A stretch of DNA of 64,000 nucleotides from Deltaproteobacteria bacterium (lineage in GTDB: Bacteria > UBA10199 > JACPAL01 > JACOUP01). The position numbers were made by a program, and so were the translations under genes. Shown piece after piece: positions 1-64,000 of the stretch (positions are counted from its first letter, which is position 1; every line of letters starts with the position of its first letter). The notes under the pieces were generated by a model. The model did not search any database. It was not told the DNA's origin and worked only from the letters and a program-made list of their open reading frames with translations. The DNA lies in the NCBI GenBank assembly GCA_016177765.1, contig JACOUP010000008.1, positions 900,864-964,863 on the forward strand, read 5' to 3'.

Positions 1-8
1 CTCCACCA
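1..8. other. Candidate attL: 3' tail of ssrA (tmRNA) at window edge
   Basis: The window opens with CTCCACCA. The same bases end the 18-bp core repeated at 8875-8892 and 10201-10218, and in many bacteria tmRNA genes finish with a T arm and acceptor of this form, ending CCGCCTCCACCA. A P4-type integrase gene starts 177 bases further on, the usual arrangement for an element inserted at the 3' end of ssrA or a tRNA. Only eight bases are visible, so the ssrA identity is inferred. Confidence 0.4.
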
Positions 9-39
9 GAAGGTAGTCCAGTAAAGTCCAGTAATGTAC

Positions 40-66
40 AAAAGCCCGTGTAAAAACGGGCTTTTG
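40..66. terminator. Rho-independent terminator
   Basis: A perfect 10-bp stem, AAAAGCCCGT with ACGGGCTTTT, closes a 6-base loop and is T-rich on both strands. It lies directly after the putative ssrA 3' end and before the integrase, so it could end ssrA transcription or isolate the element. Confidence 0.7.
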
Positions 67-120
67 TGCTTTACATTCGTCCAACAAGAAATTATGTTGT
101 CCACCAACAGATGCCCCCAA

Positions 121-144
121 ATGGGGGCATTTTTGGGGGCAACT
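121..144 (+). repeat. Left terminal repeat / integrase arm-type site
   Basis: Two TGGGGGCA motifs sit 12 bases apart and the second is followed by ACT. The same 24-base arrangement recurs at 8796-8819 in the same orientation with 22 of 24 bases identical. An inverted copy (ATGCCCCC) adjoins it at 111-118. Matching sites near both element ends, outside the genes, fit arm-type binding sites for the integrase. Confidence 0.6.
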
Positions 145-184
145 CTGGATTGTAATTAGTGAGATGCCCCCAGATTGGAGATAT

Positions 185-1405
185 ATGCCACTAACCGACA
201 TAGCCATCCGCAACGCCAAACCAAAAAAAGAATCTTACCGCCTTTGGGACGGTGGTGGTCTGAATCTTGAGATCTCACCCACTGGAAACAAGTGGTGGCG
301 GCTGAAGTATCGCTTCAACGGCAAAGAAAAGCGGCTCTCCTTCGGTGTTTACCCCGACGTGACCTTAAAGGATGCCAGAGAAAAACGGGACCAAGCCCGG
401 AGGTTGTTGGCCGCCGATACTGACCCAAGCGAAAACCGCAAGGCAGTTAGGGCGGCAAGGGTTGAACGGTTTGGCAATAGCTTTGAAGTGATTGCACGAG
501 AACGATTTGCCAAGCTCTCGCTAACGTTATCCGATGAGCACCGCAAACGTATCATCCGGGGTCTTGAGAAGGATGTCTTTCCGTGGATTGGTGAACGCCC
601 TGTTACCGAAGTTACTGCCCCCCAACTCCTTTCTGTCCTGCGTCGAATTGAGGAACGTGGAGCGATGGAGACGGCACATCGGACACTACAATACTGTGGG
701 CAGGTTTTTCGTTATGCAATCCAGACCGCACGCGCTGATCATGATCCCTCCCGCGACCTGCACGGCGCATTGTCACCAGTAAAGAAGAGTCACCTTGCGG
801 CGATTACTGATCCGAAAGCGGTAGGTCAACTGCTGAGGGCGATTGATGGGTACGAGGGATACTTTGTCACCAAGTGTTCCTTGCGTTTAGCTCCTTTAGT
901 ATTTTTGCGCCCTGGAGAACTGCGGGGGGGTGAATGGTCAGAAATAGACTTTGAAAAAGCAGAGTGGAATATCCCTGCCGGACGGATGAAGATGAGAGAG
1001 CCACACCTTGTTCCACTATCACGTCAGGCCATAGAAATCCTGCGGGAGCTTCACGCCCTTACCAATAACAGTCGCTTTCTTTTCCCTAGTGCACGCACAA
1101 ACATCAGACCGATGAGCAACAATGCGATTTTGGCCGCTCTACGACGTATGGGATACACCACCGATGAAATGACTGGCCACGGCTTCCGGGCAATGGCCCG
1201 AACAATTCTTGATGAAGTGTTAGGGGTCCGCCCTGACTTCATCGAACACCAGTTAGCCCATGCTGTTCACGGCCCACTTGGCCGGGCTTATAATCGGACA
1301 AGTCACTTACCTGAACGACGAAAGATGATGCAACAATGGGCGGATTATCTGGACGATTTGAAGGCTGGGGCAAAGGTGATACCTCTGAATGGTCGGGTGG
1401 CTTGA
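185..1405 (+). CDS. P4-type tyrosine recombinase / integrase
   Basis: Site-specific recombinase that would integrate and excise the element. The N-terminal part from MPLTDIAIRNAKP is the DUF4102 arm-DNA-binding domain of P4-like integrases, followed by a core-binding domain and the catalytic domain. Catalytic residues are visible: Arg in FLRPGELRGGEW, the His-x-x-Arg box in GHGFRAMART, a later His in EHQLAH and the nucleophilic Tyr in GRAYNRTS. Length, about 407 residues, is normal and the gene looks intact. An upstream in-frame ATG at 164 exists, but the start at 185 matches the family. Its position beside a putative ssrA end and between terminal repeats supports a role as the element's own integrase. 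Confidence 0.95.
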   Translation: MPLTDIAIRNAKPKKESYRLWDGGGLNLEISPTGNKWWRLKYRFNGKEKRLSFGVYPDVTLKDAREKRDQARRLLAADTDPSENRKAVRAARVERFGNSFEVIARERFAKLSLTLSDEHRKRIIRGLEKDVFPWIGERPVTEVTAPQLLSVLRRIEERGAMETAHRTLQYCGQVFRYAIQTARADHDPSRDLHGALSPVKKSHLAAITDPKAVGQLLRAIDGYEGYFVTKCSLRLAPLVFLRPGELRGGEWSEIDFEKAEWNIPAGRMKMREPHLVPLSRQAIEILRELHALTNNSRFLFPSARTNIRPMSNNAILAALRRMGYTTDEMTGHGFRAMARTILDEVLGVRPDFIEHQLAHAVHGPLGRAYNRTSHLPERRKMMQQWADYLDDLKAGAKVIPLNGRVA

Positions 1406-1461
1406 TACTTTATTCATTCCTCACCAACTCACTGGTGGGCACCGAGACCCTTTCATTATCG

Positions 1462-2391
1462 CTAATGTTCCCTGATTTTATTCATCAGCTTTTTAAGGGA
1501 ATACTCTGCTATTGTTTGTTGATTAAATAACCGATTTGAGTTTTGCCATCGGATCACTTTGTCACGCCCAAGCTGAGGAACAAATCTTTCCTCAGATATT
1601 TGCTCAGGTTCATGAAAATACATTGCCGGTTGACTTCGCACAATCGGCCCTTTCCAGCAGATAACGGATAATGCAACATCCTTTAAACTGTTCCCGTATG
1701 TGATGTTAAGGTCAAATGTCATTGAGACGGGTGGATAATAGACAACGAGATCGCGTTGTCTCCCTTTATCGATCTGGAACTTAATTGTTGGGTGTTCTGA
1801 TGCAATAAGTTTGATTTGGCTTTCTAAATCTTCGTAAAGACTTTCAACGGCTTTGATAACTTGCTGGACACCCTCTGACGAGGATCTCCAGCGTTCGAGT
1901 TCTACTTTGAACCGTAGATCATTTTCAAATTTTTTCGCTTCTTCAACTGGCGATGATGGTCGTGGTTCTCCACATTGATCGTTTATTCGGCTGATAATTA
2001 TTGCAGCGGCACTTTCTTCTCCAAATCTTTGAAGGTCACACCATAATCTGTTTTTTGGAAGCCAAACAGGAACCTTTTTTAGATCATCAAGAGGGATAAA
2101 AAGAACAAAATCGTAGCCATGGTCATAAGCTCTGCCACGAATGGCCGTCTCCTCAATTCTAGTCCAAGTGGTTTGTCCCCAATCTTGACGATAAAGAACA
2201 ACAACGACACGAGCTTGATTTGAAAAAACATCGGCAAATTCTTGCTCACCATCCTTACCCGCTAGGTCCTTCTGTTTCTGGTTATACAAAAAAACAGAAT
2301 ACTGCTCATTAATTATATCGGCCAGCCTTTGGGCCAGTCCTTCATCTTGACCCAAGAATGAAAATGCCACGTCATACTTAAAATCCCTCAT
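1462..2391 (-). CDS. TIR-domain protein, probable defence effector
   Basis: The first 130 or so residues form a bacterial TIR-like domain: KYDVAFSFLGQDEG at the start (strand A and first loop), VFLYNQKQ, VVVVLYRQDW and then WTRIEETAI, where the Glu occupies the position of the catalytic glutamate in TIR NADases. The remaining 180 residues begin with a charged helical stretch and match no family I know; they may be a sensor. The start follows a strong GGAGGTG site at 2397-2403; the longer reading frame from 2445 overlaps the nuclease gene and lacks this support. It lies directly downstream of the PLD-family gene and is probably co-transcribed. NAD-depleting antiphage activity is an inference from TIR biology. 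Confidence 0.8.
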   Translation of the reverse strand: MRDFKYDVAFSFLGQDEGLAQRLADIINEQYSVFLYNQKQKDLAGKDGEQEFADVFSNQARVVVVLYRQDWGQTTWTRIEETAIRGRAYDHGYDFVLFIPLDDLKKVPVWLPKNRLWCDLQRFGEESAAAIIISRINDQCGEPRPSSPVEEAKKFENDLRFKVELERWRSSSEGVQQVIKAVESLYEDLESQIKLIASEHPTIKFQIDKGRQRDLVVYYPPVSMTFDLNITYGNSLKDVALSVICWKGPIVRSQPAMYFHEPEQISEERFVPQLGRDKVIRWQNSNRLFNQQTIAEYSLKKLMNKIREH

Positions 2392-2431
2392 ACCCACCTC
2401 CTTCAATCTCACTTTTGATCTTCCCCAATAA

Positions 2432-2992
2432 CTAGAGCCTGCCACTCACGGCAATTTGTTGTGAATGCTCCCGATGGCCCATCCAATTCTTCGTGTACCG
2501 TGAAATCAAGGCCGGGGCATGAAGGAAGATGAGATTTTCCGCGTTCTTTTCCTGAGCCGCCTTCGTGAAATTGAATGATCCTGTAATAACGGTAGTTCTA
2601 TCGATCACCATGATCTTGTTATGAGCAATTGAGTGCTGGGTGTCAATATACGTCGGAATACCAGTATCGACTAGCAGGTCGATCATAGAGGCCCTTTGCC
2701 CCTTTTGGCTCTTATCGAGGATGACCTCTACCTTCACTCCTCGATGGAAGGCGTCTACGAGGGCATCGGCAATGGGGACAGAAGTAAAAGAGTATGCCTG
2801 AACGAGGATTCTTTTCTTGGCCTTCTCGATCTCCCCCACAATGATGCTGGTACAGTCGCCACCGGGGGTAAAGCAAACGGTCGGGAAACAACCTCGTTTC
2901 TCGAAAGTAGCGTTGTGGGTACACCCAAAATAGAATGGAAGAAGAACGACAAGAATGAGGGCGGTGGGGCCAAAACGTTTGTCGAATCGCAT
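2432..2992 (-). CDS. PLD-family nuclease with lipoprotein-like signal
   Basis: A single-HKD phospholipase D superfamily protein of 186 residues, the size of the Nuc endonuclease subfamily, which works as a homodimer. The catalytic motif is HNKIMVIDRTTVITGSFNF (His, Lys, Asp). Upstream come IIVGEIEKAKKRILVQAYSF and the predicted first strands of the fold. The N terminus is a hydrophobic export signal ending in FYFGC, a weak lipobox, so the enzyme is probably periplasmic or membrane-anchored. GAGGGGG precedes the ATG. It sits first in a two-gene unit with the TIR gene, and an operator-like dyad lies 43 bases upstream. It may degrade incoming DNA, as other Nuc-type enzymes act on DNA, but its substrate is not shown here. 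Confidence 0.85.
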   Translation of the reverse strand: MRFDKRFGPTALILVVLLPFYFGCTHNATFEKRGCFPTVCFTPGGDCTSIIVGEIEKAKKRILVQAYSFTSVPIADALVDAFHRGVKVEVILDKSQKGQRASMIDLLVDTGIPTYIDTQHSIAHNKIMVIDRTTVITGSFNFTKAAQEKNAENLIFLHAPALISRYTKNWMGHREHSQQIAVSGRL

Positions 2993-3034
2993 CAGCCCCC
3001 TCTACAACATGTTCATTGAAGGGGCGAGCTAAAA

Positions 3035-3051
3035 ACGAACTGTCAGTGCGT
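3035..3051. promoter_or_regulatory. Candidate operator 2 for the XRE regulator
   Basis: ACGAACTG-t-CAGTGCGT is a 17-base dyad with 7 of 8 arm positions symmetric. It has the same 8-1-8 layout and outer ACGAAC half as the perfect dyad at 3316-3332. It lies between the XRE gene and the PLD-TIR unit, where a repressor could act on the latter. Confidence 0.55.
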
Positions 3052-3062
3052 ACTAGCGAAAA

Positions 3063-3281
3063 TTAGCGTCTCAGCAAATCTTCAGGGTCTACCTCCAGAG
3101 ACTTCGCGATTTTGACCAAAGTATCAAGGGTAAGATTCCGCTCTCCTTTTTCGATGTATTGCCAATAACGGAGGGATAAATTCTTTGCCATTTCGGATGC
3201 CTTATCCTGCGAAAGTCCTTTGTTCTTTCTGCGGTCGCGCACCTTCACCCCGATTCGTTGTGCCAATGTTTGCCATCGCAT
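3063..3281 (-). CDS. Small XRE-family transcriptional regulator
   Basis: A 72-residue protein that is almost entirely one helix-turn-helix domain of the lambda Cro/CI type: VKVRDRRKNKGLSQDKASEMA, then LSLRYWQYIEKGERNLTLDTL and VKIAKSLEVDPEDLL. No sensor domain is present, as is common for autoregulated control proteins of mobile elements. Two dyads of the same design flank it, at 3316-3332 (its promoter side) and 3035-3051 (in front of the nuclease-TIR pair). This suggests that it represses itself, the divergent envelope genes and the defence genes. Ribosome binding site is weak. Confidence 0.85.
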   Translation of the reverse strand: MRWQTLAQRIGVKVRDRRKNKGLSQDKASEMAKNLSLRYWQYIEKGERNLTLDTLVKIAKSLEVDPEDLLRR

Positions 3282-3315
3282 GAACTAACAATGGCCGAAA
3301 TTAAGAGAAATGGTA

Positions 3316-3332
3316 ACGAACAGACTGTTCGT
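3316..3332. promoter_or_regulatory. Candidate operator 1: perfect 17-bp palindrome
   Basis: ACGAACAG-a-CTGTTCGT is a perfect 8-1-8 dyad in the divergent region between the XRE gene and the gene at 3400. It ends eight bases before the -35 box of the rightward promoter. A degenerate third copy, with only the outer ACG and CGT kept at the same spacing, covers 3378-3394 near the expected transcription start. Confidence 0.65.
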
Positions 3333-3339
3333 AAGTCGG

Positions 3340-3368
3340 TTGACAGCCCTTTAAATATCAACTAGATA
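3340..3368 (+). promoter_or_regulatory. Sigma-70 promoter for the 3400 gene cluster
   Basis: TTGACA, a 17-base spacer and TAGATA give a near-consensus promoter pointing right, with start expected near 3375. It would transcribe the small envelope genes from 3400 onward and is placed for control by the neighbouring XRE regulator. Confidence 0.7.
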
Positions 3369-3399
3369 CAATTTATTACGAACTATACTGGCGTATTAA

Positions 3400-3591
3400 A
3401 TGAAAACACTGAAAACCTTGTCGGTTATCATCATCTTCAGTTCATTGACCCTCGGATCGTCTCGAAAAGCCTTTGGGTCTGACTGGTCTGCGTGTGGCAT
3501 ACCGCCTCCTAGGCCGGTCAAGGTGATCCACAGCGAGAGAGTTTGTATGTGCCAAGGCAAAAAGTGTCAGTGGGTTTTCATAAGGAGATAA
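3400..3591 (+). CDS. Small secreted protein, unknown function
   Basis: 63 residues. The first 26 or so form a clear export signal (Lys-rich start, then VIIIFSSLTLGSS and an Ala/Phe-Gly-Ser cleavage region). The mature part is about 35 residues with three cysteines, two of them in VCMCQGKKC, which could form disulfides or bind a metal. I recognise no family. It follows a good promoter and lies four bases before the next gene, so the two are probably one operon. Confidence 0.6.
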   Translation: MKTLKTLSVIIIFSSLTLGSSRKAFGSDWSACGIPPPRPVKVIHSERVCMCQGKKCQWVFIRR

Positions 3592-3595
3592 ACGA

Positions 3596-4195
3596 ATGGA
3601 TAAACTCGTGCCTTTGATTTTAATTGTCGTTCTGGTGATAGGGTTAATAAACCCGTATAGATTTATGAGGCGGGGCATCAGTTACCCCCGTCTGAGATTT
3701 TTTGGATATTTTCTTTTAGCCTGGGTTGGTTGGGCATGGATTAGCCCGCCGGACCCAGAATCTTCAAAAAATGGTAGCCCCAGCAAGTTGTACACGATGA
3801 TGCAGGGCTCGTCTACACCGTCGTTACCACAGAACAATAACAATTTTGTGAGCACGGACTTCGCCGAGTATAATCGCTACCTTGACATCAACAGCGATCT
3901 CACCGAGATGCAGAAAGACCAGCTTTTCGACTCAAAATTCAAAAACGGTTTCGTAAAGTGGAGAGGGCGGGTTGTGGAGGTCGATAAAGGTACCTTTGGC
4001 GGACTTCATGTCTTGGTCAAGCATAGTGGTCATTCACTCGTTTCCGATGTGTATCTCGATCTCAAGCCGGAAGAGGAATCAAGGGCTTCACAATTGAGGA
4101 AGGGCCAGACGATCACCTATACGGGAAGGCTTACAGGATGGGGGAATCTGACGGATCACAGGGTCGATCAGGGGGCAATCCTTGAGGTACGTTAA
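3596..4195 (+). CDS. Membrane-anchored protein with possible OB-fold domain
   Basis: 199 residues preceded by a strong AAGGAGAT site. Two membrane segments open the protein: LVPLILIVVLVIGLI, and FFGYFLLAWVGWAWI after a short Arg-rich loop. A low-complexity Ser/Gln/Asn linker follows. The C-terminal part (FVKWRGRVVEVDKGTFGGL to YTGRLTGWGNL) alternates short beta-strands in a way resembling OB-fold domains of the tRNA_anti-like group, although the match is by eye. Function unknown. It belongs to the operon starting at 3400, whose products all appear to be envelope proteins. Confidence 0.7.
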   Translation: MDKLVPLILIVVLVIGLINPYRFMRRGISYPRLRFFGYFLLAWVGWAWISPPDPESSKNGSPSKLYTMMQGSSTPSLPQNNNNFVSTDFAEYNRYLDINSDLTEMQKDQLFDSKFKNGFVKWRGRVVEVDKGTFGGLHVLVKHSGHSLVSDVYLDLKPEEESRASQLRKGQTITYTGRLTGWGNLTDHRVDQGAILEVR

Positions 4196-4379
4196 ATCAC
4201 CATTCAAAAGGTGCCTCCTTTTTTTTCTGCTTATTCTCCAAGCGTGTGTCCATACGTTCACGATCACGAGAAGTGTCGATAGAGGGGTCTGTGATGAAAC
4301 AAGCAATTTTTTTGGAGGAGTGCCGAAGACAACACAACATCGCATGAGAGCATTAACCCAGTTGGCCAGAGAAATTTAG
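4182..4379 (+). CDS. Small putative lipoprotein
   Basis: 65 residues from a TTG start inside the end of the previous gene (14-base overlap), which suggests translational coupling. A positively charged start and hydrophobic core LLFFLLILQAC end in a lipobox-like LQAC, so the product is probably a lipoprotein with a mature part of about 45 residues. It has no recognised family. Its size and unusual start codon leave real doubt, but the signal sequence and close packing between two real genes argue for it. Confidence 0.5.
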   Translation: MRYVKSPFKRCLLFFLLILQACVHTFTITRSVDRGVCDETSNFFGGVPKTTQHRMRALTQLAREI

Positions 4380-4387
4380 GGGGTTTT

Positions 4388-5641
4388 ATGTTTTGGCTTG
4401 TAGCAGGTGTAGGAGCAGTGGCTTTGTGGGCTAAGGATTGTGCGGATTTACATGCAGGTCCACCGCCTAAAGTTGATACTTCCCCAGTAGACAATAATGG
4501 TGGAACGCCTGGGGTTGCCATACCTACAGATGGAGGGATTCTGTGGTCTCCTGCTGACGGAGGAGATGGTGGTTTGTTTTCTCCACGATATGCAGATGGC
4601 GGAATGTCTGTAATGAGGCATGATGCCGGAACAACTACAATGAGACGTGATGCAGGTCGCACTACGACAGATGGGGGGATGTCTGTTTCTCCTGATGCTG
4701 GACCTACTCAAGATGAACATCCCAATGGAAACAGAGATGAATGCATCCTTACCTATGATGACAGTCACGTCTGTGATGCCGTAAATACAAAAACCATCCA
4801 GAATATAGGCAATGTCTCGATTACTATCGCCACTTTCAATGATTGTGGTCAAATTACCATTTGCCCACAAGAAGTGGTGGTTCTTGATAGTGCGACCGCC
4901 GATTACCTACTCCGTGCAGGCCCTACCCTATTTGAAGATACAGCTACCCCTGATGTAGATGCGGGGTTTTTATCTGATGCCGGTGGAGTTCATCAGTCAG
5001 AGTCCGACGGCGGCTTAGATGCCGGTTTGGTCTCCGATGCTGGCTCATCACATCAACCTGGAACTGATGGCGGCGTTATAAATAGGTGTGATAGAATCCG
5101 CTACGATTTCGAAACAGACGACGGCGGATTCCTTACTGGAGGTAATCCGCCCACACTTTGGCAGTGGGGTACGCCCCATCGTGGCCAAGGCCCTGGTGGT
5201 GCGGCAAACGGTAGTAAATGCTGGGGCACAAATCTCTCCCAGAATTACCCCGATGACGCCAACGCCACCCTGACGATGCCCATACTGCATCTCTCTGCGG
5301 GCACGACTCCGGTGCTCCAGTTCCAGCAGTGGTTGCAGACTGAATCGTGCTGTGACGCAGGCGTTGTTGAAGCATCAATCGATGCTGGTCGCACGTGGAT
5401 CGCGCTTCAAGAGTTTCGGGGGAACGCTGCGCTCGCTTGGACCCCCGTCTCGATTGATCTCTCATCGCTCGCCGGAAATGATGTAACTATCCGATGGCAT
5501 TTTAGGTCAGACGGTTCGGTTACCTACCCTGGCTGGTATGTGGACGATGTTCAGATCACCGGCCTTAGCTGTTTTGATAGTGCAGATGCCGGTTCCACCG
5601 GACAAAGTGTGGACGGTGGTGCAATTTCCGGCAATCCTTAG
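4388..5641 (+). CDS. Asp-Gly/Asp-Ala-Gly-rich surface protein with jelly-roll-like domain
   Basis: 417 residues. After a short hydrophobic N terminus (FWLVAGVGAVALWA) comes a long low-complexity part with repeated DGG and DAG motifs, the style of linker common on myxobacterial and related surface proteins. Residues about 235-395 look like a beta-sandwich adhesion/carbohydrate-binding domain of the choice-of-anchor or MAM-like type: YDFETDDGGF, LWQWGTPHRGQGP, WGTNLSQNYP and the closing WYVDDVQITG. Ten or so Cys residues would suit an exported location. The gene is the last of the envelope cluster beginning at 3400. A role in adhesion or contact is an inference; no enzymatic motif is seen. Confidence 0.8.
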   Translation: MFWLVAGVGAVALWAKDCADLHAGPPPKVDTSPVDNNGGTPGVAIPTDGGILWSPADGGDGGLFSPRYADGGMSVMRHDAGTTTMRRDAGRTTTDGGMSVSPDAGPTQDEHPNGNRDECILTYDDSHVCDAVNTKTIQNIGNVSITIATFNDCGQITICPQEVVVLDSATADYLLRAGPTLFEDTATPDVDAGFLSDAGGVHQSESDGGLDAGLVSDAGSSHQPGTDGGVINRCDRIRYDFETDDGGFLTGGNPPTLWQWGTPHRGQGPGGAANGSKCWGTNLSQNYPDDANATLTMPILHLSAGTTPVLQFQQWLQTESCCDAGVVEASIDAGRTWIALQEFRGNAALAWTPVSIDLSSLAGNDVTIRWHFRSDGSVTYPGWYVDDVQITGLSCFDSADAGSTGQSVDGGAISGNP

Positions 5642-5688
5642 CGGTAAAACTTTTTCTCCTGTACCGACCAGGCCATCCGTGTTAAAAA

Positions 5689-6231
5689 ATGAGGGTGGCT
5701 ACCCAAACCAAAATAGAATCGAACCGGCGGAATGCCCAAAAATCAACAGGCCCCAGGACCACGGAGGGCAAGGCGGTTGTTGCCCACAATGCCCTGAAAC
5801 ATGGACTTTGTGCGCGGTCTATCCTGCTTCCCCATGAAAAAAAGAACGAATGGCAGGTTCTGAGCGAGGACCTTTTCGCAGAATTTCAGCCTGTTGGGGC
5901 ATTGGAGAACCTTCTGGTAGAGGGCCTCATTTCTCTGGCTTGGCGGAGGAGACGTTTGGTCCAGGTAGAATCAGAGATATTTCAGCAAGGAGGGGGCGAG
6001 AGTGAGTTGTTCAATCTTAGCCCAACGGTTGGCAATGGCCTTGGAATGGCGTTTATTGGAGCGGCTAAAGATTCGGATGCTTTCTCACGTTTGGGTCGCT
6101 ATGAGTCCGCCTTGGACCGGGCTTTTTATCATACTCTCTACGAACTCCGACAGGTCCAGACCCTAAGACAGCGAAGGTGCTCGATCTCTCTCCTATCCCC
6201 TGAAAACGGCATTCCAGAGGCCCAAACGTGA
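5689..6231 (+). CDS. Conserved hypothetical protein, RRNAQKSTGPRT family
   Basis: 180 residues. The N-terminal signature NRRNAQKSTGPRTTEGKAVV, then HNALKHGL, is a familiar block found in many short proteins of deltaproteobacteria, planctomycetes and acidobacteria, often in many copies per genome. The rest is helical and charged. Function is unknown; a mobile or defence-associated setting is common in my recollection but not shown by the sequence. It follows the surface-protein gene by 47 bases in the same direction. Confidence 0.7.
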   Translation: MRVATQTKIESNRRNAQKSTGPRTTEGKAVVAHNALKHGLCARSILLPHEKKNEWQVLSEDLFAEFQPVGALENLLVEGLISLAWRRRRLVQVESEIFQQGGGESELFNLSPTVGNGLGMAFIGAAKDSDAFSRLGRYESALDRAFYHTLYELRQVQTLRQRRCSISLLSPENGIPEAQT

Positions 6232-6268
6232 CGAATTTGGCTTTGTTCGGTAGAAGCATCCTGTAATG

Positions 6269-6907
6269 TCAGGTTGTTGCCGAATTGCGACGCCTTTCAA
6301 TATCAACCCTTATTTCGTTCAGTAGCTCACCCTTGTATTTCTTGAATTTTCTTTTGTGTTTCATTGCATCAGGGTAGTTTTCGAGAACATAGCTACGTAT
6401 CATATTTCTCTTCAGATCGTTGGCCCACTTTGTGGGGAGGGTTGGGTCAAAATTAATTGCAGTCACAGCCAACAAGTTTTCATAATCCAAGGACTTAAGC
6501 CACTTTCTTAGCTCCCCACGTGCTGACAGAAACAGCCTGATCCTTTCCAAAGGATTTTGATCTCCTTTGGATTGTTCCAAGGCGTTAATCAGCATTCTCT
6601 TTATTCCTTTGGGCCAAGTTTTTGGGCCTTTTTTTTGGTGTTTGTTGATCATTGTTTCAATTCTTTTTGCCTCGTCTTGGATGTCCAGAAGGCGGTTTAG
6701 TTCAAGGTGCCTTGTGATCTTCTCAATTGGGTTGTAGCGAGGATCGAGGACAACTTTCGCAACTTTCCGGACAAACTCTCTGATCAATTTCGCTTGTTTT
6801 TTCAATCCTTTCAATTGCTCCTTTTTGGGAGAAAGGAGCAATTTTAACTCACTTTCAGCCAAGCGATAAAAAACTACTTTCCACTCTTCAAATTCTAGCT
6901 CGTTCAT
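6269..6907 (-). CDS. Hypothetical charged helical protein
   Basis: 212 residues, very rich in Lys, Glu, Arg and Leu, predicted to be almost all helical, with no export signal or membrane segment. No family recognised. The coding sequence is clearly more A+T-rich than the core genome, consistent with acquired DNA. It is convergent with the gene at 5689 and divergent from the nuclease-like gene at 7080, with a 170-base A+T-rich promoter region between. Confidence 0.6.
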   Translation of the reverse strand: MNELEFEEWKVVFYRLAESELKLLLSPKKEQLKGLKKQAKLIREFVRKVAKVVLDPRYNPIEKITRHLELNRLLDIQDEAKRIETMINKHQKKGPKTWPKGIKRMLINALEQSKGDQNPLERIRLFLSARGELRKWLKSLDYENLLAVTAINFDPTLPTKWANDLKRNMIRSYVLENYPDAMKHKRKFKKYKGELLNEIRVDIERRRNSATT

Positions 6908-7079
6908 AGGCCCTCTCGCAAATTACCCATAAAAAAATAAAAAAAGATTGGCTTAACTTCTGGTTCGACTGGTTCTTCCCACGCATGGTAAAAGCATATG
7001 CGTTGATGAAGTGGATCTATAAGCAATTGTCTGAAAGGACAATGATTTTCCCTCCTACATCATAAGATCAGGAGGATTT

Positions 7080-7775
7080 GTGTGTGGAGAAAATATGATG
7101 CTTCAGAATTTATTGAGGAATGAACTCGACTCAGAAGTGGGACTGGTTAGGCGATACCGGTGCAGGAAAGCCATCCTGGATGGGTTGGAAAGGCGAAAAC
7201 GTGTGCTGATCAAGCCATCTCTGGAATTGTTGAGACAAGAGTATGGGGCATTACAACGAGCGTTGAATCGTAGGTTTCCCGAGTGCGCTGTGAGGACTCC
7301 TGCGGAACAGGTCATCTCCAACGCAATCGGGAGAGTAACAAATCTCCAATTCTTCAAATCACTCTGGATCGTGAACCGGAACGTCGACCTGTTTTGTCCA
7401 GCTGTTGGCCAGCTTCATTCCCCTATCGTAAAGGGAGAGAAGATTGTGAGAAAGCCGATTATGAGAGGATGGGTGATTGAGGTCGACGGGTCGATCCACA
7501 ATTACGAATTGAAGATGCGGAAGGACTCGGCCAAAATTGATCTCCTCGCAACGTTAGGGATTTCTGTCTCAACAATCGAGAATCACGACCTTGAGCGATC
7601 GATCCGTAGACTCATCGAGTATCTTCAACAACTGCCACGCCTTGATTCAAGAGCGCGAAATCGACTTTGGGGAAAAATATATACCGCTACCTTGGCCTAT
7701 CACGCTGATAATAAAGTCATGGCGCGTCTTTATGGGGATAAATTTCTTGAACTCAAGATAAATCCAATAAACTGA
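7080..7775 (+). CDS. DUF559-like putative endonuclease
   Basis: 231 residues. The central part NRNVDLFCP (residues about 100-108) and VIEVDGSIHNYELKMRKDSAKIDLLATLGI resemble the Vsr/DUF559 branch of the PD-(D/E)xK nuclease fold, with Asp and the Glu-x-Asp pair as likely metal ligands. The usual ending in this family (a strand leading to a short helix) is seen in SVSTIENHDL. GGAGG at 7071-7075 favours the GTG at 7080; an ATG at 7095 is possible. It is followed within two bases by the AlpA-type gene, so the two are probably co-expressed element functions. Substrate unknown. Confidence 0.65.
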   Translation: MCGENMMLQNLLRNELDSEVGLVRRYRCRKAILDGLERRKRVLIKPSLELLRQEYGALQRALNRRFPECAVRTPAEQVISNAIGRVTNLQFFKSLWIVNRNVDLFCPAVGQLHSPIVKGEKIVRKPIMRGWVIEVDGSIHNYELKMRKDSAKIDLLATLGISVSTIENHDLERSIRRLIEYLQQLPRLDSRARNRLWGKIYTATLAYHADNKVMARLYGDKFLELKINPIN

Positions 7776-7777
7776 TC

Positions 7778-8056
7778 ATGAAAAATCTCCCAGAAAATCC
7801 GTTGCCCGCCTTCTTACCTCAAACCATTTTAAGACTCCCCGTGGTCAAGTCCGCTAGTGGGCTCTCCCGATCTTCACTCTACGCTCGAATTACAGACGGC
7901 CTGTGGCCCAAGCCTGTGAGTTTAGGAGCGCGAGCCGTTGGTTGGCCCTCAAGCGAAGTCGCGGCGGTCAATGCCGCCCGCATTGCAGGAAAATCCAACG
8001 ATGAGGTCCGTCAGCTTGTTGCCAATCTGGAGGCCGCTCGAAAGTTCATTGGATGA
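7778..8056 (+). CDS. AlpA-family regulator / excisionase-like protein
   Basis: 92 residues with the AlpA layout: LRLPVVKSASGLSRSSLYARI, then LWPKPVSLGARAVGWPSSEVAAV and a short C-terminal helix. This is a winged-helix, MerR/excisionase-like DNA-binding domain. In P4-like elements AlpA proteins control integrase expression or help excision. It begins two bases after the DUF559-like gene. The family match is strong; the exact role in this element is inferred from the presence of a P4-type integrase. Confidence 0.85.
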   Translation: MKNLPENPLPAFLPQTILRLPVVKSASGLSRSSLYARITDGLWPKPVSLGARAVGWPSSEVAAVNAARIAGKSNDEVRQLVANLEAARKFIG

Positions 8057-8129
8057 AAGATTGACGAGGCGATAACTGGCAGATAATACAATGAACATAG
8101 GTGTTTACTTCATCGTTGCAATTTTAGTC

Positions 8130-8158
8130 TTTACATGAGTTACGTAATAACGTAACAT
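8130..8158 (+). promoter_or_regulatory. Promoter with embedded operator for the toxin-antitoxin pair
   Basis: TTTACA at 8130-8135, a 17-base spacer and TAACAT at 8153-8158 form a good sigma-70 promoter. The spacer holds a perfect dyad, GTTACGT-aata-ACGTAAC (8139-8156), so a bound antitoxin dimer would block polymerase. The toxin ATG at 8164 falls at the expected transcription start, so the message may be leaderless. Confidence 0.7.
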
Positions 8159-8163
8159 ACTTA

Positions 8164-8496
8164 ATGGACAAGTCGATTACATGGATGGGAGGTTCGAGGA
8201 GCAAGATTAGGAATTTCCACGTTCTGGCGCGGCAACAGGCAGGGTATCAGTTGCGCCGGGTTCAGCAGGGGTTGTTGCCGAGCGATTGGAAGCCGATGGC
8301 TGGCATTGGCCCCGGTGCAATGGAAATCAGGCTCCATGAGCCACATGAACACCGGGTGGTCACTGTGGTCAAGTTTGAGGGGACTGTTTACGTCCTCCAT
8401 GCCTTTGCAAAGAAGACCCGGAAGACGGATAAACGGGACGTGGAGGTTGCAAGGAAGGCGTATCGGGAGATTTTGAATCTTAGAAGAGGGAAATAG
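8164..8496 (+). CDS. HigB/RelE-superfamily toxin (Gp49-like)
   Basis: 110 residues of the phage-derived Gp49-like/HigB type: an N-terminal helical part, then GAMEIRLHEPHEHRVVTVVKF, VYVLHAFAKKTRKTDKRDVEVARKAYREIL. The Arg and Lys residues in the last strand and helix are typical of ribosome-dependent mRNA interferases. The toxin precedes its antitoxin by two bases, the inverted gene order typical of HigBA. It probably stabilises the element or acts in phage defence; activity on mRNA is inferred from the family. Confidence 0.85.
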   Translation: MDKSITWMGGSRSKIRNFHVLARQQAGYQLRRVQQGLLPSDWKPMAGIGPGAMEIRLHEPHEHRVVTVVKFEGTVYVLHAFAKKTRKTDKRDVEVARKAYREILNLRRGK

Positions 8497-8498
8497 CG

Positions 8499-8786
8499 AT
8501 GAAGGCTGAAAAAGGCTCCAAAAATGTTTTTAAGGACTTGGGATTTTCCGATGCGGAATCGGCCAATCTAGAGGCTCGTAGTGCGCTGATGATTCTTCTG
8601 GAAAGGGAGATTAAAAAACTCAACCTCTCTCAAGCAGAGGTCGCAAAGCGGCTTGGTGTCAAACCACCAAGGATCTCAGAATTGATGAAGGGGAAGCTAG
8701 GTAAGTTTAGTCTGGATCTCTTGGTCGTCTATCTTGCCCGGTTGGGAAAGGCGGTGGAGTTCAATATCACGAAAAAGGCGGCTTAA
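8499..8786 (+). CDS. HigA-type XRE antitoxin
   Basis: 95 residues. The helix-turn-helix NLSQAEVAKRLGVKPPRISELMKG follows an N-terminal part (VFKDLGFSDAESANLEARSAL) typical of the HTH_37 / HigA-2 antitoxins paired with Gp49-like toxins. It would neutralise the toxin and repress the pair through the dyad at 8139-8156. It starts two bases after the toxin stop, so the two are translated together. Confidence 0.9.
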   Translation: MKAEKGSKNVFKDLGFSDAESANLEARSALMILLEREIKKLNLSQAEVAKRLGVKPPRISELMKGKLGKFSLDLLVVYLARLGKAVEFNITKKAA

Positions 8787-8795
8787 CAGACAAGC

Positions 8796-8819
8796 ATGGG
8801 GGCAAGTTTGGGGGCAACT
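8796..8819 (+). repeat. Right terminal repeat / integrase arm-type site
   Basis: Direct copy, 22 of 24 bases, of the sequence at 121-144, again with two TGGGGGCA motifs 12 bases apart. It lies between the antitoxin gene and the att core at 8875, mirroring the left end. The stretch 8787-9102 has no gene and holds this site, the att core, a terminator and the fic upstream repeats. Confidence 0.6.
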
Positions 8820-8874
8820 GACTTGACGACTTAAGATGAAATCAAGTAATCACAAGAACTTAGGTGGCTAGGTC

Positions 8875-8892
8875 GATTCCCGCCGCCTCCAC
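8875..8892. other. Att core copy (internal junction)
   Basis: GATTCCCGCCGCCTCCAC, identical over 18 bases to 10201-10218, and its end matches the first bases of the window. It resembles the T-arm and acceptor end of tmRNA. It would be attR of the main element or the junction between two tandem elements. Confidence 0.6.
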
Positions 8893-8928
8893 AAAAAAAC
8901 GATTCCCCTTTTGGGGAGTCGTTTTTTT
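8893..8928. terminator. Strong rho-independent terminator after the att core
   Basis: A stem of about 16 bp plus one G-T pair (AAAAAAACGATTCCCC with GGGGAGTCGTTTTTTT) closes a TTTT loop. It begins immediately after the att core, the place where a native ssrA terminator would lie, and is effective in both directions. Confidence 0.85.
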
Positions 8929-9002
8929 ATTGGAAGGATGGGAATTGAACGGCGGTGAGCGCTGCCAGTGGCAGATAGACCACAGATGAAACCCTCCTGA
9001 AG

Positions 9003-9102
9003 TGCGGTGATGAGGAAGAATAATCAACGCAAATTATGCGGAGATTGTTATTGCCTTTTGCGGTGAATAAGGTCCATAATAACCGCAGAAAGTGCGGAGA
9101 TT
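9003..9102 (+). repeat. Duplicated 44-base regulatory unit upstream of fic
   Basis: Units 9003-9046 and 9059-9102 lie 56 bases apart. Each begins TGCGGTGA and ends CGCA-N5-TGCGGAGATT, a small dyad plus tail. The second unit runs into the fic start codon. Repeated dyads at one fixed spacing look like binding sites for a regulator. Confidence 0.6.
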
Positions 9103-10227
9103 ATGGCGACCTATATCCATGAGCTGAAGGCGTGGCCGAAGTTTCGTTGGAACCACGAACGGTTAGCCTCCAAGCTGGCCGCCGTACGACACCGGCAGGG
9201 ACGGTTCATTGGCCGAATGGAAGCGCTTGGCTTCAAGCTACGCGCGGAGGCCGCCTTGGAGACCCTGACTGAGGAGGTCATCAAGTCAGGCGAGATAGAA
9301 GGCGAGATCCTCAAGAAGGACCAGGTCCGCTCCTCAATAGCACGCCGGTTGGGACTGGATATCGGGGCACTGACGCCCGCCGACCGCAACGTGGAAGGGG
9401 TCGTCGAAATGATACTCGATGCCACTCAGAAATTCGCCGACCCGCTGACCACCGACCGATTGCTCGCATGGCACGCCTCCCTGTTTCCCACCGGGCGTAG
9501 CGGCATGACCAAGATCACGGTTGGGGCATGGCGTAAAGACAAGACCGGCCCGATGCAGGTTGTTTCCGGTCCGGTGGGCCGCGAACGGGTCCATTATGAG
9601 GCACCCGCTACGGGCCGCTTGTGCACGGAGATGAAGACATTTCTAAACTGGTTTAATAAAAAAGATGAACCCGACGATTTGGTTCTCAAGGCCGGTGTGG
9701 CTCACCTGTGGTTTGTCACTATCCACCCTTTCGACGACGGCAATGGTCGTATAGCACGTGCCATTGCTGACCTTACACTCGCACGCTCAGAGAACAGTGT
9801 ACAACGCTTCTACAGCATGTCGGCTGAGATCCGGGAGGAGCGAAAGGCCTATTATGACATTCTCGAAGCGACACAGAAGGGCAATCTCGACATCACGCCC
9901 TGGCTTGATTGGTTCTTAAGCTGTCTTGATCGCGCCTTTGACGGCGCGGAGACCATCCTGGCGGGTGTGATGAGAAAAGCGCGCTTTTGGGAAGAACAGG
10001 AGGGCCAATCCTTGAACGACCGGCAGCGCCTTGTCATCAACCGCCTACTCGATGGGCTTGAAGGCAAACTCACTTCGTCGAAATGGGCGAAGCTGGCCAA
10101 ATGCTCACAGGACACGGCATTGCGTGACATTGACGATCTCGTCACGCGGCATATCCTGGTCAAAGACCCCGCGCGCGGGCGTAGCACCAGCTATACTGTT
10201 GATTCCCGCCGCCTCCACCATTACTGA
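9103..10227 (+). CDS. Fic-domain protein (DUF4172-Fic), class II AMP-transferase
   Basis: 374 residues. The Fic motif HPFDDGNGRIAR (His208) carries every residue needed for transfer of AMP to a target hydroxyl. An inhibitory motif SGEIEG (Ser62, Glu66, Gly67) lies N-terminal to the Fic core, which makes it a class II, self-inhibited Fic protein. DUF4172 lies at the N terminus and a winged-helix-like part (RQRLVINRLLDGL to ALRDIDDLV) near the C terminus could bind the upstream repeats. The last residues, VDSRRLHHY, are encoded by the att-like sequence at 10201, so the natural C terminus may have been replaced on integration. Neighbouring DNA carries no other gene of the segment. Confidence 0.9.
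   Translation: MATYIHELKAWPKFRWNHERLASKLAAVRHRQGRFIGRMEALGFKLRAEAALETLTEEVIKSGEIEGEILKKDQVRSSIARRLGLDIGALTPADRNVEGVVEMILDATQKFADPLTTDRLLAWHASLFPTGRSGMTKITVGAWRKDKTGPMQVVSGPVGRERVHYEAPATGRLCTEMKTFLNWFNKKDEPDDLVLKAGVAHLWFVTIHPFDDGNGRIARAIADLTLARSENSVQRFYSMSAEIREERKAYYDILEATQKGNLDITPWLDWFLSCLDRAFDGAETILAGVMRKARFWEEQEGQSLNDRQRLVINRLLDGLEGKLTSSKWAKLAKCSQDTALRDIDDLVTRHILVKDPARGRSTSYTVDSRRLHHY
10201..10218. other. Att core copy at the right end of the island
   Basis: GATTCCCGCCGCCTCCAC followed by CA, giving a complete CCA end. It overlaps the last codons of fic. With the copies at 1 and 8875 it brackets two adjacent segments, as expected of tandem insertions at one site. Confidence 0.55.
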
Positions 10228-10274
10228 CCCGACCGAGGAGGCTCGAAAATATTATTTTACGGCCTTTACCGTTT

Positions 10275-10415
10275 TCAGAACTTGCCGGAGAACGGGAAGA
10301 ACAAGACGGTCCTTTTCCCGGTCAGCGGCCTCTTTGCTTTTAATAATTCTTTATGTTTGATGAGCTCCTTGAGGAAGACTGTTTCTTTATCGGTAAAAAT
10401 TAAATTTTTGGGCAC
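10275..10415 (-). CDS. Possible 46-residue protein downstream of a broken regulator
   Basis: A GTG at 10413-10415 with AAGGAGT eight bases upstream opens a short frame beginning PKNLIFTDKETVFLKELIKH and ending FFPFSGKF. Composition is protein-like and the frame overlaps the end of the regulator remnant at 10387. It could instead be the frameshifted tail of that gene. No family recognised. Confidence 0.3.
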   Translation of the reverse strand: MPKNLIFTDKETVFLKELIKHKELLKAKRPLTGKRTVLFFPFSGKF

Positions 10416-10632
10416 GTGTCAGACTCCTTCGTAAACGATCAATTGGTGGTTCCTGTAACAGAAGAAGGGTATGTCGGACATTATCAGGTTCCAGGTCCGG
10501 ATTCTGGTTCAAGACCTGTTGAAGCTGACGCATCAATCTCCTGGAATCTTTTCTCCTCACACCATCCTCTTCAAGAATTTGAGAGGGGCTCACCTCCAGG
10601 GCCGCGGCAAGGGCATGGACCGATCTTGGCAA
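10387..10632 (-). pseudogene. Truncated XRE-type regulator
   Basis: The frame encodes the second half of a Cro/CI-like domain, SVHALAAALEVSPSQILEEDG, with a C-terminal helical part (RLMRQLQQVLNQNPDLEP). The recognition-helix half expected upstream is missing: in frame, a stop occurs 15 codons before the only TTG start. It lies next to the island boundary, so loss of the 5' part by rearrangement is plausible. A short functional protein from TTG cannot be ruled out. Confidence 0.45.
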
Positions 10633-10700
10633 CAGACTGCCCTGCCGTGCCAGATAATAGTACTTTTGTCAAACCTTAACCCCTCCCACCGATGGTCAGG

Positions 10701-11285
10701 TTAAGGCAGGATCTTGCAGACGGTATCCGAAGAACAGCGGTAATCCACCGCGACAGTGGTGAAACCGTCCGTGTCGATTTGGGTCGGGGTGATTTTGTAA
10801 AACCGGTTGTACCCGGACCGAAGGTCCGCGGTACAAGGAGTCTCTTCCTCCCCCACAGAGGAATCGGCCCCTCTGAGAAAGACCTTGAGGGCAGACCCTG
10901 TTTCCACATCAATCGCCCCTCTTTCCGCTACGCGGGAGAGGGTATAACCGGTAAAACAGCCGCCGGTCTGGACGGTCTGTACCAGGATCACCCACTCTTT
11001 TGAAAAATCGACGCTACCGGTCAAATCGGGAAGCCCGTGATTTTGCACCTCCTCCGCCGTTTGGAGGACTGCCACCTTCACCCCGGACCCTGTGGCATCA
11101 GTAATGCTGATCTCCGTGTCTCCCAGGAAAAACTCTGATTCCAGCACAAAGGTTGCGGTGGCTACGGTCCCTCCGGCCAGCGCCTTTGTTTCCAGGATTT
11201 CGGCCTCGCTTAAGGTATCCCCCGAAGAAGAGGAACCACAGGCCGGAAAACCGGCAACGATCACGATAAAAAGTAATTTCTTCAT
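10701..11285 (-). CDS. Lipoprotein of unknown function
   Basis: 194 residues with a typical lipoprotein signal (KKLLFIVIVAGFPAC) and a Ser-rich linker after the lipidated Cys. The mature part is beta-rich with three further cysteines (VQTGGCFTGYTL, EETPCTADL, VDYRCSSDTVCKIL) that could pair. No family recognised. Its ATG overlaps the fumC stop by four bases (ATGA), so it is translated from the fumC message. Confidence 0.8.
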   Translation of the reverse strand: MKKLLFIVIVAGFPACGSSSSGDTLSEAEILETKALAGGTVATATFVLESEFFLGDTEISITDATGSGVKVAVLQTAEEVQNHGLPDLTGSVDFSKEWVILVQTVQTGGCFTGYTLSRVAERGAIDVETGSALKVFLRGADSSVGEEETPCTADLRSGYNRFYKITPTQIDTDGFTTVAVDYRCSSDTVCKILP

Positions 11286-12673
11286 TTCTGGGGGGTCAAC
11301 ATCCCTTTGGGATCAAGAAGTTTCTCAATCTCCGCCCTGGACAGCATTTTATTTTCCAGAAGAAGTTCACGAATCGTCCGGCCGGATTTGTACGCTTCTT
11401 TGGAAATGGCCGCCGCCTTGTCATAGCCGATAACTGGGACGAGTGAGGTGACCAGCGCAAGACTTTTTTCCACCAACTCTTCACAACGCTCCTTGTTGGC
11501 AGTCAACCCGGCGATGCATTTTTCGGCCAAAAGTTTGGAACCGTTGGCGAGCAGTGAGATCGATTCCAGCAGATTCACGGCGACGACCGGCATCATCACG
11601 TTCAATTCAAAATTGCCGTGCTGGGCGCCGAGGGTCACGACAGTGTCGTTGCCCATTACCTGGGCGGCGACCTGCATCGTCATCTCCGGGATCACCGGAT
11701 TGATCTTGCCCGGCATGATGGAGGAACCGGGTTGCAACTCCGGGAGATGGATCTCGTGGATCCCGCAACGGGGACCGGAGGCGAGCCACCGGAGGTCATT
11801 GGCAATCTTTAAGAGAGAGACCGCAACGGTTTTCAGGGCGCCGCTCGCAAAGACGCAGGCATCTTTGGCCGCCTGGGCCTCGAAGTGATTGGCCGCTTCT
11901 TTAAAGCCAAGCCCCGTTTTTTGTTTCAGACGTCCGGCGACCTTGCCGGCAAATTCCGGGTGGGTGTTGATCCCGGTGCCGACCGCAGTCCCACCGATCG
12001 CCAGCTCCAGCAACCCCTCGATCGCCTGCTCCACCCTATGGCTGTTTGATTTGATCTGCGCCGCATAACCGGAAAATTCCTGGCCGAGCGTAATCGGCGT
12101 CGCGTCTTGCAGGTGGGTCCGGCCGATCTTGATAATATCCTTAAATTCCTTGGCCTTCTTATCCAGTTCCTTTGCGAGGAGGGCCAGCGCCGGCAACAGT
12201 TCCTCCTGGAGACCGACAGCCGCCGCGACATGAATCGCGGTCGGGATCACATCGTTGGAGGACTGCCCCATATTGACATGATCGTTCGGGTGGACCGGAG
12301 ACTTTGTCCCTATTTTCCCGCCAAGATTTTTAATCGCCAGATTCGCAATCACCTCGTTCGCATTCATGTTGGTGGAGGTGCCGGAACCGGTTTGATAAAC
12401 GTCCAGGATAAAATGATCGTCATATTTCCCGGAGGCGACAGAGAGCGCCTCTGTGGCGATCGCATCGGCCAGTTTGGCCTCCAGTTTTTCAAGTTCTTTA
12501 TTGGCCTCGGCGGCGGCCCACTTGATGAGACCCAGCGCTTGGATGAAGCGGCGGGGAAAGCGTTTATGGCTCACCTGAAAATTCTCTACCGCCCGCTGGG
12601 TGGAGGCGCCGTAGAGTTTCTCCTCCGGGACCTTGACCGGCCCCATCGAGTCCGTTTCCATCCGGAATCCCAT
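11282..12673 (-). CDS. fumC: Class II fumarate hydratase
   Basis: Catalyses reversible hydration of fumarate to malate in the TCA cycle. The sequence starts MGFRMETDSMGPVKVPEEKLYGAST, the standard class II beginning, and carries the fumarase/aspartase signature GSSIMPGKINP. Other conserved blocks are GSGTSTNMNANEV, HPNDHVNMGQSSND and GRTHLQDATPITLGQEFSGY. About 463 residues is the normal length and no iron-sulfur cluster is needed. The frame extends 12 codons upstream to 12709, but the family start at 12673 is preferred. It overlaps the following lipoprotein gene. Confidence 0.96.
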   Translation of the reverse strand: MGFRMETDSMGPVKVPEEKLYGASTQRAVENFQVSHKRFPRRFIQALGLIKWAAAEANKELEKLEAKLADAIATEALSVASGKYDDHFILDVYQTGSGTSTNMNANEVIANLAIKNLGGKIGTKSPVHPNDHVNMGQSSNDVIPTAIHVAAAVGLQEELLPALALLAKELDKKAKEFKDIIKIGRTHLQDATPITLGQEFSGYAAQIKSNSHRVEQAIEGLLELAIGGTAVGTGINTHPEFAGKVAGRLKQKTGLGFKEAANHFEAQAAKDACVFASGALKTVAVSLLKIANDLRWLASGPRCGIHEIHLPELQPGSSIMPGKINPVIPEMTMQVAAQVMGNDTVVTLGAQHGNFELNVMMPVVAVNLLESISLLANGSKLLAEKCIAGLTANKERCEELVEKSLALVTSLVPVIGYDKAAAISKEAYKSGRTIRELLLENKMLSRAEIEKLLDPKGMLTPQK

Positions 12674-12745
12674 AAAAAAACCTCTAACGCAGGAGAGGCA
12701 GGAAATCAAGCAACTTCACCCCCTAGTCCGCGATAAGCCGCCACG

Positions 12746-15700
12746 ATGGGGACTTTCAACAGCCCTTGGCCCGTTTGCCACACCGATTCCCTCCGTCAGA
12801 TCTCCGTTTGTGAGGCACCAGAACTGGCCTCGCCAGAACTGGTCTCACCGGAGCTCTGTGAACCGTCTTTAACCGGTCTGCCGGATCCTGCGCCGGTACA
12901 AGACCGTTATCTCGCCCCCGTCGGGGACGATTTTCAGGAGACCGGGCCGGTTGGACTAGCCTCGCCAGAACCGGCCCCGGCCCAACCTTTTTTAATGCTG
13001 GCCCGTCTGGCCATCGGTTCCGGAGATCTCCCCCAGGCCTCGGTTTACTATGGACAGGCGGCCGAGCTCTTCGGTCTTGAGGGGGATCCGGAAAAGGCCC
13101 TCTTTTATTTCGACAAGGCGGTCCGGGTGCTTGAGGGGGTTCCGGGACAGGAACTGCATTATCACTACGCCCGCGCCGAGGCGGCCTTTTTCCGTGCCCT
13201 CTCCGAAGAACGAAAGGGGAATATCGTCCCTGCCAGGGACGAGGAGGCCAAGGCCTTTGAGGATTATCTCCATGTTGCCGATCTCGTGAGAAGCCAGGAA
13301 GAGATACTGCCGGAATCCCGGCGCGCTATTTCACACGAATTGGAGGCCAAACTTCGTTTCCTCGTGAACCGGCCGTTGGCGGAGGGACGGTTCGAAACGG
13401 CCGTTCTCTACCTCAGAATGTGGCAAGAGATCAACCCGACGCCGGAACGGGCCGGTCAGTTACTGCAGGTCTCTTTTCTCTCCGGGCGCCTGAATTATCG
13501 TCAGGAACTGGCGTCCGTTCAACGGGAACAAGGGGAAGTCGATCGCAAAATTGCGAGGGACAGTCGGGAACTGCAAAGCCTCTCTCCGGTGATTTTTACT
13601 GCGGACCTGGTTCCGGGGACCCAGGTGGCGCAAGAAATTCGGCGATGGCAACTTGAAACAGAATTGAAACGGCTCTATGGGCAGAGACGGGAACTGCTCG
13701 ATCGGTTCAACCGTTTGGAGAAAAAGGGGAAAGAACTGCGTCACGAGGTAAGGGAACTGGTTGCCCTGGCCTGGGGGGAGAGCCCTGTGGAAGGGTCCGA
13801 GGGGGATCTGGCCAGGGAACTGATGCTCGCCCGAACCTATGAGGTCATGGAAGAGAATGCCGAGGCGAACGCTATTCTCCGCCGTGTCCGGGAGTCCCTC
13901 TGGAGCCGCGATTCGGAGGAGGCACGGGGACAGGCGATCCTCCTCACCCATGAAATTGTGCTCAACAAGGGTGATTCACCCAAGGGTGCTTCACCCAAGG
14001 GAGAGGAACAGGAGGCGGGCCGCGAGCTGGAGGCCGCCTTCCAGATGATCCAGGGATTAGAGGACCCCGTTCAGAAAAAGATCCTCCTGGCCCAGAACCG
14101 GGTGGTGGCGGCGGCGCTCGATATGCGACGTCATCAGCCCGATTCAGCGGAGGCCAAGATAACGGCCCTTCTCCATTTCTACGAGGGGAACAAAAAAGGA
14201 GAGGAGTCGTTGGCCCTCAAAAAGGAGATGGCGATGGGGCTTCTGACCCTGACGGAATTGGCCGGTCAGGAGATGGTGATCGCCCTGCGGGATCATGACG
14301 ACAAACAAGCCTGGCAAAAGGCCTCGCAAAAGGCGCGCCGTTTTCTGGATACCCTGGAAGGGTGGTTTACTCAAGGGGAGTTTGCTGACCTCGCCGAGAT
14401 TGTCGCCCAGGCGCATCTGGTCTTTGGGGAATCCCTCTTTGAATCGGGAAAACCGGAGGAAGGGCTTGTCCATATCCGGGATCAGGTCCAGAAGCGGTAT
14501 GGGGAGACCCGCACCGCCCTCACCACGAGGGCCCCTTCCTTTTGGGCCTGGAGGGTGTCTGATGCCGAAGGCCAGCCGCTCCTGATCGGACCCAACGGCC
14601 AGATCAAAGAGGACTTTAATGCCGGGTCTGTCCGGGAATTGGCCAAAAATATCGTGGTTCATTCGGGACAAAACAGCCGGTGGCTTACGATGGGGTTGGT
14701 GACCGCCGGTTCAGGGCTCGTCCTTTGGGGATCGGGGGGGACGGCGGCGCCGGTGTACGTGATACTGGGAGGGATCGGGGGGCTGGCTGTCGACAAGGGG
14801 ATCTCTGTAGGCCGGCACTGGGACCAGACAAGCCAGGGGTGGAGGGCGGGGTTGTCACCCGCCTCGATGGACCGGGTTTATCACGAGTTTGTCGTCACCG
14901 GTGTCGAAGTAGGCTCCCTCTTTTTAGGGGGGACCGCCGGGATGGTGGTGGAGCAAAATATGATCTGGCTCGGCTCGCAGGCGGTTCGTGCCGCCGCAAA
15001 AACCCTTCCGGTCGGGGCGGCCCGCTATTTTGTCGGTCTGACACGCCTCGTGCCTCAAACGTCATGGGTTGGGACGGCGCTCGGGGCGAACGGCCAAATG
15101 ACATGGGGAGAATTGGCCCTGCGTGAAATGCTCGCCCGTCCGCTCAATGCGACTACAGTCCATGGTGTCGTTTCAGGGATTCAAGGGCGCTTCGCCCAAG
15201 GGGGAGATGACGCCTCGTTTTGGCAGGGGGCCTTTGAGACATGGATCTTTATCCGCTTCTTCGGGATGGGGCAGGATCTCAAGCTCTCTCGCCGGATTTT
15301 GCCCCGGTGGGAGGAGCCGGCTACCGGCGGCAGGATAAGAACGGCGGTCAATCGTCAGGCGGTCAAGGCGGAACAGTGGACCGTGGATGCGATGGTCGGC
15401 ACCGGCCTGCACACCGGCGTTCGGGCCTCTCTTGATCTGGTGGGCGGACCGGACCTGGAAGGGGGTATTGCCGATTCCCTCTGGTCGGGGACCTTCGGTT
15501 TTATCCCGATCCACCTGGGCAACAAGGCGGGAGGCCTTCTCCTGGGTTCGCTGGCGCCGCACCCGACACGGGGCTGGCTGAAGGACCTGGCCGGCGAGAG
15601 TTATCGCAATTGGCGCGGGGCGGAAAAAACCATCCGTGAAAAAGCGGGATTCAATACACCGGAACAACTCCTGCGTGAATTTGTGGCGGGGGAGGTCGCC

Positions 15701-18700
15701 CTGACCCGGAATGTGACAGATCAGCTGGAACGCCTGCCGGAAGAAAAAAATCTGGAAGATATTTTCCGCCTTTTTGAGAGGCTGAACGGGGATGTTGTTC
15801 TCGGTTGGCGGGAGAGGTTTCTTCTGGCGCAGGCGATTGTTCACGGGGCGGCGGTCCGGATGATCCGGACAGAGCGGGCCCGTGTGACCGACTGGGTCGA
15901 TCAGGTCTGGGAGGAGAGAAATAAAGGAGGGGTTCTCGATCGCGAGTTGGGGCTTGAGGGGCTTTCTCCCGCGGAGAGGGAGGCCCGTCAGGCCCGGCGG
16001 AAGGAGTTTATGGCCCGCCGCTTAGGCCAGACCCTGGAGCGGCTCGAGCGCCTGTTGGTTGAGCTTGTGGGGGATTTTCTCCACCGTGAAACGCTCCGGC
16101 CGATGAGCGATGCGGAGGTGCGGGAAAAGATCCGCGCCATCCTTTATGAGGGGACGATCCACCCGACACAGATCAGCCGGATGGAGCTCTACCGGATCGA
16201 GCGGGATTTTGTCGTCCTCCTCCGCCAGTATGGCCGCCTTCTGCGTTACCTGATGGAAGGGGACCGCGATGGGGCCGGAAGGATACGGCATGAGGCGGCA
16301 ACGGTGGCCGGGTCGTTGAGGGGAATGGTGGTCTCCCTCGTCGGCAGGGTGGCCCAGGAGTCGAGTCTTGAGCTAACCCCGCGGGGGTTGAGGTTGGGGT
16401 CCACCTTTGTTGAGGAAGATTCCAGTGCCAGAGAGTTGACCGATTATCTGGCCCAAGTCCAAAGGGGGGAAACCCCGCTGGAGCGCGGACGGGTTGAAGG
16501 TCTTGTTCGGGCCACGACTGGAAATTTCGTGGAGCGAGACTCCCCTTTCTCGACGGAGGCCCTGGAGATCCTGGAGAGGGCCTCCTACGAGCTGGTTTTG
16601 ATTCGTAACCACAGCGCTGTTGCCGGAAGACTGCCGCACCAGGTCGCCTTCTGGATCGACTTTGATGCGGCGGCCCGCCCGACCTCGCTCGCCCTCCACA
16701 CCTATGCCACCCTTCTGATTCAGGATATCCGGCGCAAGGCCTCGCTCGTCGAAGGTCTGCCGGTGGGGCAAAGGATTTCTCTGGAAGGTCTGGAGGGTTC
16801 TATCGAGGCGGTTCGGGAGGTGGAGGTCCAGGTCGGTCTTGCCGAGGCACTCCGTCGTTCCGTCTCCCCCGAGGCTGGTTCAGAGATGGCCCGTCTCCTG
16901 GATGAAATCCTGCCGGAGGAGATTCTCCGCTCCCGTTTTCTTAGCCGGTTGTCTGAGTTGAGGGGGGCGGGGGAGATTATTGGGAGACACCTGAGAGAGA
17001 CGGATGTTGACCCTTCCCGCTATTCGGACCTCGCCCCGCTGGTTTCCTACATCCCCCGTTTTGATCATCAGTCGGCGGAGATCCCTTACACAGGACCGGA
17101 GGCGATGACTCCCCCCCAGCGGGACCGTCTTGAGCAGATGCAGAGGGTGTTGGCAACGGCCCGTATCCTGGTCACCTCCGGCGGCAAGGCGCTGGTGCCG
17201 AAGGTCATTCTTTGCAACACCCAGGGGGCCGAAGACCTGAGGCGTATTGTCGACTTTGTCGATGGGGAACCACCCCTCGATCACCTGACCGTGGTCCCGC
17301 TCTTTGAGGATCGTCCGTCGGTGGAACGGATACCGGAAACACTGGAACAACTGTGGGGAGAACTGGGACCGGCCCGGTTCAGACAAAGGGTGAACGAGGT
17401 CTTTATTGCCGGCTCCGACTTGAGCCGTGTGACGAGCTGGCCTGTCGCCCTTCGCCTTTTCCTGGAGGCGGCCGGGGCGGTGGCCCGATTTAATGAAATC
17501 CATGGCACCGATATTATTTTAAAAATGGGATCGGGGGAGGCGCTCCAGAGGCAAAACGGGATGCCGGACCCCTTCGGCGGTGAACCGGTCTGGGTGGAGG
17601 CCGAAGATGGCGACCCACGGCAGGCCACTTCCCTCCGCTCTCCTTACTGGGGGGTGCATAGTTTACTCAACATTTTTCCTCCCAACGTTCGTCTCATCAC
17701 GATGCAAACGCGGGGGCATGAAGTGATGATCCAGGTGATGACGCCGAACCAGGCACGCACCTTCGAACTGCAATTACAAGATTATCTGGGAGACCCCGGT
17801 GAGGGGGAGAGGGTGAATGAGTTTGGGGCCGTCACCCCGGAGGAATTTAAAAACTTCAGCCATCTTCTGGAAGAGGGGCGTTATTTCGAAACGGTCCAGC
17901 CGGAGACGGTCCCTTTAAATCTTTTAATTAGCCGGGTGTTGGATGAAAAGATCCGGCCACGAGGCCTGGCCAGGACCCGGCAGGGGTGGGTGGAACTTGT
18001 CCAGATGGCCGCCACAGATCCGGGCCAGATCCCGATTCGTGCCATCACCGCCAACGCGGCGAGTGAAACCTACTACCCGATGGCCCTTGTCGGCCTCGGT
18101 TTTGCATTTCGTGACTACCTCTCCCACTATGGCCTGGAGTCATTTCGGAGACTCCTGACCATGCTTCCGGCCAAGGAGATCGTCCAGGCGGTCCGGCGTT
18201 TTTACCTCCCGAATCTTGCCGTTTTCGGGGATTTGCCGATTTATCGGGACTTAAGAGAAAACATGGCGATCCTCCAGGGTCCCGAGGTTTTTGACCCCCT
18301 CAAGGCGGAGGTGGAACGGCGCGAGGGGATTCATGTCGAGGATGACCAGGAGACCTGGACGGTGGAGGCAGGACCGGTTGTTACCGGGGGAGAGGCCTCT
18401 TGGACCCCTCGGATGAGTCACCCTCGGGTGGATCACCCTTGGGTGGATCACCCTTCCGTGTGGAGTGAGGTCTATGACCTGATGGCGCCGGGGTATGAGC
18501 TGTTTAACCGCGACCCGGCACGGCCGGAATCGGCAGGTCCTTTCCCGCTTGCGAATTTGAGACCCGATTTGCGTCAGACCCTTGCGGAGGCGGATCCCCT
18601 CTATCTCAAAACGATGGCAGAACTGACGCCATTTTTGAAAAAGATTGCCGCCTTTTGGAAAGAGGCAAAGCGGGAAGTCGACGCCTTGGGTGAAAATCCG

Positions 18701-18826
18701 GAACCGGCCGCTGTCGGGGCGGCCAATCATCGGCTGGAGGCTCTTGCCAAACAGCTTCTGGAAAGCAGTCCTCTCGGCGTCTCTGCCGCCCAACTGGCTC
18801 GGGCGCTTCGTGGATTTAACGGATAA
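12746..18826 (+). CDS. Giant 2026-residue TPR/coiled-coil protein, unknown function
   Basis: One uninterrupted frame of 6 kb. The first 80 residues are Pro/Glu-rich with SPEL-type repeats. Residues about 80-330 look like TPR helices (LMLARLAIGSGDLPQASVYY, DPEKALFYFDKAVRVL), then a charged coiled coil to about 480. A hydrophobic Gly-rich part around 645-745 (MGLVTAGSGLVLWGSGG, IGGLAVDKG, SLFLGGTAGMVVEQ) may insert in a membrane. The remaining 1200 residues are mixed helical with no known domain. No export signal is seen. In-frame copies of the 15-bp palindrome lie at 13967 and, reversed, at 18411, and a variant at 15183. It stands alone between fumC and a convergent lipoprotein gene. A structural or secreted-effector role is only a guess. 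Confidence 0.85.
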   Translation: MGTFNSPWPVCHTDSLRQISVCEAPELASPELVSPELCEPSLTGLPDPAPVQDRYLAPVGDDFQETGPVGLASPEPAPAQPFLMLARLAIGSGDLPQASVYYGQAAELFGLEGDPEKALFYFDKAVRVLEGVPGQELHYHYARAEAAFFRALSEERKGNIVPARDEEAKAFEDYLHVADLVRSQEEILPESRRAISHELEAKLRFLVNRPLAEGRFETAVLYLRMWQEINPTPERAGQLLQVSFLSGRLNYRQELASVQREQGEVDRKIARDSRELQSLSPVIFTADLVPGTQVAQEIRRWQLETELKRLYGQRRELLDRFNRLEKKGKELRHEVRELVALAWGESPVEGSEGDLARELMLARTYEVMEENAEANAILRRVRESLWSRDSEEARGQAILLTHEIVLNKGDSPKGASPKGEEQEAGRELEAAFQMIQGLEDPVQKKILLAQNRVVAAALDMRRHQPDSAEAKITALLHFYEGNKKGEESLALKKEMAMGLLTLTELAGQEMVIALRDHDDKQAWQKASQKARRFLDTLEGWFTQGEFADLAEIVAQAHLVFGESLFESGKPEEGLVHIRDQVQKRYGETRTALTTRAPSFWAWRVSDAEGQPLLIGPNGQIKEDFNAGSVRELAKNIVVHSGQNSRWLTMGLVTAGSGLVLWGSGGTAAPVYVILGGIGGLAVDKGISVGRHWDQTSQGWRAGLSPASMDRVYHEFVVTGVEVGSLFLGGTAGMVVEQNMIWLGSQAVRAAAKTLPVGAARYFVGLTRLVPQTSWVGTALGANGQMTWGELALREMLARPLNATTVHGVVSGIQGRFAQGGDDASFWQGAFETWIFIRFFGMGQDLKLSRRILPRWEEPATGGRIRTAVNRQAVKAEQWTVDAMVGTGLHTGVRASLDLVGGPDLEGGIADSLWSGTFGFIPIHLGNKAGGLLLGSLAPHPTRGWLKDLAGESYRNWRGAEKTIREKAGFNTPEQLLREFVAGEVALTRNVTDQLERLPEEKNLEDIFRLFERLNGDVVLGWRERFLLAQAIVHGAAVRMIRTERARVTDWVDQVWEERNKGGVLDRELGLEGLSPAEREARQARRKEFMARRLGQTLERLERLLVELVGDFLHRETLRPMSDAEVREKIRAILYEGTIHPTQISRMELYRIERDFVVLLRQYGRLLRYLMEGDRDGAGRIRHEAATVAGSLRGMVVSLVGRVAQESSLELTPRGLRLGSTFVEEDSSARELTDYLAQVQRGETPLERGRVEGLVRATTGNFVERDSPFSTEALEILERASYELVLIRNHSAVAGRLPHQVAFWIDFDAAARPTSLALHTYATLLIQDIRRKASLVEGLPVGQRISLEGLEGSIEAVREVEVQVGLAEALRRSVSPEAGSEMARLLDEILPEEILRSRFLSRLSELRGAGEIIGRHLRETDVDPSRYSDLAPLVSYIPRFDHQSAEIPYTGPEAMTPPQRDRLEQMQRVLATARILVTSGGKALVPKVILCNTQGAEDLRRIVDFVDGEPPLDHLTVVPLFEDRPSVERIPETLEQLWGELGPARFRQRVNEVFIAGSDLSRVTSWPVALRLFLEAAGAVARFNEIHGTDIILKMGSGEALQRQNGMPDPFGGEPVWVEAEDGDPRQATSLRSPYWGVHSLLNIFPPNVRLITMQTRGHEVMIQVMTPNQARTFELQLQDYLGDPGEGERVNEFGAVTPEEFKNFSHLLEEGRYFETVQPETVPLNLLISRVLDEKIRPRGLARTRQGWVELVQMAATDPGQIPIRAITANAASETYYPMALVGLGFAFRDYLSHYGLESFRRLLTMLPAKEIVQAVRRFYLPNLAVFGDLPIYRDLRENMAILQGPEVFDPLKAEVERREGIHVEDDQETWTVEAGPVVTGGEASWTPRMSHPRVDHPWVDHPSVWSEVYDLMAPGYELFNRDPARPESAGPFPLANLRPDLRQTLAEADPLYLKTMAELTPFLKKIAAFWKEAKREVDALGENPEPAAVGAANHRLEALAKQLLESSPLGVSAAQLARALRGFNG
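13967..13996 (+). repeat. 15-bp palindromic unit x2 inside the giant gene
   Basis: Two adjacent units AAGGGTGATTCACCC and AAGGGTGCTTCACCC, followed by AAGGGA, the start of a third. They begin exactly on a codon boundary and encode KGDSPKGASP. Confidence 0.8.
15183..15197 (+). repeat. Variant 15-bp palindromic unit in the giant gene
   Basis: AAGGGCGCTTCGCCC followed by AAGGG: same layout as the main unit with both T/A positions changed together (GGGCG...CGCCC), so the palindrome is kept. Confidence 0.5.
18411..18455 (-). repeat. 15-bp palindromic unit x3, reversed, near the end of the giant gene
   Basis: Three tandem 15-base units, the last two identical (GGGTGGATCACCCTT) and the first diverged. 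They add the near-repeat MSHPRVDHPWVDHP to the protein. Confidence 0.8.
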
Positions 18827-18840
18827 AACAAAATTTATGA

Positions 18841-20463
18841 TTATTCAAACCGTCGGGCCCAGATCCGATGGTCCCCGACCCTTTGTTCCCAGATCAGAAT
18901 GGTATGTCCCTCTGTATCGGTAGCTATCTTTGGCCAGACCGGTCTTTGCGCCGGGTTATCGGTCAGCGGGATGACCTCCCCCCAGCCGTTGGTTGCCTCA
19001 TAACGGCGGGAGATAATATTGGAACCGGCACCCCCCTCCAGGACTTCATGCCAGACCGCTAAGAGATTGCCCCCCTGGTCAACGGTCATCATTGGAGACC
19101 GGGCATTGGCTGGACGGTAGGGGAAACTGACAGGACCGGTGCAGAGTGCACCGAAGGGACAGGTACTGTTCATGACTTGTGAGATACCGTCGGCGCCGCT
19201 TTTTTGGGTCCAGAGGATCATGAATTGGGAGACAGGAGAGAGAATCATGACTGTGTCTGATCGGAGAACGTCTACTGCTGGTTCGCTCAACTGTCGAATC
19301 CCGGCAAATCCACCTCCGAATCCTGAAAAACGCCTCGCCTTGAGGGTATGCTTGCCTGTCGCCAGATCTTTTTCCTGCCAGGTCACCAGTCCGCTCCACT
19401 GGCTGTCCATGACGATCTTCGGGGATTCGGCATTGGTAGTATCTATCATCTCCGGTTCCCCCAGGCCCCAACGGGTCCCGTGATAAGAAGAATACCAGAG
19501 CCTCCTAATTTTATCGGGGTCATTGTCTCGGTCTCCCGGACGGGCGTTCGGGTTGGATTGGCTCCAGATCACCAGTGCCTTGCCGTCATGGACGACGATG
19601 GAGGCATCGCGAATAGGGTCCATGGAAGTGGGGGAGACGAATTGGGTATCCTCCCAGCCCCTTTCTTTAAAAACACGGGCGCGAAGGCCGTAGGACGTTC
19701 GCGTCCGGCAATCCACCTGCCCACGAGGACACTTGTTTAACCCTTCCATATTCCAGACGACAACCGCTCTGTTCCCGGAAGGTTCCATGGAGATCTTCGG
19801 GTAGGTGGCATTTAGATCAACCCATCGGTCATCCGACGGGACATTTTGGTTGATAGTGAAAGCAGGTTCCCATCTCCCGGAGGATTTCAGATACCGCCTC
19901 CCCCTGATGTGAAACTGAGTGCCACTCTTTTCACTCCAGACGACGAAGGCATTGCCGTTGGCATCCATCGCGATCTTTGGACCTGGTTCAGGGATATCGC
20001 CTAAAGCGGGATTAGCAATGACCTCCGGGCCGCTCCAGCCGGAGCCGACGGTATAACGGTTGGCGACGACCTGAAATTGGAGGCCCCTTGCCGGCACGGT
20101 CCTCTTTTCCCGCCAGACGGCAATGCCGTTTCCGGCAGAGTCAGAGGCGATATCGGTGTAGTCAGCTCCTTGGGAGGAGGCTTGATCCAGAGGGATGGCA
20201 TCGGTCCAGATCCCTTTCGGTGCCTGTGGGTTTCCAGCATTGGCCGCCGGCAGGTCACCACCAGGGGCCGGTGGAGCCTCCCCCGGGTCAGCGCCATTCC
20301 CCGTCGCCTCCTGTTTGACATCGTCCCTTTTGGGGGGAGGCGGAGGGCCTCCCTCCTCTTCCTCTTTTTTAGAATCACACCCGAGGGTGGAGAAAAAAAT
20401 GGAGAGGAGACCGATCAAAAGGATTGTTCGGGTGCGCTGATTTCTTGTCCCAAAAACCGTCAT
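18841..20463 (-). CDS. Putative eight-repeat beta-propeller lipoprotein
   Basis: 540 residues. Signal sequence IGLLSIFFSTLGC ends in a lipobox, followed by an acidic and Pro-rich linker (about 60 residues). The rest shows eight spaced repeats of a Asp-x-x-Gly-Asn-x-x-x-x-x-Trp type, e.g. DSAGNGIAVWRE, DANGNAFVVWSE, EPSGNRAVVVWN, DQGGNLLAVWHE and DTEGHTILIWEQ, spaced about 45-60 residues. This pattern suggests a beta-propeller on the cell surface. There are no catalytic Asp boxes of sialidases. Function unknown. It is convergent with the giant gene, 14 bases apart, and divergent from the PBP gene. Confidence 0.8.
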   Translation of the reverse strand: MTVFGTRNQRTRTILLIGLLSIFFSTLGCDSKKEEEEGGPPPPPKRDDVKQEATGNGADPGEAPPAPGGDLPAANAGNPQAPKGIWTDAIPLDQASSQGADYTDIASDSAGNGIAVWREKRTVPARGLQFQVVANRYTVGSGWSGPEVIANPALGDIPEPGPKIAMDANGNAFVVWSEKSGTQFHIRGRRYLKSSGRWEPAFTINQNVPSDDRWVDLNATYPKISMEPSGNRAVVVWNMEGLNKCPRGQVDCRTRTSYGLRARVFKERGWEDTQFVSPTSMDPIRDASIVVHDGKALVIWSQSNPNARPGDRDNDPDKIRRLWYSSYHGTRWGLGEPEMIDTTNAESPKIVMDSQWSGLVTWQEKDLATGKHTLKARRFSGFGGGFAGIRQLSEPAVDVLRSDTVMILSPVSQFMILWTQKSGADGISQVMNSTCPFGALCTGPVSFPYRPANARSPMMTVDQGGNLLAVWHEVLEGGAGSNIISRRYEATNGWGEVIPLTDNPAQRPVWPKIATDTEGHTILIWEQRVGDHRIWARRFE

Positions 20464-20674
20464 AAAATCTCCAGACCTCTTGACCTATTTTCGTCCGTTG
20501 ACCCCTCTCAAGGTGTCACCCTGGGGCCCCCTATTAAGGAGAGTATGCAGGTTTTATGCCAAAAGGTCCAGGCGATAGATTTATAACATATTGAAATTAT
20601 TAATTTTTTTATAGGCCTGGAGAGGGGTATTTTCTCAGATTGAGAAATTGCCAAAGATATGTCAATTTCCTGAC

Positions 20675-22948
20675 ATGGCACCCCTCCGGACCTTTTTCCG
20701 TCGTCTCTTCAAGATCCTCTTTTTTACCGGGTTCTTTGCGGCGGTTTTCGGGATCTATCTCTTTTATCTGAACGACCAGATCACGACCAAGTTTGAACAC
20801 CACCGTTGGAACCTCCCTTCACGGGTCTATTCGGACGCCTCGTACCTCTTCCCCGGTCAGGCAATCGCGCCGGAGAGGTTGGAGCAAAAACTCCTCCGAC
20901 TCGATTACAAGAGGGTCCCCGGCACCAAGATCGGCGCCCCCGGTGAGTACAACCGCGCCCCTCAAGGCCTCCTGATCTTTCTCCACGACTTTTCCTACCC
21001 GACGGAAGATTTTAAGGGGTTCCCCGTTTATCTGCAGTGGGGCCGGGGGGAGCTCTCCAACATTGTCAGGCTGGATACCCAAGAGCCGGTTACCGCCCTT
21101 CGCCTGGAACCGGAACTGGTCGCCTCGGTCTTCGACGAAAAGACGGAGGACCGGACATTGGTGAAGTTAAGTGAAGTCCCGCGCTCGCTCATCGAGGCTA
21201 TTATTGCGATCGAGGATGAGCGATTTTACCAGCATCACGGGATCGACCCGATTGCGATCCTTCGGGCCTTTGTGGTGGACCTGATCCATGGACGGCTGGT
21301 TCAGGGGGGGAGCACACTGACGCAACAACTGGTGAAAAACTATTTTTTGACCGGCAAGAAGAGTTTTGTCCGAAAATTTAACGAGATGCTGATGGCCCTC
21401 CTCCTGGAGCGGCGTTATTCCAAGGAGGAGATCCTTGAGGCCTATCTGAACGAGATCTATCTGGGGCAGAGGGGGGCCGCCTCGGTGGCCGGTGTCGGGG
21501 AGGGGGCGCGACTCTATTTTTCAAAAAAAATCAGTCAAATTGATCTTTCAGAGGCGGCCCTTTTGGCGGGATTGATCCGCTCTCCGGGGGAGTATTCCCC
21601 CTTTAGAAATATCAAAAAGGCGATCCAAAGACGGAATCTGGTCCTGAAGACCCTTTCTGAGAAGGGGATGATTGCCAAGGGGGAGTACCGGGAGGCGTTG
21701 AAGGAAAAAATAATCCTCCCCGAAGTCCGCAAAGAGATTGCCAGGGCCCCCTATTTTATTGATCTCGTACAGGCCCAGCTGAGAGAAAACTTCCCGCTGG
21801 AAAAATTGACGGCGGAGGGACACCGGATCTTTACGACACTCGATCCTGATTTTCAAAAAAGTGCAGAGAAGGCTGTGGCCCAGGGACTGGCCTCTGTTGA
21901 GAACCGACTCCCTGAAATCAGGAAACAGAGGGAGGCTGGGAAAAAACTGGAGGCGCTTTTGGTGGCGGTCACGCCGCAGACCGGTTACCTCCGGGCCTAT
22001 GTCGGGGGACGGGATTTTGCCGAAAGCCAGTTCAATCGCCCCTTGCAGGCGCTCCGGCAACCCGGTTCTGCCTTCAAGCCGTTTGTCTACCTGACGGCAC
22101 TGGATCCGGGACGGGGGGACAAAAGCTTTACCCTCGCCAGTCTTTTGGATGACAACCCCCTGACCGCCCCGACCCCCGAAGGGCCCTGGAGGCCTGACAA
22201 CTATGATGGGAAGAATCATGGGATCATTCCTTTAAGAGAAGCACTCGAAAAAAGTTATAACGTGGCAACAGCCCGGCTCGCGATGGAGGTCGGTCTGGAT
22301 CGGGTGGTGGATACCGCAGAGCTGGCCGGGATCGAGAGCCCGATCAAACCGTACCCTTCCCTGGCGCTCGGTTCCTTTGAGGTGACCCCCCTGGAACTGG
22401 CGGGGGCCTATACCCTTTTCCCCAATGGAGGGGTGCGGTCGCAGATCCTGGCGGTTCGCCATCTCGTCACCCGTGAGGGAGAGGTGTTGGAGAAGAAGGA
22501 ACTAAAAATCAGACGGGCCTTTTCCCCTGAATCGGTCTATCTGGTAACAAGTCTCCTGCAAGGGGTTCTGACGCGGGGAACCGCCGCCTCCGCCCGCTCT
22601 TTGGGATTTTCAGGAAGTGCGGGTGGCAAGACCGGGACGACCTCAGAAACACGGGATGCCTGGTTTGTCGGGTTTACACCGAAGATTCTGGCGCTGGTCT
22701 GGGTTGGCTATGATGACAACACGCCGACCGGTCTGACCGGCGCCCAAGCGGCCCTGCCGATCTGGGTCAGTTTCATGAAAGAGGTCTCCCGGAATGACAC
22801 CAGTGATTTTCCCGTTCCGGAGAAGATCTCTTGGGTGACGATCGACCCGGCGACAGGAGGGCTGGTTACCTCTCATTGCCCTCAAGGCTCCGAGGAACCG
22901 TTTATCCAGGGGACAGAACCGACCGAGAAATGCTCGACCCACCAGTGA
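20675..22948 (+). CDS. Bifunctional penicillin-binding protein, PBP1B type
   Basis: Inner-membrane enzyme that polymerises and crosslinks peptidoglycan. One N-terminal membrane anchor (LFKILFFTGFFAAVFGIYLF) is followed by a UB2H-like domain (PSRVYSDASYLFPGQ). The GT51 transglycosylase motifs are EDERFYQHHGID and GGSTLTQQLVKN. The transpeptidase follows with SxxK in PGSAFKPF, SxN in SYNVATARL and KTGTT in GGKTGTTSETRDAW. About 757 residues. The UB2H region suggests a lipoprotein activator of the LpoB kind. The frame is open from 20648, but MAPLRTFF at 20675 looks the better start. It ends just before the TPR lipoprotein gene. Confidence 0.93.
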   Translation: MAPLRTFFRRLFKILFFTGFFAAVFGIYLFYLNDQITTKFEHHRWNLPSRVYSDASYLFPGQAIAPERLEQKLLRLDYKRVPGTKIGAPGEYNRAPQGLLIFLHDFSYPTEDFKGFPVYLQWGRGELSNIVRLDTQEPVTALRLEPELVASVFDEKTEDRTLVKLSEVPRSLIEAIIAIEDERFYQHHGIDPIAILRAFVVDLIHGRLVQGGSTLTQQLVKNYFLTGKKSFVRKFNEMLMALLLERRYSKEEILEAYLNEIYLGQRGAASVAGVGEGARLYFSKKISQIDLSEAALLAGLIRSPGEYSPFRNIKKAIQRRNLVLKTLSEKGMIAKGEYREALKEKIILPEVRKEIARAPYFIDLVQAQLRENFPLEKLTAEGHRIFTTLDPDFQKSAEKAVAQGLASVENRLPEIRKQREAGKKLEALLVAVTPQTGYLRAYVGGRDFAESQFNRPLQALRQPGSAFKPFVYLTALDPGRGDKSFTLASLLDDNPLTAPTPEGPWRPDNYDGKNHGIIPLREALEKSYNVATARLAMEVGLDRVVDTAELAGIESPIKPYPSLALGSFEVTPLELAGAYTLFPNGGVRSQILAVRHLVTREGEVLEKKELKIRRAFSPESVYLVTSLLQGVLTRGTAASARSLGFSGSAGGKTGTTSETRDAWFVGFTPKILALVWVGYDDNTPTGLTGAQAALPIWVSFMKEVSRNDTSDFPVPEKISWVTIDPATGGLVTSHCPQGSEEPFIQGTEPTEKCSTHQ

Positions 22949-22983
22949 TTGACAGTGCAGGATTTATCTTGCATGGTCAATTC

Positions 22984-23043
22984 ATGGTTCGACAGGCTCA
23001 CCATGTCCAAGCAGAAAGGGACACCCTGAGCTTGTCGAAGGGT
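22984..23043 (+). repeat. Repeat family B at the 5' end of a lipoprotein gene
   Basis: Two half elements, ATGGTTCGACAGGCTCACCAT (22984-23004; 21 bases with ATGGT...ACCAT ends) and a partner reading CCCTGAGCTTGTCGAAGGG (23024-23042). Similar halves occur at 26867, 42024 and 60261. Here it supplies both candidate start codons of the following gene. Confidence 0.75.
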
Positions 23044-23472
23044 CTAAGATATTTCCTTATTCTCCTCTGTTTTTTCCTGACCGCCTGTCCTCCGGCCGTC
23101 AAAAAGAGGCCGGTCCGGCCGACCCCGCCAAAAGTGGTTCCCGCTCCGGTCATTCAAGCGCCGCCACCCGTCCCGGAGCCCTCTCGACCGGAAAGGAACG
23201 CCTCCAATGACTTTCTGCTCCAGGGAAAAGAAAAACTGGAGGCCCAGGAGTACCCTGGGGCGATGAATCTCTTCCATGAGGCGATCAATCTGGATCCCTC
23301 TAACGGGCCGGCCTATTATTATCTGGCCTGGTCCAAATACCTTTCCGGGGATAACGAGGAGATTCTGGAGATTCTGGATCGGGCCGAGGGGTTGCTTTCC
23401 GGCAGGAAAGACTGGTTGCCGGCGATCCATTCCCTGCGCCAGCAGGTCCAGAGCGGTATTCCTCCTCTTTAG
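22984..23472 (+). CDS. TPR lipoprotein
   Basis: A lipoprotein with signal LRYFLILLCFFLTAC, a Pro-rich linker (KRPVRPTPPKVVPAPVIQ) and two TPR-like helical pairs: FLLQGKEKLEAQEYPGAMNL, then LDPSNGPAYYYLAWSKYLSG. It may bind a partner in the periplasm, and its place just after the PBP1B-type gene suggests a murein-synthesis cofactor, though nothing proves it. The start is uncertain: ATG at 22984 lies within repeat family B and yields a 20-residue charged extension, while TTG at 23032 gives a standard lipoprotein signal. The frame is open even further upstream. Confidence 0.75.
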   Translation: MVRQAHHVQAERDTLSLSKGLRYFLILLCFFLTACPPAVKKRPVRPTPPKVVPAPVIQAPPPVPEPSRPERNASNDFLLQGKEKLEAQEYPGAMNLFHEAINLDPSNGPAYYYLAWSKYLSGDNEEILEILDRAEGLLSGRKDWLPAIHSLRQQVQSGIPPL

Positions 23473-23494
23473 CCGGTTTCAAGCGATTCTTTTC

Positions 23495-24004
23495 TCAGGG
23501 AGCCAGGGAGAAACGGATTGCGAGCCTGATCGGTTTCTCGTAGGGGGGAAATGGGGCGGCGCGGCGGATCGTCTCCAACGCTTCTTCATCCAACAGCCGG
23601 TATGATGATGATTTTTCAAGGGAGAGGAGGCTCACTTTTCCGGAACGATCGATGGAAAAGCTCACCGAAGTAACCCCTTCCTGGCCCAGTTGCCTGGCTT
23701 GGGCCGGGTAGCGTTTGGTCTGTTCGATTTTTTTTCGAATCTCAGCAAGGACCAGGTCAGCTCCATTTTCTTCCCCTGCTCCCGGCGGCAACCGTTCAGG
23801 TAACCTGGCTGCGTCAGACAGTCCTCGCCCCCTCCGTGATCCCCCTGAGACCTCAGAACTGTCAGTAGAGGCGATGGTGATAATCTCCACTCCTCCTTTT
23901 GCAGGGGAAAGAGGAGAGAAAAGTTGCGAGAGCCCCCAGAGAGAGAGTATCAACAGATGAAGACCGACGGAAAGTGCCAAGAAAAGCCGGCTTTTCACGG
24001 GCAA
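23495..24004 (-). CDS. tonB: TonB-family energy transducer
   Basis: 169 residues: an N-terminal membrane anchor (LFLALSVGLHLLILSLWGL), a short linker and a C-terminal TonB domain with KRYPAQARQLGQEGVTSVSFSID, SSYRLLDEEALETIRRAAPF. The linker is short and lacks the long Pro-Lys repeats of E. coli TonB. It would couple the proton-motive force to the BtuB receptor encoded in the same operon. ExbB and ExbD are not in the window. Start is TTG at 24004 or GTG at 23998, three to nine bases after the previous stop. Last gene of the riboswitch operon. Confidence 0.9.
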   Translation of the reverse strand: MPVKSRLFLALSVGLHLLILSLWGLSQLFSPLSPAKGGVEIITIASTDSSEVSGGSRRGRGLSDAARLPERLPPGAGEENGADLVLAEIRKKIEQTKRYPAQARQLGQEGVTSVSFSIDRSGKVSLLSLEKSSSYRLLDEEALETIRRAAPFPPYEKPIRLAIRFSLAP

Positions 24005-24007
24005 GCC

Positions 24008-24535
24008 TTAAGAAGCAACCGACAGAGGTTCTTTCAAAATATTGAATTTTCGCTCAGCGAGGGCAAAACCACCAAAGAGGAGCGTGACATAAAGGGCATC
24101 CCCGACGAGGGTATTCGGAAAGAACGGGATGGCGGCGATGTAACAGGCGGTGAGCCCGGCTACCGTCTTGGGGTAGATCGGTTGAAAGGCCCAGACCCCA
24201 AAATTGGTAACGATGAAAAATAAAATGGAACTGGCCAGAGTCGATCCGGCTACCGGGAGCCACTTTCTTTGGTCTTTCAGCCGGAAACCAAGCCCCAAGA
24301 CAAGAAGATAGGCCAGGTAGACGACGGGGAGATCCGGGTAGAAACCGATCAGGAGATCACTGAGAAGGAGCGCCCCAAAAGTGACCAGGAGGGCTGTTCT
24401 CTTTTTGTCAAAACAGGCGCCGCCAAAAAGGGCGACCGCCACAATCGGCGCAAAATTGGCTGGATGGGGGATGAGTCGCGTCAAGGCAACGGCAAAAACC
24501 ATTCCTACCAGGACAAGAAATCGGTTCATCTTCAT
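24008..24535 (-). CDS. Small integral membrane protein, candidate B12 permease component
   Basis: 175 residues with about five or six membrane segments: LVLVGMVFAVALTRLI, FAPIVAVALFGGACF, LLVTFGALLLSDLLIGF, VYLAYLLVLGLGF and two more near the C terminus. It resembles the DUF6580-type membrane proteins; a size of 170-190 residues and six segments is also that of ECF-transporter substrate-binding (S) components. A GGAGG site precedes the ATG. Encoded between the surface lipoproteins and TonB in the cobalamin operon, with no btuCD nearby, it is a reasonable candidate for inner-membrane passage of cobalamin. That is inference; no ECF ATPase is seen here. Confidence 0.85.
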   Translation of the reverse strand: MKMNRFLVLVGMVFAVALTRLIPHPANFAPIVAVALFGGACFDKKRTALLVTFGALLLSDLLIGFYPDLPVVYLAYLLVLGLGFRLKDQRKWLPVAGSTLASSILFFIVTNFGVWAFQPIYPKTVAGLTACYIAAIPFFPNTLVGDALYVTLLFGGFALAERKFNILKEPLSVAS

Positions 24536-24590
24536 AAAACCTCCTGACTCGAAGCTTACCCTCTACTGGGATACGGTTAAAATCGCAATG

Positions 24591-25652
24591 CTATTTTTTA
24601 ATGCCATTCACCACCGCCACCGCATCCAGATCAAACCCCAAAACTCCCGAAGAGACGCTGTCGCTACAATGGGCCGGGTCGTTGTAAAAGGCACAGCCGT
24701 TAATATCGACGATCCGGATGAAACGGGCCTGGCAGAGGCCGATATCGGCAAGATCATAGGCATCCCCACCGGCCACCGTCGGGTCGGTCGGGCTGATGTT
24801 GTTTCTGTCCGGATTGGCGTAGACCGGTTGACCGCCGGCGCATCCTTTAAAATCAGGAAAGGTGGGAGAACAGGGGAAAGGGTGCCAGTCGTTCCCGTCG
24901 GCCGAGGCGAAAACCTGAGCCGGTTCAAAAAAACCGGAAAATGAATTTTCAAAAACGACAAAATCGGGGCCGGGGCCGTCCACCGGAACAAAATCGGTAA
25001 ATTCTAAAATGATTTCGCCGCCAAGACCGAGAGAGAAGACATCAAAACCGCCTGGGGCATTGCCGGCACCGTGTGGAGGGCCGAGGACGATCTCCGGCAG
25101 GAGTTCCTCATGGAATCCCCCTTTCCGGCCGATGCTGTAGGAAACCAGACGATCGGCAAAAGGGGCCGTCTCGTCCGGCGGTTCCTCCGGTGGCAGGCAG
25201 TTATTGATCGGCACTGTATTCGGGAGAGAGGCTGATCCGGAAACGGAAACCGATTGGGGGAGAATCGTGATTCCGGTTTTTCCCCGGATCTCTTCTTTCC
25301 CTTCTACCCAGGCAGTTACTTCAGCGGTTCCTGTTTGAAGGGCATGGATCACACCGGTCTCTCCCACCTCGACAATGGCTGGATCGGAAGAGATCCAGAG
25401 AATTTTTTCTTTAAAAGTATTGAGAGGGTTGGTGAACTGTTTTTGGACCTTGGGGACAACCTGGTCACCGCTAAACCGAAGCTCAGCGGTCAGCGGATAC
25501 GCCTTTTCCTCCTCCAGGGTCACTGCCGAGGGTTGGATTGTAATCGTCTCCAAACTCTTCCAGGGACCGGGATCAAAAAGAGACGGTTCCGTTGCGCCAT
25601 TGCCGCAGGCGGTGAAAAAAAGAATCAGGAGGTGACAAAGGTTTTTTTTCAT
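24591..25652 (-). CDS. Surface lipoprotein with Big2-like and beta-sandwich domains
   Basis: 353 residues. Lipoprotein signal LCHLLILFFTAC. Residues about 35-130 look like a bacterial Ig-like (Big2) domain: ITIQPSAVTLEEEKAYPL, then WISSDPAIVEVGETGVI, ALQTGTAEVTAW. The rest is a beta-sandwich beginning LVSYSIGRKGGFHEELLP, with GGEIILEFTDF, PDFVVFENSFSG, VFASADGNDWHPFPC and GFDLDAVAVVNG. The style of this second domain recalls surface proteins next to beta-propellers in Bacteroidetes vitamin B12 loci; that comparison is from memory. Its ATG overlaps the stop of the preceding propeller gene (ATGA). Probably an accessory B12-binding or scaffold lipoprotein. Confidence 0.8.
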   Translation of the reverse strand: MKKNLCHLLILFFTACGNGATEPSLFDPGPWKSLETITIQPSAVTLEEEKAYPLTAELRFSGDQVVPKVQKQFTNPLNTFKEKILWISSDPAIVEVGETGVIHALQTGTAEVTAWVEGKEEIRGKTGITILPQSVSVSGSASLPNTVPINNCLPPEEPPDETAPFADRLVSYSIGRKGGFHEELLPEIVLGPPHGAGNAPGGFDVFSLGLGGEIILEFTDFVPVDGPGPDFVVFENSFSGFFEPAQVFASADGNDWHPFPCSPTFPDFKGCAGGQPVYANPDRNNISPTDPTVAGGDAYDLADIGLCQARFIRIVDINGCAFYNDPAHCSDSVSSGVLGFDLDAVAVVNGIKK

Positions 25653-26887
25653 GGGCGGTTAAAAAAGGTGATGGCGACCGGCGGTGGACCGACTGAAATC
25701 GGTCCCGCCACCGGAGCCTCGGTTTCGGCATCCAGGAGGAAAACCCCCCCGTTCGCCGGATCGCTGTCTCCCACAATCAGGAGATCGCCCAAAAGGGCGA
25801 TATCCGGGATGTAAGCGGCACTTTGATAAACTGTCTTGAAGGGTGCGGCGGGTCCGGCATCCGGATCAAACCGGACAACACTTGTTTCAAAGCGATTGCC
25901 GTCACGATAACTCCCGACAACGACATACCCCACTTTTGTGTTTAATTCGATATCGGCCGGTGCCCCGCCGAGCTGGTTGTCTGATATCAGGATGCCGCGT
26001 GAATTCAAGGATTGTGTATCCACAACCTCGATCCCCCCATAAGGACTTGTATTGTTGAAAAAATCGGCAAGGGAGACAAAAATCTTTTTACGAGAGGGGG
26101 AGTATTTTATGTCGAAAGGATTGCGACCGGAAAGACGGATTACCTTTTCCACTTTACCGGTTGTAGGATTGATCACAAGAATTTTCCCTTCCGTTGTCAC
26201 CTTAAAATCCTCGGCGAGGTCTTGAATAGAGACAAACAGTTTCCCATTGATCCACAAAATACGGTCGGCCCGGGCGAGCGGTTCTCCATCGGAGTCGGCG
26301 TAAGGGGTGAGGTCGATCGTTTGAGTGATTATTCCCGTTTGTGGGTTGACAACCAGAAGGTCGTCGACGGTGAACGTTGAATTGTTCGCCTCCGGTTCGT
26401 AGAGGGTGATGTAGGCGGTGGTTGGATTGAGGACCAGAATGTCGTGCGGATCCGTCCCGCGGCCGACCGAAAATTGAGAAATTGTTTTGTACCCCTGTTT
26501 TGGGTCGACCACCTGAATATTATCCTGTCCCTTCCGGTTGACGATATAAAGGAGGTTGTTAAAAGAGCGGACGACCGCATCCGTGTGGGTGGTTCCCAGA
26601 TTTGGACTCACCTGGGGAGTCTCTTCGAGTGTGAGTGTTGCATAGGTCCCGATCGTTTGGAAATCGGATCCCAGGACAAAGGCGGTGTTCCCCTGCGGGT
26701 TGTTGACGTCGGCCGAAAAAATCGGGTTGGGAGAGTCGCTCGGCGTGGGGGCGGGACCTGTCTCTTCGGTGACTGACCCGCAACCAGCGATGGAGGAAAG
26801 GAAAAACAAAATAAGAACTAACGCCCCCCGGCCCCCTCTTACACTAAGAGGGGGGGATTGATGGACATGGTGAGCCCGTCGAACCAT
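25649..26887 (-). CDS. Beta-propeller lipoprotein, BtuG-like candidate (second copy)
   Basis: 413 residues with lipoprotein signal VLILFFLSSIAGCGS. The mature part is a YncE-like/DUF5074-like propeller with repeats such as LLYIVNRKGQDNIQVVDP, TAYITLYEPE, DLLVVNPQTGIITQTIDL, ILVINPTTGKVEKVIRLSG, GGIEVVDTQSL and FLLDAETEAPVAGP. In Bacteroides, BtuG is a seven-bladed surface propeller that holds B12 and sits on BtuB. Here the gene lies directly after btuB and shares its stop (TGATG overlap) under the same riboswitch. The N-terminal residues MVRRAHHVH come from repeat family B. B12 binding is inferred from context, not shown. Confidence 0.85.
   Translation of the reverse strand: MVRRAHHVHQSPPLSVRGGRGALVLILFFLSSIAGCGSVTEETGPAPTPSDSPNPIFSADVNNPQGNTAFVLGSDFQTIGTYATLTLEETPQVSPNLGTTHTDAVVRSFNNLLYIVNRKGQDNIQVVDPKQGYKTISQFSVGRGTDPHDILVLNPTTAYITLYEPEANNSTFTVDDLLVVNPQTGIITQTIDLTPYADSDGEPLARADRILWINGKLFVSIQDLAEDFKVTTEGKILVINPTTGKVEKVIRLSGRNPFDIKYSPSRKKIFVSLADFFNNTSPYGGIEVVDTQSLNSRGILISDNQLGGAPADIELNTKVGYVVVGSYRDGNRFETSVVRFDPDAGPAAPFKTVYQSAAYIPDIALLGDLLIVGDSDPANGGVFLLDAETEAPVAGPISVGPPPVAITFFNRP
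26867..26887 (-). repeat. Repeat family B half element supplying a start codon
   Basis: On the minus strand ATGGTTCGACGGGCTCACCAT, differing at one base from 22984-23004. Its first bases are the ATG of the second propeller gene and overlap the btuB stop. Confidence 0.75.
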
Positions 26888-28890
26888 CAATTTTTCATCT
26901 CCAATTTTCCAAAAAATCCCCTTCCCGGGAGGGGAAATCCAACAATATCAACCGTCTGGTCGTTCAAGACGTTTTTCACCTCGAACGCCGCTGAAAAATA
27001 TTTAAGAAAACGGGCCTCTGTTCCGACATTCCAAAATATCCGGTGGTTTACCTTACGGATATTTTGCGTATCCAGGAAGTTGGCATCGATAAAATTCAGG
27101 TCAGAAAAAAAACGGGCCCAGTGCCATTGATAATCAGTCTTTGCCGATAATTCATGGATCGGTCTCCCCGGCAGGAGGAGGTCCTGGGTGGCTGGATTCC
27201 CGCTGACATCCTTGGCCTGTTCATAGGTATAATTGAGAGTGAGGGTCAGCGGCCGGATCGGTTTTATTTGAGCGACCAACTCCATCCCCTGAATCCTGGC
27301 CCTTCCCAGATTTTGGGCCTGGACGGTGTATTGGGATGTTTGCAACATCTGGATCAGATCGCGGATCTCGTTTTGAAAATAGGAGATCTCAAAGTGCCAT
27401 CTTTCTTTTGTCCACAAGAGGCCAAGGTCGAAGTTGACCGATTTTTCAGGCTGGAGGTCCGGGTTGCCGACAAAAAAACCGCGGTCCCCGAACAATTCCG
27501 AAAAACTGGGGGCGCGGTAAGAACGGCCGCCATTGGCCTTGAAGGCAAGACCTGAGGAAAAGGGTGTGCCACCCGAGGGTGGTTCACCCAAGGGTGAAGC
27601 ACCCAGCGACAGTTTGACCCCCAGTTTTCCGCCGAGGAGGTGGAGATTATTTTCGTTATTGAAAATATTTTCCATCCGGAAGGAGGGAAGAAGCGTCAGT
27701 TGTCCATTCAAAAGCCGGATTTCATCCTCGACAACCAACCCGATACTATCCCTCCGGCTGGAAGCGTCAGAACCGGGGGTGCTCTGCCTGTTTTCCGGGA
27801 GGAACTGTTCCCCTTGATAAGAGAGGGTGTTCATCGCCTTGTGATGATTGCCGAGTGGAATCATTGCCCTGGTTTTCAGACCGTAGAGAAAACTGTCATC
27901 GTCGTTATCCTGCCGGCCGAGACCGATCTCCCCCTGGGGATCGGAAAATTGGCTCTTGGTGTAACCGAAGGAAGGGATGAAAGAGAGGGCCAGGGGTGTG
28001 CCACCCAGGGGGGAATCAAAGAGGTTTTCTTGGGTTAATTCCAATTGCGTCAGCGACCTCGTCGTGGCGAGACTAGCGGTTTCCGAGGTGAGGGTGCCGA
28101 GACCCGGGACCCCCCTGTCTTCCCGGAAAAAATTTTCGTGAATCTGGAGATGCCAACCGTGACCCAAACTACCGTTCCAGTGGGTCAGAAAGGAATGACG
28201 GTTGAAGCTGTTGTTTTTTCGGGAGCGGGTCTGGTCATCCGAGGCATTGAAGGGGGTTCCGTTATCATCCAGAAATTGAAAGTCGCCATCACTGTGCTGA
28301 AAATGATACCCGGCCGAACTACCCCAGGAGCCAACAGGGATCGCCCCAAAAACGCCTGCACCCGCACTGTTCCAGGATCCGTAAGAACTGTCGAAGGCCC
28401 ATTGTGGCTTCTGATGAAACCGTTTGGTGGTGATGGCGACGACTCCGCCGATCGCCGAGGTTTCATAAAAACTGGGGGTCTGACCGCGGTAGATTTCAAT
28501 TTTTTCAATTTGTGAAAGGGGGATGCTTGCGATGTTCACCGCTCCCCCTTGCGCCGCATTGATCGGGACCCCGTCCAGGTAAATTTGCACCTGCTCTGAA
28601 GTGGAGCCGCGGATCGAGAGGGTGGCAAAATCATCGAGCCCGCCATAACGCCGGACCTGCAGGCCGACTTCTTCGCTGAGAACCTCCGGCAGGGTGAGGG
28701 TCCTTCCTTCTAGATCGCGGGAGGTTAGGACATTGGAGAAGGCCGCCCCGTCGAGGCGGCCTTCCCGTTGTTTGTCCGTGACCTGGATCTCCCCAAGATC
28801 CCCTAATTCACGACCCTCCAAGGGTGATTCACCCAAGGGAGTGACGAGTGTCGTCATCAGGACTCCGATTAAAAACGCACCCGTTTTCAC
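26887..28890 (-). CDS. btuB: TonB-dependent outer-membrane receptor, BtuB-like
   Basis: 667 residues. Signal sequence and a TonB box region (EIQVTD) precede the plug domain: LPEVLSEEVGLQVRRYGG, ATLSIRGSTSEQVQIYLDGV, IEKIEIYRGQTPSFYETSAIGG. A 22-strand barrel follows and ends in FFGKLEMKN. Small size and plug sequence fit the BtuB group (cobalamin uptake), and the operon is headed by a cobalamin riboswitch. The GTG start overlaps the stop of the first propeller gene. The coding sequence carries three sets of the 15-bp palindrome (27560, 27993, 28820), located in loops or the N-terminal leader, so extra residues such as LGASPLGEPPSGG are probably tolerated there. Confidence 0.92.
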   Translation of the reverse strand: MKTGAFLIGVLMTTLVTPLGESPLEGRELGDLGEIQVTDKQREGRLDGAAFSNVLTSRDLEGRTLTLPEVLSEEVGLQVRRYGGLDDFATLSIRGSTSEQVQIYLDGVPINAAQGGAVNIASIPLSQIEKIEIYRGQTPSFYETSAIGGVVAITTKRFHQKPQWAFDSSYGSWNSAGAGVFGAIPVGSWGSSAGYHFQHSDGDFQFLDDNGTPFNASDDQTRSRKNNSFNRHSFLTHWNGSLGHGWHLQIHENFFREDRGVPGLGTLTSETASLATTRSLTQLELTQENLFDSPLGGTPLALSFIPSFGYTKSQFSDPQGEIGLGRQDNDDDSFLYGLKTRAMIPLGNHHKAMNTLSYQGEQFLPENRQSTPGSDASSRRDSIGLVVEDEIRLLNGQLTLLPSFRMENIFNNENNLHLLGGKLGVKLSLGASPLGEPPSGGTPFSSGLAFKANGGRSYRAPSFSELFGDRGFFVGNPDLQPEKSVNFDLGLLWTKERWHFEISYFQNEIRDLIQMLQTSQYTVQAQNLGRARIQGMELVAQIKPIRPLTLTLNYTYEQAKDVSGNPATQDLLLPGRPIHELSAKTDYQWHWARFFSDLNFIDANFLDTQNIRKVNHRIFWNVGTEARFLKYFSAAFEVKNVLNDQTVDIVGFPLPGRGFFGKLEMKN
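27560..27604 (+). repeat. 15-bp palindromic unit x3 in btuB
   Basis: AAGGGTGTGCCACCC, GAGGGTGGTTCACCC and AAGGGTGAAGCACCC in tandem, 45 bases with no frame change. They encode a Gly/Pro-rich segment, LGASPLGEPPSGGTP, in a likely surface loop. Confidence 0.8.
27993..28006 (+). repeat. Single 15-bp-type palindrome in btuB
   Basis: GGGGTGTGCCACCC followed by AGGGGGG; one diverged unit within the same receptor gene. Confidence 0.55.
28820..28834 (+). repeat. 15-bp palindromic unit near the btuB start
   Basis: AAGGGTGATTCACCC followed by AAGGGA, an exact consensus unit. It lies in the region between signal peptide and TonB box. Confidence 0.8.
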
Positions 28891-30200
28891 TGTTCATAGG
28901 TGGCGATGGAGGCGGGTGGCAGTCCTCCGGCTAGCTTGTCGTGGAGGACAGCCCCATTCGGACCGATCAGGAGAACGCCGGGAAATCCCGGATCGCGGTC
29001 TCCCACAAGCAACCCGGAGACCCTCTCCACCCATTCGGTATCCTGAATGGAGCCGGCGCTTTCATAAACGGCGGTGGCGCCGCCGATCGGGTTGAGAGGA
29101 AAACGAAAGATGCGCGAACGATAGGCACTGGTGACCGGATCAATGAAACTGGCGGTGACAAAACCGGAATTAGAGGAGGTCTCAATATCCCCCGGTGCTC
29201 CCCCCAGGTCACGGTCGTCAATGGCGATCCCTTGAGAGATCCCGGAGGCGATCGAGACCGCCTCGACCCCGCCGAGAGAATCGTCCGGATTAAAGGTTCC
29301 GGCATTTCCAACCAGGACCTGATCCGCTGTGGCGGCCAGGGTGAAAGGATTGGCCCCCGTCAGCGGGGTCACCTGGTCGACCCTGTCGGTTGTGGTGTCG
29401 ATCCAGACCAGTTTGCCGTTTTTATCGGCGGTAAAACCGTTCAAGTCTTGCAAGGCAACAACGGCAAAGCCTCTCCCCCGTCTTTCGACATAAACCATCG
29501 CCGCCGCCTCGGCGGGAGAACCGTTTTCGGCATAAGAGGAAAGATCAATTCTTGTCGTGATCTCACCGGAACGGGGGTTCATGACAAGCAGGTCACCCGG
29601 TTCGGTTGGGTTATAAAGGGAGACATAGGCCTTTTCGCCGGAAAAAATCAGAACATCCTGCGGGTTGGTCCCTTCTCCCATCGGGTATTCTGTGGATTGA
29701 CCGGTTTGGAGATCCACGCACTGGACAGTGTCTCGCCCCAGACGATTGACCACGCAGAGCGGAAGCCCACCAGCCACCGAGCTTCTGATAACCGCATCAC
29801 TGTGTGTCGGAAAGGTGGGGGAATCCTGATAGACAAAGGGTGATTCACCCAGACCTCCCAACTCCAGAAGCCGGAGCGTCCCGGCCGGGTTTGTGAAATC
29901 GGCCTCCAGAACGGCAGCGTACGGCTTTTTGGAAACCGGCGTGCCTGGTCCAGCATCTTTTCCTTCGGTTGGACCCCCGTCGGTCCCGTGAGGACCATCG
30001 ACAACGACATCGACGGATCCTTCGTCATTGGTACACCCGGCCGCCATAAGGGCAATCGCACACCCCCCGACGGCTCCTTTCCAGGCACCTGCACCGGTAC
30101 CAACACCGGGCCAAACAACGGTCCCGGCACCTGCACCGAGAATACCCCCGATGACACCGCCGGCACCACACACGACTGTTGCTTTGAGTCCTTCGGACAT
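28887..30200 (-). CDS. Beta-propeller lipoprotein, BtuG-like candidate (first gene of B12 operon)
   Basis: About 437 residues from the ATG at 30200, which follows GGGAGGATC. The N terminus is unusual: a long Gly-rich hydrophobic stretch (GGVIGGILGAGAGTVVW, then GGCAIALMAAGC) with a lipobox-like Cys near residue 56. An Asp/Gly-rich linker follows. The propeller repeats resemble those of the second copy: LCVVNRLGRDTVQCVDLQTG, KAYVSLYNPTEPGDLLVMNP, KLVWIDTTTDRVDQV, LGGVEAVSIASG. It lies directly downstream of the cobalamin riboswitch and overlaps btuB. A 15-bp palindrome is at 29836. Surface capture of B12 or cobinamide is the working idea; the ligand is not shown by sequence. Confidence 0.85.
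   Translation of the reverse strand: MSEGLKATVVCGAGGVIGGILGAGAGTVVWPGVGTGAGAWKGAVGGCAIALMAAGCTNDEGSVDVVVDGPHGTDGGPTEGKDAGPGTPVSKKPYAAVLEADFTNPAGTLRLLELGGLGESPFVYQDSPTFPTHSDAVIRSSVAGGLPLCVVNRLGRDTVQCVDLQTGQSTEYPMGEGTNPQDVLIFSGEKAYVSLYNPTEPGDLLVMNPRSGEITTRIDLSSYAENGSPAEAAAMVYVERRGRGFAVVALQDLNGFTADKNGKLVWIDTTTDRVDQVTPLTGANPFTLAATADQVLVGNAGTFNPDDSLGGVEAVSIASGISQGIAIDDRDLGGAPGDIETSSNSGFVTASFIDPVTSAYRSRIFRFPLNPIGGATAVYESAGSIQDTEWVERVSGLLVGDRDPGFPGVLLIGPNGAVLHDKLAGGLPPASIATYEQ
29836..29850 (+). repeat. 15-bp palindromic unit in the first propeller gene
   Basis: AAGGGTGATTCACCC, exact consensus, in the N-terminal blade (LGESPFVYQD in the protein). Confidence 0.8.
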
Positions 30201-30249
30201 CTGATCCTCCCTCTCTCCGCGGAGAGCTAATAAAAAGGTTAGTGAATGC

Positions 30250-30440
30250 AAAAGGTAAGGTTTCCTGACTTGGGGCTCCCCCGAGCGCCGGCTTGCCTTC
30301 CCATCCGCCGGAGGCGGACAGTGACTGACGCCGTGACTCTACAAACCCCTTACAGTGGCGGGACCGTGCCGGACTTTCACCGGCTTCCCTCCACCCCTTG
30401 CGCTGGAAAAGAACAACCTGCAAGAAGCGCCCTACCAAGA
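30250..30440 (-). ncRNA. Cobalamin riboswitch
   Basis: On the minus strand the conserved core reads GGGAAGCCGGTGAAAGTCC, then CGGTCCCGCCACTGTAA, the hallmark of AdoCbl-type riboswitches. It ends in GTCAGGAAACCTTACC, the usual 3' part of the P1/P2 region. Between them lies a peripheral stem, TCCGCC-tcc-GGCGGA. The element starts about 240 bases upstream of the first gene of the B12 operon, so cobalamin should turn the operon off. No clear intrinsic terminator lies before the gene, and the ribosome site follows closely, so control at translation is plausible. Confidence 0.95.
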
Positions 30441-30502
30441 AGGAGGAAAGGTTGTCAAGCTTCTCAGAGGATACATAAGAAAAATGGGCAGGTTTTTTCC
30501 AT

Positions 30503-30531
30503 TTGACATTATAGAACAAATTCCATAGCTT
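30503..30531 (+). promoter_or_regulatory. Promoter of the rpsU-yqeY-dnaG-rpoD operon
   Basis: TTGACA (30503-30508), 17 bases, TAGCTT (30526-30531); start expected near 30538, twenty bases before rpsU. Its -35 box shares one base with the -10 box of the divergent B12-operon promoter. Confidence 0.65.
30508..30513 (-). promoter_or_regulatory. -10 box of the B12 operon promoter
   Basis: A consensus TATAAT on the minus strand, about 70 bases before the riboswitch core begins. The -35 side is poor (TGCGGA at 17 bases). The box overlaps the divergent rpsU -35 by one base, so the two polymerases would compete. Confidence 0.55.
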
Positions 30532-30557
30532 CCGCAGGCTTTAAAGGGGAAAGACCG

Positions 30558-30758
30558 GTGACATTTATCAAATTAAAAGAAGGGGAGTCTTTCGAGTCCG
30601 CCGTTCGGCGTTTCAAAAAATCCTGTGAGAAGGCCGGGATCCTCTCCGAGCTTCGGAAACGGGAACATTACGAAAAGCCGTCGGTCAAGAAGAAAAAGAA
30701 AAAGATTGCCGCCCGGAAGAGGGCACTCAAGAAGGGCATCCGAAGAGAGGTTTTCTAA
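30558..30758 (+). CDS. rpsU: 30S ribosomal protein bS21
   Basis: 66 residues, strongly basic. [25 protein letters not shown] is the standard opening of bS21, and the Lys/Arg-rich end ([14 protein letters not shown]) is typical. It binds the small subunit and helps initiation. GTG start with AAGGGGA upstream. First gene of the classical macromolecular-synthesis operon, followed after one base by yqeY. Confidence 0.95.
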
Positions 30759-30759
30759 A

Positions 30760-31206
30760 GTGGGAATCAAAGGGGCCTTGGGGGAAGCGCTGAAGGAATC
30801 ACTGAAGGCGCGCGATCAGGTCCGGCTGGATACCATCCGGATGGCGGTTGCTGCCATCAAAAACAAGGAAATTGATAAAAGGGGGGAGCTCACCGAACCC
30901 GAGGCGGTTCAGGTGGTGGCAACCCTTGTAAAGCAGAGGAGGGAGTCGATTGCTGAATTTAGCAAGGGGGGGCGGCAGGACCTGGTGGATAAAGAGACGC
31001 GCGAGTTGGGGATCCTCCTTGCGTTTTTACCCCCGTCGTTACCTGCGGAAGAGGTTGAAGGGCGGGTGAAAAAAAAGATAGCCGAGCTGGGCGCCAAAGA
31101 TGTCAAGGATATGGGCCGGGTGATGAAGGCGCTCCGTGAAGAATTGGCCGGTCAGGTGGATGGGCAGTTGCTGAGCGATACGGTTCGAAAATTACTAGCG
31201 GGGTGA
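30760..31206 (+). CDS. yqeY: GatB/YqeY-domain protein
   Basis: 148 residues from a GTG that starts one base after rpsU. The family blocks are LDTIRMAVAAIKNKEIDKRG, VVATLVKQRRESIAEF and GILLAFLPPSLPAEEVEGRV, the helical domain also found at the end of GatB, the amidotransferase subunit. Its free-standing form is common between rpsU and dnaG in many bacteria; its biochemical role is unsettled. The frame is open to 30625 but that part overlaps rpsU in another frame and is not coding. Confidence 0.93.
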   Translation: MGIKGALGEALKESLKARDQVRLDTIRMAVAAIKNKEIDKRGELTEPEAVQVVATLVKQRRESIAEFSKGGRQDLVDKETRELGILLAFLPPSLPAEEVEGRVKKKIAELGAKDVKDMGRVMKALREELAGQVDGQLLSDTVRKLLAG

Positions 31207-31210
31207 GTCT

Positions 31211-33073
31211 TTGGGGTTAGTCTCCGAAGAGCAATTGCAAGAGATTAAATCACGGGCCGATATTGTGGCCCTCGTTGGTGAATCGATCCCTTTAAAAAAA
31301 TCGGGGGGCAACTGGAAAGGGCTCTGTCCCTTTCATGGGGAGAAGACCCCCTCCTTCATGGTGAGTTCCCCAAAGCAGATCTATCACTGTTTCGGGTGCG
31401 GCGAAGGAGGGAATATCATCAACTTCCTGATGAAGTTTGAAGGCTTAAGCTTCCTGGAGGCGGTGGAAAAGCTGGCGGCCCGGGTCGGGGTCCGTTTGGT
31501 GAAGGGTGGTCCACCCAAGGGTGGTTCACCCAAGAGTCAGGATTCTCGAAGAGGGCCTCCCGCCGAAGAAAAAGAGGAACTGGCCAAACTCAACCGTCTC
31601 GCGGCCCGGTACTATTACCAGAATCTCCAACACCCGGAGGTGGGGAAAAAAGGGCGTGCCTATCTTGAAGCTCGCGGGATTTCCCCTGAAACGATCAAAA
31701 AATTCGGTTTGGGACTGGCACTCCCCCTCTTTCAGGGGCTCTTTTCCACTCTGGAATCACAAAAAGTGAATCTGGGGATGGCGGAAAAACTGGGGCTGGT
31801 TCGCCGGAGTGAGGGGCGCTCTTATGATTTTTTCAGGGATCGTCTGATTTTTCCAATCATCGCCCCGAGTGGCCGTGTCATCGGCTTTGGGGGGAGGACC
31901 CTTTCCAACGATCCGGATCAGGCCAAGTATATCAACTCTGTCGACTCGCCTCTTTATAATAAAGGGGAATCACTCTTCGGCCTCAATCTGGCCAAATCGG
32001 CGATTCGTGTCAGGGATTCGATCATCCTGGTGGAGGGGTATCTGGACCAGATCTGTCTCTTCCAGCATGGTTTTGAAAATGTCGTGGCCCCACTCGGGAC
32101 CGCGTTGACGGAGGCCCAAGTCCGGTATCTCTCGCGATTCTCGGAAAACTTTCTCCTCCTCTTTGATGGGGACGAGGCGGGGGAGAAGGCGAGGGAACGG
32201 GCGTTACCTATTCTTCTCAAACTGGGGCTTCCGGCCAAGACAATTGCCCTGCCGCCGAAAGAGGACCCGGACAGCCTCCTCCGGAAGGAAGGACAGGAGG
32301 CCTTTGCCAAGCGGCTGGAGAAGGCGGTTCCCCTCTTTGAATATTTTATGGAAAAAGTAACCCGCTCTTTGGAGCGATCGCCGCAGGGGAAATCCCAAGC
32401 GGTCCAGACCCTTTTGCCGAATCTTTCCTTGCTGACCGGAGAAATTGAAAAAAACCTTTATATTCAGAAGCTTGCATCGTTTCTCCATCTGGAGGAATCC
32501 CTCCTTTATAAGGAGATCGACCGGTTCCAAAAAAAGGGAGCAACTTTTGCCCCCCGAGCGACCGATGTTAGTGGGGCCGTTGGGTCGGGGGAACCACTGG
32601 CGGTGGGAAACTTGCCTCCCCTCGAGAGGATGATCCTGCAACTGGTGCTTTCTGAAACTCCGGTTCCTGCTTCTGTCTTTACGGGGATTGAGGAGTCTGA
32701 TTTCTCGAACCGTCTGCTCCAGGAACTTTGGCAGAGGGTCCGGAAGATCGCTCTGGCCGAAGAAGGTGATTTGTCCGTGAAGGTCACCACTCTTCTGGAC
32801 GAGCTGGAGGAGGACGAATTAAGGCAGTTGGCGGTTTCACTCGCGATGGAGAGCCCGCTTTTGGAAGAAGAGATTGTTCCGGCCTTGAAGGATTGCGAAA
32901 GACAGGTCCACCGGCGCCGCTTTCAGAAGGAGCTCCAGATTTTGACACAGGAGATCCGGTTGGCCGAGGATAAAAAGGATGAGAAAAGACTGACGGAACT
33001 GATTCTTTTAAAAAATAAATTGCTTCAGGACAAAGTTTTGATAGGTGAAGAAAGGACGAGGGCCTCGTGGTGA
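31211..33073 (+). CDS. dnaG: DNA primase
   Basis: 620 residues. Makes RNA primers at the replication fork. The zinc-binding domain ([35 protein letters not shown]) is complete, the TOPRIM core follows ([24 protein letters not shown]) and a helicase-binding C-terminal part ends the protein. TTG start four bases after yqeY. Two tandem 15-bp palindrome units (31502-31531) lie in frame between the zinc domain and the RNA polymerase domain, adding [10 protein letters not shown] to the linker. This shows that the repeat is tolerated in an essential enzyme. Confidence 0.96.
31502..31531 (+). repeat. 15-bp palindromic unit x2 in the dnaG linker
   Basis: AAGGGTGGTCCACCC and AAGGGTGGTTCACCC, followed by AAGAGT, start on a codon boundary at codon 98. 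They fall between two folded domains. Confidence 0.85.
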
Positions 33074-34887
33074 CAACAGAAAAGAAAGAGATCAAGGAAG
33101 TTCAACAACTAATCCATCTTGGCAAAGAACGGGGGTTCCTGACCTATGAGGAGGTCAATGACGCCCTGCCGGATGATCTCGTTTCGCCCGAACAGATTGA
33201 CGGCGTTCTTTCGATGTTCGACGAAATGGATATTGAAATCGTCGATGACGAGGAAGGGGCCAAACTTTTAAAGAAAAAACCGGTGGCGGCTGGTGGTGCC
33301 TCTGCGAGCACCGAAGAAAAAGGGGCGGCTTCCTCTGAGGAAGAGGAAGAAGAAACGCCAGTCGTGGATGTGGAAGTGGTGGTCGATGACACCGGTGGAA
33401 AGTCGACCGATCCGGTTCGACTCTACCTTCGCAAAATGGGGGCTGTTCCGCTCCTGACACGTGAGGGGGAAGTCGAGATCGCCAAGAGGATCGAACAGGG
33501 GGAGGATGAAGTTATTCGAATCCTTCTCGGCACCCGATTCGGGATGCAGCGGTTTGTGGAGATGGGGGATCATCTGGGCAAGAACAAAATCCGCGTGGCG
33601 GAGATTGTTAAAGATTTTGATGACATTGAAGAAGGAGAAGGGCTGGATGAATCAGAATACCGCCTGAAGGTCCTCAAGCTGATGAGCAAGGTACGCAATT
33701 CAGCCAAGGAATTGAAAGGGTTTCAATCGAAGGCGGGCAACCTCAGACTCCGCGAAGAAAACAGAAAGAAAGCCGAGGAGCAGGCACGAGGCGTCCGGGA
33801 AGGAATTCTTGAGGCGATCAAGGAAATGCGTCTCAACAAGAGGACGATCGACCAGTTGATTGAAAGACTGGACGGTTTTATCAGCCAGATTGAGGAGCAG
33901 GAAAGAGTTCTGTCCAGTGGCCGGCGGAAGCTCCAGGTGGAACCGGAAGAGATGAAAAAACTCTTCAAGGATTTCAAACGAAGCCGGTATATGGAAAGAA
34001 AAATTGCGGCCTCGCTCAAGATGGAACGAGAGGAGATTTTGCAGATTGCCGAGATGATCCGTCAGGCTGAGCGGAGGATCAGTGAGGTGGCTAGAGAATT
34101 CGGGGCGCCGGTCGAAGAGATCCGGAAGGCCTACAAGGATATCCGCAAAGCGGAAAATTTTGCCGAAGGGGCCAAGAGTGAACTGGTTGAGGCCAATCTT
34201 CGCCTGGTGGTTAGCATTGCCAAGAAATATACTAATCGAGGCTTGCAGTTTTTGGACCTGATCCAGGAGGGAAATATCGGGCTCATGAAGGCGGTTGATA
34301 AGTTTGAGTACAAACGGGGGTATAAATTTTCCACCTATGCGACTTGGTGGATCCGTCAGGCGATTACCCGGGCGATTGCCGACCAGGCCCGGACGATCCG
34401 GATTCCCGTCCATATGATCGAAACGATCAACAAGCTGGTCCGAACCTCCCGTTATCTGGTTCAGGAGTTCGGCCGGGAGCCGACGCCGGAAGAGATTGCC
34501 GAAAAGATGGAACTCCCTCTGGAAAAGGTGCGCAAGGTTTTAAGGATTGCCAAAGAACCGATTTCACTGGAGACCCCGATTGGCGAGGAGGAGGATAGTC
34601 ATTTGGGTGATTTTATTGAGGACAAGACGATCCCGACGCCGGGGGAGGCGGTGGTCAATCTGAACCTTTCGGAACAGACGCAGAGGGTTCTTGCCACGCT
34701 GACGCCACGTGAAGAGAAGGTCCTTCGGATGCGATTTGGTATCGGGGAGAGATCGGATCACACCCTGGAAGAGGTGGGCAAGAATTTTTCGGTAACCCGT
34801 GAACGAATCCGTCAGATTGAAGCCAAGGCGCTTCGGAAACTGCGGCATCCGTCACGGAGCAAGCGGTTGCGGAGTTTTGTGGACTAG
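33067..34887 (+). CDS. rpoD: Primary sigma factor (sigma-70)
   Basis: 606 residues. Region 1.1 is at the N terminus ([20 protein letters not shown]), then an acidic spacer, region 1.2 ([21 protein letters not shown]), regions 2.1-2.4 ([45 protein letters not shown]) and region 4.2 ([20 protein letters not shown]). These would read standard TTGACA/TATAAT promoters, which are indeed visible in the window. The GTG start overlaps the last seven bases of dnaG. Last gene of the operon. Confidence 0.97.
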
Positions 34888-34889
34888 TA

Positions 34890-34961
34890 TGGGCCCGGTA
34901 GGACTCGAACCTACAACGGCCCGGTTATGAGCCGGGGGCTCTACCATTGAGCTACAGGCCC
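34890..34961 (-). tRNA. tRNA with CAU anticodon (elongator Met or Ile2)
   Basis: 72 bases. Acceptor GGGCCTG pairs with CGGGCCC (one G-U), the D arm is TAGCTCAATGGTAGAGC, the anticodon stem-loop CCCGGCTCATAACCGGG has loop CTCATAA, and the T arm carries GGTTCGAGTCC. CCA is not encoded. CAU can be read by elongator Met or, after lysidine modification, as Ile for AUA; without a comparison I cannot choose. It lies convergent to rpoD, three bases from its stop. Confidence 0.95.
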
Positions 34962-34972
34962 GCAAAAGCTGG

Positions 34973-35001
34973 ATTATAGGAGAGCTCTTTTGTTTTCGCA
35001 A
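34973..35001 (-). promoter_or_regulatory. Promoter of the tRNA
   Basis: On the minus strand TTGCGA, 17 bases and a consensus TATAAT, with start expected five to seven bases before the tRNA. A textbook sigma-70 promoter. Confidence 0.8.
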
Positions 35002-35021
35002 CGGTGATTTCAGGAGGACCC

Positions 35022-35753
35022 TTGGCTGGACTACGAGAGCAGTTAGACAGAATTTTCAAATTAAGCCGCTTTGACCAGGAATGCCGGCAGTTTCAAGAGC
35101 GCCAAGCGCTACTCCCTGGTTTGCGGGAAGAGATAGAATCAGGATGGATTCTCCTCCAGAAGAATCTGGAAGAGAAAAAGGGGATCCTGGTCTCTGTTGA
35201 AAAGGAGAGAAGGGACAAAGAGATGGATCTCCGGGTTTCCCAGGAATCCTTGAAAAAAAGGGAGACGAGGGTCAATGAGATCAAAACTAACAAAGAATAC
35301 CAGGCGGCTCTCAAAGAGGTGTCCCAAGGGAAGAAAGAAAACAAGGAGATGGAAGATCACCTCCTGAAACTGATGGGACAGATCGAGGAATTGACCAAAG
35401 AGGTAAGCGTGCTTGAAGAACAATACCGGTCTTCAGAGGCCTCTCATCGGGATAAGTATCAGGCCTTGGTCCAGGAGGAGGAGGAGCTAGGCCGAAAATT
35501 GGGGGAACTCTCCATGGTCCGGAACGGTTTGCTGGATGGGATTGGGCCGTCACTGATAGTCCAGTATGAGAAGGTTCGGAAGATCAGGAGCGACCCTTTG
35601 GCCCTTGTTGAGGGAGGGACCTGTCTGGGGTGTCATATGCATGTTCCTCCCCAGCTCTTTAACCAGATCTTGAGACAACAGGCTATTTATACTTGCCCTA
35701 GTTGTCACCGGATCCTCTCTATTAAGGAGAAGGAAGGTCTTGCAGGGGTTTGA
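35022..35753 (+). CDS. Coiled-coil C4 zinc-ribbon protein
   Basis: About 243 residues. A long antiparallel coiled coil (residues about 10-170, with the family motif VNEIKTNKEYQAALKEV) ends in a zinc ribbon with CLGCHMHVPP and CPSCHRIL. This is the widespread zf-RING_7/CT398 type family, whose members are thought to act as scaffold or nucleic-acid-linked proteins; function is not settled. A TTG start at 35022 is chosen because AGGAGG precedes it by the right distance; the longer frame from 35004 has none. It opens a run with the next two genes and rnpB. Confidence 0.85.
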   Translation: MAGLREQLDRIFKLSRFDQECRQFQERQALLPGLREEIESGWILLQKNLEEKKGILVSVEKERRDKEMDLRVSQESLKKRETRVNEIKTNKEYQAALKEVSQGKKENKEMEDHLLKLMGQIEELTKEVSVLEEQYRSSEASHRDKYQALVQEEEELGRKLGELSMVRNGLLDGIGPSLIVQYEKVRKIRSDPLALVEGGTCLGCHMHVPPQLFNQILRQQAIYTCPSCHRILSIKEKEGLAGV

Positions 35754-35787
35754 AGGAATTGGTATCATTAGCGGCAAAACGGAGGAA

Positions 35788-36099
35788 ATGATGAAAATAA
35801 ATGCCCTTCCCAAAGAAGTTGTTGCGGAGCTGTTAAATTTTATCGCGGATACAGAGCCGTTTGAGGAAACAGGAAAAATCCTTGGCGATTCCGTGGAAAT
35901 CGGCGATCTCCGCCGGGCCTTGAGGGAGATTGGGCAGGCCCTCCGTCGGGAGGCGGCTTCCGAAAAAGAGAAGAATCTCCCCTTTGATTCCAAATCGAAC
36001 GGTTACCTCTCACCCGAGGCGGAACGTCTCCTCTCCTGCCTCACCCCGCGCGAGGAGAGGATCGTTTTAAAAACCTTTGGCTTCCTTGATAAAGGGTAG
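35788..36099 (+). CDS. Hypothetical helical protein
   Basis: 103 residues from an ATG preceded by GGAGGAA. No export signal. The end LTPREERIVLKTFGF resembles the short helix [14 protein letters not shown] of sigma region 4, though too short to call a sigma domain. No family recognised. It lies between the zinc-ribbon gene and the RNase H-like gene and overlaps the latter by 23 bases, so it is probably part of one transcript. Confidence 0.6.
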   Translation: MMKINALPKEVVAELLNFIADTEPFEETGKILGDSVEIGDLRRALREIGQALRREAASEKEKNLPFDSKSNGYLSPEAERLLSCLTPREERIVLKTFGFLDKG

Positions 36100-36505
36100 A
36101 AATTCCGATTCCTATCAGCTTTATACCGATGGTGCGGCTCGTGGTAACCCTGGTCCGGCCGGGGCCGGGGCCTATATCTGCCGTCCCGACGGGGACGTTG
36201 TGGCGGAGATCGCGCTGTATCTGGGGGAGACAACCAATAATGTGGCTGAGTATCAGGCGCTCCTTGCCGGACTCCGGCGGTTAGTGGAACTGAAGGCCCG
36301 GGAGGTTTGTATCTTTGCCGATTCGCAGTTGATGGTCCGGCAGATCGAGGGGCAGTATCGGGTGAAGCACCCCAACCTGAAACCGCTGTTTGAGGAGGCG
36401 CTTGCACTCTTGAAAAAGATCCCGCATTATACTATCGGCCATATCGACCGGGAACAGAACTTTGAGGCCGACCGGTTGGCGAATCAGGCGATTGACGAAA
36501 GGTAA
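36077..36505 (+). CDS. Ribonuclease HI-like protein
   Basis: 142 residues. Cleaves RNA in RNA-DNA hybrids. The fold starts YQLYTDGAARGNPGPAGAGAY, and the active acidic residues are visible: Asp in YTDGAARG, Glu in NNVAEYQALL, Asp in FADSQLM and Asp in FEADRLANQA. It belongs to the RNase HI group lacking the basic protrusion (reverse-transcriptase-like RNase H). A TTG start at 36077 would overlap the previous gene. The RNase P RNA gene follows by 15 bases. Confidence 0.88.
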   Translation: MASLIKGRNSDSYQLYTDGAARGNPGPAGAGAYICRPDGDVVAEIALYLGETTNNVAEYQALLAGLRRLVELKAREVCIFADSQLMVRQIEGQYRVKHPNLKPLFEEALALLKKIPHYTIGHIDREQNFEADRLANQAIDER

Positions 36506-36520
36506 GCTCTTTTAAAATTA

Positions 36521-36854
36521 GGAGTGGGTCGGATCATCGCTCCCGCGATAAGCGGGGGAGGAAAGTCCGGACACCAAGGGCAGGGTGCAGGCTAACGGCC
36601 TGGCGGAGCAATCCGACGGAAAGTGCCACAGAGACGAGTCTTCCGCTTATGGCGGAAGGGTGAAACGCGGTAAACCCCACCCGGTGCAAGGCCAAATAGG
36701 TCTCTCCTTTCAACGAGTCCGGTTGAGTTCCCGCCAAAAGTGGGACGGAGGGATGGGTCGGCTGCTAGAGGCCCTCAGTAATGGGGGTCCTAAGAGAAAT
36801 GATGATCGCCCCGCCTCAAGGCGGGGGACAGGATCCGGCTTACAGACCCACTCC
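36521..36854 (+). ncRNA. rnpB: RNase P RNA, type A
   Basis: Catalytic RNA that removes the 5' leaders of pre-tRNAs. The conserved core is clear: GAGGAAAGTCCGGAC near the start, GCAGGGTGCAGGCTAAC, GAAACGCGGTAAACCCC in the middle and GGATCCGGCTTACAGACCC near the end. The outer helix pairs GGAGTGGGTC with GACCCACTCC, and a run of T after 36854 serves as terminator. It fills the gap between the RNase H-like gene and thiolase. Its presence in the middle of a protein run is normal. Confidence 0.97.
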
Positions 36855-36882
36855 TTTTTTCTTTTTATCAAAGGGGGAAATT

Positions 36883-38043
36883 ATGAATGACGCCGTTATT
36901 GTCTCAGCCGTCCGGAGTCCGATGGGAAGGGCAGGCAAGGGGCTTCTCACCAACCTGCGTATCGATGACCTGGGGGCCCTCGTGGTGAAAGAGGCGCTCC
37001 ATCGGGTCCCGCAAATCAAGACAGACGAAATTGAAGATGTCATCTTCGGTTGTGCGATGCCGGAGGGGGAGCAGGGGATGAATGTGGCCCGCAATATCAG
37101 CCTTCTGGCCGGCATTCCATTCGGAGCGGCGGCGTTGACCCTCAACCGGTTTTGCGCCTCCGGTTTGCAAGCGATCAACCTTGCCGCACTCAATATCATG
37201 ACCGGTAACGGGGAGGTTTTTGTGGCGGGGGGGATCGAATCCATGAGCCATGTCCCGATGGGGGGGTTTAATCCAAGTCTCAATGAAAAACTGATGAAGG
37301 AAGGGGCGCCGCAGGCCTATATCTCGATGGGGATGACGGCCGAAAATGTCGCCAAAAAATACCAGATCTCCCGGGAAGATCAGGACCGTTTTGCCATCGC
37401 CTCCCACCAGAAGGCGGTCAAGGCCCACAAGGAAGGCAAATTTAAAAACGAGATGATTCCGGTGGAGATTGTTCTGCCGGATGGAAAAAAAGTTATTCTG
37501 GATCGTGACGAAAACCCGCGTGAGGATACGGCGCTTGAAAAATTGGCGAGCCTTAAAGCCGCCTTTCTGGAAGGAGGTTCCGTTACCGCCGGCAATTCTT
37601 CGCCGTTGACCGATGGCGCCGCCGCAGTCGTTATCATGAATGGCGAGTTGGCCAAAAAAAAGGGGCTCAAGCCCCTTGCCAGGATTCGGGCGATGGCGAT
37701 GGCTGGTTGTGACCCGGCTTACATGGGAATGGGGCCGGTCCCGGCGGTGCAAAAAGTTTTAAAGCGGGCCGGGATGAAACTCTCCGATATTGAGATCATT
37801 GAGATCAATGAGGCGTTTGCGGCCCAGTCGCTCGCGGTCCTTCGCGAACTCAATGCCGATTTCAACAAGGTAAACCCGCATGGGGGGGCGATCGCCTTGG
37901 GGCACCCGCTGGGATGCTCCGGCGCCCGGATCATGGCGACGTTGATCAATGACCTCATCACTTTTAACAAGACGATCGGTTTGGAGACGATGTGCATCGG
38001 TGGGGGTCAAGGGGCTGCGACGGTGATTGAGAGGTTGTTGTGA
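36883..38043 (+). CDS. fadA: Acetyl-CoA acyltransferase (thiolase)
   Basis: 386 residues. Cleaves 3-ketoacyl-CoA in the last step of beta-oxidation (or makes acetoacetyl-CoA). The nucleophilic Cys lies in LNRFCASGLQAI, the catalytic His in GGAIALGHPLGCSGAR and the second Cys in MCIGGGQGAATV. NEAFAAQ is also present. The frame runs through rnpB from 36781, but the real start is ATG 36883 (NDAVIVSAVRSPMG) after AAAGGGGGA. Its TGA overlaps the GTG of the next gene, so the pair is translationally coupled as a beta-oxidation unit. Confidence 0.94.
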   Translation: MNDAVIVSAVRSPMGRAGKGLLTNLRIDDLGALVVKEALHRVPQIKTDEIEDVIFGCAMPEGEQGMNVARNISLLAGIPFGAAALTLNRFCASGLQAINLAALNIMTGNGEVFVAGGIESMSHVPMGGFNPSLNEKLMKEGAPQAYISMGMTAENVAKKYQISREDQDRFAIASHQKAVKAHKEGKFKNEMIPVEIVLPDGKKVILDRDENPREDTALEKLASLKAAFLEGGSVTAGNSSPLTDGAAAVVIMNGELAKKKGLKPLARIRAMAMAGCDPAYMGMGPVPAVQKVLKRAGMKLSDIEIIEINEAFAAQSLAVLRELNADFNKVNPHGGAIALGHPLGCSGARIMATLINDLITFNKTIGLETMCIGGGQGAATVIERLL

Positions 38044-40394
38044 TCAAAAAAGTAGCGGTCCTTGGTTCTGGAATCATGGGTTCCGGCATCGCCGGGCATC
38101 TGGCTGGCGCCGGGATCCCTTCTCTCCTGCTCGACATTGTTCCCAAAGATTTGGCCCCTGGCGAATCCCGCAACAAACTGGCCCTGAAGGGGCTTGAACT
38201 GTTGGCAGTCTCAAAGCCTTCCCTTATCTATTCAAAATCAGACCTGAAGCAGGTTACTCCCGGCAATTTTGAGGATGATTGGCAAAAACTTTCCGAATGC
38301 GACTGGATCATCGAGGTGGTTGTTGAAAAACTGGAGATCAAAAAAGAGGTTTTCGGCCGTATCGAAAAAACCATGCGGCCCGGGACAATAGTGAGTTCGA
38401 ACACCTCCGGCCTTTCCCTGAAGGCGATGAGCGAGGGAAGGGGCAAGGAGTTCAAGAAAAATTTTGTGATCACCCATTTTTTTAATCCGGTTCGTTACAT
38501 GAAGCTCGTTGAACTGGTAACCGCACCGGAGACCGATCCGGAGACCGCCAAAACAATCCGCCGCTTTTTGGAGGATATTTTAGGAAAAGGGGTGGTGATC
38601 GCCAAAGACACCCCCAATTTTGTCGCCAACCGGATCGGTGTCTATGGCTGGTTTGCCGCCTTGAACGAAGTTTTGCAGAACAATTACAAGGTGGAAGAGG
38701 TGGATAAAATTTTAGGTTCGGCGGTCGGTCGCCCCAAAAGCGCCATGTTTCGAACGACCGATATGGTTGGATTGGATACCCTCGTCCATGTCGGCCGGCA
38801 TACCTATGAAAATTGTGTTTCGGATGAGAAGAGGGAAGTCTTCAAAATGCCGGCGGTGATCGAGAAAATGGTTGAAAAAAGGCTTTTGGGGGAAAAAACG
38901 GGGCAGGGGTTTTATAAAAAGGTGAAAAAACAGGACGGTTCTTCAGAAATTTTGTCTCTCGATCTTCAAACACTGGAATATCGGCCGCAGGAAAAAGTCC
39001 GGTACGATTCGTTGGGGGCGATCAAAAATATTGAGGAGCTGGATGAAAAATTTAAAACCCTTGTCGGGAGTGAAGATCGCGCGGGGCAACTGGCCTGGCG
39101 CTCGACACGGGATGTTCTGATTTACGCCGCCAACCGGATTCCGGAGATTGCCGATGACATCGGGAACATTGATAACGCGATGAAATGGGGTTTCAACTGG
39201 GAGCTCGGCCCGTTTGAGACCTGGGACCTTTTGGGGGTCGCCGCAACCGCTGAACGGATCAAAAAAGAAGGACTTCCGGTCCCCAAGATTATCGAGCAGG
39301 TTCTACAAAAGGGGGAGGGACGATTCTACAAAAAGGAAGGGAGCGGGAATCTTTACTTTGATGCAGCGTCACTTTCTTACAAGCCTGTCCCGGAACGGGT
39401 GGGGGTTGTCCTCCTTTCATCGCTTAAGGAGCAGAAGAGGGTAGTCAAGGCGGGGGCCTCGGCCTCATTGATCGACATCGGAGACGGGGTTTTTTGTGTC
39501 GAGTTTCACTCCAAGATGAACGCGATCGATGATGATATCATCGGGATGCTCAATTTCGGTCTGGATACGGTGGAAAAGAGCGGTATCGGGCTTGTGGTGA
39601 CCAACGAGGCGGTGAACTTTTCGGTTGGTGCCAATCTCCTCCTGATGTTCATGGAGGCACAAAACAAAAACTGGGCGGGGATTGAAAAGGTAGTCTGCGA
39701 TTTTCAGAATGTGAATCTGCGGATGAAGTATGCCAAAAAACCGGTGGTGGTGGCTCCGTTTGGACTGACATTGGGAGGGGGTTGTGAGGTCGCTCTCGGT
39801 GGGGTTCGGGTCCGGGCGCATGCAGAACTCTACATCGGGCTTGTCGAGGTCGGCGTTGGTCTGATCCCGGCCGGTGGTGGTTGCAAGGAGATGGTTTTAC
39901 GGTGCGAGAAAAAAGCGGCCCATGGACCGTTTCCAAAGGTGCAAAAGGCGTTTGAGACGATCGCCTTTGCCAAGGTTTCAACATCGGCCAAGGAGGCGGT
40001 CAGTCTCGGTTACCTCACCTCGGAGGACCAGATCTCTCTTTCCCGTGAGAGACTCACGGCGGATGCGAAAGCGGATGTTCTGGAGATGGCAAAAGGGTAC
40101 CAGCCTGGCAAACCGCGTGAAGATATCCTTGTTCCGGGGCGTGGTGGGGAGATGGCGGTCCTGTCAGCGATTCAAGGGTTTCGCAATCAGGGACTGATTA
40201 CGGAGCATGATGGCTTTATCGCCGGTAAACTGGCCCGGATCCTGACTGCCGGGGATCAGGCCAATCTGACCCGTGTCTCCGAACAGCATCTTTTAGATCT
40301 TGAACGAGAGGCGTTTCTTTCTCTGATTGGCACCGAAAAGTCCCAGGCCCGGATGCAAACAATGCTGATGACCGGCAAACCGCTCCGAAATTGA
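38040..40394 (+). CDS. fadN: FadN-type 3-hydroxyacyl-CoA dehydrogenase / enoyl-CoA hydratase
   Basis: 784 residues. Two activities are in one chain, with the dehydrogenase first (opposite to E. coli FadB): Rossmann KKVAVLGSGIMGSGIAGHLA, HCDH motifs with FFNPVRYMKLVEL and GKGVVIAKDTPNFVANR, then a crotonase-type half with EFHSKMNAIDDD and FGLTLGGGCEVALGG. That order and length match the FadN (YusL) family of Bacillus and deltaproteobacteria. GTG start overlaps the thiolase stop. With the thiolase it covers three of the four beta-oxidation steps; an acyl-CoA dehydrogenase would be elsewhere. Confidence 0.92.
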   Translation: MIKKVAVLGSGIMGSGIAGHLAGAGIPSLLLDIVPKDLAPGESRNKLALKGLELLAVSKPSLIYSKSDLKQVTPGNFEDDWQKLSECDWIIEVVVEKLEIKKEVFGRIEKTMRPGTIVSSNTSGLSLKAMSEGRGKEFKKNFVITHFFNPVRYMKLVELVTAPETDPETAKTIRRFLEDILGKGVVIAKDTPNFVANRIGVYGWFAALNEVLQNNYKVEEVDKILGSAVGRPKSAMFRTTDMVGLDTLVHVGRHTYENCVSDEKREVFKMPAVIEKMVEKRLLGEKTGQGFYKKVKKQDGSSEILSLDLQTLEYRPQEKVRYDSLGAIKNIEELDEKFKTLVGSEDRAGQLAWRSTRDVLIYAANRIPEIADDIGNIDNAMKWGFNWELGPFETWDLLGVAATAERIKKEGLPVPKIIEQVLQKGEGRFYKKEGSGNLYFDAASLSYKPVPERVGVVLLSSLKEQKRVVKAGASASLIDIGDGVFCVEFHSKMNAIDDDIIGMLNFGLDTVEKSGIGLVVTNEAVNFSVGANLLLMFMEAQNKNWAGIEKVVCDFQNVNLRMKYAKKPVVVAPFGLTLGGGCEVALGGVRVRAHAELYIGLVEVGVGLIPAGGGCKEMVLRCEKKAAHGPFPKVQKAFETIAFAKVSTSAKEAVSLGYLTSEDQISLSRERLTADAKADVLEMAKGYQPGKPREDILVPGRGGEMAVLSAIQGFRNQGLITEHDGFIAGKLARILTAGDQANLTRVSEQHLLDLEREAFLSLIGTEKSQARMQTMLMTGKPLRN

Positions 40395-40430
40395 GGCAAC
40401 TTTCTTGGTTCCGGTGCCGATGCCCCCATT

Positions 40431-41417
40431 GTGGGAGCTGCCCCTTCTATTCCGGAGAGGATTCAGGTTTCGCGGGAGGCCTTTACCTTTTTACAAAAGG
40501 CCTTGGATTGGCTTTCTCAAGAAGATCCCCAAAAAGAGGCGTTAGAGGCGATCCTTGAGGACCGATATATTGATTCGAAAGATCTCCCCCGTCCCGAGGA
40601 TCCTCTCTTTCACTTCAAGCAGAGGTTTTACGTGGCGGCCTATCATTATGCCCAAGCCTCCGGGGCCCGCGACGTCTTGGAAGAGGGTGATTCACTGGAT
40701 ACGCTGGTCCGGCAGACTTTCTCAGACTCTCCTCGCTTCTTTCCCCATCTTGTCTCTATCCACGAAGACTTTTCCAGAATTCATATTGGTGGAGGCCGTG
40801 CCTTGTTTGTTGTCCATGCCCAGAGACAGTTTGATACCTCGATGGCGATACGGGATTCCGTTGGTGCTCTGGTCAATCAGATGAGGCGGGAAGGGGTTCC
40901 TTATGTGTATGTTTATGCCCCTCCTCCCCGCACCGGTACCGAACTGTTCGATTATTACCTTTTACAGCCTTATGCCCCTTATGTTATCGAATCCGGAGGA
41001 GGTTGGCATCATGTTGATCTTGAAGCCGCCGATCAAGAAATCCATTTCGCTGGCGGTTTCCCGGATGATTGTCTGGCAAAGGCTGTCCAAGCTTCCATCG
41101 CTAAATTTCAAACACGGCCCGGGGCACGATCTCTGGAGATCACTTTGCATACCGAGGCGATCTACACCACAAAGGAGTATCCCAAGACAATCCCTTTCAG
41201 TCGCTACCTTGAAGACTCTCTTGTTGTTCCAGCATTTGAGGGTGTCTTAAGAGAACAACTGACAAACCGGGAATGGCAGGGAAGGCCGGTCTGGATCGAG
41301 ATCAATCTGAGGGGACCGGTTATCCAGGGGGGATATTCCTACAACGCCTGCCTGGCCTCAAAAGATGAACTTCCCGCCGATATCCCCCGTGTGAAGATCC
41401 GTCTGGTCTCTCCATGA
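40431..41417 (+). CDS. Hypothetical protein, 328 residues
   Basis: Soluble, mixed alpha/beta composition, no export signal or membrane part. The first 90 residues look helical (VSREAFTFLQKALDWL), the rest alternates. No motif I recognise. GTG start 37 bases after fadN, with no clear ribosome site; an upstream ATG at 40420 is out of frame. It may still be co-transcribed with the beta-oxidation genes. Composition matches the core genome. Confidence 0.65.
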   Translation: MGAAPSIPERIQVSREAFTFLQKALDWLSQEDPQKEALEAILEDRYIDSKDLPRPEDPLFHFKQRFYVAAYHYAQASGARDVLEEGDSLDTLVRQTFSDSPRFFPHLVSIHEDFSRIHIGGGRALFVVHAQRQFDTSMAIRDSVGALVNQMRREGVPYVYVYAPPPRTGTELFDYYLLQPYAPYVIESGGGWHHVDLEAADQEIHFAGGFPDDCLAKAVQASIAKFQTRPGARSLEITLHTEAIYTTKEYPKTIPFSRYLEDSLVVPAFEGVLREQLTNREWQGRPVWIEINLRGPVIQGGYSYNACLASKDELPADIPRVKIRLVSP

Positions 41418-41456
41418 TCCCTTGACTCCTTCCCACTGTTAGGGGAAGAACCGGAC

Positions 41457-42029
41457 ATGGCCAGGATTTTGAAGATTATTGAGGAGGCTGAGGACCCAAA
41501 CCGGATCCGGCTGGTTCTCAATGAGGAACTTCCCGTTTCTGAGCCCCAGTCCTTCTATAGTCGGGAGGAAGCCAACTCCGATCCTTACGCCGCACCGCTC
41601 TTTGATATTATCGGCCTTCAGGCGGTAACCTATTTTGGGAAAGAATTCATCCTGGTCAAAAGTCCCGGAACCCCCTGGAAGTTGATTGTCGCCCCCGCCT
41701 GCAATATCATCAACACGCGGGTCGGATCGGTAGGATCGTCCGCCCTGGAAGAAAAGAGGGTGAAAGAAAAAGAACGGGAGAATGCCGTCAGTTTTGAGAT
41801 GATGAAACCGGAGGAGCGTCTTTTTCGAATTAAAGAAGTTCTTCAAGAACGGATCACTTCACTTCAAGAAAAAGGGATTTTATTGGAAGTCCTCCAGCTC
41901 CGGTATAAGGTCTTGATGGTTCGTTACGAAGGGCCGGAGGAAAAGGCAGACCAGACTTTAAAAGAGATGACCCAGCTTCTCAGACACAAAGTAAGCCCGC
42001 TCATTGCCGTCCGAAGGAGCCTGCCCTGA
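41457..42029 (+). CDS. Protein with Nfu/NifU N-terminal-like domain
   Basis: 190 residues. Residues about 15-75 match the scaffold Nfu N-terminal domain pattern: SDPYAAPLFDIIGLQAVTYF, then KEFILVKSPGTPWKLI. The C-terminal NifU domain with its CxxC is missing, so it cannot bind an iron-sulfur cluster in the usual way. The rest is a charged helical stretch. Its stop codon (CTGCCCTGA) comes from repeat family B at 42024. Function unknown. Confidence 0.6.
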   Translation: MARILKIIEEAEDPNRIRLVLNEELPVSEPQSFYSREEANSDPYAAPLFDIIGLQAVTYFGKEFILVKSPGTPWKLIVAPACNIINTRVGSVGSSALEEKRVKEKERENAVSFEMMKPEERLFRIKEVLQERITSLQEKGILLEVLQLRYKVLMVRYEGPEEKADQTLKEMTQLLRHKVSPLIAVRRSLP

Positions 42030-42060
42030 GCGATCCGCCCCAGGCGGAGAGTCGAAGGGT
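42024..42060 (+). repeat. Repeat family B between two genes
   Basis: CCCTGAGC, a central GC stem (TCCGCCccaGGCGGA) and GTCGAAGGGT. The TGA of CCCTGA stops the upstream gene and the final T is the first base of the marC -35 box. Confidence 0.7.
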
Positions 42061-42088
42061 TGACAATCCATAGGCTCCCCACTAGGTT
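42060..42088 (+). promoter_or_regulatory. marC promoter
   Basis: TTGACA, exactly 17 bases and TAGGTT. The ATG follows six bases later, where transcription should start, so the message is probably leaderless. Confidence 0.6.
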
Positions 42089-42094
42089 GGCCCC

Positions 42095-42685
42095 ATGGCT
42101 GATCTTTTTCACAATTTCTGGCTGACCTTCATCCCGCTCTTTGTGGCGATGGGGATTATTGAAAATGTGCCTATTTTTTTGACCCTGACGGAAAATTTCG
42201 ATAAATCGGGAAAACACCGGATCGTGCGACAATCGATGATTACAGCGGCTGTGATCATCGTGGGGTTCGTTTTTATCGGGAATTGGGTTCTGCGTATGTT
42301 GGGGATCACGATTGCCGATTTTACTGCGGCCGGCGGACTTTTGCTCCTTGTTATTTCGATCAAGACCCTGGTGGAAGATGAATCTCTGTCACGTTCGCCG
42401 GAGACCGCTGGCGTTGTTCCTCTTGGGACGCCGCTGATCGCGGGGCCTGCCATTCTGACCGTTTCCCTTCTGCTCGTTAATCTTTACGGACTCTTTCTGA
42501 CCCTCTTTTCCTGTCTCCTCTGTATTCTCTTGCAGGCGGTTTCCTTCTATCGGGCCGATTGGCTGGGAAAGATTTTGGGAAAAGGGGGTTCCAAGGCCTT
42601 TGCCAAGATTGGGGCGATTGTTCTTGCGGCCATTGCGGTAATGCTGATCCGGCGTGGCGTTCTGGAAATTGTGCAGACTCTATGA
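42095..42685 (+). CDS. MarC-family membrane protein
   Basis: 196 residues, six membrane helices. Family signatures are FIPLFVAMGIIENVPIFLTL at the N terminus, AGGLLLLVISI in the middle and VVPLGTPLIAGPAILTVSLL. MarC proteins were once linked with multiple antibiotic resistance, but their role is unknown. Its last four bases overlap the start of the next gene (ATGA). Confidence 0.88.
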   Translation: MADLFHNFWLTFIPLFVAMGIIENVPIFLTLTENFDKSGKHRIVRQSMITAAVIIVGFVFIGNWVLRMLGITIADFTAAGGLLLLVISIKTLVEDESLSRSPETAGVVPLGTPLIAGPAILTVSLLLVNLYGLFLTLFSCLLCILLQAVSFYRADWLGKILGKGGSKAFAKIGAIVLAAIAVMLIRRGVLEIVQTL

Positions 42686-43668
42686 CGGGATTCAACAAGC
42701 TCGTTCTGATTGATTGCTGGAACGAGTTTTCCGCGGTCAGCCCTTCCCTGACAAAAAGGCTCCGGAGACTCGCTCGAAACGTTCTCTTTTACCGAACTAT
42801 TGAACAGGATCCCCAAAAAGTCATCCGTCACCTGCAGGGGGCCGATGCGGTTTTTCTCGGGTGGACCTCCCTGACACGGGAAATTTTAATGGCTTCCTCT
42901 TCGCTCCGGTACGTTGGTGTGGTCGCCACCGGTTTTAATATGGTGGATATCCGGGCGGCGAAAGAAGAGGGGATTACCGTGACGAATGTCCCCTCCTATT
43001 CCACCAACACGGTGGCCGAATTTCTCTTCGGGCAGTTGATCACATTCCTGCGCCGCTCCATCGCCGCTGAAAAATCACTTCGCCCAAGCGAGCACTCCCT
43101 CCCGGGTCGTTTCTGGGAAAAGATGATGTTTATGGGGAGTGAATTGGAGGGAAGAACCCTTGGCATTATTGGACTGGGCCAGATCGGCCAGAGGGTGGCG
43201 GAGATTGCAAAAGTTTTCAAGATGAAGATTGTTTACTGGAATCGGCACCGCAAAAAAAACTGGGAGAAAAAAGGGGTTCGTTATCTCCCTTTCAAGAAAC
43301 TCCTGAAAGAGGGCGACGTCATCTCCCTCCATGTTGCCCTGAATGACGAGACACGCGGCCTGATCGGGGCCAAAGAATTTTCCCTCATGAAGAAAAACGC
43401 GATCCTGATCAACTTTGCCCGCGGGGCCATTGTTGAAAAAAAGGCGCTTCTTTCCGTACTCCAGCGGCGGCGGATTGCCGGGGCGATCATCGATGTCTAT
43501 GAAAAGGAGCCACCGGACCCCAAAGACCCGCTTTTGAAGGCGCCGAACAGTTTTCTTTCTCCCCATATCGCCTGGCTGACGTGGGAATCGAATGAAAGGA
43601 TGTTCACGATTGCGGTGGAGAACGCGGAGGCGTTTCTTCGAGGACGACCCAAGAATGTCGTTTCCTAG
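42682..43668 (+). CDS. D-isomer-specific 2-hydroxyacid dehydrogenase
   Basis: 328 residues. NAD-dependent oxidoreductase with Rossmann motif LGIIGLGQIGQRVAEIAK, the catalytic Arg in NFARGAIVEKKAL, Glu in DVYEKEPPDP and His in LSPHIAWLT. It may act on glycerate, lactate or phosphoglycerate; the substrate cannot be told. The start ATG 42682 overlaps the marC stop; the open frame upstream (from 42559) is not coding. Confidence 0.88.
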   Translation: MTGFNKLVLIDCWNEFSAVSPSLTKRLRRLARNVLFYRTIEQDPQKVIRHLQGADAVFLGWTSLTREILMASSSLRYVGVVATGFNMVDIRAAKEEGITVTNVPSYSTNTVAEFLFGQLITFLRRSIAAEKSLRPSEHSLPGRFWEKMMFMGSELEGRTLGIIGLGQIGQRVAEIAKVFKMKIVYWNRHRKKNWEKKGVRYLPFKKLLKEGDVISLHVALNDETRGLIGAKEFSLMKKNAILINFARGAIVEKKALLSVLQRRRIAGAIIDVYEKEPPDPKDPLLKAPNSFLSPHIAWLTWESNERMFTIAVENAEAFLRGRPKNVVS

Positions 43669-44110
43669 AATCTATCATTACTCCATCGATGAAGAAGGGG
43701 GGGTCTGGCACGAGGGGGCGCTGGTGGATGAACCGGCCGTCCTCAGCCTCTTTTTCAAAAATATCAAACCAACAAACGATGGCCGTTTTGTCGCCTTCTG
43801 TCAGGGGGAGACCTGTTACTTTAAGGCGGCCGATACCGCTTTAGTAATTCAAGAAGTAGAGATTCTAAAAAAGAAAAAAATGATTGAAGCCATCACCCTC
43901 TTTTTTCAAGGATCGGTTTCAGAAAAATTGGATCCTTCAACCCTCTTTGTCGGCCCCAAAAATGTTTTTTATTGCCGTGTTCGGGGCGGGACCATGACCG
44001 CCCGGTTTAACCGGAAGAGTTATCTTGAATTGGCCCGGGAGATCAGACAAGACAAAAAAAACGGCAGTTTTTTTCTGGAGGTCAAAGGGCAAAAACAAGT
44101 GATCCGATAG
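43655..44110 (+). CDS. DUF1285-like protein
   Basis: 151 residues. Opens YHYSIDEEGGVWHEGALV, then LSLFFKNIKPTNDGRF, VAFCQGETCYFKAADTALVI, the style of the DUF1285 family (a small two-domain fold with an unknown role). The match is by eye. It starts 14 bases before the end of the previous gene, so it is translationally coupled, and ends just before the nuo promoter. Confidence 0.6.
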   Translation: MSFPRIYHYSIDEEGGVWHEGALVDEPAVLSLFFKNIKPTNDGRFVAFCQGETCYFKAADTALVIQEVEILKKKKMIEAITLFFQGSVSEKLDPSTLFVGPKNVFYCRVRGGTMTARFNRKSYLELAREIRQDKKNGSFFLEVKGQKQVIR

Positions 44111-44111
44111 C

Positions 44112-44141
44112 TTGACAGAACGGTTTTGGCCGGTGTAAAAA
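44112..44141 (+). promoter_or_regulatory. Promoter of the nuo operon
   Basis: TTGACA, 18 bases and TAAAAA. The nuoA ATG is nine bases past the -10 box and no ribosome site is visible, so the leader is at most a few bases. Probably a leaderless or near-leaderless message. Confidence 0.6.
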
Positions 44142-44150
44142 TACCCGCTT

Positions 44151-44561
44151 ATGTTATTCCAGTTTGGGAATGTCTTGGTCTTTATCCTGCTCGCGGTCGG
44201 GTTTGTGTTGGCGAGTCTCCTGATCGGGAGCCTTATCCGTCCCTCGGTCCCGTCCACCATGAAGCAGAGTTCCTATGAGTGCGGTGAGGAACCGGTCGGT
44301 TCGGCCTGGGTTAATTTTAATATCCGTTTTTACATTATTGCCCTGCTCTTTATTATCTTTGATGTGGAGATCGCCTTCATGTTCCCTGTCGGTGTTGTCT
44401 TCAAACAGTGGGTGGCCGAAGGGAAGGGGCTGACCGCCCTTGTGGAGATCCTGATCTTCTCCTTGATCCTCCTCTTTGGCCTCGCCTATGTCTGGATCAA
44501 GGGGGATCTGGAGTGGGTGAAGAAAATAGGAAAGGGTGATTCACCCAAGGAAAGTGGATAA
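44151..44561 (+). CDS. nuoA: NADH-quinone oxidoreductase subunit A (copy 1)
   Basis: 136 residues, three membrane helices. Conserved [24 protein letters not shown] and [14 protein letters not shown] (the Asp-Val-Glu pair in the membrane part) are present. It is part of the proton-pumping membrane arm of complex I. The C-terminal tail carries an in-frame 15-bp palindrome (KGDSPKESG). First gene of the nuo operon; its last base is the first of nuoB. A second nuoA lies at 58752. Confidence 0.95.
44532..44546 (+). repeat. 15-bp palindromic unit at the nuoA C terminus
   Basis: AAGGGTGATTCACCC followed by AAGGAA, exact consensus and on a codon boundary (codon 128), in the last codons of the gene. 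Confidence 0.85.
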
Positions 44562-45058
44562 TGTTGACACTCAAAAACCAACTGCCGGCTAATGTGATTA
44601 CCACCAAAGTCGATGACCTGCTGAACTGGGGGCGTGCCTCGTCGCTTTGGTATCTCCTGTTTGGACTCGCCTGCTGTGCGATCGAGATGATGCAGACCGG
44701 GGGGCCAAAGACCGACCTTGAACGGTTTGGTTCGGTCTTTCGGGCGACGCCGCGCCAGTCGGACCTGATTATTGTCGCCGGGACACTGACCTACAAGATG
44801 GCGCTCCGGACGAAACTTCTCTATGAACAGATGCCGGAACCGAAGTACGTTATTTCCATGGGGAGCTGTGCCAACTGCGGGGGACTGTTCCAGCCCGCTT
44901 ATTCAGTTGTGAAAGGGGTGGATAAGATTATCCCGGTTGACATTTACATCCCCGGTTGCCCTCCCCGTCCGGAGGCGTTGACGGAAGGGTTGATCCGGCT
45001 CCAGGAGAAAATCAGGCGGGAGAAATTTTTGGTCCGTCATCAACCGGTAGCGGCTTAA
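44561..45058 (+). CDS. nuoB: NADH-quinone oxidoreductase subunit B
   Basis: 165 residues. Carries the N2 iron-sulfur cluster next to the quinone site. Ligands are visible: the double Cys in [11 protein letters not shown], Cys in [10 protein letters not shown] and Cys in [28 protein letters not shown] is the usual middle part. Starts on the last base of the nuoA stop codon. Normal length. Confidence 0.97.
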
Positions 45059-45071
45059 AATAAAGGAACCC

Positions 45072-45587
45072 ATGAACATTGAGGATATCTTCAGAGAGTT
45101 GCAATTGCAGTTCCCCGGTGTCGCCATGGAGTTAGTCAACGCCAGACTTCCGGCCGCTCCGGGAGAATTGGGAGGGGACTCTTTCCTTGTTGTCCCGGCG
45201 GAAAAGATTGTTCCGGTCTGCGAGCTTTTGAAAATTTCCGACATCTTTTATTTCGATTGTCTCTCCGATTTGACCGGGGTGGACTGGAAAGACCATTTAG
45301 AAGTTATTTACCACCTTTTTTCCTACCGGCACCGGCATCACCTTGAGATTAAGGTAAAACTGCCGGTGGAAAAACCACAGGTCCCAACAGTGGAATCCGT
45401 TTGGAAGGTGGCCAATTGGCTGGAGCGGGAGGTCTACGACCTTTTGGGAATAAATTTTGAGGGGCATAGCGACCTCCGGCGGATCATGCTTCCCGACGAT
45501 TGGGTTGGGCATCCTTTGAGAAAGGATTATAAGGAAGAGGAAGATTACCACGGGATCACGACAACGAGGCCATCGTTATTGCAATGA
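45072..45587 (+). CDS. nuoC: NADH-quinone oxidoreductase subunit C
   Basis: 171 residues. Peripheral subunit of the hydrophilic arm. The signature [20 protein letters not shown] and the family ending [18 protein letters not shown] are present. It is separate from nuoD, not fused. Overlaps the nuoD start by four bases. Confidence 0.95.
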
Positions 45588-46702
45588 CTGAACTGAAGAC
45601 ACAGGAAATGACCTTAAACATGGGACCGCAGCACCCGAGTACCCATGGGGTGATCCGGTTTATCGTCAAGACCGATGGTGAGGTGATGGATGTGGCGATC
45701 CCGGATGTCGGTTACCTGCATCGTTCCATCGAAAAAATCTCCGAAGGGGTTACCTACAACGGCTTCATGCCCTGGACCGATCGTGTCGATTACTTGGCCG
45801 CGATGAATTGCAATGTGGCTTATGCGATGGCGGTCGAGAAACTGGCCGGGATCCAGCCGACGAAGCGGGCAGAGTACTTAAGGGTCATTGCCCAGGAATT
45901 GAATCGGATTATCTCCCATCTCCTCGCGATCGGTTCTCTGGCGATGGATGTCGGGGCCTACACCCCGTTCTTGCACACCTTGAGGGAACGGGAGGCGATC
46001 AATGATTTGATGGAATCCCTCTGCGGCCAGCGGTTGACCTACAACTACGCCCGGATCGGCGGTGTGATCTACGACCTCCCTGACGGTTTTGTGGAAAAGA
46101 CGCTCCCCGTTTTGGACCGTGTGGAGAGGTCGCTCAATGAATTTGACCGGTTGGTGACGGGAAACAAGATTTTTCTCAAACGATTGGGAGGGATTGGGGT
46201 CATCTCACGCGAAGAGGCGATCAATTATAATCTAGTCGGGCCGAACCTGCGTGGCTCTGGTGTCAACTGGGACCTGCGCCGGGATGAACCGTACTCTGTT
46301 TACCCTGAATTGGAGTTTGAGGTCCCGGTCGGGACAGGGGAGGCGGGCCTCTTGGGGGACTGTTTTGACCGGTACATGGTTCGTGTCAAAGAGATCCTTC
46401 AGTCCTGCCGTCTGGTCCGGCAATGTTTCGAGAAAATGCCGGCGGGGGATTTTATGGTGAAGGTTCCGAAGAAGGTTCGTCCCCCCAAGGGAGAGATCTA
46501 TGTCCGCCTGGAGAGTACGCGGGGGGATATGGGGGTCTACCTCGTCTCCGACGGTTCGGACAAGCCGTACCGGGTGAGGTTCCGCACCAGTTCCTTCACC
46601 GCGATGAGCATCATTGACAAGGTTTCTCATGGGATGATGATTGCCGACCTGATTGCGTTGATTGCGAGCCTGGATGTGGTCGCGCCGGAGATTGACCGAT
46701 AA
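45584..46702 (+). CDS. nuoD: NADH-quinone oxidoreductase subunit D
   Basis: 372 residues. Forms the quinone-binding cavity with Nuo[17 protein letters not shown] at the N terminus, with the His and the following motif [14 protein letters not shown], is diagnostic. The C-terminal Asp motif lies in [10 protein letters not shown]. The length is short compared with the E. coli CD fusion, as expected for a separate subunit. Overlaps nuoC and nuoH by a few bases. Confidence 0.96.
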
Positions 46703-47910
46703 TGCAAAACCTGGCCAACCTTCTGATCGCCAAATATGCCTTGCTTCAAACAATCCCCGCAGAATTTGTCTATGTTGGCATCCAGATTCTTTTTGGCCTG
46801 GTCCTTTTGCTCCTCTTTGTTGCGCCATTTGCCGGGATTACCTCCTGGGTGGAACGGCGGATTGCCGCCCGGATGATGGACCGGATCGGGCCGAACCGTG
46901 TTGGCCCGGTCGGTTTTCTTCAATGGCTGGCTGACGGGCTCAAATCGATCCTCAAGGAAGACCTGATCCCGGCCAAGGCGGATGGCCCGCTCTTTCGGAT
47001 GGCCCCGTATCTTGTCTTTACCGGGATGTTCTCTGCCTTTGTCTCGATCCCGTTTTCAAGTGCGCTCATCATTGCCGATTTGAACGTCGGGATCTTTTAT
47101 ATCCTCGCAGTGACCTCGCTTGTTGTTGTTGGGATCCTGATGTGCGGTTGGGCCTCGAACAATAAATATTCCCTTCTGGGGGGGATGCGTTCGGCGGCGC
47201 AGATTGTTTCTTACGAAATCCCTTCCGGTTTGGGGATTTTAACGGTTGTCCTTCTGGCCGGTTCCCTTTCGATGCAAGAGATCATCAAGGCCCAAGGGGC
47301 CGCCCCCTGGAACTGGTTTTTGTTCAACAACCCGTTTTCGATGATCGCTTTCTTCATCCTTTTTATTTCGTCCCTCGCCGAAGGGAACCGGACGCCGTTT
47401 GATATTCCGGAGGCTGAGTCCGAAATTGTCTCCGGCTACAATACGGAATATTCCGGAATGCGCTTCCTCTTTTTCTTTTTTGCCGAATGGGCCAATCTTT
47501 ATCTGATTGCGGCGATCGCCGTGACCTTGTTTATGGGGGGGTGGCAGATTCCTCAAGTCTTGAGACACTGGGCCCTTGGGATTAACCCGTGGCTCCCTCC
47601 CCTTTTTGAACTGATCACCTTTGTCGCCAAATCACTGGCGGTTGTTTTTGTGATCATCTGGATCCGCTGGACCCTGCCGCGGGTTCGTGTCGATCAACTG
47701 ATGGCCCTTTGCTGGAAGTACTTGACCCCGATCGGTTTTGTCTGTGTGCTGGGGACTGCGGTCTGGATGGTCCTTCTGCCGCAGGGCTCTCTGTTTACCC
47801 GGTATTTTTTATTAAGTCTGGCCCTTGTCACACTCCTCTACTTTTTCTGGCGGGTCTACTACCAACTTCGTTATTCAAACGTGGCGCTGGATTTTAGGCC
47901 ATTACTATGA
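46702..47910 (+). CDS. nuoH: NADH-quinone oxidoreductase subunit H
   Basis: 402 residues, about eight or nine membrane helices. Links the hydrophilic arm to the pump and forms part of the quinone channel. Conserved WVERRIAARMMDRIGPNRVG, LQWLADGLKSILKED and EGNRTPFDIPEAESEIVSGY are all present. The TPFD/EAESELV-type Glu-rich loop is intact. Confidence 0.96.
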   Translation: MQNLANLLIAKYALLQTIPAEFVYVGIQILFGLVLLLLFVAPFAGITSWVERRIAARMMDRIGPNRVGPVGFLQWLADGLKSILKEDLIPAKADGPLFRMAPYLVFTGMFSAFVSIPFSSALIIADLNVGIFYILAVTSLVVVGILMCGWASNNKYSLLGGMRSAAQIVSYEIPSGLGILTVVLLAGSLSMQEIIKAQGAAPWNWFLFNNPFSMIAFFILFISSLAEGNRTPFDIPEAESEIVSGYNTEYSGMRFLFFFFAEWANLYLIAAIAVTLFMGGWQIPQVLRHWALGINPWLPPLFELITFVAKSLAVVFVIIWIRWTLPRVRVDQLMALCWKYLTPIGFVCVLGTAVWMVLLPQGSLFTRYFLLSLALVTLLYFFWRVYYQLRYSNVALDFRPLL

Positions 47911-48401
47911 CGCAATATTTTAAAAATATCAGTGATTCGGTCACCTCCATTTTTGAGGGGATGAGTGTCACCTTTTCCCATCTCTTCCGAAAGCCGGTCA
48001 CGATCCAATACCCCGACCGGATCCCCAAACCATTGAAGGAAACCTTGCCGGAACGGTTCCGTGGATTTCTCAAGGTGGATATGGAGATCTGCACCGCCTG
48101 TCTCGCCTGTATGACCGATTGCCCGATCGACTGTATCCTGATCGAAACCCAGAAAGATGAGGCGACGAAACAACGGGTCCTGACAAAGTTTGATATCGAT
48201 GAGGCCAAATGCATGTATTGCGGCCTCTGCACCGAGCCCTGCCCGACCGGGGCGATCCATTTTACCCGCGAATTTGAAAAGGCGACGGAGAGTCTTGATG
48301 AACTGGTTTTCCGCTTCGTCCCCGAAGGGACGACGATCGTCCCGTACAAGGCTCCGAAGAAAGATAAGGAAGAGGCGACGACGGAAGGGGTGAGCGTATG
48401 A
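47907..48401 (+). CDS. nuoI: NADH-quinone oxidoreductase subunit I
   Basis: 164 residues. Two [4Fe-4S] motifs, CTACLACMTDCP and CMYCGLCTEPCP, carry clusters N6a and N6b. The first part (SHLFRKPVTIQYPD) is as in the family. It would pass electrons to NuoB. Overlaps nuoH and nuoJ by four bases each. Confidence 0.96.
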   Translation: MTQYFKNISDSVTSIFEGMSVTFSHLFRKPVTIQYPDRIPKPLKETLPERFRGFLKVDMEICTACLACMTDCPIDCILIETQKDEATKQRVLTKFDIDEAKCMYCGLCTEPCPTGAIHFTREFEKATESLDELVFRFVPEGTTIVPYKAPKKDKEEATTEGVSV

Positions 48402-48892
48402 TCGGCCTTGTCCTCTTTGGGGCCTTTGCCTTTTTTGTGGTGGTCGGTGCCGCGGTGGTCAGTTTTTCGCGGAACATCGTCCATTCCGGCTTTGCCCTGA
48501 TGGGGAGTTTTTTTGGCGTCGCCGCCTTTTACCTCATGCTCTCTTCCGATTTTGTGGCCGTGACTCAAGTTCTGATTTATGTCGGCGGCATCCTTGTCCT
48601 TGTCCTCTTTGCCGTGATGCTGACAAACAAAATTGAGGATGTGACGGTGAGCAATCAATCGATCAATAAAATAATCGGGGCGGTCCTCTGCGGCACACTC
48701 CTGATTTATCTTTTAAACCTGTCCGGTTCTGCCGGCTGGGTGGTGCAGGACGGGGAAAAATTTGATTCGATGGTTGTGCCGATCGGGAACGCCTTGCTCA
48801 CCGGTTATCTTCTTCCGTTTGAAGTGATTTCGATCGCACTGTTGGCCGCATTGTTGGGGGCGGTTGTCTTGGTGCGAAGGGAGGTTCGATAG
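48398..48892 (+). CDS. nuoJ: NADH-quinone oxidoreductase subunit J
   Basis: 164 residues, five membrane helices. Family motif LMLSSDFVAVTQVLIYVGGI and VLVLFAVMLTNK are visible. Membrane-arm subunit next to NuoK. ATG overlaps the nuoI stop. Confidence 0.95.
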   Translation: MIGLVLFGAFAFFVVVGAAVVSFSRNIVHSGFALMGSFFGVAAFYLMLSSDFVAVTQVLIYVGGILVLVLFAVMLTNKIEDVTVSNQSINKIIGAVLCGTLLIYLLNLSGSAGWVVQDGEKFDSMVVPIGNALLTGYLLPFEVISIALLAALLGAVVLVRREVR

Positions 48893-49198
48893 ATGCCGAT
48901 ACTCCAACATTACCTGACGATAACGGCGATCCTCTTCTGCCTCGGTCTTTATAACGTGATTACCCGGAAGAGTGCGGTTGGCTTGCTGATCGGTGTTGAA
49001 CTGATCCTTAACGCCGCCGCCCTGAATTTTGTCGTCTTTGCGCATTTCAACGGGAATGATCTGGCCGGCTCTCTCTTTGCGATCTTCATCATCATCCTCG
49101 CGGCGGCCGAGGCGGCAGTCGCCCTGGCGATCGTCGTCGCCATTTTTCAACAATACCGGGACATCGATACCACGCAGACAACCTTGCTGAAAGGGTAG
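48893..49198 (+). CDS. nuoK: NADH-quinone oxidoreductase subunit K
   Basis: 101 residues, three membrane helices. GLYNVITRKSAVGLLIGVEL, and later ILAAAEAAVALAIVVAIF with the conserved Glu residues of the pump, are present. It begins directly after nuoJ. After nuoK the operon order is broken: surface-protein genes come next instead of nuoL. Confidence 0.95.
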   Translation: MPILQHYLTITAILFCLGLYNVITRKSAVGLLIGVELILNAAALNFVVFAHFNGNDLAGSLFAIFIIILAAAEAAVALAIVVAIFQQYRDIDTTQTTLLKG

Positions 49199-49212
49199 TC
49201 AAAAAAATCCCC

Positions 49213-50064
49213 ATGCGGCGATCCATTATCCTTTTATTTGGTCTGTTCTTTTTTCTAGGCTCTTTGGTCCCGTGTGCCTGGGCCCAGACCGGATTTAATC
49301 CGGAGTTTTTGGGGAACGGGGCGCCCGGCCCTTATGGGGGGCTGTGTGCCAAGTACTTTGCCAGCTATTTTAACCAGAATGGAATTAATGCGCATGACGC
49401 CGAAACGGCGCTGGAACTGGAATATTTTTCCGAAGGGTTTACCGGGGCTGACCGGAAAGACCAGCTCCTCTTTTTGATCCATGCCCCGTTAGGGTACCGG
49501 TGGGAGGGGTCAAAATCGGGGGGAGGGCTCGGCACGGTTAGTCTCCTCGCCTCTCATTTCTGGCATCTGGTGGAGGGGGATCGTGCCAACGTCTGGTTTG
49601 ATAACGGCCTGGTGGTCGGTCTCCCAACGGCGACCCAAAGAGAGGGGATCCGGATCGGGGGGAATTCTTTTTCCGTCAGTTGGTATCAGGAGATGTTTCT
49701 TCAATGGGGAAAATGGTCGGTCTCCATTGTTCCTGTTTCAGTCGGATGGGGATTTAAAGACTATCGGACCGATGAACGGGGTGGTCTCGCCCTCTCTGTG
49801 GCGAATGGTGTCGTCGGGCGAAAAATAGGGGAGCGGACGAACCTCGGTCTTAATTTTGGCTTGCATCTGGGACATCTGGTTGGCAGCGAAGATGCCGCCG
49901 GCAACTCCTTGGGGACAGCCAGACGGATTTATGTCGGACCTGCCGGCAATGTTAAAATCAAGGAGAACCTTTTCCTCCAATTCGGAACGGTCGTCGACCT
50001 GAACACCAAGGGGACCGAACGAGGTCAAGGGCTGTTTCTCGCCCTCTGGCATCACTTTTTATAA
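49213..50064 (+). CDS. Outer-membrane beta-barrel protein
   Basis: 283 residues. Signal peptide IILLFGLFFFLGSLVPCAWA. The rest alternates short amphipathic strands and ends LFLALWHHFL, a typical barrel C terminus. Weak resemblance to the MetA-type phenol-degradation transporter family (DUF6268/PF13557 style). Starts 14 bases after nuoK, so may be read from the nuo promoter. Confidence 0.75.
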   Translation: MRRSIILLFGLFFFLGSLVPCAWAQTGFNPEFLGNGAPGPYGGLCAKYFASYFNQNGINAHDAETALELEYFSEGFTGADRKDQLLFLIHAPLGYRWEGSKSGGGLGTVSLLASHFWHLVEGDRANVWFDNGLVVGLPTATQREGIRIGGNSFSVSWYQEMFLQWGKWSVSIVPVSVGWGFKDYRTDERGGLALSVANGVVGRKIGERTNLGLNFGLHLGHLVGSEDAAGNSLGTARRIYVGPAGNVKIKENLFLQFGTVVDLNTKGTERGQGLFLALWHHFL

Positions 50065-50112
50065 GCAACTCTTCCCAACCCTCCCCGATAATGACCGGCA
50101 AAAGGAGCTTAC

Positions 50113-50958
50113 ATGTCGGACATCTATTTTGGGGCACCGCAATCGATAGCCGATGAAACGGTAGATCTTGCTCTTCTGAATCGTTTGGATGGGTCCTACA
50201 GCCTTCCCAATGAACCTTATACTCCAATCGGGAATCCCAATTTTAGTGACCACCGTACTGTTGATGGTGAATCCTTTTATGGTCTTGTCCATGAAGGGAA
50301 CGGCTTCTGGCACCTCGAGTTTGGCAATCAAATCGCCTCTCCCTCTTTTTATGCTACGGAGATTGACCGGTTTGGCTGGTTTGATGCCGATCGGGATGGT
50401 GATTTCGATTTTGTTTATGAAGGGGCCGGAGCGGTCGCCGAGGTCCTTCTGAATCAAGGACCTGCGGTCTTTTATTACGATTCGTCTTCGGTGCAACCTT
50501 CGGAGAGGAAAATGGCGATTGCCGACCTTCTGGCCAACGGGAATGCAGCGGACCCGGATGGGGTAATTACCGCCGACGAATGGACCCGTTTCAATGAGAT
50601 TCGTCCTTCGCGGCCTGGACCTATCAGTGAGATAATTGAACTCTATGGGATGGATCGATTGACGGAGCTGGTTCAGGCCTACATCAATCTGAATGCTTCA
50701 CAGGTGAGGGGATTGATAAAGGTTCAAGCTGGCTTTATGCGTGTGAGAGCGGATCAGATGATCCCTCAAGTGGTGGCGATAGAAGGGACTGTTTATGATC
50801 CACTCATTTGGAACTGTTATAAAGAAGATTATCGGTATACAGTGACCTACCGCTTGTTAGGCAGACAGCAAACAATGACGATCAATCTTAGTGATTTTCG
50901 TTGTACCCCTTTTGATCATATCGCCCAGCTGATCGTCTCCCGCCTCTACGCACCCTGA
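50113..50958 (+). CDS. Hypothetical protein with EF-hand-like loops
   Basis: 281 residues without an export signal. Loops such as DADRDGDFDFVYE and DPDGVITADEWTRF resemble calcium-binding Asp-rich loops; the first half repeats short motifs (FYGLVHEGNGFWHLEF). Preceded by AAAGGAG. Unknown function. Its position between two envelope genes suggests a surface role. Confidence 0.6.
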   Translation: MSDIYFGAPQSIADETVDLALLNRLDGSYSLPNEPYTPIGNPNFSDHRTVDGESFYGLVHEGNGFWHLEFGNQIASPSFYATEIDRFGWFDADRDGDFDFVYEGAGAVAEVLLNQGPAVFYYDSSSVQPSERKMAIADLLANGNAADPDGVITADEWTRFNEIRPSRPGPISEIIELYGMDRLTELVQAYINLNASQVRGLIKVQAGFMRVRADQMIPQVVAIEGTVYDPLIWNCYKEDYRYTVTYRLLGRQQTMTINLSDFRCTPFDHIAQLIVSRLYAP

Positions 50959-50991
50959 GCGCGAGAAAACAAGGGGCATGATAAGTAAAGA

Positions 50992-51013
50992 CCCTCTAAC
51001 CCCTTGACCTTTT
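50992..51013 (+). repeat. Shared upstream module, copy 1
   Basis: A 22-base block whose last 20 bases read CTCTAACCCCTTGACCTTTT, identical to 53608-53629. Both copies lie just in front of genes and include TTGACC, a -35-like box. Confidence 0.55.
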
Positions 51014-51040
51014 AGGTTGGTTATCGCACCCTCACCATTC

Positions 51041-51409
51041 ATGCGTTGGCGTTTCTGGGTCCCCATCGTTGTTGTCACAGGGATTATTGCCCTGTTGTCC
51101 TGGAAGTTTTTGCTGGCACCCCCCAGGCCGCTTTCTGAAATCCCCTCCCAGGGAGAATATGAAGGCTACCTTCAGCAACAGGCGGAATCCTCTTACAAAA
51201 AAAATTATTATGGCCGATTGATCCCTGTCTATGAAAAGATAGTAAAAGTCGCCCCCGAGAGTCTTGATGCCAAGAAGAAGTTGGCCAAGGCCTATATAGG
51301 GGCGGAGCAGTTCGAAGCCGCCCGTCGTCTGCTTGAGGAGATTGTCCAGAGCGGCCGAGGCGACGCGGAGATCCAGCAGTTATTCGAGCGACTACCCCAA
51401 AAAGAGTAG
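51041..51409 (+). CDS. Membrane-anchored TPR protein
   Basis: About 122 residues. One N-terminal helix (WVPIVVVTGIIALLSWKFLL), then two TPR-like pairs (YGRLIPVYEKIVKVAPESLD, KKKLAKAYIGAEQFEAARRLL). The ATG at 51041 is preferred; a TTG at 51017 is in frame. Stop TAG lies in the palindrome at 51404. Function unknown. Confidence 0.7.
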   Translation: MRWRFWVPIVVVTGIIALLSWKFLLAPPRPLSEIPSQGEYEGYLQQQAESSYKKNYYGRLIPVYEKIVKVAPESLDAKKKLAKAYIGAEQFEAARRLLEEIVQSGRGDAEIQQLFERLPQKE

Positions 51410-51434
51410 GGGCGAGGTCACCTCGCCCCTACTC
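51404..51434. repeat. Repeat family C palindrome at a gene end
   Basis: GAGTAGGGGCGAGGT-c-ACCTCGCCCCTACTC, a perfect 15-1-15 palindrome. Its first arm contains the TAG stop of the TPR gene. The same inner 13 bases recur in tsaD at 59956. It may also work as a terminator between the convergent genes. Confidence 0.85.
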
Positions 51435-51446
51435 TTCCACTTTAAC

Positions 51447-53528
51447 TTAACATCCGGAATTTGGTTGCCCGCAATAGGCCCGGCAGGAGGCCTCATCGGT
51501 TAGGCCCCTCTTCTGACAAGCCTCAGGAAATTGTTTTTGAGTGGGCGTCCCCCCGCCGGTGAATTGGGGTTTGCTTAAGGCGAAGGTGGCGTTACAGCTC
51601 GCACCTGCGGCGTTTCTGAGAGTCACAGCGAACCCCGGTGGTGGGTTCGCTGTCTGGTAGTTAAGAGCGGTCGCCGTGGATCCCCCGGGGAGGGTGATCG
51701 AGAGACCAGTTGCGGCGGGAATCGCTCCCGCCACGGAAACAGTGAAGGGATCACATTTCTGATCGATCGGTAGACAGTAGCTGTTGGCGGCTGTGTCGAG
51801 TGGTTTGATAAACAGTTTGTCCGGGGCTGTCCCAACGGCGCAGTTGGTAGAGGGGTCGCTCTGTTGCAAGGTCCCCTCCCCTCCGTACGTGCCAAAGTCT
51901 GTCCCTCCCCCTCCCTTTTGGGCCTTGTTGTCGAGCTCGTTTTTCATATCTCCCTGCTCGCACCGTCGTCCCTTGAGGCCATTCCTCGCCCGGGCCTCTT
52001 CCTCCAGGGCGAAACAGGACTGCATCGCCTCCTTCATTTTTGAAGGGTCGGCCTTGCTGAAATCAACCTCTGTGGCACTGCCGGAACAATCCCAGTTCCG
52101 GCTGAAGGCGATGGCCTCTATGTTGGGATCGAGGGTCGTCAGATCGAAATCTTTGACGGCATCGAAAAAGGGAGACTCGCTGTCCGGGATCGTTGTGAAG
52201 ACCTGGACCTTCTGTTTCTTGAAACTCCCCTCCTTTTCCGTGGTTTTACTCTCAAACGATTCGGTCCCGGTATGTGTTATTTCGGGACAGGTCCCTGTGG
52301 AAGGGAGGGGGATCATCGGGGGAACCCCCTTGGCCTTGGTGGGATTGGCCGGGTCAAAGGCAGGGCTCATGCAAAAGAAGACAGTTTCGATATCGGTGGC
52401 CCCCAAGGCTATCCCCAGCTCGGCCCCGATCTGTTGGGCAAACTGTCCCTTTTTATCTGCGGGGACATCAAAAGGGATCATATCCTTGAATGGCATCGGG
52501 GGCGGGTTCCCCGTCCCTCTAAATTTGGCGGTCCCCTTCGTGGTGAATTGGCCGTGAATCCTTCCTGTCATCGCATTGGATTTACCGGTACACTCATCCT
52601 TAAAACTGCTCGTGAAGGCGCCGCTCACCGTATTGCTCCCATCCGCGGCCGAGGCGATAAAGTGGCTCGTCATCGTACCGAAACCTCCCTGCCCCTTGAG
52701 GGTCGCGTCTGCCGTGCCATCCGTTCCCAGGTCCACCGTGCCATTGGTGACCTTGCCGCTCGTTCCCACGTCGACCGTCATGGTGATGTTTCCCTTGTTC
52801 TCCTCGCCGCCGAAGGTATCGCTATGGGTGGCGTTCAACGTGTATTTGGAACCGCTGGCCTGATAGAGGGATTCATCGACCAGTTTACCAGCCTGGCAGA
52901 GATCGATCTGGAGGGTATCAGAGCTGGTTTTCCCGATCCGGACGGTGATCGCTTTTCCTTTAGGTCCTTCTTCCCCTTTTTCACAGGCGGCCTTGGCGTT
53001 GCTCATACAGGCCGGGATATCGCCGCAGAATTTCCCCTTTTCGGGGGCCCCTCCCGGCGCCTTCTCTTCAGGGGGGCCAATCTTGTAAATGGCCAAGCTT
53101 CCATCAGTCGGGATCGTGATCAACCCGGCCGTTTCCATCCCTTCCAGGAAACAACGAGGCATCTGGGCCATCTGGCTCATCCGGAAGGTTTCATCCTTGA
53201 TGGAATGGACCTCGCAACCGGCCCGGGACGGTTTTCCAACACCCCGGGCGTTCTCGCCAAAACTCTTTGGTTTTGAGGAGAGGACCATTTCCAGGGCGGA
53301 TAGGGAAGAGGTACTGCTCGTCCCGGTACTTTTATCATAGGAAGAAAGATCCACGCTTGGGAGGGAGGCGAGAGAAGAGACATCGGCCGTTCCGGTCCCC
53401 CCGGTTCCGTCATCACTGCTACTACCACACCCCCAGATCCCCGCGCCCCAGAAGGCGATCGGCATCAAAAAGAGGGCTGTCATCAGAGAAAGACCACCCA
53501 CAAAGAGAGAGACCCTTGTTTTCATCAT
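51447..53528 (-). CDS. Large Cys-rich lipoprotein
   Basis: 693 residues. Signal ending in GIWGCGSSSDD (lipoprotein), then Ser/Thr/Gly-rich linker, and a long beta-rich part with many cysteines, for example CEVHSIKDETF, CFLEGMETAG, and at the end CQKRGLTDEASCRAYCGQPNSGC. No domain recognised. It is the only minus-strand gene in the nuo region and so cannot be transcribed from the nuo promoter. Likely a surface protein. Confidence 0.8.
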   Translation of the reverse strand: MMKTRVSLFVGGLSLMTALFLMPIAFWGAGIWGCGSSSDDGTGGTGTADVSSLASLPSVDLSSYDKSTGTSSTSSLSALEMVLSSKPKSFGENARGVGKPSRAGCEVHSIKDETFRMSQMAQMPRCFLEGMETAGLITIPTDGSLAIYKIGPPEEKAPGGAPEKGKFCGDIPACMSNAKAACEKGEEGPKGKAITVRIGKTSSDTLQIDLCQAGKLVDESLYQASGSKYTLNATHSDTFGGEENKGNITMTVDVGTSGKVTNGTVDLGTDGTADATLKGQGGFGTMTSHFIASAADGSNTVSGAFTSSFKDECTGKSNAMTGRIHGQFTTKGTAKFRGTGNPPPMPFKDMIPFDVPADKKGQFAQQIGAELGIALGATDIETVFFCMSPAFDPANPTKAKGVPPMIPLPSTGTCPEITHTGTESFESKTTEKEGSFKKQKVQVFTTIPDSESPFFDAVKDFDLTTLDPNIEAIAFSRNWDCSGSATEVDFSKADPSKMKEAMQSCFALEEEARARNGLKGRRCEQGDMKNELDNKAQKGGGGTDFGTYGGEGTLQQSDPSTNCAVGTAPDKLFIKPLDTAANSYCLPIDQKCDPFTVSVAGAIPAATGLSITLPGGSTATALNYQTANPPPGFAVTLRNAAGASCNATFALSKPQFTGGGTPTQKQFPEACQKRGLTDEASCRAYCGQPNSGC

Positions 53529-53607
53529 ATTTCCCCCTTCCAGAAAACTGCCTTCATTCTACGCCCGGCAAACGGCTTAGGGAAGCTTTATTTTTGTTTC
53601 ACCAACC

Positions 53608-53629
53608 CCCTCTAACCCCTTGACCTTTT
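53608..53629 (+). repeat. Shared upstream module, copy 2
   Basis: Identical to 50992-51013 over 22 bases. It lies 44 bases upstream of the nuoL start and continues into a small dyad (TGACC...GGTCA). It may drive the second half of the nuo locus. Confidence 0.55.
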
Positions 53630-53672
53630 GGGTCAGTTATCATAGTTCTTGCGCCAACTTTTCCGGCTCAAA

Positions 53673-55730
53673 ATGTTTGAGAAATTCATCAGTTACATTC
53701 CGTTTGTCCCTCTCCTCCCGTTGATCGGGGCGGCGGTAAACGGGTTTGTCAGTTTTCGCGGTTGGCGTCCCGCCCGGGGCTTCGTGAATGGGGTCGCCTG
53801 CGCCACGATTGCCCTTTCTTTTTTGATTTCTCTCGGGACCTTCGCCCATTTTCTCTCTCTCGCCCCGGAGGCGCGGGAACTGACCATCACCCTCTGGCCC
53901 TGGATCGATGTCGGGGCGTTGCATACCGATGTTGCCTTCCTGATCGATCCGCTCACCTTGACCATGATGCTCGTGGTCACCGGTGTCGGGTTTATTATCC
54001 ATATCTATGCGACCGGCTACATGGGGCATGATAAAGATTACCCCCGCTTCTTTGCCTACTTGAACCTTTTTTGTTTTGCGATGTTGCTCCTTGTCATGGG
54101 ATCAAACCTCTTCATGATGTTTATCGGTTGGGAAGGGGTCGGGCTCTGTTCTTATCTGTTGATCGGTTTCTGGTATGAAAGCAAGCCGAATGCCGTCGCC
54201 GGGATGAAGGCGTTTATCGTCAACCGGATCGGGGACTGGGGTTTCTTGATCGGTCTCCTCCTCTTGTTCTGGACCCTTTTTCAGCTCGGTCACCCGACGG
54301 TGACATTTACCGAGATCCGGGATCAGGCCCCGCTCCTGGTGGGACAGACCTGGGGTGGTATTTCGGTGGTGACACTCATCTGTCTCTTTCTATTTATTGG
54401 GGCGACCGGGAAGTCGGCCCAGATCCCCCTTTATACCTGGCTTCCGGATGCGATGGCCGGACCAACGCCGGTCTCCGCCCTAATCCATGCTGCCACGATG
54501 GTTACCGCCGGTGTCTACATGATTGCCCGGCTCCATTTTCTCTATTCGCTCTCTCCGGTCGCCCTCACTGTGGTGACGACCGTCGGTTTTGCCACGGCGC
54601 TTTTTGCCGCGACGATCGGTTTCGCGCAAAATGATATCAAAAAAGTCCTGGCCTATTCCACCGTCTCCCAACTTGGTTTCATGTTTGGGGCGATGGGGGT
54701 GGCGGCTTACGCCGCAGGAATTTTTCATTTGGTTACCCACGCCTTCTTTAAGGCCTGTCTCTTCTTGGGGTCCGGTTCGGTCATTCACGGGATGAGTGGC
54801 GAGCAGGATATGCGAAAAATGGGCGGGCTCAAAAAATTCATGCCGGTGACCTACAAGACCTTTCTCTTGGCGACGCTCGCGATTGCCGGGATCTTTCCGT
54901 TTGCCGGATTCTTCTCCAAGGACGAGATCCTTTGGAGGACCTTTGCCTCCGGGCATTACCTGCAATGGGGGCTCGGAGTGGTTGCCGCCATCGGCACCGC
55001 CATCTATATGTTCCGGCTCGTTGGAATGACGTTTCTAGGTAAATTGCATGAACCCATTCATGAAGAAGGGATTGAAGATAAGCACCATCATCCCCATGAA
55101 TCGCCCGCCTCGATGACGGTTCCGTTAGTGATCCTGGCGGTTCTCTCTATTTTGGGTGGGCTCTTGGGGGTTCCAGCCTCCCTGGGGCATTTCTTTCATC
55201 TGCCGAATCTCATTGAAAGGTGGCTTTCTCCGGTTTTTCATCTTGCTGAAGAGGGAGAACATCATGCTATCCCGGTAGCCGAATATCTCCTGATGGGGTT
55301 TTCGTTATTCATTGCGGTCGGTGGTTCTTACCTCGGGTATCTTTTTTATACCTCGCGCCGCGATATCCCTGAAAGGTTTGCCGCCCGCTTTGCCACTCTC
55401 TACCGGTTGGTGGCGAACAAATATTTTGTGGATGAGTTCTATGACAGGGTTGTGGTGCAGAACCTCCTCCGGCTCAATCGGGCGTTAGACCTCTTTGATC
55501 AAAAAGTCATTGATGGGATTGTCAACCTCTCCGGACTGGTGACGCGGATCTTCTCCTGGATCTCCGGCCTCTTGGATAAGTACCTTGTGGATGGTCTGGT
55601 CAATCTCTTGTCGGAAGCGACGCTCGTCGCCGGCCGAAATCTCCGCCGGATCCAAACCGGCCAGATCCAGAATTACCTTTATATGGCCTTGGGTGGTGTT
55701 GTGGTGGTGATTGTTTATAAATTTTTGTAG
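53673..55730 (+). CDS. nuoL: NADH-quinone oxidoreductase subunit L
   Basis: About 685 residues, 16 membrane helices with the long lateral helix at the C terminus. Signatures GWEGVGLCSYLLIGFWY, TGKSAQIPLYTWLPDAMAGP and SALIHAATMVTAGVYMIAR are present with the pump Lys and Glu residues. The start ATG at 53673 is preferred; TTG at 53649 is in frame. It follows the second shared upstream module, so it may have its own promoter. Confidence 0.95.
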   Translation: MFEKFISYIPFVPLLPLIGAAVNGFVSFRGWRPARGFVNGVACATIALSFLISLGTFAHFLSLAPEARELTITLWPWIDVGALHTDVAFLIDPLTLTMMLVVTGVGFIIHIYATGYMGHDKDYPRFFAYLNLFCFAMLLLVMGSNLFMMFIGWEGVGLCSYLLIGFWYESKPNAVAGMKAFIVNRIGDWGFLIGLLLLFWTLFQLGHPTVTFTEIRDQAPLLVGQTWGGISVVTLICLFLFIGATGKSAQIPLYTWLPDAMAGPTPVSALIHAATMVTAGVYMIARLHFLYSLSPVALTVVTTVGFATALFAATIGFAQNDIKKVLAYSTVSQLGFMFGAMGVAAYAAGIFHLVTHAFFKACLFLGSGSVIHGMSGEQDMRKMGGLKKFMPVTYKTFLLATLAIAGIFPFAGFFSKDEILWRTFASGHYLQWGLGVVAAIGTAIYMFRLVGMTFLGKLHEPIHEEGIEDKHHHPHESPASMTVPLVILAVLSILGGLLGVPASLGHFFHLPNLIERWLSPVFHLAEEGEHHAIPVAEYLLMGFSLFIAVGGSYLGYLFYTSRRDIPERFAARFATLYRLVANKYFVDEFYDRVVVQNLLRLNRALDLFDQKVIDGIVNLSGLVTRIFSWISGLLDKYLVDGLVNLLSEATLVAGRNLRRIQTGQIQNYLYMALGGVVVVIVYKFL

Positions 55731-55752
55731 TCGATAGAGGAGGCTAAAACTC

Positions 55753-57264
55753 ATGCAACACGCATTATCCTTGATGACCTTTATCCCTCTTGTGGGGGCG
55801 TTGATCATCCCGTTTCTCCCCAAAGAGAAACCCAACTGGGCTCGCTGGGTCGCGCTTGCGGCGACACTGCCGCCGCTCTTCATCGCATTCAAGATCTTTG
55901 CTCTCTTTGACCGGTCCGCCGCCTCTTTTCAGTTTGTAGAGGGGCCCTACAGCTGGATCCCCGCCTTTCATATTCAATATTATATGGGGATCGACGGCAT
56001 TTCGGTGTCGATGGTTTTGTTGACGGCGCTGATTTCCACGATCTGTATCATCGCCTCCTGGGGGATCCAAAAATCGGTCCGCGGCTACTTCGCCCTTTTC
56101 CTCCTGCTTGATGCCGGAATGATGGGGGTCTTCTGCGCCCTCGACTGGTTCCTGTTCTACGTCTTCTGGGAGGTGATGCTTTTGCCGATGTACTTCCTGA
56201 TCGGGATTTGGGGCGGTCCGCGGCGTGAGTATGCGGCGATCAAGTTCTTCCTCTATACCCTGCTCGGCAGTGTCCTGATGTTGCTCGTGATGATCGCCTT
56301 CTACTTTTACAGTGACGGGAACTCCTTTAACCTGGTGACGCTCGCCAATCAGGCGGGTCATCTGGGGCCGCTCACCCATCCCAATTTCCGGCTGGTTTGC
56401 TGGCTGGGGCTCTTCATCTGTTTCGCGGTCAAAATCCCGGCCTTTCCGTTCCACACCTGGCTTCCGGATGCCCACGTGGAGGCGCCGACAGCCATCTCCG
56501 TCATCCTGGCCGGCGTCCTTTTAAAGATGGGCATTTATGGGATCCTGCGGATCAACTATACCCTTTTGCCGGAGGCGACCGTTTATTTTGCACAGATGAT
56601 GGCGGTGATCGGGGTCATCAACATCATTTACGGGGCCCTCTGTGCGATGGCACAGACCGATTTCAAGAAATTGATCGCCTATTCGTCGATCTCTCACATG
56701 GGTTTTTGTCTGTTGGGGATGAGTTCGTTCACGCCGGAGGGGATCAACGGGGCGGTCCTGCAGATGTTCAACCATGGGACGATCACCGCCCAGCTCTTCT
56801 TGCTGGTTGGTGTGGTTTACGACCGGGCCCATCATCGGGATCTGAATAAATTTGGGGGGCTTGCGACCACCCAGCCGCAATATGCGGTGATGACGGCGAT
56901 TGCCTTTTTTGCGGCGATGGGTCTCCCCGGACTTTCCGGTTTTATCTCCGAGGCGCTTTCATTCCTGGGAGGTTTCAAGGTCTGGAGATTCTATACGATC
57001 CTCTCCGCCTCTGGCGTGGTCTTGACCGCCGGTTACATGCTCTGGACCTTCCAGAAAGTTTTTCTCGGTCCGGTCAATGAAAAATACAAAGGGATGCCGG
57101 ATATTTCCGGTCGTGAGATGCTGACGCTGGTCCCGTTGGTGATCCTTGTGGTGGTTTTGGGTGTTTACCCGAAGCCGGCCTTGGACCTGGTGGGGGCCTC
57201 ACTCTCGGCCTTGAGTCAGGGGATGCAGTCTTATCTTCCTTCTTCCTGGGTGGCGGGGCTATAA
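55753..57264 (+). CDS. nuoM: NADH-quinone oxidoreductase subunit M
   Basis: 503 residues. Antiporter-like pump subunit with WEVMLLPMYFLIGIWGG, IPAFPFHTWLPDAHVEAPTA and IAYSSISHMGFCLLGMSSF. RBS GGAGG upstream. Begins 22 bases after nuoL. Confidence 0.96.
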   Translation: MQHALSLMTFIPLVGALIIPFLPKEKPNWARWVALAATLPPLFIAFKIFALFDRSAASFQFVEGPYSWIPAFHIQYYMGIDGISVSMVLLTALISTICIIASWGIQKSVRGYFALFLLLDAGMMGVFCALDWFLFYVFWEVMLLPMYFLIGIWGGPRREYAAIKFFLYTLLGSVLMLLVMIAFYFYSDGNSFNLVTLANQAGHLGPLTHPNFRLVCWLGLFICFAVKIPAFPFHTWLPDAHVEAPTAISVILAGVLLKMGIYGILRINYTLLPEATVYFAQMMAVIGVINIIYGALCAMAQTDFKKLIAYSSISHMGFCLLGMSSFTPEGINGAVLQMFNHGTITAQLFLLVGVVYDRAHHRDLNKFGGLATTQPQYAVMTAIAFFAAMGLPGLSGFISEALSFLGGFKVWRFYTILSASGVVLTAGYMLWTFQKVFLGPVNEKYKGMPDISGREMLTLVPLVILVVVLGVYPKPALDLVGASLSALSQGMQSYLPSSWVAGL

Positions 57265-57266
57265 AG

Positions 57267-58748
57267 ATGGCACTCTTGCAGAACCTCAGGTTATTTTTAC
57301 CCGAATCAATCCTTTCGGCAACAGTCCTCGTCCTTTTTATCGCCGACTTTTTTACCACGAAACAAAAAAAGGCCCCGCTCTTTTTCGGTCTTTCGCTGAT
57401 CGGTCTTCTGGCCGCTTTGGGGGCTGCTTATGTCTCAAGATCGATGCCGGCCGCTTCGCTTTTTACCGGTATGGTGGCCTTTGATGCGGCGGGGACCTTT
57501 TTCAAGGTCTTGTTTAGCCTTTCGGCAATCGTGATCATCTTCTTTTCCTCCGGTTCCCGGGAGATGGAGCGGGTGGATATCCCCAGTTACTGCATCCTTC
57601 TTTTGACCCTGACGTTGGGGATGATGTTGCTGGCCACCTCGACAAACCTTTTGATGCTTTATCTTTCGCTGGAGATGGTCAGCATTTCCTCTTATATCCT
57701 CTCCGGTTTCCTGAAGGGGATCCGGCGCTCCTCGGAGGCCGCACTCAAGTATGTGATCTATGGCGGGGTTGCTTCCGGGATCATGGCGTACGGTTTTTCC
57801 CTCCTCTATGGCCTTTCCGGGACGCTCAGCATGTCCGAGATGTTTGTCTATTTTTCTACCCATGCCACGGACAAATCGGTCCTCTTCGTCGGGCTGGTTC
57901 TTTCACTCGCCGGATTCGGCTACAAGATTGCGGCCTTCCCGTTTCATATGTGGGCGCCGGATGTCTATGAAGGGGCCCCGACGCCGGTGGCGGCTTTCTT
58001 TTCTGTCGGTCCCAAGGCGGCCGGGTTCGCGGCGCTAATCCGTTTTTTCCTGACGGCGCTTGCTATCAAGTCACCGGACCAATTTGGTGACCTGAAACTG
58101 GCCGGCTGGCCGGAACTGATCACCCTCCTGGCCATCGTCACCATGACCTTCGGAAACTTTGCGGCCCTCTATCAGACAAATCTGAAAAGGCTTTTGGCCT
58201 ATTCCTCCATCGCCCATGCCGGTTACCTGCTGATGGGGTTTGCGGCGCTGAACCAGGAGGCGATCCAGGCGGTTTTCTTTTACCTCATCGTCTATTTTGT
58301 GATGAACCTCGGGGCCTTTCTGGTCGTGATCATGATCTTGAACCAGAGGGGGGTTGAGGATCTGGAGGGGTACAACGGGATCGGCCGCCGGGGAGGGCAG
58401 GGGGCCTACCTTGCCGTGATGATGGCAGTTTTTCTATTTTCCTTAACCGGGCTTCCGCCTTTCGCCGGTTTTGCCGGCAAGCTTTATCTTTTTACCGCCG
58501 TTATCAAGGCGAAGATGTTTGGACTGGCGATTGTCGGGGTCTTGAACAGTGTCGTTTCTCTCTATTACTACATCCGTGTGGTGAAGGTGATGTTCTTCGT
58601 TGACCCGCCGGACCAGAATCCTTTTCGTTTTAGCGGGTTATCCCATCCCGTTCTCGTTTCGGGACTGGCCGCTCTGACCTTGGCGATGGGGCTTTTTTGG
58701 GACCCGTTGGTCCGGATTGTGAGGGAGTCAGCCGTTATGTTGTTTTAA
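57267..58748 (+). CDS. nuoN: NADH-quinone oxidoreductase subunit N
   Basis: 493 residues, about 14 membrane helices. YLSLEMVSISSYILSGFLKG, AAFPFHMWAPDVYEGAPTPV, LLAYSSIAHAGYLLMGF and the closing helices are present. Begins two bases after nuoM. A second nuoA begins three bases after it. Confidence 0.96.
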   Translation: MALLQNLRLFLPESILSATVLVLFIADFFTTKQKKAPLFFGLSLIGLLAALGAAYVSRSMPAASLFTGMVAFDAAGTFFKVLFSLSAIVIIFFSSGSREMERVDIPSYCILLLTLTLGMMLLATSTNLLMLYLSLEMVSISSYILSGFLKGIRRSSEAALKYVIYGGVASGIMAYGFSLLYGLSGTLSMSEMFVYFSTHATDKSVLFVGLVLSLAGFGYKIAAFPFHMWAPDVYEGAPTPVAAFFSVGPKAAGFAALIRFFLTALAIKSPDQFGDLKLAGWPELITLLAIVTMTFGNFAALYQTNLKRLLAYSSIAHAGYLLMGFAALNQEAIQAVFFYLIVYFVMNLGAFLVVIMILNQRGVEDLEGYNGIGRRGGQGAYLAVMMAVFLFSLTGLPPFAGFAGKLYLFTAVIKAKMFGLAIVGVLNSVVSLYYYIRVVKVMFFVDPPDQNPFRFSGLSHPVLVSGLAALTLAMGLFWDPLVRIVRESAVMLF

Positions 58749-58751
58749 TTT

Positions 58752-59120
58752 ATGGAAGAATACGGCAAGATTCTGCTTCTCTTTACCTTTGGCGCCCTGT
58801 TTGTGGCGGCGTTTCTCCTTGTTTCACACCTGATCGGCAAAAAAAAGTTCACGCGCGAAAAGCATCTCCCCTACGAATGTGGGGTCGATTCAGTCGAAAA
58901 TCTCCGGAGCCATTTTTCGGTTAAATTTTATCTTGTGGCGATGCTCTTCATCCTTTTTGATGTGGAGGTGGTCTTTCTCTACCCGTGGGCGGTTCTCTTC
59001 AAGGATTTTATCGCCCGTGGGGAGGGACTTTTCATTTTTCTGGAGATGCTGATCTTCCTCTTTATCCTCGCAGTGGGGCTTGTCTATATCTATGGCCGGC
59101 GGGCGCTGGATTGGGAATAA
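58752..59120 (+). CDS. nuoA: NADH-quinone oxidoreductase subunit A (copy 2)
   Basis: 122 residues, three membrane helices, a second complete NuoA: YECGVDSVENLRSHFSVKFYLVAML and FDVEVVFLYPWAVLF. It differs from copy 1 in most positions outside these motifs. No palindrome in the tail. It ends the operon at the other side from copy 1. Whether both are used in one enzyme or in two forms cannot be read from sequence. Confidence 0.93.
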   Translation: MEEYGKILLLFTFGALFVAAFLLVSHLIGKKKFTREKHLPYECGVDSVENLRSHFSVKFYLVAMLFILFDVEVVFLYPWAVLFKDFIARGEGLFIFLEMLIFLFILAVGLVYIYGRRALDWE

Positions 59121-59245
59121 CAGGATGTTGACAAAGGCCCATCTACTGCGTTGCCCGCTGCAGGCCCTCCTTCGACGTACATTTAAGTACGCCTCAGTCG
59201 TGCCTTTGCGGGCGCCTTGTATCTGGGACCTTTCTCAACATCCTG
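59121..59245. repeat. MITE-like 125-bp imperfect palindrome
   Basis: Terminal inverted repeats CAGGATGTTGA and TCAACATCCTG are perfect over 11 bp. Further inner parts match, ending in a central GTAC-atttaa-GTAC. It follows the second nuoA stop directly and may end its message as well. No coding sequence. Confidence 0.7.
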
Positions 59246-59270
59246 AAAAAATTACTTTATTAACACACCT

Positions 59271-60290
59271 ATGATTATTTTAGGTATCGAAACCTCGTGT
59301 GACGAGACGGCGGCGGCCGTTGTTCATGGGAACGGTTCTTCCCTCAAAATTTTATCCAATATCATTGCCTCGCAACAGGAGGTTCACCAAAAATATGGGG
59401 GGATTGTTCCGGAACTGGCCAGCCGCCGGCATATGGAGGTGATCCTGCCGGTCATCCAGGAGGCGTTAGATCAGGCGAAGGTGACGCTCGCTGAGATTGA
59501 AGCGATTGCGGTGACGGTAATGCCCGGTCTGGTCGGTTCGCTCTTGGTTGGCTTGCAGGTGGCCAAGGGGATCGCTTTTGCCCAAGGAATCCCGTTCGTG
59601 GGGGTCAGCCATCTCGAGGGGCATCTTCAGGCGGCTCTTCTGGAGCACCCCAAAGTGACGTACCCTTATCTGGCCCTTCTTGTTTCCGGAGGGCATACCC
59701 TGATTTACCATGTTTCCCTGTTCAGCCGGTATGAACTGATAGGAGGGACGCGGGATGATGCCGCCGGTGAGGCGTTTGACAAGGTCGCCAAGATCTTAGG
59801 ACTCGGTTATCCAGGAGGACCTTTGATTGATAAACTGGCGAGAGACGGGAACCCGAAGGCGATCAAATTTCCTCAAGGGAAGATTTCCGGACATCCGTTT
59901 GACTTCAGTTTTAGCGGGTTGAAAACTGCGGTTTTAAATTATGTCCGGCAAAGCTGTAGGGGCGAGGTGACCTCGCCCCTACTTGAAAATATTTGTGCCT
60001 CGTTCCAGGAAACGGTAGTGGATGATCTGGTCAGAAAGACCGTTCTTGCCGCCGAGGAAAAGGGGGTCAAAACAATCGTTGTCTCGGGCGGGGTTGCCTG
60101 CAACAGTCGCCTGAGAGAGAAACTCCCACAGGCCTTTTTCCCTTCACCCCTGTTATGTACCGATAATGCCGCCATGATTGCGGCTGTCGGTTATCAGTAT
60201 TTGAAAAAAGGTCAAACCTCCCCCTGGAGTCTTAATGCCGTCGCGAATCAGGATGCGGGCAACCCTTCGATGAACTCAGGGTCCGCCTGA
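59271..60290 (+). CDS. tsaD: tRNA N6-threonylcarbamoyladenosine transferase
   Basis: 339 residues. Essential enzyme that finishes t6A in ANN-reading tRNAs. LGIETSCDETAAAVV at the start, the metal-binding HLEGHLQAALLEH and TLIYHVSLF, and GGVACNSRLREKLP near the end are diagnostic. Two additions are unusual: nine residues, RGEVTSPLL, from a family C palindrome at 59956 between NYVRQSC and ENICASFQ; and a C terminus NPSMNSGSA from repeat family B. The body is otherwise normal. Confidence 0.95.
   Translation: MIILGIETSCDETAAAVVHGNGSSLKILSNIIASQQEVHQKYGGIVPELASRRHMEVILPVIQEALDQAKVTLAEIEAIAVTVMPGLVGSLLVGLQVAKGIAFAQGIPFVGVSHLEGHLQAALLEHPKVTYPYLALLVSGGHTLIYHVSLFSRYELIGGTRDDAAGEAFDKVAKILGLGYPGGPLIDKLARDGNPKAIKFPQGKISGHPFDFSFSGLKTAVLNYVRQSCRGEVTSPLLENICASFQETVVDDLVRKTVLAAEEKGVKTIVVSGGVACNSRLREKLPQAFFPSPLLCTDNAAMIAAVGYQYLKKGQTSPWSLNAVANQDAGNPSMNSGSA
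59956..59982. repeat. Repeat family C palindrome inside tsaD
   Basis: GTAGGGGCGAGGT-g-ACCTCGCCCCTAC, a 27-base palindrome (nine codons), identical in its 13-base arms to 51406-51432. The insertion keeps frame. Bases 59954-59983 add about nine or ten residues. Confidence 0.85.
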
Positions 60291-60316
60291 GGCGGATGGT
60301 GAGCTTGTCGAACCAT
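60261..60316 (+). repeat. Composite family B repeat between tsaD and rsmA
   Basis: AACCCTTCGATGAACTCAGG, a GC stem (CCGCCtgaGGCGG) and ATGGTGAGCTTGTCGAACCA. It supplies the tsaD stop (TGA in GCCTGA) and an in-frame ATG upstream of rsmA. Confidence 0.75.
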
Positions 60317-60322
60317 GATAAG

Positions 60323-61108
60323 ATGCAAGCCAAGAAATATTTGGGCCAACATTTTCTGACCAACCCAAGCCTTGCCGCAAAAATTGTCCGTCTGGCCGAT
60401 GTTGGCTCCGGTGATTCGATACTGGAGATCGGAGCAGGCCGCGGCATCTTGACGGAGGCGTTGGCCAAAACGGGGGCCTCAGTAGTGGCGATTGAGAAGG
60501 ATAGAGAGTTGGTGCCGTCGCTTTGCGAGAGATTCGCCGGTTTTCAAAATGTGAAGATTGTTGAGGGGGATATTTTACAATTGTTAGGGAAAACAGGTGA
60601 GGCGAAACACCGGAAAAAAGTTATTGCAAACCTTCCCTATAATATCGCCACAGAGATTATCTTTCGCCTGTTTGATCACAAGAGGCTCTTTTCCGCATTA
60701 ACCTTGATGCTCCAGAAGGAGGTGGCGGAACGGATTGTCGCCCGACCGAACTGCAAAGATTACGGCCTTCTTTCAATCTTCAGCCAGATCCATGCCGATG
60801 TCAAAATAGTGCTGAAGGTTTCTCGAGCCGCTTTTTATCCCCGCCCCAAGGTGGAGTCGGCCGTTGTTCAGTTTAAAATCCTTCCTGATTTGAGGGTCCC
60901 GGTCAAAAATTTCCCCCTTTTCAGGGAGGTTGTTCGGGCCTCTTTTGCGAGCCGACGGAAGATGATCGCCAACAGCCTTAAGGGGCATTTATCGGGATTC
61001 TCTCCTGAGCAGATACAGAAAGGGCTTGAATCAGCAGGTATTTCTCCATTGGTGAGGGCCGAGGCCCTCACCCTGGAAAAATTTGTGGCATTGGCCAATA
61101 CTTTATAA
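60323..61108 (+). CDS. rsmA: 16S rRNA dimethyladenosine transferase
   Basis: 262 residues. Methylates the two conserved adenines near the 16S 3' end. AKKYLGQHFLTNPSLAAKIV, the SAM-binding ILEIGAGRGILTEAL and NLPYNIATEIIF (the NLPY catalytic motif) are all present. The ATG at 60323 (MQAKKYLGQ) fits the family; the ATG at 60296 is within the repeat and would add VSLSNHDK. Confidence 0.96.
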   Translation: MQAKKYLGQHFLTNPSLAAKIVRLADVGSGDSILEIGAGRGILTEALAKTGASVVAIEKDRELVPSLCERFAGFQNVKIVEGDILQLLGKTGEAKHRKKVIANLPYNIATEIIFRLFDHKRLFSALTLMLQKEVAERIVARPNCKDYGLLSIFSQIHADVKIVLKVSRAAFYPRPKVESAVVQFKILPDLRVPVKNFPLFREVVRASFASRRKMIANSLKGHLSGFSPEQIQKGLESAGISPLVRAEALTLEKFVALANTL

Positions 61109-61120
61109 TAAAGATACCCC

Positions 61121-61768
61121 ATGCCTCACGAACCTCGGTACATTGCGGTTGAAGGGCCGATCGGTGTTGGCAAATCAAGTCTTGCCCGGAAGCTGGCCGA
61201 GACCTTCAAGGCGCGCCTCATCCTGGAGGAGGCGTATGAGAACCCGTTCTTGCCGGAGTTCTACAAAGACCGGGCGCGGAACGCCCTGAAGACCCAGATC
61301 TATTTCCTGCTCTCCCGTTACCAGCAACAAAAAGAGTTGGCCCAGCAGGATCTCTTCAATCAGATTACCGTTTGCGATTATCTCTTTTCGAAGGACCGGA
61401 TCTTTGCCACGGTCAATCTCTCCCGTGACGAACAACTGCTCTATGAGAAGATCTACCGGCTTCTGGACGGTTCACTCCCAAGGCCGGACCTTGTCGTCTA
61501 TTTGCAGTCGGAGGTGGGGGTTCTGATCAAGAATATCAAAAAGAGGGCGATCCCCTTTGAAAAGTCGATTGACACCCCTTATCTGGAGGAGCTGGCGGAG
61601 GCATACAACCAGTACTTTTTTTCCTATACTGAAACACCGCTTCTTGTCGTGAACTGCACCAAAATCGATTTTGTCAAAAATGAAGTTGATTACCAGAACC
61701 TGGTCAAGGAGATCCTTTCCACGAAGCGGGGGCAGAAGAATTTTGTCGCCCTTGGCGGGAGCCGGTGA
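61121..61768 (+). CDS. Deoxynucleoside kinase family protein
   Basis: 215 residues. Phosphorylates deoxynucleosides (salvage). P-loop IAVEGPIGVGKSSLARKL, then FYKDRARNALKTQIYFLLSRYQ and the DRIFA motif near DYLFSKDRIFATVN fit the dNK/dGK family. In many deltaproteobacteria such a gene stands next to panB, as here. Substrate preference is not clear. Starts 12 bases after rsmA. Confidence 0.88.
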   Translation: MPHEPRYIAVEGPIGVGKSSLARKLAETFKARLILEEAYENPFLPEFYKDRARNALKTQIYFLLSRYQQQKELAQQDLFNQITVCDYLFSKDRIFATVNLSRDEQLLYEKIYRLLDGSLPRPDLVVYLQSEVGVLIKNIKKRAIPFEKSIDTPYLEELAEAYNQYFFSYTETPLLVVNCTKIDFVKNEVDYQNLVKEILSTKRGQKNFVALGGSR

Positions 61769-61795
61769 GGGGATCCTTCGACAATGGAGACACTT

Positions 61796-62638
61796 ATGTT
61801 ATCTGAGAAAGTCACTATTCCCAAACTGCGAAAGATGAAGGTGGAGCGGCGGAAGATCGCCATGCTGACCGCTTATGATGCCACCTTTGCCCAGATTCTT
61901 GATCAAGCAGGGGTTGATATTATTTTGGTGGGTGATTCCCTCGGACGGGTGGTTCAGGGGCATGACAATACGCTTCCGGTGACCTTTGAGCAGTCTCTGT
62001 ATCACACCCAATCTGTCGGCCGCGGGGTGAAACGGGCGATGATTGTGACCGACATGCCATTTATGAGTTATCAGGTTTCAGGGGAGCAGGCACTTTTGAA
62101 TTGCGGCCGAGTCTTGAAGGAAACGCTGGCGATTGCGGTGAAACTGGAAGGGGGGATGGAGATTGTGCCGACGGTCAAGGCCTTGACCGGTGTCGGGATT
62201 CCAGTCATGGGGCATATCGGTCTTCAGCCGCAGTCGATCCATGCCCTGGGTGGGTACAAGATGAAGGGAAAAAATCTTCCGGAGGCGAGAGAACTTTTGG
62301 AGACGGCCCGTGTCCTTGAAGAGGCCGGTTGTTTTAGCCTTGTTCTCGAGTGTGTGACGGCGGAGACGGCACAGGAGATCACCGAGTCGCTTCAAATCCC
62401 GACGATCGGGATCGCCGCCGGACCGCACTGTGACGGGCAGGTTCTGGTGATCCACGACATGCTCGGATTAATCCCAGATCTTCGCTTGAGGCACGTCAAG
62501 GTCTACGCCGATCTTCATCCGATCATTACGAATGCGGTTCAGGAATACATCCACGAAGTCCAGACAGGGTCGTTCCCATCAGAGGCCCAAACGACGCACC
62601 GCGAACCTCCTTTAAAGATTGCCCGTTCGAAGAGATGA
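61796..62638 (+). CDS. panB: 3-methyl-2-oxobutanoate hydroxymethyltransferase
   Basis: About 280 residues. First committed step of pantoate synthesis: 2-oxoisovalerate plus methylene-THF gives ketopantoate. TAYDATFAQILDQAGVDIIL, VGDSLGRVVQGHDNTLPVT, TDMPFMSYQVS and HIGLQPQSIHALGGYK are all diagnostic. An upstream ATG at 61784 is in frame. It overlaps the next gene by four bases, which links it to the archaeal-type CoA genes rather than to panC. Confidence 0.96.
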   Translation: MLSEKVTIPKLRKMKVERRKIAMLTAYDATFAQILDQAGVDIILVGDSLGRVVQGHDNTLPVTFEQSLYHTQSVGRGVKRAMIVTDMPFMSYQVSGEQALLNCGRVLKETLAIAVKLEGGMEIVPTVKALTGVGIPVMGHIGLQPQSIHALGGYKMKGKNLPEARELLETARVLEEAGCFSLVLECVTAETAQEITESLQIPTIGIAAGPHCDGQVLVIHDMLGLIPDLRLRHVKVYADLHPIITNAVQEYIHEVQTGSFPSEAQTTHREPPLKIARSKR

Positions 62639-63468
62639 TGAAGTCCAAACCACTGGCCTTTTCCCCTGGCAGTATCACCGCCTATTTTCAAATAACAAGA
62701 GACAAAGTAACGGGGCTTCCCCATTCCACCGGTTTATCCATTAATATTCGTGAAGGGGTGACCGCCTCGCTTAGGGAAGAAAAAACGAACAAAACCTTTC
62801 TCAACGGGAATCCGATAGAGATTCCGACCGTAACCACTGTCGTTCAACAACTTTCCCCTTCTCCGATTCATCTTTCTTTGGAAACTCCTCTGCCCCTCGG
62901 GGCCGGTTTTGGCCTCAGTGCCGCCTCTGCCCTGAGCAGTGCCCTTGCCGTCAACGCTTTTTTCGGGCTGAAAAGGACAGAAAAGGATCTTGAAACTGTC
63001 TCTTTCTTGGCCGAAGTGGAACACAAAACCGGTGTTGGGGATGTGGCGGCCCAGATAGAGGGGGGGGTTGTGTATCGTCACACAGAAGACCCGAAGCGGA
63101 TCAGTTTACCAGTGGAGGTTCCTGATTTTTATTGTTCGGTGTATGGGGCCATAGAGACAAGGGCTATTTTGCAATCCCCAGAGGCTCTTGCGAAGGTGAA
63201 TCAGGCAGGGCAAAAGGCGATCCTGTTGATGGAACAGAGGCTTCCCCAGATTTCCTGGTTCGATCTGTGTGAAGTATCATGGGGATTTTCGCAGGAGTCC
63301 GGTTTGTTGACACCGGAGGTGGCCAAGGCGGTCCGAAAAATTAGGGAGCAGGGGGGGGCCGGTTTCATGATTATGATCGGCAATTCCCTTGTCAGCACGA
63401 TCCCCGATGACAATGGGAAACAGGTCTGGAAAACGAACATTGACCAGCAAGGGGCTCGGCTGTTGTGA
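62635..63468 (+). CDS. Pantoate kinase, archaeal type (GHMP family)
   Basis: 277 residues. Phosphorylates pantoate to 4-phosphopantoate, the first of two archaeal steps that replace panC and pantothenate kinase. The start FSPGSITAYFQI and the ATP loop GAGFGLSAASALSSAL (residues 89-104) are those of the archaeal PoK branch of GHMP kinases; bacterial pantothenate kinases have unrelated folds. VGDVAAQIEGGVVYR and the C-terminal GGAGFMIMIGNSLVS are also in place. It overlaps panB by four bases and the PPS gene by four, so the three are made together. Confidence 0.85.
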   Translation: MMKSKPLAFSPGSITAYFQITRDKVTGLPHSTGLSINIREGVTASLREEKTNKTFLNGNPIEIPTVTTVVQQLSPSPIHLSLETPLPLGAGFGLSAASALSSALAVNAFFGLKRTEKDLETVSFLAEVEHKTGVGDVAAQIEGGVVYRHTEDPKRISLPVEVPDFYCSVYGAIETRAILQSPEALAKVNQAGQKAILLMEQRLPQISWFDLCEVSWGFSQESGLLTPEVAKAVRKIREQGGAGFMIMIGNSLVSTIPDDNGKQVWKTNIDQQGARLL

Positions 63469-64000
63469 AGATCCCCTCGTCCCATCCCCGGGCCCGTTCT
63501 CTCCGGCTTCGCGAAAAGATCGTTTCTGGAGTGCAACGGGGGATCACCTCTCGGGCCGGTTTGATCGCCCATGGCCGGGGGGAGGCGTTCGATTATCTCT
63601 TGGGTGAGAAGACCCATCCTTTCGCATGGCAAGCCATTCAAGCCTCTGCCATTTATCTGCTCACTGCCAGGTGTCCGGTCATTTCCGTCAATGGCAACGT
63701 TGCCGCGCTGATCGGTCCGGAGTTGGCCCGTTTTTCAAACCGCTGGAAAATCCCGCTTGAGGTGAATATTTTTCATTATGATCCTAAAAGAGAACACCTC
63801 CTCATCCGGTATCTCAAACAGTGTGGGGCCGCAAAAGTCCTTGGAAGTCACTGTGGGTCATACAAAATCCTAAAGGGGCTTGGTCATCCGCGCCGCAAAA
63901 TGAACCTTGAAGGGATTGCCAAGGCGGATGTCGTTTTTGTCCCGTTGGAAGATGGTGATCGTTGCCAAGCGCTTCGCAGAATCGGCAAAAAGGTGGTTAC
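63465..64000 (+). CDS. 4-phosphopantoate-beta-alanine ligase, archaeal type (partial)
   Basis: 178 residues visible; the gene runs off the window. Joins 4-phosphopantoate and beta-alanine to give 4'-phosphopantothenate (ATP to AMP). The archaeal PPS pattern is clear: SHPRARSLRLREKIVSGVQ, GLIAHGRGEAFDYLLGEKT, PVISVNGNVAAL, LEVNIFHYD and EGIAKADVVFVPLEDGDRC. It has no similarity to PanC. GTG start overlaps the PoK stop. The presence of PoK next to it makes the assignment firm. I expect the ending to contain the dimer interface, not seen here. Confidence 0.88.
   Translation, partial: MKIPSSHPRARSLRLREKIVSGVQRGITSRAGLIAHGRGEAFDYLLGEKTHPFAWQAIQASAIYLLTARCPVISVNGNVAALIGPELARFSNRWKIPLEVNIFHYDPKREHLLIRYLKQCGAAKVLGSHCGSYKILKGLGHPRRKMNLEGIAKADVVFVPLEDGDRCQALRRIGKKVV

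Follow-up and report, generated by a model that had tools for sequence, protein, structure and literature searches.

A cobalamin-riboswitch operon outside the Bacteroidetes with BtuB-, BtuG- and BtuH-like genes and DUF6580 as a candidate B12 importer

An uncultured bacterium outside the Bacteroidetes (Deltaproteobacteria bacterium, assembly GCA_016177765.1) carries a B12-sensing operon whose outer-membrane parts resemble the BtuB/BtuG/BtuH capture system of gut Bacteroides. In this operon, a small membrane protein of unknown function (DUF6580) sits where relatives keep the usual BtuFCD pump, which makes it a strong candidate for an unrecognized family of B12 importers. The operon lies in a window of 64,000 nucleotides (contig JACOUP010000008.1, positions 900,864 to 964,863), and all coordinates below refer to this window. 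The original prediction, made from the sequence alone, described a cobalamin riboswitch followed by six tightly packed genes for a propeller lipoprotein, a BtuB-like receptor, a second propeller lipoprotein, a Big2-type lipoprotein, a small membrane protein and TonB, and this observation proved correct. Its interpretation, that a BtuB–propeller system comparable to that of Bacteroides, duplicated and with an extra surface lipoprotein, exists outside the Bacteroidetes, is well supported, although the likely role of the small membrane protein was not recognized.

The riboswitch (RF00174) occupies positions 30436–30237 on the minus strand, matches the full-length model (1–189) with 83.7 bits (gathering cut-off 31.5; E 3.9e-19), and is the only one in the 1.92-Mb genome. 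Six minus-strand open reading frames follow: propeller A (28887–30251), the BtuB-like receptor (26887–28890), propeller B (25649–26890), the Big_2 lipoprotein (24591–25652), DUF6580 (24008–24535) and TonB (23495–24004). Three 4-nt overlaps (A/BtuB, BtuB/B, B/Big_2), one 3-nt gap (DUF6580/TonB) and one 55-nt gap before DUF6580 confirm that four junctions overlap or touch, as had been stated. The TTG at 30251 lies inside the aptamer, and the ATG at 30200 is the better start for propeller A, since it is preceded by the likely ribosome-binding site GGGAGG (30206–30211), just after a palindrome CTCTCCGCGGAGAG (30226–30213). The expression platform was not resolved, an expression-platform hairpin was not supported (local fold z-score 0.21, not unusual), and promoter and terminator scans were uninformative, with promoter-like hits at chance level. 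The operon recurs in relatives with the same gene set, and it is therefore far beyond chance. A search of a plasmid collection returned no match for DUF6580 or the BtuH-like protein.

The receptor, which has a GTG start and 4-nt overlaps on both sides, contains a plug (PF07715, 2e-17) and a barrel (PF00593, 3.3e-37), and its best matches in the PDB are E. coli BtuB (9e-27). It scores 159.5 bits against TIGR01779, below the equivalog cut-off of 599.7 bits, and is therefore classified as BtuB-like. The last gene of the operon encodes the TonB energy transducer (PF03544, 7.3e-17; TIGR01352 above cut-off).

Propeller lipoprotein B carries a lipobox IAGC at Cys37. Single-sequence searches of the PDB with either propeller found nothing, and no BtuG was retrieved at E<=1; as direct similarity of this kind has been used to define the family in Bacteroidetes, the protein is classified as BtuG-like. 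A profile of the propeller family, in contrast, placed eight BtuG structures at the top of 177,635 PDB sequences (E 4e-6 to 4e-5), with other propellers following from 2e-4. Structure prediction, which had been proposed in advance as a test together with a comparison to BtuG2, was performed for propeller B (AF2 pLDDT 86.3), while propeller A, the BtuH-like domain and the receptor complex were not modeled. Among about 350,000 chains, the first Foldseek match of the predicted fold is BtuG1 (8blw_B, E 7e-12, TMq 0.64), against 1.4e-9 for the runner-up. Residues lining the BtuG2 pocket (such as Trp194 and Trp272) were not shown to be conserved. Propeller lipoprotein A (28887–30200 from the ATG start; putative lipobox MAAGC) is a BtuG-like paralogue with 38% identity to propeller B, included in a 25-row family alignment, and a tree joins it to second propellers of the same order with support of 93/91. 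The suggestion that the two propellers prefer different corrinoids was not examined.

A lack of recurring linkage to B12 genes in relatives, together with propellers lacking a corrinoid site, had been named beforehand as an outcome that would count against the reading, and the survey found recurring linkage. Among 80 named propeller loci, none labeled Bacteroidetes, 71 have an adjacent BtuB-like receptor and 65 a cobalamin riboswitch. The pairing of a BtuG-like propeller gene with a BtuB-like receptor occurs in genomes labeled Latescibacterota, Eisenbacteria, Krumholzibacteriota, Gemmatimonadota, Myxococcota, Binatia and Deltaproteobacteria. Alternatively, the propellers could be YncE- or XusB-like proteins serving a receptor for another ligand (PQQ, siderophore). 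XusB and YncE do rank high in the fold search, and the receptor and its relatives fall below BtuB equivalog cut-offs, with MxcH and hemin models close behind. This alternative is nevertheless very unlikely, given that BtuG is first by both sequence profile and fold, that the best PDB matches of the receptor are BtuB, and that a cobalamin riboswitch is present in most loci, with BtuFCD-type or BtuH-like genes as neighbors.

The Big_2 lipoprotein is not an oddity, as it is related to the BtuH B12-binding domain. It has a Cys16, an N-terminal Big_2 Ig-like domain (residues 37–116; PF02368, 3.1e-8) and a BtuH-like C-terminal domain (residues 151–352; 24597–25202, minus strand). As the whole-protein profile was swamped by Ig-like domains, the C-domain was aligned alone, and its profile hits only two PDB chains at E<=10, namely 8blw_B (the BtuG1 H-domain, E 0.001) and 7biz_A (BtuH2, E 0.04), both carrying the BtuH domain. 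The motif F234-E235-N236 is invariant. At the positions aligned with the B12 contacts Asn399 and Phe401 of BtuH2 (PMC8941943), N236 is found in 31 of 31 and F238 in 25 of 31 sequences, with a chain offset of 100 inferred from construct length. The profile alignment covers only part of the domain (about 62–75 positions) and does not reach the contacts Tyr510, Trp511, Trp577 and His476, whose conservation is thus left undecided. The DUF4465/BtuJ proteins are secreted B12-binding proteins found beside propellers and TonB-dependent receptors, also outside Bacteroidetes (PMC13398666), but this reading of the C-domain was rejected, since no Pfam DUF4465 match was found in any of 31 C-domains.

The absence of btuF and btuCD noted in the original prediction holds genome-wide. 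There is no PF01497 match, and a hidden BtuC was rejected because the only weak FecCD match is an ABC-3 metal permease. The small membrane protein is a member of Pfam DUF6580 (PF20221, E 4.6e-55, 186.7 bits against a gathering cut-off of 27), with six helices, invariant H24, D60 and C131, and a predicted ECF S-component-like fold (AF2 pLDDT 92.7). Its six best Foldseek matches are S-components (probability 0.93–0.99, TM up to 0.64). However, the E-values are weak (0.15 to 0.84) and BtuM itself is not among the top 50. A single-sequence search of the PDB with DUF6580 found nothing, and a DUF6580 profile has no PDB sequence hit at E<=10, BtuM included, so that membership of BtuM by sequence was rejected. 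Conserved residues lie on the predicted periplasmic half (22 of 27), where the invariant Cys and His are also predicted.

Among 60 genomes, none of the 14 with DUF6580 has a strong FecCD match, against 36 of the 46 others (p=1.1e-7), and by family the counts are 0 of 4 against 16 of 17. The exclusion involves related genomes, and the p-value therefore overstates independence. No EcfT (PF02361) was found in any of the 14. In the relative G013, BtuF-BtuC-BtuD sit between the BtuH-like gene and TonB, where DUF6580 sits here. In G061, a genome of another lineage, the order is riboswitch, DUF6580, btuB, while in genomes G054 and G060 it is riboswitch, btuB, propeller, DUF6580. It could be argued that the operon is a B12 system at the outer membrane only, with DUF6580 doing something else, such as taking up another ligand or a lower-base precursor, and cobalamin crossing the inner membrane through an unidentified carrier. 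Indeed, some DUF6580 copies (in genomes G016, G043, G067 and one of two in G060) are not beside btuB, so not all need carry B12, and four class genomes have neither DUF6580 nor a strong BtuC, so a third route may exist. This possibility appears unlikely, since DUF6580 lies inside the riboswitch operon, is mutually exclusive with BtuC across four families, takes the syntenic place of BtuFCD and, in another lineage, is the first gene after a cobalamin riboswitch.

The genome encodes MetH, methylmalonyl-CoA mutase and a lysine 5,6-aminomutase subunit, while no B12-making genes were found. A hidden cobyrinate or cobyrate amidase was rejected, as the only GATase_3 match sits between his genes and looks like HisH. 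The explanation that we favor, with good though not full confidence, is that of a cobalamin-repressed scavenging operon of a B12-dependent bacterium. In this view, the riboswitch would sense cobalamin and switch the operon off, and the two BtuG-like propellers and the BtuH-like lipoprotein (Ig-like stalk plus B12-binding domain) would capture corrinoids at the outer membrane and hand them to the BtuB-like receptor, energized by the operon's own TonB. DUF6580 would then bind the corrinoid at its periplasmic face and carry it across the inner membrane alone, as BtuM is thought to do. The riboswitch, the gene content, the homology to BtuB, BtuG and BtuH, the recurrence in relatives and the absence of BtuFCD and EcfT were established computationally, whereas corrinoid binding, surface exposure of the lipoproteins, complex formation with BtuB and transport by DUF6580 are inferred, as nothing was assayed. 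It is also conceivable, although unlikely, that the lipoproteins act on the periplasmic side as BtuF substitutes that hand B12 to DUF6580. The genome has no BtuF, surface export of lipoproteins in this lineage is unknown, and the Bacteroidetes export signal for surface lipoproteins is not known to apply here. Against this, BtuG-like and BtuH-like genes are also present in relatives that do have BtuF, such as G013, and therefore do not replace it, and BtuG and BtuH are surface proteins in Bacteroides (PMC6143338, PMC10404256).

BtuCDF is predicted in only about half of B12-auxotrophic bacteria (PMC6072759), so how the others bring B12 through the inner membrane is an open question for which DUF6580 is a concrete candidate. 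More likely than not, DUF6580 is an unrecognized family of solitary, S-component-like B12 importers that has replaced the BtuFCD ABC transporter more than once, at least once at the same operon position. It would supply the missing inner-membrane step behind BtuB-BtuG-BtuH-type capture outside Bacteroidetes, possibly holding the corrinoid through invariant Cys131 or His24.

Compared with the BtuB–BtuG complexes of Bacteroides thetaiotaomicron (BtuB1G1, BtuB2G2, BtuB3G3), the operon shares riboswitch control and a propeller lipoprotein gene adjacent to the TonB-dependent receptor. It differs in that two propellers flank one receptor and in its occurrence outside Bacteroidetes, although published work calls BtuG and lipoprotein-capped receptors exclusive to that phylum (PMC6143338, PMC10404256). 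Identity to BtuG1 is about 17% in the structural alignment, and neither femtomolar corrinoid binding nor capping of the receptor was measured here. BtuH2 and the BtuG1 H-domain of B. theta share the Ig-like N-terminus and the C-terminal domain, but the Ig part is here one Big_2 domain instead of three PKD domains. E. coli-type BtuFCD, absent from this genome, occupies the place of DUF6580 in sister operons (G013, L038). BtuM of Thiobacillus denitrificans, a solitary S-component-like B12 transporter, is probably the closest functional counterpart of DUF6580: a small six-helix protein with both termini predicted inside, an S-component-like fold and an invariant Cys on the periplasmic side, found in genomes lacking EcfT and BtuCDF. 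The invariant Cys131 of DUF6580 (18 of 18 sequences) is at the start of helix 6, while Cys80 of BtuM is in loop L3, and with cobalt ligation not examined this conservation speaks neither for nor against a shared role. DUF6580 is linked here to btuB-btuG-btuH-tonB, and BtuM mostly to btuR (PMC6072759).

The stretch of DNA analyzed here lies in a 1.92-Mb genome that is 96.5% complete. A full-length cobalamin riboswitch at 30436-30237 (-) scores 83.7 bits and is the only one in the genome. It is followed by six minus-strand genes, encoding propeller lipoprotein A, a BtuB-like receptor, propeller lipoprotein B, a Big_2 lipoprotein, DUF6580 and TonB, with three junctions overlapping by 4 nt, one gap of 3 nt and one of 55 nt. 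The mechanically assigned TTG start of propeller A lies inside the aptamer, and ATG 30200, preceded by GGGAGG, is the better start. A 540-aa lipoprotein with no Pfam family and a repetitive, possibly propeller-like sequence is encoded at 18841-20463 (-), near the operon but not part of it. The closest named relative is a Deltaproteobacteria metagenome-assembled genome of the same family (G001), whose contig 42 appears to correspond to JAUSKE010000163.1. Other class members correspond to records labelled Deltaproteobacteria (a few labelled Bdellovibrio or Nitrospira), and none is labelled Bacteroidetes.

Searches of the PDB with either propeller as a single sequence returned no hit. In contrast, a profile of 25 family members searched against 177,635 PDB sequences placed eight BtuG structures on top (E 3.6e-6 to 4e-5), followed from 2e-4 by other propellers, including E. 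coli YncE. Structure prediction, which had been named in advance as a check on the BtuG-like reading, was carried out for propeller B (pLDDT 86.3); of 350,542 chains, the best match to the model was BtuG1 in the BtuB1G1 complex at 7e-12, against 1.4e-9 for rank 2, while XusB, another receptor-associated surface lipoprotein, ranked third. No model of the complex with the receptor was built, and surface exposure was not examined. In a maximum-likelihood tree, propeller A groups with second propellers of the same order (93/91), indicating an old duplication, although these are long branches and a difference in ligand between the two propellers was not tested. Other genomes also carry two propeller genes per operon, sometimes in tandem (loci L047:9987-12419, L125 and L078), so duplication recurs.

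The Big_2 lipoprotein (24591-25652) is BtuH-like. Its N-terminus is an Ig-like Big_2 domain, whereas a profile of 31 C-domains hits only two PDB sequences at E<=10, namely the H-domain part of BtuG1 (8blw_B, residues 432-498, E 0.001) and BtuH2 (7biz_A, E 0.04). In the alignment to BtuH2, the invariant Asn236 (31/31) falls on chain position 299 and Phe238 (25/31) on position 301. Given a construct of residues 103-593 in a 501-residue chain, an offset of 100, which is our inference, makes these Asn399 and Phe401, residues that contact the B12 phosphate and lower ligand (PMC8941943). The BtuH-like C-domain also matches, over residues 162-304, the NCBIfam LIC_13355 lipoprotein family of Leptospira (E 1.8e-6, below its cut-off), suggesting that this family may be BtuH-like as well. 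The domain order, an Ig-like stalk followed by the binding domain, is that of BtuH2.

Recurrence of the propeller, receptor and riboswitch in related genomes had been put forward beforehand as a test of the original prediction, and the linkage proved to be general outside Bacteroidetes. A scan of about 85,000 species genomes with propeller motifs alone gave 154 relatives, the best 80 of which came from genomes labelled Deltaproteobacteria, Latescibacterota, Eisenbacteria, Krumholzibacteriota, Gemmatimonadota, Myxococcota, Binatia and others. Of these 80, 71 have a BtuB-like receptor gene adjacent on the same strand, and 23 also have a BtuH-like gene. A covariance model built from operon riboswitches finds a riboswitch in 65 of the 80; at least five of these contigs also fed the model, and many of the misses are cut by contig ends. 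Independent Rfam scans of 28 loci from relatives found riboswitches in 17. The receptors score below the BtuB equivalog cut-off, and "BtuB-like" is therefore the safe name. In published work, by comparison, BtuG is stated to be exclusive to Bacteroidetes, and lipoprotein-capped receptors are said to seem exclusive to that phylum.

The cell needs B12: the genome encodes MetH, methylmalonyl-CoA mutase and a lysine 5,6-aminomutase subunit. No CbiA/CobB/CobQ-type amidase was found in the genome; other biosynthesis genes were not searched, so that auxotrophy is likely rather than proven. The genome also has no PF01497 protein, and its weak FecCD match is an ABC-3 permease.

Several lines of evidence suggest that DUF6580 replaces BtuFCD. 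Among 60 relatives, 14 have DUF6580, and none of these has a strong FecCD/BtuC match, against 36 of the other 46 (Fisher p 1.1e-7); by family within the class, the figures are 0 of 4 against 16 of 17. Relatedness inflates the p-value, but within the order to which this genome belongs, two families have DUF6580 and two have BtuC. Four class members (genomes G006, G031, G042 and G045) have neither DUF6580 nor a strong BtuC; three of them have a riboswitch hit (one below the family cut-off), so a third inner-membrane route or missing sequence is possible. None of the 14 genomes with DUF6580 has EcfT.

Gene order points in the same direction. In the relative G013 (locus L038), the operon runs riboswitch, btuB, propeller, BtuH-like, then BtuF, BtuC, BtuD, then TonB, and the three genes thus stand where DUF6580 stands here. 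Outside the class, genome G061 has riboswitch, DUF6580, btuB and a propeller-like ORF, while genomes G054 and G060 have riboswitch, btuB, propeller and DUF6580. Some DUF6580 copies (in G016, G043, G067 and one of two in G060) lie away from btuB, so the family may carry more than B12. A second DUF6580 copy in G060 (L218:8280-10560) is followed by a PF01497 binding-protein gene and a Diphthami_syn_2 (PP-loop) gene in a genome with no FecCD match, a binding protein apparently paired with DUF6580 rather than with an ABC permease. A cobalamin adenosyltransferase gene lies between the riboswitch and btuB in a sister order member that keeps BtuFCD (L054:5466-6065, genome G004), and a DUF3047 gene directly follows tonB in a sister operon (L034:4421-5077, genome G003).

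In the mechanism we propose, cobalamin shortage would relieve the riboswitch, surface lipoproteins would capture corrinoids and pass them to the receptor, TonB would drive entry, and DUF6580 would carry them inward, perhaps by the toppling movement proposed for S-components. While the homologies, gene orders and co-occurrence patterns were obtained by computation, every transport step in this scheme is inferred, and no binding, expression or transport data were collected. Trapping inside would then rely on the cell's own use of B12.

The predicted structure of DUF6580 (pLDDT 92.7) has six helices, and its six best PDB matches are the ECF S-components FolT, ThiT, RibU and kin, with probabilities of 0.93-0.99 and TM up to 0.64, although the fold statistics are moderate, with E-values of only 0.15-0.84. 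Charges predict both ends to be inside. Of 27 nearly invariant residues, 22 lie in the predicted periplasmic half, including His24, Asp60 and Cys131, the halves having been assigned by us from the model. No paper naming DUF6580 was found in a literature search. BtuM is a six-helix, solitary S-component-like B12 transporter with an invariant cobalt-binding Cys near the periplasmic surface (PMC6072759). DUF6580 has no detectable sequence relation to BtuM and its Cys lies elsewhere; it is therefore likened to BtuM rather than classified as BtuM.
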